Assembly: GCA_004100265.1 (NCBI GenBank) | Contig: SCKW01000002.1 | Span: 1 to 36,350 of the forward strand | Length of the DNA stretch: 36,350 bases | Origin: Candidatus Chaera renei | GTDB taxonomy: Bacteria; Patescibacteriota; Saccharimonadia; Saccharimonadales; Saccharimonadaceae | Direction of reading: 5' to 3' | Part shown: positions 1 through 36,350 of the stretch, piece after piece | Position numbering within the stretch: the first letter of the stretch is position 1 | Layout: every line of letters begins with the position of its first letter | Notes under the pieces: model-generated | Databases searched by the model: none | Seen by the model: the letters and a program-made list of their open reading frames with translations, nothing else | Told to the model about the DNA's origin: nothing | Translations under genes and position numbers: made by a program

Positions 1-2
1 CC

Positions 3-560
3 TACGGCCGGCTAAAATTTGAAAGCGGCGTACACCGGGTGCAACGCATCCCCTCTACCGAAAGTTCCGGCCGCATCCATACCAGCACCGCCACGGTGGC
101 CGTTATGCCCGAGGCCGAAGAAGCTGATATCCAGATTAATCCGTCAGACTTGCGCATTGACGTTTATCGTGCCAGCGGGCACGGCGGCCAGAGCGTGAAT
201 ACAACCGACTCCGCGGTGCGCATTACCCATTTACCCACCGGCCTGGTAGTTACCTGCCAAGACGAAAAAAGCCAATTAAAAAACAAAGCAAAAGCCATGA
301 ACGTACTTAAATCAAGGCTATACAACCAAAAAATCGAAGAAGAACAGTCGAAAGTCGTCGCCAGGCGCCGCAGTCTTATCGGTTCGGGCGACCGCAGCGA
401 AAAAGTTCGCACTTACAACTTCCCCCAGGACAGGATTACCGACCATCGTATCGGCTTCAATCGCTCCAATATAGCCGGCTTCTTAAACGGCAACATAGAC
501 GACCTGTTGGAGCGCTTGAGCGCCTACGAATCAGAGATCCGTAGGCAAAATGCTCTATAA
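3..560 (+). CDS. prfA: Peptide chain release factor 1, 3' part (5' end lies outside the window)
   Basis: Open frame from position 3 reads [37 protein letters not shown]...; GGQ motif in [26 protein letters not shown]. Confidence 0.95.
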
Positions 561-1392
561 AACTATCGCGGATTGGTTAGATCAAGCGTCCGACGCTTTG
601 GCTGAAGCGGGCATTGACTCGGCGCGACTTGACGCGCGACTGCTGGCCGAACACGTTCTAAGGCGCTCAAGGGAATGGCTGCTGGCACGGCCGGAATATC
701 GGCCGTCAAACGCCCAACTGGCAGCAATGAACCGTCTGCTTAGAGCAAGGATCAAACGCGTGCCGCTGGCCTATTTAACCGGCCATAAGCAGTTCTGGAA
801 CCTGGATTTGACGGTTTCTCCCCGTGTTTTGATTCCGCGCCCGGAAAGCGAAGCCATGGTCAGACTGGCCCTGTCGGCCGATCTGCCGGCAGCCGGCACG
901 GTAATAGACGTGGGCACCGGTTCGGGCTGTTTGGCGGTCGCCGTTTGCGTCAGCCGGCCGGACCTGCGTATCTGGGCCTGTGACATTTCACCGGCGGCGC
1001 TAAAAACGGCACGCCAAAATGCCACAAAACACGCTGCCGACATTCGTTTTTGCCAATCGGATCTGTTGCGAAACGCCAAACTGCCAGATAAGGCCGATCT
1101 AATAATGGCCAACCTGCCCTACCTGGCAAAAGGAACTGAGCCCGCCAGACGCCAGTATCAGCCCGAGTTGGCATATGAGCCCGCCACGGCGCTTTATGCC
1201 CGCCAAAACGGCCTGGCCGATATTTTCAGACTGCTGCCCCAAGCCGCTCGCCGTCTTAAGCCAGGCGGCTGGTTGCTGTTAGAAGCCGAGCCTAAACAAA
1301 TGCCAGCAATTATCAAGAAGGCTGAAAGCTTAAACCTGCGGGCCAGCTCTCAAGAGGGTTGGGCTCTCGGCCTACGCCTAACAACTCCGTAA
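550..1392 (+). CDS. prmC: Release factor glutamine methyltransferase (PrmC/HemK family)
   Basis: SAM-binding [20 protein letters not shown] at the NPPY position; overlaps prfA 3' end, the classic prfA-prmC order. Confidence 0.92.
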
Positions 1393-1428
1393 GACAGCGG
1401 CCGGATTATCTCTGCCCGATTGCTATGG

Positions 1429-2658
1429 TTATTGAATAACTCCAAGGGTGACTTTGATTACCTGCGAGGAGCCTCCCCTTAAAATTTTAAGGCTTACGCT
1501 GTCCCCCGGCACATGCTGGGCTAAAATACTAGCCAAGCCGTTGCGTTGAGTAACGTCGGCACCATCTACTTTGGTAATAATGTCGCCCTCCTTAAGGCCG
1601 GCTTTTTCGGCCGGACTGCCGGCGGCAACCGCCGGTTGGCCGTTGCCGCTATAGACATAGGCCCCCTCTTGAATCGGCAGATTAAATTGCTTAGCTATCT
1701 CGTTGTTGATAGACAGGTACCGTACCCCCATATAGGCCCTTTCCACCTTGCCATCTTTGAGAACGGTTTTAATAAGGCCTTTAGCGGCATTGATGGGTAT
1801 GGCAAATCCAATGTTCTGAGCCTGCGAGGCGATTGCCGTATTAACGCCTATCACCTCCCCCTGAAGATTAACCAGCGGCCCGCCGGAATTGCCGGGATTA
1901 ATGGCCGCGTCGGTTTGAAACAAGTCTTGCAGATTTTCTACGCGGTTATTGCCATCGCTGGCACTTAGCGGACGGCCTATGCCCGAGATAATCCCCGAGG
2001 TGACGGTATTTTGAAACTGCCCCAGCGCGTTGCCAAAAGCCACCACTTTCTGTCCTATGCGCACCTGCGAGGAGTCGGCCAAGGTTGCCGCTGGCAAGGG
2101 TTGGGGGGAGTTAATTTTTAAAAAGGCCAAATCGTTCAACGGATCGCGGCCCACTACCGTAACATTGTCGAATACCGTCGAATCGGCCAAAATGACTCGT
2201 ACGCTGGTAGCGTCTTGCGGCAAAACGTGCCGATTAGTCAAAACGTAGCCGTTCGCGCTGATAATGATGCCGGTAGCAGCGCTCTGCGACGTCACGCCGT
2301 AAAGACTAGAGCTCTTGGCAACGATTGATACCACGCTGGGGGACACTTTTTTAGCCACGTCGGCTACTACCTCTGACTCTTGCAACACTATCGTTCCCCG
2401 GTTTTGAACGATAGCCCTATTGGCGTCTGGCCGCACTAATCCGCTGGCGACAACCACCCAGGCACCCACTCCGCCGCCCAGCAAAGCTACCGCCGCTATC
2501 GCCAGCCATTTTAGAATCGCTTGGCCCTTACGGCCACTGCTAGGCGCGCTGCCGCCAGAAAGAGCTAGCCGTGTCTCGGCTGCGTCTCCGGGCCGGGCAG
2601 CGGCAGATTGTTCCAGGGTTTGAGGGGCTTCTGTTTTAGTTGGATTGTCTTCACTCAT
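1429..2658 (-). CDS. HtrA/DegP-like S1C serine protease with N-terminal TM and C-terminal PDZ domain
   Basis: TNRHVL, DPLNDLAFLKI and GNSGGPL catalytic motifs; PDZ-like AGLKEGDIITKVDGADV; start chosen at MSEDN after AAGGAG. Confidence 0.93.
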   Translation of the reverse strand: MSEDNPTKTEAPQTLEQSAAARPGDAAETRLALSGGSAPSSGRKGQAILKWLAIAAVALLGGGVGAWVVVASGLVRPDANRAIVQNRGTIVLQESEVVADVAKKVSPSVVSIVAKSSSLYGVTSQSAATGIIISANGYVLTNRHVLPQDATSVRVILADSTVFDNVTVVGRDPLNDLAFLKINSPQPLPAATLADSSQVRIGQKVVAFGNALGQFQNTVTSGIISGIGRPLSASDGNNRVENLQDLFQTDAAINPGNSGGPLVNLQGEVIGVNTAIASQAQNIGFAIPINAAKGLIKTVLKDGKVERAYMGVRYLSINNEIAKQFNLPIQEGAYVYSGNGQPAVAAGSPAEKAGLKEGDIITKVDGADVTQRNGLASILAQHVPGDSVSLKILRGGSSQVIKVTLGVIQ

Positions 2659-2702
2659 CAAGCGAACTCCTTTTTTATTTAATCTCGTTTGTTATTTTTT
2701 TC

Positions 2703-3473
2703 TTACAGAGCGATGTTCCATGGAGTAAACCGGATGAAAATCAAAAGCAGCAACAAAACCAAAAAAAGGATCGGGCCACGCGCCTCTTTAAAGCGCACGC
2801 TGCCGCGGTGTTTAAAAATATCGTAAAGCCGCTGGGCGACAAACCCCGCCAGCAACCCGACAATCGACAGCTGGGAGATAGCCAGCGAACCAACAAAAAG
2901 ATAAGCGACCATCCAGTGGTAATAAAGCCAGCCGATTTCGGCAAGCACCAACCCCCAGGCCAGCGCCGGCAGGGTGGCTCCTTCTTCGTCATAAGCGTTT
3001 AAAACGTGGCGGGCCGCGCCGTAGCCGATTAACCATACCGCCAGCACGAACAGCGAAGATGGCAACAGATACGAAAAACTAGAGACCGCCAGAAGCCCGG
3101 CGAACTGGGCTACCCCGGCCTGCCAAACTACGTAATGGCGACGGGTGCGGGATTTAAGCAACAGCAACCAGGCACCATAAAGACCGCTCAGCAATATTTG
3201 CAAGCCAGTCTCACCTTGCCCGAGATAGAGCAAAGCCACAAAACTCAACCCCACCACGATATCTACCAAATTGCTCTGCAAATGGACAAACCAGTACCGC
3301 GGCCGCACCGCGAACACCCGCCACTTGCTCAAAAGCAACAACCCCACTGCCAGATACGGCGGGTCAAATAACCTTACCAGCCAATAAAGCGCCACCACTA
3401 AGCCTAAATTCAAAACAATGTAAAGAACGTCGCTCCAAAGATTGTGGCGCCTGGCGGCTTTAATTAACTCCAT
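2703..3473 (-). CDS. Polytopic membrane protein of unknown function
   Basis: About seven hydrophobic segments; start overlaps the LCP gene 3' end by a few codons (translational coupling likely). Confidence 0.75.
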   Translation of the reverse strand: MELIKAARRHNLWSDVLYIVLNLGLVVALYWLVRLFDPPYLAVGLLLLSKWRVFAVRPRYWFVHLQSNLVDIVVGLSFVALLYLGQGETGLQILLSGLYGAWLLLLKSRTRRHYVVWQAGVAQFAGLLAVSSFSYLLPSSLFVLAVWLIGYGAARHVLNAYDEEGATLPALAWGLVLAEIGWLYYHWMVAYLFVGSLAISQLSIVGLLAGFVAQRLYDIFKHRGSVRFKEARGPILFLVLLLLLIFIRFTPWNIAL

Positions 3474-5115
3474 TGCCACCTACGATTATAACAAAATCAG
3501 CCCGCGAACTGATCGTCGAAGGCAGAGACGCCTTATCTTGGGAGGTGACTCCCAACAAATTCTCTAACTTGGCTCTGGTGGCCGGCTTATCGCCCTTGAG
3601 ATCATATAGCTGGTACTTGGCGGCGTAAGGACCGCCTGCCGCGTTACCGACTACCCCTATCGTCAAGCCTTGAGCGGCAAGAGCATCGGCCTGCTTTTGG
3701 GCGGCGCCGGGCACGCCGGAACCATTGAGCACGTCGATTTTAGCGGCCTCGTTGACCACCGCTATTTCGCCGGTTTCATATGCTCTGACAACCGCCTGAA
3801 TTTTGCCGAAATTCATCAATCCGGCAACCGGACGGACAATACTTTGATCGCCGTAAGCTCCGGTGGTGACCAGGGGCGCGTTAGGATCAACCAAGTTGAT
3901 GGTGGCTAATTTTGACGCGTCCACCTGTTGGGCTAGCCGTATTAAGGTTTTTACCTCGGAGGCAGAAAAATTGGTTTTAACGTTGTTACCCAAGCCGTCA
4001 ATCAGTTTAGTAACCTTAACCGGGTTGGTCAGCACGCCCGCGCTCATAGCTTTGTTGCGAAGCGCCACGATAATTTCACGCTGATACTTTTCGCGATCAA
4101 AGTTGCCACCGCTTAAACCGTAACCACCGGCGGCATTGCGCGCCCTGGCAAGCGCGAGAGCGTGTTCGCCGTCCAGAGTAACCGGGCCGTTCGGGTATTT
4201 AACGTAATAGCAGCGGAAGTTACATTTCCAGTCAAAATTTCTATCCAAAATACCGCGGGGATCGGAACTATTGATAGTTACGGTAACGCCGCCTACCGCG
4301 TTAACGGCGTCCCGCAGAGCAGTGTAGTTGACGTGCACATAATATTGCACGTTTGTCCCGGTAAACTGCTCGACCATTTTTATCAGCATGGCGGCGCCGG
4401 CTGATTCGTTTTTGGATTGCCCCAGGCCGCATTCGTAAGCAGCGTTAATTTTGCCTTCATAACCGCTGGTGCAGGCTTGACCGTATTTCACCCATAAATC
4501 ACGCGGCACGCTTAGCATAAAGCCGGTTTTATCTTTCGGATTAATATTCAAGAGCATAATTGAATCCGTCAACAAAGCACCGTCGTGCTGCGGGTCGTCT
4601 TCTGACGTGCCAAAAAGCAAGACATTCACCCGGCCGTATTGGTCGGTTTTCAAGTTTTTGCCTTCGCTGATCAATGCCGCGAAAAGATTGCCGTTAAACA
4701 CCCTGCCGCCGGCCAAGAAAAATTTTACACCAACGTAGCCGCCTATCAGCAATAGGCCGACCAGAAGCGACAAGGCGCCGAACTTCAAAAAACGGCGTAA
4801 ACGATGCCGGCGCAGCGCCCGCTCGGGCTTGGGCCGCTTGCCCGGCTCCTCGACCTCCAGGGGCATCTCGGCCAGAACCTGCGACAACCCGCCGGCAGCG
4901 CTGGAAGCGCTTTGCTGCGGCGACAGACCGTGGCCCGGCGCAGCAGGCCGCAACCGGTCTGCAACCATCTTATCTTGAGAATGACTAGACGGTTTTTTTA
5001 AAAAGCGCCCGGGCAGCTCTAAATTATCTATGCCAAGGCGGGGCGGCGCCGGCTGACTGCCGCGATTGCGCACGATAAAACCGTCAACATTGGCGTGAGA
5101 AGATTTACGAAACAT
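3460..5115 (-). CDS. LytR-CpsA-Psr (LCP) family cell-wall protein with C-terminal LytR_C-like region
   Basis: TM segment then VNVLLFGTSEDD...TDSIMLLNINP...SVPRDLWV...INAAYECG...DGEHALALARAR; C-terminal IDVLNGSGVPGAAQKQADAL. Start at MFRKSSHAN after GGAG. Confidence 0.92.
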   Translation of the reverse strand: MFRKSSHANVDGFIVRNRGSQPAPPRLGIDNLELPGRFLKKPSSHSQDKMVADRLRPAAPGHGLSPQQSASSAAGGLSQVLAEMPLEVEEPGKRPKPERALRRHRLRRFLKFGALSLLVGLLLIGGYVGVKFFLAGGRVFNGNLFAALISEGKNLKTDQYGRVNVLLFGTSEDDPQHDGALLTDSIMLLNINPKDKTGFMLSVPRDLWVKYGQACTSGYEGKINAAYECGLGQSKNESAGAAMLIKMVEQFTGTNVQYYVHVNYTALRDAVNAVGGVTVTINSSDPRGILDRNFDWKCNFRCYYVKYPNGPVTLDGEHALALARARNAAGGYGLSGGNFDREKYQREIIVALRNKAMSAGVLTNPVKVTKLIDGLGNNVKTNFSASEVKTLIRLAQQVDASKLATINLVDPNAPLVTTGAYGDQSIVRPVAGLMNFGKIQAVVRAYETGEIAVVNEAAKIDVLNGSGVPGAAQKQADALAAQGLTIGVVGNAAGGPYAAKYQLYDLKGDKPATRAKLENLLGVTSQDKASLPSTISSRADFVIIVGGNGVN

Positions 5116-5204
5116 GAGAAATAGCTCCATTCACTATATATCGTTTCCGCTTGGCGGTAAACCTGTAGTAGTGCTTAAGCTTGATTCGTTATAAGATAGA
5201 ACCC

Positions 5205-6044
5205 ATGAATCCTCAAGATGGCCGAAACTGGCCGCAGGCACCTGATTCGGGCGGATCGTCCGGGCAGCAAAACACTGAAAATCCTCCAGGTCGCACCGAA
5301 CCGTTTGCTAATACCCCAGCGGCCGAACCCGCCGCCCAGACGGGCGCCCAAGCCGGCGCGGGTCTGCCCGCGGCCAGTGGCGGCATTTATCCTATAGGCG
5401 CAACCGCTCCACAGCCGATGACGAGCGCGCATAGTTCGTCCAAATCAATAAAACCACGGCTGATCGGCGGCCTAAGATTGCTGATTAACCTAGCGACTTT
5501 TGTGGCTTTGGTTTGGCTGGGGGTTGTGTTGATCAACCACTTCGCTTTTCAATCTTATTTCGTTCAGGGAACTAGCATGCAGCCTACTCTGCAAAACAAC
5601 GACCGCCTGCTTGTCAGTAAGTTCGAACGCACCGGCGCTATGCTGACCAGCCAGCCATATCTGCCGGCCCGGGGACAGATTGTGGTACTTGACAGTCGAG
5701 CCTCTCCTTTCACCGCCGTGCAAAAAGAAGAGTTGGTTAAGCGGGTAATCGGCCTGCCAGGCGACACGGTAACAATCGACGGTGGCAAAGTAATCATTAA
5801 AAACCCGAGCAACCCATACGGCTTCAACGTGGACCAGGCGCTCGGCCTGCGGCTGGACCCCACCTACGCCGATCAGCCGCTAACCGTTGAAGTGCCGGCA
5901 GGGCAAGTTTTTGTGCTGGGCGACAATCGCGGCCCCGGCGGGTCATATGATTCACGCTCGTTCGGCACCGTGCCGGTCCGTTACATCGAAGGGCGCCTGT
6001 GGGTGCGCCTGTTTCCGTTTGATCGGTTCCACGTATTTAAATGA
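5205..6044 (+). CDS. lepB: Signal peptidase I (first of two tandem paralogues) with long Pro/Ala/Gly-rich cytoplasmic N-terminus
   Basis: TM segment then SYFVQGTSMQPTLQNNDRLLVSK; VKRVIGLPGDTV; GDNRGPGGSYDSRSFGTV. Confidence 0.92.
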   Translation: MNPQDGRNWPQAPDSGGSSGQQNTENPPGRTEPFANTPAAEPAAQTGAQAGAGLPAASGGIYPIGATAPQPMTSAHSSSKSIKPRLIGGLRLLINLATFVALVWLGVVLINHFAFQSYFVQGTSMQPTLQNNDRLLVSKFERTGAMLTSQPYLPARGQIVVLDSRASPFTAVQKEELVKRVIGLPGDTVTIDGGKVIIKNPSNPYGFNVDQALGLRLDPTYADQPLTVEVPAGQVFVLGDNRGPGGSYDSRSFGTVPVRYIEGRLWVRLFPFDRFHVFK

Positions 6045-6604
6045 AAGATTTTTGGCGACTGACCGGCTTTTTGGCGGCTATAGTTATCGGGGCGCTGCTG
6101 GTCAACGCTTTGGTTTTTAGAAGTTTCGCGGTTAACGGCCCCAGTATGCAAACCACCTTGTTTACCGGCGATCGCCTGATAGTGAACCGGCTGCCGATTA
6201 CCTGGAGCTTGGTCAGCCAAAAGCCCTATCTGCCTGCCCGCGGTCAGATTGTGGTTTTTACTAATCCGAACTGGCGCCCGGGTTTGCCCGAACGCTACAT
6301 TGTTAAAAGAGTAATAGGTTTGCCGGGCGAGCGCGTACTGGTGAGCGATGGAAAAATCACCGTATTCAATCACCAGAAACCCTACGGCTTTAATCCGGAT
6401 AACGGGATTACCGGCCCCACCTCGCCGACCAGCGGCAACAGTGACACCGTGGTGCCCCCGGACCAAATTTACGTGGCCGGCGATCATCGTCAAGACGGCT
6501 TTTCGCTCGATTCGCGCAACGGATTGGGCACCGTCCCTCTAAGCGATCTGCAGGGGCCAGCAGTGCTTCGCTTTTGGCCGATCACTCAGCTGCGCCTATT
6601 TTAA
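6041..6604 (+). CDS. lepB: Signal peptidase I (second tandem paralogue)
   Basis: SFAVNGPSMQTTLFTGDRLIVNR; VKRVIGLPGERV; GDHRQDGFSLDSRNGLGTV; 4-nt overlap with the first copy. Confidence 0.9.
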   Translation: MKDFWRLTGFLAAIVIGALLVNALVFRSFAVNGPSMQTTLFTGDRLIVNRLPITWSLVSQKPYLPARGQIVVFTNPNWRPGLPERYIVKRVIGLPGERVLVSDGKITVFNHQKPYGFNPDNGITGPTSPTSGNSDTVVPPDQIYVAGDHRQDGFSLDSRNGLGTVPLSDLQGPAVLRFWPITQLRLF

Positions 6605-7525
6605 CCGCGCGCCTAGTAGCGCGGTTAAAATACGCTTGAGATCTTGCGCTCCGCGAAAACCGATAGTCAAATAACCCTTTTCTGACCCGCGACCGTTTTT
6701 TAACTGAACCGGCGCTTTCAATACGGTTTGAAGGCGCTCCACGGCGGCCCTTTCGGCTGCGCCGTAGTCTTTTTTTGGCCGCTCGGATAGCGGCCGCTCG
6801 CTGTCGGCACCTTGTTTTCTGGCAACCACGTACCGCTCGGCCCGCCGTACCGACCAGTTTTCTGCCAGCAGGTTTTTCAGCAGATAGCGCTGGCCGGCGG
6901 CATCGCCGCTTAAGGCCAATATCTGCCGGGCGTGCCCTTCGCTTATTTGGCCGCTGACCAGTGCCTGCTTGGCATCGGGCGGCAATTGCAGCAGCCTCAG
7001 CGCGTTGCTGATAGTACTAATCGCCTTACCCCCCACCTGGCGGCCGATTTCCTCGTAAGTCAGGTTGAATTGCTGATGCAACTTCAAATAGGCGGTGGCA
7101 GTTTCCAGCGGATTGAGGTCGCGCCGTTGGATATTCTCTATCAAAGACAGTTCTAATTTATGCTGGTCGCTCAGCGTGCGCACCAGGGCGGGAATCCGCT
7201 TAAGGCCGGCGGTCTTGGCTGCTCGGAAACGCCGCTCGCCGGCTACAATTTGAAACGTTCCGCGGTGCGGCGTTACCACTATCGGCTGCAACACCCCGTG
7301 CTGTTTGATAGAATCGGCAAGTTCGGCCAAGGCTTGCTCGTCAAAATGGCGGCGCGGTTGGTCGGGGTTAACTTGAATCTGCGACAAATCGATTTGCCTG
7401 AGTTCCGAGACTCTTTCGTCCTGCTGGCGGCTAGGATCGAAGTTTTCGTCCAACACCTGAGAGGGAATCAGCGACTCGAATCCCCTGCCCAAGCCTTTCT
7501 TGTTTTTCAGAGTCCGTCCGGCCAT
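6596..7525 (-). CDS. parB: Chromosome-partitioning protein ParB/Spo0J
   Basis: KKGLGRGFESLIP N-terminus; QIQVNPDQPRRHFDEQALAELADSIKQHGVLQPIVV; GERRFRAA; LIENIQRRDLNPLE; start at MAGRTL after GGGGAGG. Confidence 0.95.
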   Translation of the reverse strand: MAGRTLKNKKGLGRGFESLIPSQVLDENFDPSRQQDERVSELRQIDLSQIQVNPDQPRRHFDEQALAELADSIKQHGVLQPIVVTPHRGTFQIVAGERRFRAAKTAGLKRIPALVRTLSDQHKLELSLIENIQRRDLNPLETATAYLKLHQQFNLTYEEIGRQVGGKAISTISNALRLLQLPPDAKQALVSGQISEGHARQILALSGDAAGQRYLLKNLLAENWSVRRAERYVVARKQGADSERPLSERPKKDYGAAERAAVERLQTVLKAPVQLKNGRGSEKGYLTIGFRGAQDLKRILTALLGARLK

Positions 7526-7527
7526 GT

Positions 7528-8292
7528 TCAAAGCCTCCCCGCCAACTCTTTGGCTAGCGCCTTATAGGCTCTGGCGCCCTTGCTCCATCTGTCGTAAGCG
7601 CCTACCGGTAAGCCATGGCTGGGAGCTTCGGCCAGACGCACGTTGCGCGGTATGGTGGTTTCGAAGATTTTTTTAGGAAAATGCCGCTTAATTTCGTCGT
7701 AAACCTGTCGCCCTAAAGAGGTGCGGGTATCTAACATAGTCAGCACCACGCCCAGTAGTTCCAAGGTTGGGTTAAGCCCCTTTCTGACCAGTTGCATCGT
7801 CTCTAACAGCTGGCCCAGCCCCTCCAAGGCGTAAAACTCCGCCTGTACCGGCAGCAATACGTAGTTGGACGCGATCAGCCCGTTGACGGTCAACAGGCTT
7901 AAGCTGGGCGGGCAGTCAATCAGCACCAAATCGTAATCGCCGTTAATTTTTTCAACGGCCATCTTCAGGCGAGAAAACCGTTTTTCCGCCCGCGCCAGTT
8001 CAACTTCGGTATTGGCCAAATGCGAAACCGCCGGGACGATAAACAGATTTTTATGACGGCTCGGCAGGGCCGCCTGACTAAGCGGCAAGTCGTCGGCGAT
8101 GCAGTCTATAACGGTTTTTTCCAGATTCTGTTTGTTAACGCCCAGCCCGCTGGTGGCATTGCCCTGAGGATCAAAGTCTATCAAAAGCACGCGCTTGTTA
8201 GCCTTGGCCAGATAAAACGCCAAATTAACAGCGGTGGTGGTTTTGCCTACTCCGCCCTTTTGGTTGGTAATAGCGATAACCGTTGCGCTCAT
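7528..8292 (-). CDS. parA: Chromosome-partitioning ATPase ParA/Soj
   Basis: ITNQKGGVGKTTTAVNLA deviant Walker A; LLIDFDPQGNATSGLG; DYDLVLIDCPPSLSLLTVNGL; directly upstream of parB. Confidence 0.96.
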   Translation of the reverse strand: MSATVIAITNQKGGVGKTTTAVNLAFYLAKANKRVLLIDFDPQGNATSGLGVNKQNLEKTVIDCIADDLPLSQAALPSRHKNLFIVPAVSHLANTEVELARAEKRFSRLKMAVEKINGDYDLVLIDCPPSLSLLTVNGLIASNYVLLPVQAEFYALEGLGQLLETMQLVRKGLNPTLELLGVVLTMLDTRTSLGRQVYDEIKRHFPKKIFETTIPRNVRLAEAPSHGLPVGAYDRWSKGARAYKALAKELAGRL

Positions 8293-8340
8293 TTTTCTCT
8301 TTTACGTAACCCCTAATCCGGTATTTATTTTACCATATAC

Positions 8341-8369
8341 CCGTGAAAACCAGCCGATCACCGTGAAAA
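8341..8369. repeat. Direct repeat CCGTGAAAA x2 with 20-bp spacing upstream of parA
   Basis: CCGTGAAAA at 8341-8349 and 8361-8369. Confidence 0.6.
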
Positions 8370-8422
8370 ATAACCCGCCCTCACTAAGTCAGGCGAATCA
8401 GAGCGGCGGCTGCCAAAGAAAA

Positions 8423-8737
8423 CTATTTACCGCTGATAGAGATTATCCGCAGCCGGCTGTAGCGCTGCCGGTGACCGGTCTGCCGGTTAACCCGCTTTTT
8501 GGCCTTGAAGCGGATAATGCGCAATTTGTCACCTTTTACTTCTTCGTCAAGCACTTCGGCCTTCACCCGGGCACCGCTAACCAGCGGCCGGCCCAGACTG
8601 ATTTTGCCGGAGCTATCAAACAGCAGCAACGCTTCCAGATCCAGCTCTTTCGTGCCTGGTCGCAGCCTGTCTACCAGCAGGGTGTCTTTTTCGGCTACAA
8701 TGTACTGCTTGTTGCCAACTCTTACGACCGCTTTCAT
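8423..8737 (-). CDS. rplU: 50S ribosomal protein L21
   Basis: MKAVVRVGNKQYIVAEKDTLLVDRL...; FKAKKRVNRQTGHRQRYSRLRIISI is L21-like. Confidence 0.9.
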   Translation of the reverse strand: MKAVVRVGNKQYIVAEKDTLLVDRLRPGTKELDLEALLLFDSSGKISLGRPLVSGARVKAEVLDEEVKGDKLRIIRFKAKKRVNRQTGHRQRYSRLRIISISGK

Positions 8738-8864
8738 TATGTGGTTATTTGTTCCTGAAACTGTAAGTTAAAATTAATCCAAGCATTGACTTTAACAGAT
8801 GCGAGTATTTTAGTAAAGCCCGTCCCGCGTCCGACCGGTCGCCGCTCCTTTAGGCAATCGGTTT

Positions 8865-9086
8865 TTAGGCAAAATCGAACCATTTGGGGTCGGATTTTAA
8901 ATCCTGTTCAACCTTTTCCCAGAATCCAGCCAGTTGGGCGTAATCAGGCGTTTCTTCTAGCGTTAGGCTGTTGGATGCGGCGGAATCCTCGATAGACCTT
9001 AAGAGCTCGTCATCGTCGGCCGCGGCGGTAGCGAAAACCAGACTATGCCGCCCAAGCTTACGAAGAGTTTTGTCAATGATTTGCAT
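8865..9086 (-). CDS. Small acidic protein of unknown function (73 aa)
   Basis: Open frame MQIIDKTLRKLGRHSLVFATAAADDDELL... preceded by a consensus-like promoter (TTGACT-N17-TATAAT). Confidence 0.65.
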   Translation of the reverse strand: MQIIDKTLRKLGRHSLVFATAAADDDELLRSIEDSAASNSLTLEETPDYAQLAGFWEKVEQDLKSDPKWFDFA

Positions 9087-9107
9087 GATGGTTTTTATGT
9101 TGTTTAG

Positions 9108-9150
9108 TAATCCTACCTAGGATTATACCAGATTATTATGCGCCAGTCAA
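9108..9150 (-). promoter_or_regulatory. Promoter of the 73-aa gene with overlapping 18-bp palindrome (operator candidate)
   Basis: Minus strand TTGACT (9150-9145) N17 TATAAT (9127-9122); TAATCCTA-CC-TAGGATTA at 9108-9125 overlaps the -10 and presumed start site. Confidence 0.7.
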
Positions 9151-9175
9151 ATAAGGTTGCTAAGCCGCCGAATAA

Positions 9176-12058
9176 CTAATCGGCTTTTTGCAGACGAATG
9201 ACCAGGCGCGCCGAGTCAACTTGTGCTGATACTGCGTGCGCCCCATCGCCCTCCGACGATAGCTGCCTGGCAAGGGTCTCGGCCCGAATGGTTGCCGCGT
9301 GCTCCTGAATCGCCTGGCTCACCTCCTGGTCGGCAGTTTCCAGAACCAGATCAATCCTGTCATCAACCTTGAGCCCGGCGGCTTTGCGGGCATTCTGTAC
9401 CAGACGGACCACTTCGCGCATCGTGCCTTCGCGTCGCAGCTCGGGCGTCAGCTTGAGGTCAATCGCCACCCGCTCGCCCCATTTAACTGATTTAACGTTC
9501 AGCTCGTCGGCGATAATATCACTGTACTTGCCGGGCAGTTTGGGTACTGCTGCCTGGGACAAAGGCTGGCGGACCTTAATTTTGGCTTCGGCGCGTTGGG
9601 CCAGCCCCAGCGCGACATATTCCCTGGCAAGCCCCATGTCTTTTATAAGCTTTTGGTCCACCGGTCCAGCTTCCGGCCAATCGCTTAAATGCACCGACGC
9701 CGGCAGGCTGGTGCCCGCCGTCAGCTTTCTCCAAAGATGGTCTGGCAAAAACGGCGAAAACGGTGCCAGCATCTGGCACAACCGCAATAACGTGTAATTT
9801 AGCGTAGCGTAAGCCTGGCGTTTGTCTTGATCGTCTTCGCTCTTCCAGAAGCGGCGGCGCGAACGCCTGACATACCAGTTGCTAACATCGTCCAGCAAGT
9901 CGCTAAGCGGCCGAGTGGCCTTGTCTAGGCGGTACGCATCCATGGCCTTAGTAACTTCTTGAATCACCTGGTTAAGCCTTGACAGCATCCATCGGTCCAG
10001 CAAGTTGTCGCTAGCCGGTTCTACTAATGGATTGACCGGTCGCCAATTGTCAACCTCGGCGTACAGGCTGTAAAAAGCGTAAATGTTATTAAGCGTCATG
10101 AAGATTTTTCTTTGGGTTTCGCGCAGAAAATCAACGCTAAAACGTACGTCCTCGCCATTCACGATCGGGCTGCTGGCCATAAAAAATCGCAAAGTATCAA
10201 CGCCGAAACTGTCAAAAACCTCATCCATGGGCGCGTAGTTTTTCTTGCGCTTGCTAAGTTTTTCGCCATCGGCCGCGACCACCCAGCCGCTGCATATAAC
10301 GTTCTTGAAGGCGGGCTTGTCAAATAACGCCGTAGCTAGCACGTGCAAGGTGTAGAACCAGCCTCGGGTTTGATCGACTGCTTCGGCAATAAAATCGGCG
10401 GGATAGCGCTTATCCCAGTCCCGGTTACTCTCGAACGGGTAGTGATCCTGGGCGTAAGGCATGGAACCGCTCTCGAACCAACAATCGAAGACTTCATCTA
10501 TCCGTTTGGCGATTTTACCGCCGTCGGTTCTGATTTTAACCCTGTCAATATACGGACGATGCAGATCACCAACCAGCGAAGGTTCAACCGCCCGCCGCTT
10601 CAGCTCTTGCACGCTGCCAATTACCGTTACCTCGCCGTCGTCGGTTACCCACACCGGCAAGGGCGCTCCCCAAAACCGGTTTCGGCTAATTGCCCAGTCG
10701 CGAGCCCCCTCTAGCCAATTGCCGAAACGGCCGTCGCGAATATGGCCGGGCGTCCAATTGATTTTGCGATTGTTCTTTACCAACCTATCGCGCAACGAGG
10801 CAACGTTCACCATCCATTGGTCGGTGGCATAATACATCAGCGGCGTGTCGCAGCGCCAGCAAAACGGATAGGTGTGACGAATGGTTTCGGCAGCAAAGAT
10901 GCTGCCCCGCTTGGTCAGCTCCTCGATAATCAGCGAATCAGCCGACTTAAAGAACCGGCCCTCGATTTCGGCTGGCAAACTGCCCTGGGTAGAAATATGG
11001 CCGTTCTCGTCTACCGTTTTTAGAACCGGCAGGTTGTTTTTTCTGCCCAGCGCGAGGTCGTCTTCGCCAAACGCCGGCGCCACATGCAATACGCCCGATC
11101 CGTCTTCCGTGCTGACAAAATCGGCCGGCCAGACTTTGTACAGATTCTGGCTGTCCGCCAATTCGTCCAGACGCTTAAGCCGATACAGCGGCTGGTACGT
11201 CAGCCCAACCAAGTCCTGGCCCTTGACTTCTTTGATAATCCGATAGGTGTCGGTGTCCAGCACCTCCAGACGGCTGCTGGCCAGCACCAAAACTTGGCTG
11301 CCGCCGTCCTCTGAAGCTGTCTCTACGAACACGTAGCGGGCATCGGGCTTAACGGCAATCGCCGCGTTGCCAGGCAGCGTCCAGGGAGTAGTGGTCCAGC
11401 CTAGCAAGTGAGCGTCCTGATTTGCTAGTTTAAATTTAACGTAAACACTGGGGTCGGGTACGTTGTCTTGGTAGCCCTGATTAAGTTCAAAGTTGCTAAG
11501 CGGCGTGGCGCAACGAGGACAATACGGAGCACTGCGAAAGTCTTTATAAACCAGGCCTTTGTCATAAATCGTTTTAAACGCCCACCATACGCTTTCAATA
11601 TAGCTTTCGTCCAGCGTGGCATAAGTTTGTTCGTAATCCGCCCAGCGACCTACCCGGCGGAACATGTCTTCCCAAACATGCTTGTACTGAAAAACCGAAT
11701 CGCGGCAGGCGGCGTTAAACTTGTCAATGCCGAATTTGACTATATCTTGCTTGCCTCTGAATTTCTTGTCCTTTTCTATGGCGTACTCAACCGGCAGGCC
11801 ATGAGTGTCCCAGCCTACCCGGCGCGGCACGTAGTAACCCCGCATGGTTTTATAGCGAGTTACTGAATCCTTGATGGTGGTTTGCACTATGTGGCCATAA
11901 TGGGGCACACCGTTGGCAAAAGGAGGGCCGTCGTAAAAACTAAACAATGGCTTGTCCTGGCGGTTGGCTAGGCTTTTAGAGAAAGTGCGCTCCTTTTCCC
12001 ATACCCCAAGCATCTGCTCTTCCATTTTGGCTAAAAAATGCTTGTTTTGCTGTGTCAT
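9176..12058 (-). CDS. ileS: Isoleucyl-tRNA synthetase, IleS2 (eukaryote/archaea-like) type
   Basis: DGPPFANGVPHYGHIVQTTIKD (HIGH region); GEKLSKRKKNY (KMSKS region); VGWDTHGLPVE. Start at MTQQNKHF after AAAGGAACCGAT. Confidence 0.95.
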   Translation of the reverse strand: MTQQNKHFLAKMEEQMLGVWEKERTFSKSLANRQDKPLFSFYDGPPFANGVPHYGHIVQTTIKDSVTRYKTMRGYYVPRRVGWDTHGLPVEYAIEKDKKFRGKQDIVKFGIDKFNAACRDSVFQYKHVWEDMFRRVGRWADYEQTYATLDESYIESVWWAFKTIYDKGLVYKDFRSAPYCPRCATPLSNFELNQGYQDNVPDPSVYVKFKLANQDAHLLGWTTTPWTLPGNAAIAVKPDARYVFVETASEDGGSQVLVLASSRLEVLDTDTYRIIKEVKGQDLVGLTYQPLYRLKRLDELADSQNLYKVWPADFVSTEDGSGVLHVAPAFGEDDLALGRKNNLPVLKTVDENGHISTQGSLPAEIEGRFFKSADSLIIEELTKRGSIFAAETIRHTYPFCWRCDTPLMYYATDQWMVNVASLRDRLVKNNRKINWTPGHIRDGRFGNWLEGARDWAISRNRFWGAPLPVWVTDDGEVTVIGSVQELKRRAVEPSLVGDLHRPYIDRVKIRTDGGKIAKRIDEVFDCWFESGSMPYAQDHYPFESNRDWDKRYPADFIAEAVDQTRGWFYTLHVLATALFDKPAFKNVICSGWVVAADGEKLSKRKKNYAPMDEVFDSFGVDTLRFFMASSPIVNGEDVRFSVDFLRETQRKIFMTLNNIYAFYSLYAEVDNWRPVNPLVEPASDNLLDRWMLSRLNQVIQEVTKAMDAYRLDKATRPLSDLLDDVSNWYVRRSRRRFWKSEDDQDKRQAYATLNYTLLRLCQMLAPFSPFLPDHLWRKLTAGTSLPASVHLSDWPEAGPVDQKLIKDMGLAREYVALGLAQRAEAKIKVRQPLSQAAVPKLPGKYSDIIADELNVKSVKWGERVAIDLKLTPELRREGTMREVVRLVQNARKAAGLKVDDRIDLVLETADQEVSQAIQEHAATIRAETLARQLSSEGDGAHAVSAQVDSARLVIRLQKAD

Positions 12059-12088
12059 ATCGGTTCCTTTGCCGTCTCCCGCTTTCAT

Positions 12089-12340
12089 TAAAACAAAAAG
12101 CCATCTCTTTTGAAGGATTTGTCAGAATCCGCCGATACGGCGGACGGTACCATCTGACTTCCAAAAAAGATGGCTCTTTTTGGCTCTTGATTTCGTTCAG
12201 TCTAACGCGCTGGCACGTCGGGTTCTACTTTTCGCCTAAAAACAATGCTCTAAAGTTTAAACGAATTTCTTCCCGCTACTTCGCGGCCGATAACCGCTCA
12301 TCTGCCAGAGACATTACGCACAAGCAGAGTGTATTTATAA
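12089..12340 (-). ncRNA. T-box leader (tRNA-Ile-sensing) upstream of ileS
   Basis: Minus-strand RNA contains GUCAGA-[UGGUACC]-GUCCGCCG-UAU-CGGCGGAU-UCUGAC (12158-12121): the T-box antiterminator/antisequestrator with the UGGN-ACC bulge; N=U fits a tRNA with A73. Located directly upstream of an aminoacyl-tRNA synthetase gene. Confidence 0.78.
12099..12175 (-). promoter_or_regulatory. Long hairpin with trailing U tract that encloses the T-box element (attenuator candidate)
   Basis: Minus strand AGCCATCTTTTTTGGAAG ... CTTCAAAAGAGATGGCT followed by TTTTGTTTT just before the ileS start region. Confidence 0.6.
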
Positions 12341-12345
12341 ACCCG

Positions 12346-12375
12346 ATTATAACACTAAGCGGCGTTAACCTGCAA
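12346..12375 (-). promoter_or_regulatory. Promoter of the ileS T-box transcript
   Basis: Minus strand TTGCAG (12375-12370) N18 TATAAT (12351-12346). Confidence 0.6.
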
Positions 12376-12420
12376 AGTTAGCGGCCTAAGCAAAGATCAC
12401 CCCGAACCGGCCGCGCCCGT

Positions 12421-12927
12421 CTACCAAAGCCAGCGGTTTTTCCGCACCGCCGGCAAAGCCTGCCACCACCCGGCCAAGGAGTATTTTTTGGGAGCAGTGG
12501 CGATAATCGCTAACAGCGCGATATAGACCAAATGATCGTCAACCACCGGATTGTGCTTGAGAGGCAAAGAGGCGGCCCACATTAACAGCAATAAGGCGCT
12601 GCCGCTGATCGCGGCCAGCCTAACGCCCACGCCCAATAACAGGGCCGCGCCTACGCCCAAAAGCCCCAGCATAAAAAGCCAGTCTACCCACGCTTGGCCG
12701 GCCAGGGTATGAAAGAAGCCGGCAAACGGCCCCTCAACGCCGCGCAAAAAACCGGTAGTCGGCGAATCGCCGGCCAGCCAGGCTTTAGCTGGCGGGGTAT
12801 TAACGCCCAGTCCCAATAGCTTATCTAAAAAAGCCCAAAAAAAGACAAAACCAAGCATCAGCCTGCCCAAAGCGACAGCGGAGTTTCTTAAATCCGCGCC
12901 CCGACTGTTTTTAGCCATACCGCCCAC
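12421..12927 (-). CDS. DoxX/DoxD-like membrane protein
   Basis: LGRLMLGFVFFWAFLDKLLGLG...AWVDWLFMLGLLGVGAALLLGVGVRLAAISGSALLLLMWAA; four hydrophobic segments. Confidence 0.8.
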   Translation of the reverse strand: MGGMAKNSRGADLRNSAVALGRLMLGFVFFWAFLDKLLGLGVNTPPAKAWLAGDSPTTGFLRGVEGPFAGFFHTLAGQAWVDWLFMLGLLGVGAALLLGVGVRLAAISGSALLLLMWAASLPLKHNPVVDDHLVYIALLAIIATAPKKYSLAGWWQALPAVRKNRWLW

Positions 12928-13003
12928 CCCCTTTTTTATGTATCCTGCTTAAGCATTGTAGCCGCGCCCGGGCAAAATACAAGAGCGACCTTTAAGACCA
13001 TGG

Positions 13004-13273
13004 TTAACTGCTGCCGGCCGCGTAATAAGCTACTTCGTCAAACAGCGGCAGGGGCAAGCCTCGCCATATCTGCATCAGTTTGCCGGCATCATCCAGCGCG
13101 ACAATGCTGGGAAATTCCACCACGTCATAAAGCTCGCAAAACGCCTGGCCTTCGCTGGTGTCAGGATCGAGCACTTCCAGCGTCAAGGCCGTGCGACGCG
13201 TAAAATCTCTAAGATAGTCTTCCGCCTCGCGTGAGGTTGCGCTGTTAGGCCGATAAACCATAGCGGCTTTCAT
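13004..13273 (-). CDS. Small thioredoxin-like-fold protein lacking a CxxC motif
   Basis: AAMVYRPNSATSREAEDYLRDF...LEVLDPDTSEGQAFCELYDVVEFPSIVALDDAGKLMQIWRG: beta-alpha-beta pattern and VxxFPSIVAL cis-Pro-like loop. Confidence 0.6.
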   Translation of the reverse strand: MKAAMVYRPNSATSREAEDYLRDFTRRTALTLEVLDPDTSEGQAFCELYDVVEFPSIVALDDAGKLMQIWRGLPLPLFDEVAYYAAGSS

Positions 13274-13354
13274 ACTGTTACTTTAACATACCGCCGCGGT
13301 CAAGAGAGCCGGGAGCCGCGGTACGTTTTTTAACACCCTATGAAGACGTCAGCG

Positions 13355-16150
13355 TTAACTGCAACCAGAGGTAGTGCCGCAGCTGGTGCATATAAAACAG
13401 CTGCCGGCCCGCTGGGTAAGATTGCCGCAGTTAGAGCATAGCGGCGCATTGGCGCTTATGTAGTTGGCGGCAGCGCCAGGTTGCTGATCAACCGGAGCGG
13501 AATTGTCGGCGACAGACGGCTGTTTATCGCTTTTGGCCGGCCCGGACGCGGCCTGGGCTGCCGCGTCCTCTAGCAGGCTGGCTTGCTGAGTTTGCAAAGA
13601 TTGTTCCAGCTCTTCTAAAGAAGCCAGGCCAAGCTCCAGGCGGTCGTCGATACTTAGATATTCCAGGGCCAGCCTGCGAAAAATATAATCAACTAAGCTG
13701 GTAGCGGTTTTGATGTCGGGGTCATCAGTTGCGCCAGCCGGAGCGAAACTGGTACCGCTCATGGCTTTGACATACGCCTTAAGAGGCACGCCGTACTGCA
13801 AGCCGTAACTGATACTGCGGGCAAAAGAGTCCATCAGGCCGGCCAGCGTGGAGCCCATTTTGGCGGCGGTCACGAACAGCTCGCCCGGGCTGCCATCGTC
13901 GTATTCTCCCACGGTGAAATAACCGTGCAGGTCGCCCACTCTGAAGCTGAAAGTTTTGGAAAGACGGCGTCTGGGCATCTCTCGGCGTACGGCAGCCCCC
14001 TTAACCACGATGGCGGGGGCGGCTTTTGTTAAGGTACCGGCTTCGGCGGCTACCTGGTCTTTGGATTGCTTCTGCCGGCTTTCCAAGGGCTGGCCTACTT
14101 TGCAATTGTCGCGGTAAATGGCGATGGCCTTAATGCCCATCTTCCAAGAATCAAGATAAATCTGCTCCACGTCCTCAACGCTTACCGACTCGGGCATATT
14201 CACCGTCTTGCTAATGGCGCCAGAGATAAACGGTTGCACCGCCGCCATCATTTTAACGTGGCCCATGTAGTGAATAGCGTTGTCACCGACGGCGCAGCTA
14301 AAGACGTTGGTATCTTCGGGTTTTAGGTGCGGCGCGCCTACAACCGTTCCCTTGTCGTGAATGTACGAGGCAATGGCGTGAGCCTGATCCTTGGTATAGC
14401 CCAGGACTTTCAGCGCCCTGGGGATAGTTTGATTAACGATTACCATGGAACCGCCGCCCACCAAAGTTTTGAATTTAGCCAGAGAAAAATCGGGTTCCAC
14501 GCCGGTAGTGTCGCAATCCATCATAAAGCCGATGGTGCCGGTAGGAGCTAGTACGGTGGCTTGCGAGTTGCGTACCCCGTATTTGGCCCCCAGCTCAACG
14601 GCCTCGTCCCAAGCCCCAGCTGCGGCGCTGAGCAGCTCTTCGGGCACCAGACCGGCGTCAATGTCCTGAAGGGCGTCGCGATGCTTCTTCAGTATCCGGT
14701 TCATGCCCTCCTCGTCCTTGGCGTAACCCGCGAATGGACCGACCCGTTTGGCGATTTTGGCGCTAGTAGCGTAAGCGTGTCCCGTCATCAGAGCGGTTAA
14801 AGTAGCAGCCACGGCCCTTCCTTCGTCGCTGTCGTAGGGCAAGCCTTTGGCCATGAGCAGCGCTCCCAAATTCGCGTAACCCATGCCCAGTTCGCGGTAA
14901 GCGCGGGCGTTTTTTTCGATGTTCTCGGTTGGATACTCGCTGTAGCCGACTAAAATTTCCTGAGCCAAGAAGACGGTTTCGACTACGTGTTTGTAGGCGT
15001 CAACGTCCAAACTGCCGTCATCCTTTAGAAACTTCAGCAAATTCAAACTTGCCAGATTACACGCTGAATTGTCCAGATGCATATACTCGGAGCAAGGATT
15101 AGAGGCATTAATGCGCCCCGCTTTTGGGGTGGTGTGCCAGTCGTTGATAACTGTGTCGAACTGCACCCCGGGATCGGCACATTCCCAGGCGGCTTCGGCT
15201 ATCTGTTTAAACAGCTGGCGGGCCGGCAGGGTTTTGTGTATCTTTTTATCCTTTACGCCTACCAGGTTCCAGTCTTCGTCCGCCTCTACCGCCCGCATAA
15301 AATCATCGTTCACCCGCACCGAATTGTTGGCGTTTTGGTATTGAATCGAAATGATGTCGCGGCCGTTCAGCCCCATCTCAAAACCAGCCGCTTCCAACAC
15401 CCGGGCCTTGCGTTCTTCGCGGGCCTTGCACCAGATGAACTCTTCAATGTCGGGGTGATCAACGTTCAAAATAACCATCTTGGCGGCCCGGCGGGTCTTG
15501 CCGCCGCTTTGAATGGTCCCGGCGCTGGCGTCGGCGCCGCGCATAAAGCTCACCGGGCCCGATGCCCTGCCGCCACTGGAACTAAGCAGCTCGTGCGATC
15601 CTCGCAGGGCGCTGATGTTTAGTCCCGCCCCCGAACCTCCTTTAAAGATCATGCCCTCTTCGCGATACCAGTTTAAAATTGAGGGCAAGTTGTCCTCGAC
15701 CTTCAGGATAAAACAGGCGCTGGCCTGCTGGGATCTATCCGGTGCCCCAATGTTAAACCAGACGGGGCTGTTAAAAGCCGCTCGCTGGGTTGCCAGAATA
15801 TACTTCAGCTCGGCGTTGAACACGTCGGCCTCGGCTTCGTCAAGAAAATAGCCGTTTTGATAACCGTGGCGGGTAATCGTGTTCACTACTCTGTCGATTA
15901 GCTGCTTTAAGCTGAATTCACGACCCGGGGTACCCGGCGTGCCGTAAAAATATTTCTGGGCAACTATGTTAACGGCGTTCTGCGACCAAAAGTCAGGAAA
16001 CTCAACGTCGGCCTGCTCAAACACCACCTTGTCGGTGGCAGGATTAACTATTTTCGATTGCCGCTTGACCCAATTTAACGGTTGATAGGGATCGATGCCG
16101 TCCTCTGTGAAATACCGAGTAACTGAAAGTGTCGACACGCTTTGTGCCAT
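13355..16150 (-). CDS. nrdJ: Adenosylcobalamin-dependent (class II) ribonucleoside-diphosphate reductase
   Basis: FNSPVWFNIG; FKGGSGAGLNISALRGS; NPCSEYMHLDNSACNLASLNL; ATVLAPTGTIGFMMDCDTTGVEPDF; Cys-rich C-terminus CSNCGNLTQRAGSCFICTSCGTTSGCS; SD AAGGAGG. Confidence 0.94.
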   Translation of the reverse strand: MAQSVSTLSVTRYFTEDGIDPYQPLNWVKRQSKIVNPATDKVVFEQADVEFPDFWSQNAVNIVAQKYFYGTPGTPGREFSLKQLIDRVVNTITRHGYQNGYFLDEAEADVFNAELKYILATQRAAFNSPVWFNIGAPDRSQQASACFILKVEDNLPSILNWYREEGMIFKGGSGAGLNISALRGSHELLSSSGGRASGPVSFMRGADASAGTIQSGGKTRRAAKMVILNVDHPDIEEFIWCKAREERKARVLEAAGFEMGLNGRDIISIQYQNANNSVRVNDDFMRAVEADEDWNLVGVKDKKIHKTLPARQLFKQIAEAAWECADPGVQFDTVINDWHTTPKAGRINASNPCSEYMHLDNSACNLASLNLLKFLKDDGSLDVDAYKHVVETVFLAQEILVGYSEYPTENIEKNARAYRELGMGYANLGALLMAKGLPYDSDEGRAVAATLTALMTGHAYATSAKIAKRVGPFAGYAKDEEGMNRILKKHRDALQDIDAGLVPEELLSAAAGAWDEAVELGAKYGVRNSQATVLAPTGTIGFMMDCDTTGVEPDFSLAKFKTLVGGGSMVIVNQTIPRALKVLGYTKDQAHAIASYIHDKGTVVGAPHLKPEDTNVFSCAVGDNAIHYMGHVKMMAAVQPFISGAISKTVNMPESVSVEDVEQIYLDSWKMGIKAIAIYRDNCKVGQPLESRQKQSKDQVAAEAGTLTKAAPAIVVKGAAVRREMPRRRLSKTFSFRVGDLHGYFTVGEYDDGSPGELFVTAAKMGSTLAGLMDSFARSISYGLQYGVPLKAYVKAMSGTSFAPAGATDDPDIKTATSLVDYIFRRLALEYLSIDDRLELGLASLEELEQSLQTQQASLLEDAAAQAASGPAKSDKQPSVADNSAPVDQQPGAAANYISANAPLCSNCGNLTQRAGSCFICTSCGTTSGCS

Positions 16151-16286
16151 TTGAGCTTTGCCCTCCTTTGGTTTGTTTGTTGGTTAATTTTTTGATTTTT
16201 GTGAAACAGAACCCCGCTTAGTTGGCTCCCGCTTGTTCCGATGTGCGGTTTTTAAAAACGCGGTTCTATTAAACAGCGAACGAGTA

Positions 16287-16769
16287 TCAACTTTGAGCCG
16301 AGGTGCCACTTTCGTCGTGACGCAGTTTCAGGTCATCAAGCACGGCCTGGAATTCGCTGACGTCTTTAAATTCACGATAGACGCTGGCAAATCTTACGTA
16401 AGCGACTTCATTGCGCCTGCCCAGCTCTTCCAGCACCAGATCGCCTATGCGGCGTGACGGCACTTCTTGTACACCCATGCCGTAAAGCTCGTTTTCTACC
16501 TTGGCGACGATCTCTTCGATTTCCAGATTCGAGGTCAGAAACTTACCAACCGAACGATGGATGGCCGCAAAAAGTTTTTGCCGGTCGAACAGTTCCCGGC
16601 TGCCATCTTTTTTGATGACTGCCAAATTGGGCCGCTCAATCCTTTCGTAGGTAGTGTACCGATATTGACAATCTAAGCACTCGCGGCGCCGCCTGATGGC
16701 GTCGCCGTCTCCCGCCTCACGCGATTCAACAACCCTTGAATCAAGGTGATGGCAGTGCGGGCACTTCAT
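16287..16769 (-). CDS. nrdR: Transcriptional repressor NrdR
   Basis: MKCPHCHHLDSRVVESREAGDGDAIRRRRECLDCQYRYTTYERIE: zinc ribbon plus ATP-cone; start at MKCPHC after AGAGGAG. Confidence 0.95.
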   Translation of the reverse strand: MKCPHCHHLDSRVVESREAGDGDAIRRRRECLDCQYRYTTYERIERPNLAVIKKDGSRELFDRQKLFAAIHRSVGKFLTSNLEIEEIVAKVENELYGMGVQEVPSRRIGDLVLEELGRRNEVAYVRFASVYREFKDVSEFQAVLDDLKLRHDESGTSAQS

Positions 16770-16846
16770 GGCTTGATTGACTCCTCTGGCCATTAGTTAA
16801 TACTAGCTCTACACCTCCCCTGGTGTAGCTGTTTTCTACTATACCC

Positions 16847-16856
16847 CTATATATAG
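16847..16856. promoter_or_regulatory. NrdR-box-like core CTATATATAG upstream of nrdR
   Basis: Palindromic CTATATATAG, the core of the NrdR-box consensus, in the nrdR promoter region. Confidence 0.45.
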
Positions 16857-16910
16857 CACGAGCACAATAGTTTTTCGCACAACGAAATTCAAGCATATCG
16901 CGGCTTAAGC

Positions 16911-18116
16911 TCAATCCTGATGTTTCCTTTTTTTGCGGCGGCGCAAAAACGCCGGAGCATCGGACTCGTCATCTTCGTTGTAGTTCCAAATGCTCTTGCC
17001 TTCCGGCTCTTCTTCGGCAAAAGCCCCCGCGGGCTGGTGATTTAAGTTCAGGTCGATCTTACTGATATCTTCATCCTTTAGCTGGCTGCCAGTAGCTCCG
17101 GCAATCGCCGGCTCGGTTTCCGGGAGGGGCGTTAGCGCGGCGGCTTTTTCATGGAAGTACGCACTGTCAAACCCGGTAGCTACTACCGTGATTACCAACT
17201 CGTCTTCCATTTCCGGCTTGAGCGTGGCGCCAAAAATAATGTTGGCATCGGGCGCTACTGCCGAGGTAATGATTTCGGCGGCCTCCTGAATTTCGCTCAT
17301 ACTCATGTCGTATCCACCGGTCACGTTAAACAAAACGCCCCGGGCGCCGTCTATGGAAACTTCGATCAACGGCGACTCGATGGCTTGTTGAGCGGCCAAA
17401 GCGGCCCGATTGTCGCCGCTGGCCCGGCCGATACCCATCAGGGCGCTGCCGGCATTGTTCATAATCGCCTTGACGTCGGCAAAGTCCAGGTTAATCAAGC
17501 CGTGCTCGGTAATCAATTCTGATATGCCTTGAACGCCCTGGCGTAAAACGTCGTCGGCGACACGGAACGTTTCTAGCAGCGGGGTTCGTTTGTCGATAAT
17601 CTGCAGTAACCGATCGTTGGGTATGGTTATCAGCGTATCCACCTGCTTGCCCAAATGGGCAATCGCCCATTCGGCGTTGACCCTGCGTTTTTCGCCCTCA
17701 AAGCTGAACGGCTTCGTGGCCACGCCAACCACTAAAATACCCATCTGCTTGGCGATTTCGGCTACGATGTGGCCGCCGCCGCTGCCAGTACCGCCGCCGG
17801 CGCCGATCGTGACAAACACCATGTCGGCACCTTCCAAGGCTTTTTTAATTTCGTCGCGTGACTCTTCGGCGGCTTTTTGGCCGACAGCCGGATCGGCTCC
17901 CGCGCCAAGACCGCGGGTAGTCTCTTTGCCTATATGGATTTTTACGTCCGCGGCGGAATTATGCAGCGCCTGGGCGTCGGTGTTGATAGCTATGAACTGC
18001 ACGCCTTTCAGTCCCGCGTCCTTCATGCGGTTAACTGCCTGACCGCCGGCGCCGCCGACTCCAGCAACTTTTATGTTGGCAAACGTTTGTATATCCGCAG
18101 GTTTAATCTCAGGCAT
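16911..18116 (-). CDS. ftsZ: Cell division protein FtsZ
   Basis: [40 protein letters not shown] (tubulin signature); NPD-type loop regions. Start at MPEIKP (ATG) preferred over upstream GTG. Confidence 0.97.
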
Positions 18117-18244
18117 ATAACAAGTCTGTTCCTTATTGTTCACAATAAGTATACACTGTCATTCGTCCATGGCAAACCAAGAACCATATTTTTATGCACT
18201 GCCGTCGGCGGGCCGATTGACACCTGGCTATCTGCACTAATATT

Positions 18245-19483
18245 TTATACTTTGAATTTTTTGAAAACCTTGCCCAGCTTGCTCGACAGCTGGTTAATCG
18301 CTAGCAGGGGCGTTTTAATTGCCCCAGAATGAGCGTCGGCTGAAGTTGACTGAACGCTTTCCAAATCCAGCAGCATTAATCCCAAGGCCGTGACGTATTC
18401 CGGAGAAGACACCTGATCGGACAATCCGGACATAGCCGGCAAGCGTCCCAGCCGCGCCGGCAAAAGCAACTGGTTTTTAGCGAACTCGGCGATTCCGCTT
18501 AAAGCCGCGCCACCACCACAAAGCACGGCACCGCCGGGCAGCTTGGCAACCCGGCCGATTTTCTTCAATTCGCCGTTAACCGTTTCAAATATCTCTTCCA
18601 GCCTGGCCGACACTATATCTTCAACTTCCTCGCCATCGAAAACATGCTTTTTATCACCCACCTGAACGGTAATCTTGGAACTGGCCTTGGCGCTATATTG
18701 TAATTTGACGGCTTCGGCTACGTCGATATCGGTTTTTAGGCCTATCGCTAAATCATTGGTGATATTAGCGCTGCCCACCGGCAAAACGGCTACGTGTTGA
18801 AGATCCCCTTCGTCGTAGACTGCCAGATTGATAGTGGAACCGCCTATATCGATAATGATTGCGCCGTTTTCGGCCAGTTGCTCGCCAAGCACCGCCCGGG
18901 CGGCCGCCAACGACGGCACCACCAGCCGGCGGGGCGACAGTTGCGTGATTTCACAGGCCCGCCGTAAGTTTTTGACATATGGGGTCAAAGCGGTAATGAC
19001 ATAGGCGTCTACTTCCAGGCGAACGCCTACCATACCCAGCGGATCTTTGATTTTTTCTTGTCCGTCAAGTTGGTAGCCTTGCGGCGTAACCTCTAAAATC
19101 TCTCTGTTTGGTGGCAGCTGCACAACCGTGGCGGCTTCTTCGGCGCGTGCCAAATCTTCGCTAACAATCTCGTGGCCGGCCGGCCCTACGGCTACTACGC
19201 CGCGCGACGCCATACCGGTAATATGAGAGCCGTTGATATTAAGCGTGGCGGCATCTATCCGATAACCCGAAGCTCTTTCGGCCGCTTCCAGGGCCTTATC
19301 GATAGCCTGCGCCGTGTTGACCATATCAACAACCACGCCCTTGCGCATGCCATGGTTAGGATGAGCACCTACTCCGACGATTGTCGGGATGGCGGATCCT
19401 TCCTCGATATGCCCGACCACGCATTTAACCGACGCGGTGCCTACATCCAGGCCAACGGCATATTTAAAGGGCTGATCTTGCAT
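18245..19483 (-). CDS. ftsA: Cell division protein FtsA
   Basis: VGLDVGTASVKCVVG; INGSHITGMASRGVVAV; IIDIGGSTINLAVYDEGDL; VLCGGGAALSGI; upstream of ftsZ. Confidence 0.95.
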   Translation of the reverse strand: MQDQPFKYAVGLDVGTASVKCVVGHIEEGSAIPTIVGVGAHPNHGMRKGVVVDMVNTAQAIDKALEAAERASGYRIDAATLNINGSHITGMASRGVVAVGPAGHEIVSEDLARAEEAATVVQLPPNREILEVTPQGYQLDGQEKIKDPLGMVGVRLEVDAYVITALTPYVKNLRRACEITQLSPRRLVVPSLAAARAVLGEQLAENGAIIIDIGGSTINLAVYDEGDLQHVAVLPVGSANITNDLAIGLKTDIDVAEAVKLQYSAKASSKITVQVGDKKHVFDGEEVEDIVSARLEEIFETVNGELKKIGRVAKLPGGAVLCGGGAALSGIAEFAKNQLLLPARLGRLPAMSGLSDQVSSPEYVTALGLMLLDLESVQSTSADAHSGAIKTPLLAINQLSSKLGKVFKKFKV

Positions 19484-19581
19484 AAACATCAGTATAGAGC
19501 TTGTGCCTGGTTTTGGGCAATAAAAGCCGTCATCCCAAACGACAGCCGGTTGATTTAACTTAAAAAAACGAGCGGTAGTTT

Positions 19582-20358
19582 TTAAAGCGTGGTTAAAACC
19601 TCGGCGCCGGTTTCGGTAATCAATACCGTATGTTCAAAATGAGCACTAACGCTGCCGTCCGCCGTGCGGACCGTCCAGCCGTCTTGGTCAATCATTACGG
19701 CTCCGTCGCCCAACGACGCCATCGGCTCGATTGCCACGGTCATGCCTGCCCTGAGTATGGGTCCGGTGCCCGGCATACCGTAATTGGGTATGTCCGGATC
19801 TTCGTGTAAACGATGTCCCACCCCGTGACCAACCAGATCCCGCACGATACCGTAGTGATGCCTGTCTAAAACACGAGAAACGGCCGCGCCTATATCGCCC
19901 ACTCTAACCTTGTCCCGAAGGGTTTTGATGCCGGCCGACAACGCTTCTTCGGTAACTCGCACCAAGCGCGACTTAGCCTGATCGTTGGCGCTGCCTACAA
20001 CCATACTAAAGGCGCTATCGGTAATCATACCATTATACGACACTCCAAAATCAAAGCCGGCCACGTCGCCCTCCTTAAAGGCCTGGTTAGTGGGTATACC
20101 GTGCACCACGGCGTCGTTAACTGAAACGCAGATGATGTCGGGGTATCCTTGATAATTCAAAAATACCGGCAGGCCGCCCAAAGACTTTAATTCACGGGCC
20201 GCCAGGGCGGATACGTCTTTTTGGGTAACTCCCGGTTGAACGTATTGCCGGATTGCGGCTAAAACGCCAGCCAAGATGCGCCCGCTAACGCGCATATCGG
20301 CAATTTCTGAAGGAGTTTTGATTTTTGTAAAATCGTTGGTGGTGCGAACGGGCATTCG
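19582..20358 (-). CDS. map: Methionine aminopeptidase type I
   Basis: INDAVVHGIP-like SVNDAVVHGIPTNQAFKEGDVAGFDFGVSYNGMITDSAFS; GHGVGHRLHEDPDIPNYG; EPMASLG. Confidence 0.96.
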   Translation of the reverse strand, partial: RMPVRTTNDFTKIKTPSEIADMRVSGRILAGVLAAIRQYVQPGVTQKDVSALAARELKSLGGLPVFLNYQGYPDIICVSVNDAVVHGIPTNQAFKEGDVAGFDFGVSYNGMITDSAFSMVVGSANDQAKSRLVRVTEEALSAGIKTLRDKVRVGDIGAAVSRVLDRHHYGIVRDLVGHGVGHRLHEDPDIPNYGMPGTGPILRAGMTVAIEPMASLGDGAVMIDQDGWTVRTADGSVSAHFEHTVLITETGAEVLTTL

Positions 20359-20362
20359 ATTT

Positions 20363-20902
20363 TTAGCATCCTCTCTCGATAATTTCTTGCAAGCGACCGT
20401 ATACGTCGTCAATACTGCCGCCGGCCGGCAGACGGCATACGCTCAAACCGTTCTGTTTATAAAAATCGATAATCGGCTCCGTCTGGCTGCGGTAATCGGC
20501 GATGCGGCTTCTGATGATGTCCGGCTTATCGTCCGCCCTGCCGCGCAAAGCCAGCCGCTGCGCGATAACGTCTTCGGACACGTCAAAAACCACTACGCAC
20601 TTTATTTCGCGGCCGTGTTTCGGCAGCGTTGCCAACAGCCACTCAGCCTGAGCAAGATGCCTGGGAAAACCGTCTATCACCAGTCTTTCTATGTCTTGGG
20701 CATCGTGCAGAGCCCGCTCCATTACTCGGTTAACCAGGTCATCATCTATCATGCGGCCAGCGGCCAACTCGGCCATAACGGCGGGCTCTTTCTGGTCTCG
20801 CAACAGCTGCCCGGTACTTAACCAGCGCCAGCCGCGGCGGGCGGCCAGCAATTGCCCCTGAACGCTTTTACCGGAACCGGGCGGCCCTGTCAGAATGATC
20901 AT
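20363..20902 (-). CDS. adk: Adenylate kinase (short, lidless type)
   Basis: ILTGPPGSGKSVQGQLLA P-loop; LVIDGFPRHLAQAEWL; GRADDKPDIIRSRIADYRSQTEPIIDFY. Confidence 0.93.
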   Translation of the reverse strand: MIILTGPPGSGKSVQGQLLAARRGWRWLSTGQLLRDQKEPAVMAELAAGRMIDDDLVNRVMERALHDAQDIERLVIDGFPRHLAQAEWLLATLPKHGREIKCVVVFDVSEDVIAQRLALRGRADDKPDIIRSRIADYRSQTEPIIDFYKQNGLSVCRLPAGGSIDDVYGRLQEIIERGC

Positions 20903-21339
20903 AAACCCAGCTTTTGCTTAACCATAGCGGCAACGCGGGAACCGTCGGCCGCCGCGCCGGCCGCTTGGCGCACGTCGGCTATAATAGCCCCAAGTCCAGC
21001 CTGAGGATTTTTAGCTACGGCCGCGTCAACTACGGCCGCCAGTTCATCGTCGCTCAGTTGAGTAGGCAAGTACCGGGCAATGATGGTTTTTTCTTGCAGC
21101 TCTTTGTCCGCGGCCGCCTGATTGCCGCCGCGCTTATAAAGTTCTGCGGCTTCGTCGCGTTTTTTTTGCTCCGCTTGTAGTATGGCTGCAATTTCTAAGT
21201 CGCTTATCGTCGTTGCGCCGTTCTTTTTTTGGGCGTAGAGTATGGCGCTTTTTAGGCCCTTAAGCGTTTCGGCCGTGGTTTTGTCGCCGCCAAGCAGCGC
21301 GGTCTTAATGTCTTGCTCGATGCGGCGCTGAAGCTCCAT
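20899..21339 (-). CDS. GatB/YqeY domain protein
   Basis: MELQRRIEQDIKTALLGGDKTTAETLKGLKSAILYAQ...LPTQLSDDELAAVVDAAVAKN. Confidence 0.9.
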   Translation of the reverse strand: MELQRRIEQDIKTALLGGDKTTAETLKGLKSAILYAQKKNGATTISDLEIAAILQAEQKKRDEAAELYKRGGNQAAADKELQEKTIIARYLPTQLSDDELAAVVDAAVAKNPQAGLGAIIADVRQAAGAAADGSRVAAMVKQKLGL

Positions 21340-21344
21340 AAGAA

Positions 21345-21560
21345 CTAGCGCAGCCCAAGACGCGCCTTCATTAGCTTCTCGCTTTTGCGGGCTTTACGGA
21401 CTATCGCTTTTCTGCGCCTTTCAATCTTGCTGACAGGCTTAGAAAAACGCTGACCGGCTTTAGCCGTGGCTATGATGCCGGATTGCAGCACTTTGCGACT
21501 AAAGCGCCTGATCAGGTTTTCGTTGGCTTCGTTGCTGTCTTTGCGAGTAACTTGAATCAT
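21345..21560 (-). CDS. rpsU: 30S ribosomal protein S21
   Basis: MIQVTRKDSNEANENLIRRFSRKVLQSGII...SKIERRRKAIVRKARKSEK. Confidence 0.88.
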   Translation of the reverse strand: MIQVTRKDSNEANENLIRRFSRKVLQSGIIATAKAGQRFSKPVSKIERRRKAIVRKARKSEKLMKARLGLR

Positions 21561-21597
21561 ATCTGGAAGCAAATTATATCAAAACAGATGTGACTAT

Positions 21598-23265
21598 TCA
21601 ACCGCCTATCGCTCGTGGCGCTTTTGCCGGCAGAACAAGCGCCTTTTGTAAAACACCCTCTACCTGCCGCCGGCCTCGCCATTCATTCACGGATAACTCC
21701 AACCAGACATCAACAGACAGCTCCGGCGCTAAACTATGGTCGACGTTATTAAACCAGACCGCCGCTATCATTCGGTTGGCGCTGTCCTGAAGCCATATTT
21801 TTTGATGCTGCCCTTCCGAGCCCATGGTCTTGGTCTCAACTACCTTAAGACCGCTGAATTTGATAGTCGGTTGATGATTGCCCCGGCCGAACGGTGCTAG
21901 GCCTTCTATAGCCATAGCCAGCTCCTCGTTAACGTGCTCAAGGCTATCGGCAATGGCGTCACTCGCCGGCTCTAAATAAACCGCCTGGTCCGATAGGACG
22001 GTTTTAGCGTAAAACCGGTTCACCGCTCGCCTAAAAGCGTCTATGTCGGAGGCTTTCAGTGTTACCCCGGCAGCCAACTTATGACCACCGCCCCTAATGA
22101 CGTACCGCTCGGCATGACGAATCGCCCCCACGGCGCTAAAATCGCCGAAACTACGGGCCGATCCTTTGGCATGATCGCCCAACTCCTGTAGTATAAAAAC
22201 CGGCTTACGGTAGCGTTCCAAAAGCCGTGAGGCGACTATGCCTATAATGCCGTGCGACCACTGGCTGTCAGAAACTACCAGTACTTTGTCATGAACCAGA
22301 CGCTCGGCTTGCTGGCAGGCCTGCTCCAAGATAACATCCTGCAACGAGCGGCGTTGCCGGTTAAGCTCGTCCAATCGCTGCGCCTGTCCGAGAGCCGCCA
22401 TATTGTCGGTGCTGGTCAGCAAATCCAAACTGAGCCTGGCATTCTCCAGCCGGCCGGCGGTGTTCAGTCGCGGCCCCAGCATAAAGCCCAACGACCGCGC
22501 GCTAACATGAGCGGGGTCGACTCCGGCCACTGCCATCAGGGCCTTTAACCCCGGTCGGCGCGTTTTGGCCAACACCCTCAAACCCCAATAGACCAAAGAG
22601 CGGTTTTCGCCCGTCAAGCTTACCGCGTCGCAGACGGTGCCCAGCGCCACTAGGTCTAACAACCATTTCTCCTGCCCTTCGGGCAATCCGGACATGCAGG
22701 ATTGCATAGCCTGCACTAGCTTAAAAGCCACGCCGGCGCCGCAAAGGTCTTGAAAAGGGTAGGTCGAATCATCGCGCTTAGGATTGATGACGGCGGCCGC
22801 TTTGGGTAGTTGCTGCCCCGGTTCGTGGTGATCGGTAACAATAATATCAACGCCGCGGCCTCTGGCATATGCCACTTCGTCTACCGACAAACTGCCGCAG
22901 TCAACCGTTACAATCAGTTGAGCGCCATCGTCAATCAGCTTGCCAACGGCAGACCGGCTTAAACCGTAGCCATCACTGAACCTGTCGGGTATAAAGGCCG
23001 ACACCCTCAGGCCAAAAGACTTAAAAGTATCAAGCAGAATTGCCGTGGCGCTTAATCCATCAATATCGTAATCACCATAAATCACTACCTGCTCGCGGCG
23101 GCGGCGCGCTAGCCGCAATCTCTCAGTGGCGGCTTTCATATCGGGCAAATCGAACGGATCATGCGAGGATACCGGATACGGCGGACGCAAAAATTCGGCC
23201 AAGACATCGGCAGAGCTTAGCCCGCGGGATTTTAAAATCTGATCAAATAGCGGGTTTTCGGTCAT
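21598..23265 (-). CDS. recJ: Single-stranded-DNA-specific exonuclease RecJ
   Basis: VVIYGDYDIDGLSATAIL; IVTDHHEPG; LGPRLNTAGRLENA; GGGHKLAAGVTL (DHH/DHHA1). Confidence 0.96.
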   Translation of the reverse strand: MTENPLFDQILKSRGLSSADVLAEFLRPPYPVSSHDPFDLPDMKAATERLRLARRRREQVVIYGDYDIDGLSATAILLDTFKSFGLRVSAFIPDRFSDGYGLSRSAVGKLIDDGAQLIVTVDCGSLSVDEVAYARGRGVDIIVTDHHEPGQQLPKAAAVINPKRDDSTYPFQDLCGAGVAFKLVQAMQSCMSGLPEGQEKWLLDLVALGTVCDAVSLTGENRSLVYWGLRVLAKTRRPGLKALMAVAGVDPAHVSARSLGFMLGPRLNTAGRLENARLSLDLLTSTDNMAALGQAQRLDELNRQRRSLQDVILEQACQQAERLVHDKVLVVSDSQWSHGIIGIVASRLLERYRKPVFILQELGDHAKGSARSFGDFSAVGAIRHAERYVIRGGGHKLAAGVTLKASDIDAFRRAVNRFYAKTVLSDQAVYLEPASDAIADSLEHVNEELAMAIEGLAPFGRGNHQPTIKFSGLKVVETKTMGSEGQHQKIWLQDSANRMIAAVWFNNVDHSLAPELSVDVWLELSVNEWRGRRQVEGVLQKALVLPAKAPRAIGG

Positions 23266-23561
23266 GCTTCAGCGACAGGCCTTTTGGCCTTTTGCTGATG
23301 TTGCTGCGATTTGATAACAATACTTTGCAACTCTTTAAAAATAGCGAAGTGCTTGTTGGTTGAATAAATCTTGGTATTGCCCTGTCGCTCGCTTACCAAA
23401 AAGCCGACTTTTTCAAGACGTTTTAGCTCCCGTTGAATGTTGCCTGGATCTTCTTTGATCAATTTAGCCAATCCGCGCACATGGGTTTTAAAATCGGGAT
23501 ACTTGGCGTAAACCACCAAGATTTTTCGTCTGACCCGCGAGGTAATAAAAACGTCTAACAT
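23262..23561 (-). CDS. ArsR/MarR-like winged-helix protein
   Basis: VRGLAKLIKEDPGNIQRELKRLEKVGFLVSERQGNTKIYSTNKHFAIFKEL wHTH pattern; 4-nt overlap with recJ. Confidence 0.8.
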   Translation of the reverse strand: MLDVFITSRVRRKILVVYAKYPDFKTHVRGLAKLIKEDPGNIQRELKRLEKVGFLVSERQGNTKIYSTNKHFAIFKELQSIVIKSQQHQQKAKRPVAEA

Positions 23562-23641
23562 TCCTTGTTAACACCTACCCGATTTAGGCTTGTTGTTCTT
23601 TATTCTACCGTTTCGGACCGGCGGATGCAACAAGCAAACCG

Positions 23642-24292
23642 CTAACGCCAGTTTAAAATGACGCGGTTTAACCTGGCTATGGTCTCTTCACGCGAAGGCA
23701 TTAGGTTGTTATCGTAATAGTGATTGGTGTCAAGGTAATTATCGGTAACGCTCAGTACGTGCAGCTCGTCGGCTAAAACGTGCATGCGGTCTACGGCCGG
23801 TACCGAAGCCACCGGCACCGCCACCACCAGGCGCTTCAGCCTGATCGGCTTAAGAAACCCGGCGGCAACGTCCAGCAAATGGCCATCGGGCAGGCCGTCC
23901 GCGGTCAAAATCACTACGTGATCAAACAGCATAGCTTCGTCTAACAACCCTCCGTCGCCTAGCAAACGATTGATGCGTTGTAGCTGCTCCCGCTTCTGAT
24001 CTTCAATATAACCGTGGAATTCTCCATAATATTCTTCACGTTCGCTATCGCTCAGGTTCTGATTCTGAGTAAAGCCGCCTTGGGTAACCGAGCCGAACAA
24101 CAGTCGTTCTCCCGGTATGGTTACGTCTTCGGTAAGCAGTATGGTCAGAACTGAGTGAATTTCGGCGGCTATTTGTTCGCCCACCAATACCCCTCCGTCG
24201 TTCAATGCCAAAACCACACAGTTTTCGTAACGGTAGGGCGCTAATTGGGCGGCCAGCTTTAAACCAGCCTCGCTACGGTCTTTAAAATACAT
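23642..24292 (-). CDS. Phosphoribosyltransferase-like protein with degenerate PRPP motif
   Basis: FKDRSEAGLKLAAQLAPYRYENCVVLALNDGGVLVGEQIAAEI...DHVVILTADGLPDGHLLDVAAGFLKPIRLKRLVVAVPVASVPAVDRM aligns by eye with PRTase-type proteins (VVLALPRGGVPVA...VILVDDGIATG). Confidence 0.7.
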   Translation of the reverse strand: MYFKDRSEAGLKLAAQLAPYRYENCVVLALNDGGVLVGEQIAAEIHSVLTILLTEDVTIPGERLLFGSVTQGGFTQNQNLSDSEREEYYGEFHGYIEDQKREQLQRINRLLGDGGLLDEAMLFDHVVILTADGLPDGHLLDVAAGFLKPIRLKRLVVAVPVASVPAVDRMHVLADELHVLSVTDNYLDTNHYYDNNLMPSREETIARLNRVILNWR

Positions 24293-24352
24293 AATCGCTT
24301 ATTTTAGTGTAGCAGCTTTAGGCACAGGTCGGGAGGTAATATAATCAATTGG

Positions 24353-26296
24353 ATGCGCTACTACCAAATTGCCCCGACCATCACCATTCACGGTCCTAAA
24401 GATCAGCTGACATACCATCATCAAAGCGCGTTGCCGGTTGGCGGACTGGTTACCATACCATTAGGCAAAAAACAAGCCGCTGGAGTGATACTAAAAGAGG
24501 TAGCAAAACCTAATTTCGCCACCCGGCCAGTAGGACAACTCATAGAAACCAGGCCGCTGCCAGCGCATTTGTTACAAGCAGCGCTGTGGATGAGCCGGTA
24601 TTACATAGCGCCGCTGTCAAGCTGCTTTCAAACCATATTACCCAAAGGCTTGCATAAAACTAGACGGCAGATCAAGCTCGCCGACACCAGCAACCTGATA
24701 AACCGAACAAGTTTTGTACTCAATAGCCAGCAAGAGGCGGCCGTAAAGACAATCTTAAAAAACTCCGGCGGCACTACGCTACTGCGCGGCATTACCGGAT
24801 CGGGTAAGACTCAGGTTTACGTAGAAGTTATGAAGCGTACCGTTGAAACGGGCCGCTCCGGTATTGTCCTGGTTCCAGAGATAGCCCTAACCGCTCAATT
24901 AAAATCGCAGATCGAATCATCCTTACCTGGCGCCATTATTACCCACTCCTCGATGACGGAGGGCCAGCGGCACCTTATTTGGCGACAGATTTTACACTCG
25001 AAAAAACCGGTAGTGGTCATCGGCCCCCGCTCGGCTCTGTTCAGCCCTATCACTAACCTGGGGCTAGTAGTTATAGACGAATGTCACGAGCCCAGCTACA
25101 AACAGGAAAACCAGCCCCGCTACTTGGCCCTAAGGGTGGCGCGCATTATAACCGAATCCGCCGGCGCCAGGTTGATATTGGGTAGCGCTACCCCAAGCGT
25201 AACCGAAAGCTACCTAGCCGAGGCCACGGCCCAGCCAGTAGCTCTTTTAAACCGGCCAGCTATAGCCGATGCCCTACCGGCCCAAATAAGCTTAGTAGAT
25301 ATACGTAAAAAAGATGAGTTTCGCCGTCACCGCTTCTTATCAGACAAGCTGCTATCAAGCATTGAAGCCTCTCTAGGCGAAGGGCGCCAAAGCCTGGTTT
25401 TTCATAACAGACGGGGCAGCGCGCCGTTAACCATTTGTCAAGATTGCGGCTGGACCGCTGTTTGCCCCTCTTGCCAGCTGCCAATGACACTCCATGTCGA
25501 CAAACACCAGTTGGTTTGCCATATTTGCGGACGGCGCCTGGATGTGCCTGCCAGTTGTCCCGTCTGCCACCAACCTCAGTTAGTCCACAGGGGTATCGGC
25601 ACCAAGTTGATAGCCGACGAGCTGGCAAAACTCTTTCCGAGCGCCAAGCTGGCCAGGTTCGACGCCGATACGGCCGCCGTAGAAAGACTGCACACGAATT
25701 ACCAGGATATTTACGACGGCAAATTTAACATTATTATCGGCACACAAATGGTGGCCAAAGGGCTTGATCTGCCGCTGCTGGGCAGCGTGGGAGTGGTCCA
25801 GGCGGATAGCGGCTTGAACCTTCCGGACTATCAGGCAAACGAACGAGTGTTCCAGCTGGTCTACCAGGTTTGTGGGCGAGTTGGCCGGCTGGCCCGTCCA
25901 AGCAGCGTGATTATTCAAACTTATCACCCAGAGCACCCCAGTATTCTGTATGGCAGCCGGCAAGACTACGACGCGTTTTATCAATGGGAGCTGCCCCGGC
26001 GGCGGCAGGACTACTTTCCGCCGTTTTGCTACTTGGCCAAGTTAACCTGTGCGTACAGCCGCGAGAACCAGGCTGTTGCCGCTAGCCGCGCGCTGGCCGA
26101 CGGACTCAAACAGCGTTTTAACAACCAGATGCTGGTACTGGGACCGGCGCCTTCTTTTTACGAAAAACTTGGCGGCCGGTTTCGCTGGCAACTGATACTT
26201 AAATCATCCAAGCGATCGATTATCCAAGAGGCCTGCCGGGAATTGGTTAATAACAGCCGGTGGACGGTAGACCCGGATCCGGCCCATTTGCTGTAA
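24353..26296 (+). CDS. priA: Primosomal replication protein N' (PriA helicase)
   Basis: LLRGITGSGKTQVYVEVM; VVIDECHEPSYKQ; HNRRGSAPLTICQDCGWTAVCPSCQLPMTLH...CHICG...CPVCHQ; GTQMVAKGLDLP. Confidence 0.96.
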   Translation: MRYYQIAPTITIHGPKDQLTYHHQSALPVGGLVTIPLGKKQAAGVILKEVAKPNFATRPVGQLIETRPLPAHLLQAALWMSRYYIAPLSSCFQTILPKGLHKTRRQIKLADTSNLINRTSFVLNSQQEAAVKTILKNSGGTTLLRGITGSGKTQVYVEVMKRTVETGRSGIVLVPEIALTAQLKSQIESSLPGAIITHSSMTEGQRHLIWRQILHSKKPVVVIGPRSALFSPITNLGLVVIDECHEPSYKQENQPRYLALRVARIITESAGARLILGSATPSVTESYLAEATAQPVALLNRPAIADALPAQISLVDIRKKDEFRRHRFLSDKLLSSIEASLGEGRQSLVFHNRRGSAPLTICQDCGWTAVCPSCQLPMTLHVDKHQLVCHICGRRLDVPASCPVCHQPQLVHRGIGTKLIADELAKLFPSAKLARFDADTAAVERLHTNYQDIYDGKFNIIIGTQMVAKGLDLPLLGSVGVVQADSGLNLPDYQANERVFQLVYQVCGRVGRLARPSSVIIQTYHPEHPSILYGSRQDYDAFYQWELPRRRQDYFPPFCYLAKLTCAYSRENQAVAASRALADGLKQRFNNQMLVLGPAPSFYEKLGGRFRWQLILKSSKRSIIQEACRELVNNSRWTVDPDPAHLL

Positions 26297-26340
26297 TGCC
26301 GGTTCACGGTCATGCCGCGATTAGTTATAATCTTAGGGTC

Positions 26341-26913
26341 ATGGCCGACCGAAACAGTATTATCACTTTGCCCAATCCCCGCCTTAGGATAAAGTCCGAA
26401 CGCATACACGTTATGACTCCCGAAATCCGCCGGCTGATAGACGATATGATAGCCGCCACCGTTGATTGGGAAAATTCCCGGCCCCACGAGCTGGGCGTAG
26501 CCCTGGCCGCCATACAAATTAATCATCCCCTCAGAGCTATTATCGTCAGGAACGATTTTGAGGATAAACAAAACCAGCGATTCACGGCTTTAATCAATCC
26601 CGAAGTCATCAAATATGAGGGCGAACCGGTGCTGGATAACGAAGGCTGTTTAAGCGTTCACGACGTCTACGGACTGGTACCGCGATACCCTAAAATCAGA
26701 CTGCGAGCCATTAACCAAAAGGGGCAGCCGGTCAAAATTAAGGCCGAAGGATTTTTAGCCCGTGTGCTGCAACATGAAATCGACCACACTAACGGCGTAG
26801 CTTTTGTCGATCGGGTCGAGGGACAAGACGGTTTTTTTAAACTTAACGACCAAGGCGAATTGGAGCCGCTGCCCTATGAACAAGTCGCTGCCTCTGGTAT
26901 TCTTCGGCACTGA
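26341..26913 (+). CDS. def: Peptide deformylase
   Basis: ELGVALAAIQINHPLRAI; NEGCLSVHDVYGLVPR; LARVLQHEIDHTNGVAFVDRV. Confidence 0.95.
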   Translation: MADRNSIITLPNPRLRIKSERIHVMTPEIRRLIDDMIAATVDWENSRPHELGVALAAIQINHPLRAIIVRNDFEDKQNQRFTALINPEVIKYEGEPVLDNEGCLSVHDVYGLVPRYPKIRLRAINQKGQPVKIKAEGFLARVLQHEIDHTNGVAFVDRVEGQDGFFKLNDQGELEPLPYEQVAASGILRH

Positions 26914-27769
26914 AAACTTCAGCCTGCCTAGCCTAGAAGCGTTGATAAGCGGCGGCTATAACGTAGCCGCGGTTGTCACCCGGCCGGATTCCAGACGCGG
27001 GCGGGGTCAAAGAATCAACGAGCCGGCGGTTAAAAAGCTGGCTCAAGCCGCCGGTATCAAGTTAATCCAGCCGCTAGTCTTCGATGATGATCTCTTAAAA
27101 AAGCTGGCAAGTTTACGCCCCGAAGCCGGCGTTCTGGTAGCCTACGGCAAAATAATCCCGCAAAAAGTCTTGCGTCAGTTCAAGACGGGCATTATCAACG
27201 CCCACCCTTCGCTGCTGCCCAAATATCGGGGGCCTTCCCCCATTGAATCAGCCATTTTAAACGGCGATCGAACTACCGGCATAACGATTATGCGCTTAAG
27301 CGAATCTATGGACGCCGGCCCGATTTACGCGCAAAAAACCTACGGCCTGTCCGGCAATGAAACGCGCCCGGCGCTTTACGGGGAACTGGCCAAACTGGCT
27401 GCCGATTTGCTGTTGGAATATCTGCCGGCTATCTTAGGCGGCAAGATCCAGCCGGTGGCGCAAAACGAAGTGGCGGCCAGCTACTGCAAGCTGCTTAGCA
27501 GGGTGGACGGCATTATTAACCCCAAGCGCGAAACGGCTGAGCAAATAGAACGAAAGGTAAGGGCCTATCTTGGCTATCCGAAAACCCGCCTGAGGCTGTT
27601 ATCTCACCCGGTCGTTATCACCCGGGCCCATCCAGCTGGTTTGCCGGCTGAAAGTCCGCTGGTGATAAAATGCGCCAACAATACTTTTTTGGCCATAGAC
27701 GAGCTGATCGCTCCGAGTGGCCGGCGGGTGAGCGGCGCGGATTTTTTGCGCGGCTACCGGCCCCTCTAG
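26876..27769 (+). CDS. fmt: Methionyl-tRNA formyltransferase
   Basis: LPLVFFGTENFSLPSLEALI; VAYGKIIPQKVL; IINAHPSLLPKYRGPSPIESAILNGDRTTGITIMRLSESMDAGPIYAQ; overlaps def end by 38 nt. Confidence 0.96.
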   Translation: MNKSLPLVFFGTENFSLPSLEALISGGYNVAAVVTRPDSRRGRGQRINEPAVKKLAQAAGIKLIQPLVFDDDLLKKLASLRPEAGVLVAYGKIIPQKVLRQFKTGIINAHPSLLPKYRGPSPIESAILNGDRTTGITIMRLSESMDAGPIYAQKTYGLSGNETRPALYGELAKLAADLLLEYLPAILGGKIQPVAQNEVAASYCKLLSRVDGIINPKRETAEQIERKVRAYLGYPKTRLRLLSHPVVITRAHPAGLPAESPLVIKCANNTFLAIDELIAPSGRRVSGADFLRGYRPL

Positions 27770-27789
27770 AAAAACCGCCTTTTCAAGGC
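27769..27789 (-). terminator. Possible intrinsic terminator downstream of the 141-aa gene
   Basis: Minus strand GCCTT-GAA-AAGGC-GG-TTTTT. Confidence 0.5.
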
Positions 27790-27802
27790 TCAACAGCTGT
27801 CT

Positions 27803-28228
27803 TTAGGCCACCTGGCCAAGAATCTTCTCGCGATTTTCAGCGATTTCTTTTTTAATTTCGTCAAAAACCACGGCCACGACCTGCCGATAATCGGGCCGGT
27901 TTTGCTCCAGCCACTTGCTGGCGGCATATTCAGCCTGTACGGCCGGATCATCCGGTTGTCCGTCAATCGACTGGGTGAATTTTTTAAAATCCTCCGACTG
28001 CTGAAACCCGGGAACATGGCCGTTCAGCCAGGCCTGTACCTTCTCGGTATCCTGTCCGGTAATCTCTTCGAACTGCAAAAGCTGAGACTCATCCAGCCCT
28101 TCAGCCAAACGCATACCTACCCGTTGTTCCAGTTCGCTATAAATATGCTGCAGCAACGACTTTTTATGTGCCGGCGGCAAGTCGCCCAAGCCAACTTCCT
28201 GCAAAAAATTTTCATCCAGTTGAAGCAA
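27803..28228 (-). CDS. Acidic helical protein of unknown function, DUF5663-like (141 aa)
   Basis: LDENFLQEVGLGDLPPAHKKSLLQHIYSELEQRVGMRLAEGLDESQLLQFEEI resembles DUF5663 by memory only; apparent TTG start after GGGGGGT. Confidence 0.6.
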   Translation of the reverse strand: MLQLDENFLQEVGLGDLPPAHKKSLLQHIYSELEQRVGMRLAEGLDESQLLQFEEITGQDTEKVQAWLNGHVPGFQQSEDFKKFTQSIDGQPDDPAVQAEYAASKWLEQNRPDYRQVVAVVFDEIKKEIAENREKILGQVA

Positions 28229-28290
28229 CTTATTTTACCCCCCGCTGCCCGCAAGCTTAAAAGCTACTTTTACTTATACCGTTTATTGTT

Positions 28291-29484
28291 TCACGAACGC
28301 TTCAATCGATCAACAACTTCCCAGCCCTTTCGCAGGTCAATAACCTGGTCGGTCCAAATTTGGTGGTCAGGGCCAAAAGTGTGATTGGATTGCACTAAAG
28401 CGTTCTTAACGGCGTTAACTGTCGCGTTATCAGCGTGAACCCCAGCCTTCTTAAGCAGCTGCTCGCTAATATCCCAGAGATTGTCGCCAGGCCGCGCCAC
28501 ACGGGTACTGGCTTGGGCGATATGTTCTGGGCCAAAGACGGCCGGGCCGGCCATGGTCTCAGCGCCGGCCGTTCCGGCGCCTCCCGGAAGATTGCCTCCC
28601 AGTTCCTGGCTAAGCATGTGGGCCTGCCTGCCCCCGCTCATACCACTGCCGTCAAACGCTTCTTGCGCTCGCGCGCCGGCCTGTCCCGACGAAGCCGTTC
28701 CATATTTGCTGAGCATGTACAGGCCGACGGCGGCAACGCCAAGCACCGCCACGGCCGCGGTTACTTTGGCGCCTTTCTTGTGCTCGTATTTTTGCCATCT
28801 TTCTTTAAGGGCGGCTGGCAAAGTGTTCAACCACGCGTACAAACCGGTAGGCGTCAGCCTATCCCTTAGGCGGGCAAAGCGCGAGCGGCGCTGCGGTTCG
28901 GGCGCATCTGATGTGTCTTCGGGTTGTTCGGGTTGTTCGGGTTGTTCGGGTTGTTCAGGCTCTTCGGGTTGTTCAGGCTCTTCGGGTTGTTCAGCTGTCA
29001 TGTCAACGATCCGGCCGAATAGTTCTTCCTGTTCACGCGCCGAAAGTTTTTTGCCTTCAGGGGACTCCAAAAACTTATCAAAAAGCTCTAACAACTTATC
29101 GGTCTTTTGCTGGGAATGCTCCAGCTCTTCAACGGTGGTCCTTCTCGAATCAAGCTCGCGAATGCCTTCGGCAATCATTGCCATACGTTTGAGCTGGGGG
29201 TTGTTGTTAATCAATAAGTCAAACGAGTCGGCATGTTCGCCGCTGTTTTCGGCGGACGCCGGCCGATTTTTTAAATAATCATCAAAAGACGTAAGCTCGC
29301 CGCGCTTGCGGGCCGCTTTTGTTGCGGCGTCAAAAGCCTGTCTGGCAGCAATAAATTCTTCGACGTTAGAAAAATCTTCTGGTTTTGGCGATTGGCGGTC
29401 ATGAGCCATTTCAAACTCTAATCTCAAGTTGTTGACTCTGTTTGAATGTGAATGTGGTTGTTCGCTGGATGGTTGCTCGCTCAT
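28291..29484 (-). CDS. Single-pass membrane protein with Glu/Gln/Pro repeat and C-terminal LysM-like domain
   Basis: TM KVTAAVAVLGVAAVGLYMLSKYG; C-terminal TRVARPGDNLWDISEQLLKKAGV...NALVQSNHT...IWTDQVIDL (LysM-like); (E[QE]P)n tract. Confidence 0.75.
   Translation of the reverse strand: MSEQPSSEQPHSHSNRVNNLRLEFEMAHDRQSPKPEDFSNVEEFIAARQAFDAATKAARKRGELTSFDDYLKNRPASAENSGEHADSFDLLINNNPQLKRMAMIAEGIRELDSRRTTVEELEHSQQKTDKLLELFDKFLESPEGKKLSAREQEELFGRIVDMTAEQPEEPEQPEEPEQPEQPEQPEQPEDTSDAPEPQRRSRFARLRDRLTPTGLYAWLNTLPAALKERWQKYEHKKGAKVTAAVAVLGVAAVGLYMLSKYGTASSGQAGARAQEAFDGSGMSGGRQAHMLSQELGGNLPGGAGTAGAETMAGPAVFGPEHIAQASTRVARPGDNLWDISEQLLKKAGVHADNATVNAVKNALVQSNHTFGPDHQIWTDQVIDLRKGWEVVDRLKRS
28912..28992. 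repeat. 9-bp tandem repeat (GAACAACCC/GAAGAGCCT on the minus strand) encoding EQP/EEP tripeptides
   Basis: Translation EQPEEPEQPEEPEQPEQPEQPEQPE; plus strand (gggttgttc)n. Confidence 0.85.
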
Positions 29485-29542
29485 TAAAAATAACCCTTGA
29501 TTATATTTTTAAAATTTTTAATCTTTCTTTGATACTTTCATA

Positions 29543-29599
29543 TTAACACAACTTGAGAATTTAATCAAGTACTATAATATATAGTTGTGTTAAACACAA
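29543..29599 (-). promoter_or_regulatory. Promoter/operator region of the LysM-like gene
   Basis: Minus strand TTGATT-N17-TAATAT promoter; perfect 11-bp arms TTAACACAACT (29543-29553) and AGTTGTGTTAA (29583-29593); adjoining palindrome TTGTGTT-A-AACACAA (29585-29599). Confidence 0.65.
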
Positions 29600-29611
29600 A
29601 CAATCCACGTA

Positions 29612-29630
29612 GCTGCCTGCTAGAGGCAGC
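29612..29630 (-). terminator. Hairpin downstream of infB (possible terminator)
   Basis: GCTGCCT-N5-AGGCAGC; only a weak T-rich stretch follows on the minus strand. Confidence 0.35.
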
Positions 29631-29665
29631 GAAGATAACAAAAGCGGCTCTCAAAATACTGGCGG

Positions 29666-31441
29666 CTACAGCTGGCGCTTTACCAGCTCCCGCGTAAAGA
29701 ATTCCAGCTTGTCGCCCTCTTGAATAACCAGGCGGCGTGTCAGTTTTAGCGACAACCCGCACATCTCACCCTCAAACACCTCTTTGGCTTCTTGTTTTTC
29801 GCGCTGCAACGAAGCTACTTCGGCCTCGCCTATTACGTCTTTGGCCCGCTTAACGCGCACCAGCGCACCCGGAATGATCTTACCCGTGGTAACTTCGCCG
29901 CCGCAAATAATTTCATTTTTGGTCATACGAAACACGCCCTTGACGGTTAAGGCTCCCAAGTCTTTTTCGACGATCTCGGGCTCCAAAAGCTCTTCGAGCA
30001 CGGTTTTTACGTCATCTAGCAGCTCGTAGATAACCTTGTATAGCCGCACGCTCACCCGCTGGCGGGCGGCCAAACTCTTGACGGCGGTGGGCAAACCTAC
30101 GTTAAAGCCGTAAATGATCGCCTGGCTGGCAGCGGCCGAGCTGATATCGCTTTCGTTGACGTTGCCTATACCCGAACCGACCACCCTAACGTTCACCTCT
30201 TCGTTATCGAGTAAGCGCAAACTATCGCTGACAGAGGTTAAAGAACCCTGCACGTCGGCTTTAACGATGACGTTCAGCGTTTTGCTGGAGCGCTTTTTAC
30301 TGATAATGTGCAGCAGTTCGCTGCCGGTTACGGTGCCGCTGACCGCTCCACGACCCTCGCTGGCAATCAAGGCGGCCGCCTGCTGGCGGGCTATCTTTTC
30401 GGAAGCGACTACCGAAAAACGATCACCGAATTTGGGGATAGACTTAAAGCCGGTAAGAGTAGCTGGGGTGGAAGGCCCAGCTACGGACAGAGGTCGGCCG
30501 GCATAATCCGACAGAGTGCGCACCTTGCCATAAGCCCGGCCCGCTATCAGGTATTGTCCGGTCTTTAAAACCCCTTGCTCCACCAATACGCTGACTACCG
30601 GACCTCGACCCTGCTCCATATGAGACTCGATCACCAAGCCTTCAGCGTTGCCTTCGGCTTCGGCTTTGAGCTCTTCTAAGTCGGCTACCAGGAGCACCAT
30701 TTCCAACAGCTTGTCCAGATTCTGCCGGGTCTTGGCGCTAACCTCTACCATCACCGTATCGCCGCCCCATTCTTCAGGGTTCAGATGGTGCTCCGACGCC
30801 AGTTGCGCCTTTACCCGATTAGTGTCGGCGGTTGGCTTATCGATTTTAGTAATGGCCACAACTATCTTGGCGTTGGCCGCCTGGGCAAACTTAATGGCTT
30901 CGACCGTTTGGGGCTTCACCCCGTCGTCGGCGGCCACCACGATAATCACCACGTCGGTTAGGGCGGCGCCATGCTGACGCAAGGCGCTGAACGCCTCGTG
31001 TCCGGGCGTGTCCAAAAGAGTGATCGAGCGGTTATTATATGTGGTTTGATAGGCCGAAATATGCTGCGTAATGCCGCCGGCCTCGGCGGTGGCCACTTTG
31101 GTGTCAAGGATAGCGTCAAGCAGGCTGGTCTTGCCATGGTCAACGTGTCCCATCACCGCCACGATCGGTGGCCGGTAAGAAGCTTTTGCGGACTTCGATC
31201 TTTCGGCGGAGCCGCCTCGCGGAACCGCTTCTTGGGTCGCCTCTTGCTGCTCTAGCTGGACGTCCAAACCCAGCTCGCCAACGATGATCTGAGCGGTCTC
31301 AAAGTCAATGCGCTGATTAATCGTGGCGGCGATGCCGTTCTTAAACAGCTCGCCCACCAGGTTAGTAGCCGGTATGCGCAGAGCGTCAGCCAGTTCGCCT
31401 ACGGTAATCATGGTTGGAATGACCAGAGTTTTTTCAGCCAT
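29666..31441 (-). CDS. infB: Translation initiation factor IF-2 (short N-terminus)
   Basis: VAVMGHVDHGKTSLLDAI; ITLLDTPGHEAFSALR; VAITKIDKP; SD AAGGAG. Confidence 0.96.
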   Translation of the reverse strand: MAEKTLVIPTMITVGELADALRIPATNLVGELFKNGIAATINQRIDFETAQIIVGELGLDVQLEQQEATQEAVPRGGSAERSKSAKASYRPPIVAVMGHVDHGKTSLLDAILDTKVATAEAGGITQHISAYQTTYNNRSITLLDTPGHEAFSALRQHGAALTDVVIIVVAADDGVKPQTVEAIKFAQAANAKIVVAITKIDKPTADTNRVKAQLASEHHLNPEEWGGDTVMVEVSAKTRQNLDKLLEMVLLVADLEELKAEAEGNAEGLVIESHMEQGRGPVVSVLVEQGVLKTGQYLIAGRAYGKVRTLSDYAGRPLSVAGPSTPATLTGFKSIPKFGDRFSVVASEKIARQQAAALIASEGRGAVSGTVTGSELLHIISKKRSSKTLNVIVKADVQGSLTSVSDSLRLLDNEEVNVRVVGSGIGNVNESDISSAAASQAIIYGFNVGLPTAVKSLAARQRVSVRLYKVIYELLDDVKTVLEELLEPEIVEKDLGALTVKGVFRMTKNEIICGGEVTTGKIIPGALVRVKRAKDVIGEAEVASLQREKQEAKEVFEGEMCGLSLKLTRRLVIQEGDKLEFFTRELVKRQL

Positions 31442-31491
31442 GGCTTGCTCCTTTTTAGATGGCCCTCTTGGTTGCCCGGCGGGCCACTTGG

Positions 31492-32556
31492 TTATTTTTT
31501 AAGACTGAGCGAAATCTTACGGTTCTCTTTATCGATTTCTAAAATGATGAACTTTTGTTTGGCGCCAAGCTTGAACAGTTTGTCGGGATCGGCGTCGCTC
31601 TTACCCAACTCGGTAATATGCACCAGCGCCTCAACCGCAGGACTGATCTGAATAAAAGCGCCGAACGGAGTAATGCGAGTAACCGTGCCCTCGACCTCGT
31701 CGCCTTTGTTGAACTTCTCGGCCTGCTTGCTCCAAGGATCCTCCGTGAGCTGTTTCAGGCTAAGGCTCAGCCGCTCGCGATCAATCGCGATAATTTTGGC
31801 GTCGACTCTGTCGCCCACCTTAACGTAATCGGCAGGACTGCTAACCCTGTCCCAGCTAATCTCGCTGATATGGATCAACCCCTCGATGCCTTCCACGTTC
31901 ACAAAAGCGCCGTAATCCACTACACCGGTTATAACCCCGCTAACCTTGTCGCCTACGGTCAGTTTGGCCAAGCGGTCCTGCAGTCCGTCTTTAATGGCTT
32001 CTTTTTCGCTGAAGATCAGTTTGTTCTGCTTGCGATCGGCGTCTAATATACGTACCCGCAGCGGCTTGCCAATTAGGGCATGCAATCTCTCTAAAATTTC
32101 GTCTTTGTCGGCGCCGCTGACCCGCGGATAATGCTCGGCGCTTAGTTGCGAAACCGGCATGAATCCTCTTACCCCGTCCAGCTCGATTAGCAGCCCTCCC
32201 CGATTGGCGTCGTAAGCCGATACCTCAACGGTTTCGCCGGCCTCGAACGACCGGATAACTTCGTCCCATCCCCTGTCTTTAGCGGCTTTGCGCAGGCTCA
32301 GCAGCACGTAGCCGTCGTCCATTTCCGGATCCACCACGCTGGCGACCACCGACTCGCCCTCTTCCAGATTGCGCCCAAAGCCGATCTCGCGCCTTGGCAC
32401 GAACCCGACGCCCCGCGCTCCCAAGTCCACCCATACTTCATGCTTGCGCACGCTAAGAACCGTGCCCTCTACCGCGTCGCCCTGCGACAACGGAGATGTA
32501 TCGCCGCCTGCGTTTTGCAGTAAATCATCCATTGTAACTGGTTTGGTTGTTGACAT
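31492..32556 (-). CDS. rpsA: 30S ribosomal protein S1-like protein with four S1 repeats
   Basis: GDAVEGTVLSVRKHEVWVDLGARGVGFVPRREI; GVITGVVDYGAFVNVEGIEGLIHISEISWDRV; GTVTRITPFGAFIQISPAVEALVHITEL. Confidence 0.93.
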   Translation of the reverse strand: MSTTKPVTMDDLLQNAGGDTSPLSQGDAVEGTVLSVRKHEVWVDLGARGVGFVPRREIGFGRNLEEGESVVASVVDPEMDDGYVLLSLRKAAKDRGWDEVIRSFEAGETVEVSAYDANRGGLLIELDGVRGFMPVSQLSAEHYPRVSGADKDEILERLHALIGKPLRVRILDADRKQNKLIFSEKEAIKDGLQDRLAKLTVGDKVSGVITGVVDYGAFVNVEGIEGLIHISEISWDRVSSPADYVKVGDRVDAKIIAIDRERLSLSLKQLTEDPWSKQAEKFNKGDEVEGTVTRITPFGAFIQISPAVEALVHITELGKSDADPDKLFKLGAKQKFIILEIDKENRKISLSLKK

Positions 32557-32694
32557 AAGTCTTGTTTAAAAAGACTCCTCTCTGATGAATATTCCCTTAA
32601 GAAAAGACGCGCGCTATCAAAAAGCGGCCTTCTTACAGATTAAGTATCAGTTTAATCTGTTATGGGCGAAAAGTAAAGAGTTGACGAAAGTCTT

Positions 32695-33123
32695 TTAGAT
32701 ATACGAGCGGCGGAGTTGGTCGCGGGACCTTAAGTAATACGCAACGCTAAGGGCCAGGCCGACCAGACCGGCTGACGCTAATAGCGGACTATCGGCTGGT
32801 CCGGTGGCCGGCAGCGATTGGGCTCCCGTGGCTGGCACGGAGGGAGCCGTAGAGCCGCCCGACGGAGCGGCAGGCGTGGCCGGAGCGCTTGCAGAAGGCG
32901 GCGAAGCGGATCCGGTACTAGGCGGGGCAGCCGTGCCAGGTTGCTGGCCACCAGGACTGCCCGCTGCCGGAGCCTCTGGAGCGGGTCCGGGAGACGGCTG
33001 AACCGCCACCTTGCCGCGCTGCTTAGCCAAATATAGCCCCCCACTCAAAGCGGCCACCAATATAACTGCCACTACTATAAAAACTACTAGCGATCCCCTG
33101 TCCGGTTTTGACGCGGTTGACAT
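32695..33123 (-). CDS. Small Pro/Ala-rich surface protein with N-terminal TM and C-terminal LPXTG sorting signal
   Basis: N-terminal LVVFIVVAVILVAALSGGLYLA; C-terminal LPATGPADSPLLASAGLVGLALSVAYYLRSRDQLRR; SD AAGGAG before MSTASKP. Confidence 0.75.
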   Translation of the reverse strand: MSTASKPDRGSLVVFIVVAVILVAALSGGLYLAKQRGKVAVQPSPGPAPEAPAAGSPGGQQPGTAAPPSTGSASPPSASAPATPAAPSGGSTAPSVPATGAQSLPATGPADSPLLASAGLVGLALSVAYYLRSRDQLRRSYI

Positions 33124-33251
33124 AGTGAGAACTCCTTTAACCTTTTGGCTCGCCCACCGCAATATCCCCTACTGGTTTCCGCCTTAGCATATAACAAAAT
33201 CTTCCTCTTTGGCAATTAGCGGCATGTTACACTGTTTGGTAAGAAAAAATC

Positions 33252-34064
33252 ATGATTCTAACGGTAGACACCGGAGCAACCAAAACTCTGCTGGCAGTCT
33301 TTGACGATAGCGGGCGGCCGCAAAATGAATACCAATTCGCCACGCCGCAAGATCAAAATCAATACTGGCAGGCTTTGCAAGCGGCCATTAACGACCGCTT
33401 CCAGCCCGACGGCATTCGGGCGATCGCCGTAGCCGTTCCCGGCATAGTTAATCAAGCCGGCACGGTAGCCTGGTGCGGCAACCTGCCCTGGAGCGATTTT
33501 GAGCTTGCCGAACTGCTGCGCCGTCAATTCGGCCTTCCAGTAGTCGTGGCCAACGACGCCAACGCGGCCGGATTGGCCGAAGCCAACGCTATCGAACCCG
33601 TACCGGCTTTGTGTTTGTATCTTACAGTTAGCACGGGTATCGGTAGCGGTATCATTCTAAGCGGGCGCTTGCCCGCGGAGTTAAGCGGTTCGGAGGCTGG
33701 GCATATGTTGCTCAGCAAAGACGACCAACTTGTCAGCTGGGAAAGTTTTGCTTCTGGCAGGGCTATTCACGAACAATTTGGCCGGTTTGCTTACGAAATA
33801 GAGTCAACCGAAGACTGGTTAAAGATATCGGAAAACCTGAGCGTGGGCCTTCTGGCGATACTGCCGGTTCTGCAACCCGACACGGTAGTGCTGGGTGGAA
33901 GTATCGGCGAGCATTTTAACAAGTTCGGCGACGCCCTAAACGGGCTAATCAACCAAAAATTGCCCCCCCACATCAAAAGACCGCAAATCCTGCCGACCCG
34001 ATACGGCAAAGAGGCCGTGCTTTACGGTTGTTACCTTTATGCGCGAAACATCCAAACTGATTAG
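33252..34064 (+). CDS. ROK-family sugar kinase/regulator-like protein
   Basis: TVDTGATKTLLAVFDDSG phosphate-binding motif; VANDANAAGLAEA; LTVSTGIGSGIILSG; TVVLGGSIGE. Confidence 0.9.
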   Translation: MILTVDTGATKTLLAVFDDSGRPQNEYQFATPQDQNQYWQALQAAINDRFQPDGIRAIAVAVPGIVNQAGTVAWCGNLPWSDFELAELLRRQFGLPVVVANDANAAGLAEANAIEPVPALCLYLTVSTGIGSGIILSGRLPAELSGSEAGHMLLSKDDQLVSWESFASGRAIHEQFGRFAYEIESTEDWLKISENLSVGLLAILPVLQPDTVVLGGSIGEHFNKFGDALNGLINQKLPPHIKRPQILPTRYGKEAVLYGCYLYARNIQTD

Positions 34065-34512
34065 CAGGCTGTCGGCGGACTTTCCGGAAATTAACTTCAA
34101 ACAGGTCGGCGGCAGCGTCTTTGCCTGGTCTCCCCGCGATAAGCAAATTACTTATCCGCCGCTGCGATCAAAAGAAGACCTGATGCTGCTGTTGCACGAA
34201 GCGGCGCACGCTAGGCTGAACCACTTCGATTATCATCGCGACATAGAACTGATCAATAAAGAATTACTGGCCTGGTTGCACGCCCAGAAGGTGCTGGCGC
34301 CAAGATATAGCATAACCATAGACCAGGCTCGCATCGACAGCGAGCTAGAAACCTATCGCCACTGGCTGTATCTTAGAAGCCTTTGCCCCAAATGCGGCCA
34401 AAGTGGCATTCAGCAAAAGCCTTATAGCTATCTGTGCTTAAACTGTTCGACGAAATGGCGCCCCAACAACGCCAGGCTTTGCAGATTAAAAAGAGCTCTG
34501 CTTAAAGACTGA
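34039..34512 (+). CDS. Putative HExxH metallopeptidase-like protein with C-terminal zinc ribbon
   Basis: LLLHEAAHARLNHFDYHRDIELINKELLAWLHA; CPKCGQSGIQQKPYSYLCLNC; overlaps ROK gene 3' end. Confidence 0.75.
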   Translation: MRETSKLISRLSADFPEINFKQVGGSVFAWSPRDKQITYPPLRSKEDLMLLLHEAAHARLNHFDYHRDIELINKELLAWLHAQKVLAPRYSITIDQARIDSELETYRHWLYLRSLCPKCGQSGIQQKPYSYLCLNCSTKWRPNNARLCRLKRALLKD

Positions 34513-34729
34513 TAACTTTGATGCTGGTTTGACGAGAAACCACGGAGCGGCGGCGGGAAATACGACCGCCCTTGGCACCGGCTGTCCGGGCAAGCTCTCG
34601 ATTGGCGTAGAAACCACCAGTGTGCCCTCTCTTGCCGCCTGCCGCGCCAATACGGGCGTAGAAATCCTTGCCGTGCCGTAATTTGTTGGTAAGGGCAGCT
34701 TTCTGGCCGCCAGCTTTAGTACCCGACAT
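34502..34729 (-). CDS. Small basic Gly-rich KGG/stress-induced-like protein
   Basis: MSGTKAGGQKAALTNKLRHGKDFYARIGAAGGKRGHTGGFYANRELARTAGAKGGRISRRR: GG-type repeats like the KGG motif family. Confidence 0.75.
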   Translation of the reverse strand: MSGTKAGGQKAALTNKLRHGKDFYARIGAAGGKRGHTGGFYANRELARTAGAKGGRISRRRSVVSRQTSIKVISL

Positions 34730-34774
34730 AACTTTATAAAACTCCTCTTGCCTCGCGCTGATTAATTAACTCTT

Positions 34775-34832
34775 AAACTCATTAATGAGTTTTAATAAAA
34801 TTAAGTATACTTGATAAAAGTTAATGTGTCAA
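34775..34832 (-). promoter_or_regulatory. Consensus promoter of the KGG-like gene with downstream 18-bp palindrome
   Basis: Minus strand TTGACA (34832-34827) N17 TATACT (34809-34804); perfect palindrome AAACTCATTAATGAGTTT at 34775-34792. Confidence 0.75.
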
Positions 34833-34927
34833 TATTTACTATGGCCAATTAATATTTTTAAGAAAGTATTGCGGATTTGCGCCTCGTGATATATAATAAA
34901 CCTTGTACCTAAAAAGACGCACTGAGT

Positions 34928-34965
34928 AAAAAACAGCCCCATCTGCGAGAGCGGGCTGTTTTTTA
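34928..34965 (-). terminator. Second terminator after 5S rRNA
   Basis: Minus strand AAAAAACAGCCC-N-GGGCTGTTTTTT. Confidence 0.85.
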
Positions 34966-34976
34966 TTACTCAAAAC

Positions 34977-35006
34977 ACAAAATCCCTGGTTTCCCAGGGA
35001 TTTTGT
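34977..35006 (-). terminator. First terminator after 5S rRNA
   Basis: Minus strand ACAAAATCCCTGG-GAAA-CCAGGGATTTTGT followed by GTTTT. Confidence 0.85.
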
Positions 35007-35011
35007 ATAAT

Positions 35012-35123
<112 letters not shown>

Positions 35124-35404
35124 GTCGGCTGGCAGTCGTCTATCAGATGGTGCTTTAAGTATAGAGCTAGCCTCCGTACCTAAAAATCACCACCTGCCTC
35201 TGCCGGCCTAACGGCACCCAGGTATAGATGCCAAAATGTTAAATCAATTATAGACTAAGTTCAAGCAAGGAGTTAATCCGAAATAACTCGGACAGATAGT
35301 CGCGGGCTTGGCTGTTAACTTGCTACCCGCCAACTACTAGTTGAAATTTTAGCTCATCCGCGCAGGTTATGCAACGCATAACACCGTAACGGATGAGTGC
35401 ATAA

Positions 35405-36350
<946 letters not shown>

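Follow-up and report, generated by a model that had tools for sequence, protein, structure and literature searches.

The ileS gene and its leader

The window, meaning the whole stretch of 36,350 nucleotides from Candidatus Chaera renei that was analysed, carries on its minus strand an ileS gene, preceded by a leader with the elements of a T-box and of an intrinsic terminator. From the promoter to the gene, the features are the following.

12346 to 12375, minus strand: putative promoter, TTGCAG (12370-12375), an 18-nt spacer and TATAAT (12346-12351), from the sequence and from TATAAT in relatives
12283 to 12297, minus strand: ultrashort Stem I hairpin GCGG-UUAUCGG-CCGC, with the assignable specifier AUC (12289-12291) in its apical loop, from a hairpin scan of leaders and compensatory pairs
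12219 to 12276, minus strand: Stem II with S-turn (GGGAAGAA ... AGUAGAACCC), from the leader motif and the description in PMC7583486
12184 to 12188, minus strand: RRRxG purine motif AAGAG 5' of Stem III, with its AA partner at 12159-12160, motif as in PMC7583486
12161 to 12183, minus strand: Stem III hairpin CCAAAAAGAGCCAUCUUUUUUGG, whose loop and 3' strand double as the terminator 5' strand
12158 to 12175, minus strand: terminator 5' strand AGCCAUCUUUUUUGGAAG (Stem III loop, Stem III 3' strand and AAG), from the own versus cross-genome pairing test
12121 to 12158, minus strand: antiterminator, made up of A1 (GUCAGA/UCUGAC), the bulge UGGUACC (12146-12152) and A2 (GUCCGCCG/CGGCGGAU)
12090 to 12115, minus strand: terminator 3' strand CUUCAAAAGAGAUGGCU and U tract UUUUUGUUUU
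9176 to 12058, minus strand: ileS, isoleucyl-tRNA synthetase (TIGR00392, 902.9 bits), Shine-Dalgarno sequence and start by inspection

The identification of the downstream gene as ileS holds at a TIGR00392 score well above the cut-off of 621.4. Its longest open reading frame begins at 12088, and the ATG at 12056-12058, with an AAAGGA ribosome site at 12065-12070, is the more likely start. Almost all of the nearest IleS relatives (81-60% identity) belong to Candidatus Saccharibacteria, an epibiont lineage of ultrasmall bacteria within the Patescibacteria/CPR (Saccharimonadia), in line with the CPR-like origin that had been proposed. The promoter sequence proposed earlier, TTGCAG-N18-TATAAT, is present as written; its -35 element is poor (3/6) and a consensus promoter scan of the window finds no sigma-70 site. 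However, an exact TATAAT lies 5' of Stem I in 51 of 83 homologous leaders (7.6 expected), mostly at one fixed distance. Elsewhere in the window, a vitamin B12-dependent ribonucleotide reductase is encoded at 13355-16150, in a reduced genome, and no cobalamin riboswitch reaches the Rfam gathering score in the window.

At gathering scores, the Rfam scan of the window returned rRNA only and was blind to the T-box, thus a permissive scan was needed, which placed RF00230 at 12120-12282(-) with 38.9 bits and an E-value of 2.7e-7. Genome-wide, this is the sole match (E 9.5e-8) in a 625-kb, 94%-complete metagenome-assembled genome. The score falls short of the gathering score of 93 bits, which is a curation threshold and not a biological defining feature of T-boxes. 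The alignment spans the full model with Stem I misplaced, and Stem I is the part of the ileS leader that RF00230 fails to place. The leader folds better than 200 of 200 shuffles (z -4.0), and a T-box element is present beyond chance.

In the same family, RF00230 matches at E ≤ 0.1 occur in 107 of 295 sampled genomes (about a third), none of them above gathering, and most of the homologous leaders checked lie directly 5' of ileS. Phylum-wide, 133 of 382 genomes have a match at E ≤ 0.01, 13 of them above gathering. T-boxes are therefore common in CPR and mostly fall below the Rfam threshold. The sequence-only reading of a T-box controlling ileS, sensing tRNA-Ile in a CPR-like organism, is supported by these data: the Rfam model it had named as a check does match, though below gathering, the element is conserved in the family, and the bulge and helices are kept in homologous ileS leaders. 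The ultrashort class III Stem I, the terminator with its unusual wiring and the sub-threshold Rfam status go beyond it.

Recognition domain and tRNA discriminator

In homologous leaders, Stem I consists of four base pairs and a 7-nt loop of the form N-N-A-U-C-R-N. A scan for such a 4-bp/7-nt hairpin, with AUC required at loop positions 3-5, recovered 87 leaders, a count that may include a few opposite-strand duplicates of one site and leaves the picture unchanged, while the rate in shuffled segments was 0.033. The codon at the specifier position is AUC in 79 cases and AGC, the next most frequent, in 28, and compensatory pairs occur in the stem (CG 63/TA 22 and AT 50/GC 32). From the sequence, the specifier can be assigned to AUC at 12289-12291, a point that had been left unsettled; of the two AUC triplets put forward, that of GGUUAUCGG is the specifier and that of GAAAUCAAG is not. 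AUC agrees with the amino acid of the gene and with the genomic tRNA. A tRNA search found tRNA-Ile(GAU) in the same genome, ending in CCCC-A-CCA, and by base identity its anticodon GAU and discriminator base A73 both match the AUC and the UGGU bulge of the leader, as had been expected for the bulge. Together with ileS downstream and AUC in the Stem I loop, this points to tRNA-Ile as the probable ligand, as was previously proposed.

A K-turn (UGA/GAA) is likely to lie below the Stem I hairpin. The hairpin at 12301-12329 (UCUGC...GCAGA) is a lineage-specific insertion that looks to sit inside the bulge of this K-turn; comparable insertions with other sequences occur in two other leaders (L093 and L096). 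Two AGUA motifs had been pointed out, the second of which (12226-12229) is the S-turn of Stem II, whereas the first belongs to the base of Stem I. The S-turn motif is present in 72 of the 87 leaders, and in the window it agrees with the published description (PMC7583486).

The antiterminator motif GUCAGA-[UGGUACC]-GUCCGCCG-UAU-CGGCGGAU-UCUGAC is found at 12121-12158(-) exactly as first written down, with the 7-nt bulge UGGUACC (UGGNACC) between A1 (6 bp) and A2 (8 bp). All six A1 pairs are formed in 86 of 87 leaders, with compensatory changes. The discriminator motif 5'-RRRxG-Stem III-AA-3', as defined in PMC7583486, is represented by AAGAG-Stem III-AA at 12159-12188, and the 5' and 3' strands of Stem III are matched to each other within genomes (0/20,000 permutations). 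In the window, AGAUGG of the bulge helix is also able to pair with the Stem III loop CCAUCU, which is seen in transient folds at 40 and 64 nt and might represent an additional state of the switch. A decayed T-box that has lost its tRNA response, and persists as a constitutive attenuator or simple leader terminator, might be suspected from the low Rfam score and from the loss of the element in several close relatives. Decay is extremely improbable, since nothing is damaged in the specifier, the UGGU bulge, the S-turn, RRRxG/AA or any helix, and these parts covary among relatives.

Competition between the terminator and Stem III

T-boxes are textbook switches in which the terminator takes the strand of the antiterminator. 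In classical transcriptional T-boxes, the antiterminator 3' strands (the 3' half of A1/A2) become the terminator 5' strand (PMC7583486). In the window the terminator 5' strand is not the antiterminator 3' half and the two structures are not mutually exclusive: the terminator 3' strand (12099-12115) pairs with 12158-12175, and the antiterminator remains folded inside a stem of 17-20 bp that is followed by the UUUUUGUUUU tract. A consensus terminator scan of the window with a loop limit of 3-8 found nothing because the 'loop' of this terminator is the whole antiterminator. In stepwise folding, Stem III forms first, is joined by the antiterminator (-26.9 kcal/mol), and is then replaced by the terminator (-42.5 kcal/mol), which displaces Stem III only.

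T-box candidates were drawn from 103 loci, and the terminator 3' strand was paired with the Stem III region of its own genome and of other genomes. By the energy thresholds of this analysis and inspection, 53 leaders were assigned to type A (classical) and 30, including that of the window, to type B (Stem III-type). In type B, pairing of Stem III with the terminator 3' strand averages -13.25 kcal/mol within the own genome and -7.53 across genomes (0/20,000 permutations), while type A shows no own preference (-4.97 versus -5.13; 16,057/20,000); these permutations ignore phylogeny, but type B leaders are drawn from numerous genera on either half of the IleS tree. With the antiterminator strand as partner the pattern is reversed (type B 19,899/20,000; type A 0/20,000), so that the two tests doubly dissociate the types cleanly. 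An ordinary transcriptional T-box, with the terminator competing for the antiterminator 3' strand, would be the textbook arrangement and is what the 53 related leaders have. For the window it is very unlikely, as Stem III is the partner of the terminator strand here (-22.3 versus -10.0 kcal/mol) and in 29 other leaders, and the dissociation contradicts it in that type B has no own-genome preference for the antiterminator strand.

The competition is further supported by covariation. In most leaders, positions 1-9 of Stem III are complementary to both partners and three strands change in concert, with compensation at position 7 (G-C-G 17, A-U-A 5) and at position 8 (A-U-A 10, G-C-G 8, U-A-U 2). 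Furthermore, within a genome the terminator 3' strand mimics the Stem III 5' strand (0/20,000 permutations). One leader (L104) has a wrap-around terminator yet no recognisable Stem III. Within an incomplete coverage of the T-box literature on CPR, Patescibacteria, Saccharibacteria or Stem III/terminator pairing, no earlier description was found, and the passages searched of the TBDB paper hold no mention of CPR.

The family, specifier, tRNA match, strand competition and covariation, all computational results, are best accounted for by a tRNA-Ile-sensing T-box that controls ileS transcription through exchange between the terminator and Stem III, a reading given a probability of roughly 0.83. 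Binding of the tRNA, the direction of the response and termination in the cell are predictions. In known structures, Stem III and the RRRxG/AA purines are part of the discriminator of the tRNA 3' end (PMC7583486). Given this role and the AAGAG-Stem III-AA of the window, uncharged tRNA should lock Stem III and block the terminator. Bound uncharged tRNA would join the antiterminator with Stem III and the purines on either side of it into a single locked discriminator, and RNA polymerase would read through because the terminator 5' half is held within Stem III. If the tRNA is charged or absent, the discriminator would stay unlocked. The terminator 3' strand, which nearly repeats the Stem III 5' strand and is lengthened so that it pairs with the loop too, would oust Stem III; the 17-20 bp terminator would then close around the intact antiterminator hairpin and transcription would stop. 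Since antiterminator and terminator can coexist structurally, the tRNA would have to act via the stability of Stem III, as suggested by analogy with the published discriminator structures of other T-boxes.

The same nesting makes an inverted logic conceivable, in which bound tRNA holds the terminator strands together and promotes termination, and starvation lowers ileS expression. Antiterminator and terminator are indeed compatible in the minimum-energy fold, but losing the synthetase under starvation would make little physiological sense. In addition, Stem III and the purines are required for binding of the tRNA 3' end in known T-boxes (PMC7583486), whereas the terminator here destroys Stem III, and the same aptamer is retained 5' of ileS in close relatives whose platform is classical (tRNA = ON). 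Inversion is accordingly regarded as unlikely, and readthrough upon binding of uncharged tRNA is the preferred direction.

Expression platforms among relatives and known T-box classes

In an IleS tree built by a quick method and containing long branches, both major groups have type B leaders scattered through them, and type A (in genera such as g2 and g12) falls inside a group in which the early branches are type B. Three relatives of the window (L098 2939-3001, L099 1331-1394 and L100 965-1026) have ileS T-boxes with the same aptamer and are probably translational, because they have no terminator and carry an ACCUCC able to pair with the ribosome site, their UGGUACCUCC being complementary to the Shine-Dalgarno GGAG; this suggests that translational control was derived inside the clade of the window. 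The closest IleS relatives (L092, L094 and L097; 74-81% identity over an N-terminal query) come from genomes with no T-box match anywhere (G654, G656 and G659), so the T-box was lost or displaced repeatedly. One aptamer in Saccharimonadia is thus found with three platforms (Stem III-type, classical and probably translational) or lost. Exchange of platforms and loss on this aptamer is the simplest reading, with ileS gene transfer as a possible alternative. We further consider it reasonably likely that in Saccharibacteria Stem III is the working antiterminator, invaded by branch migration without unfolding of the conventional 'antiterminator', and that this third T-box expression platform is ancestral in Saccharimonadia, the classical, translational and lost forms being repeatedly derived on one class III ileS aptamer.

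A crude survey of T-boxes from other CPR, Chloroflexota and Bacillota, in which many loci could not be typed, gave the classical platform as the commonest assigned type. Most of its 'B' flags seem to be artefacts of GC-rich or distant U runs. Two CPR leaders outside the order of the window (L207, AUCGUUU/AAACGAU; L236, GCCUUAUUUAG/CUAAAGAGGC) may have independent Stem III-type terminators.

Several other arrangements were observed. In several genera, an unrelated small gene directly follows the Ile T-box (L016, L017, L021, L040, L045, L077, L078, L089, L090), in some cases with ileS 350-1000 nt further on; these genes include a cupin (L016), a methyladenine DNA glycosylase (L017), DUF5680 (L021) and a GNAT acetyltransferase (L040), among others. 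Six Saccharimonadia T-boxes (L010, L012, L020, L043, L070, L087) precede genes judged by eye to be valS, aspS and thrS, those of thrS with the bulge UGGAACC. Six further leaders (L030, L048, L059, L069, L074, L086) have the bulge UGGUAAC in place of UGGUACC and a terminator on the A2 strand (CCCGCCC/GGGCGGG).

CPR epibionts lack amino-acid biosynthesis and their gene regulation is almost unknown (PMC11665869); an ileS T-box would give them a direct sensor of amino-acid supply. According to a review, transcriptional T-boxes generally require a long Stem I for timely tRNA capture (PMC7583486). The leader of the window appears to be an ultrashort-Stem-I T-box that acts on transcription, with a different strand exchange and Stem III as the decision point. 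Since the same aptamer occurs with other platforms in close relatives, platform swapping can be studied directly.

Among known systems, the leader has the class III combination of a short Stem I, an apical-loop specifier and a Stem II S-turn. With the class III ileS T-boxes of Actinobacteria (such as Nocardia farcinica and Mycobacterium tuberculosis; PMC10482949, PMC7583486) it shares a short Stem I without the distal elbow-binding module, the apical-loop AUC specifier, the S-turn and control of ileS, and two actinobacterial ileS leaders (L281 and L163) have the same layout. The Stem I loop is 7 nt in the window and 5-6 nt in class III (PMC10482949). Class III T-boxes are described as mostly translational (PMC10482949), acting through the Shine-Dalgarno sequence, whereas the window has an intrinsic terminator stem with a U tract, in a CPR host. 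The transcriptional class I T-boxes of Firmicutes (such as B. subtilis tyrS) likewise have a specifier, Stem II S-turn, Stem III, antiterminator with UGGN bulge and transcription attenuation. However, class I has a long Stem I with an elbow-binding module (PMC7583486) in place of an ultrashort one, and takes its terminator 5' strand from the 3' half of A1/A2, not from Stem III. A third comparison is with the classical-platform ileS T-boxes of other Saccharimonadia (such as L006, L009 and L013), which have the same aptamer, gene and lineage, but in which the terminator UUCCAAU...AUUGGAAUUUUUU competes with helix A1 and Stem III is uninvolved.
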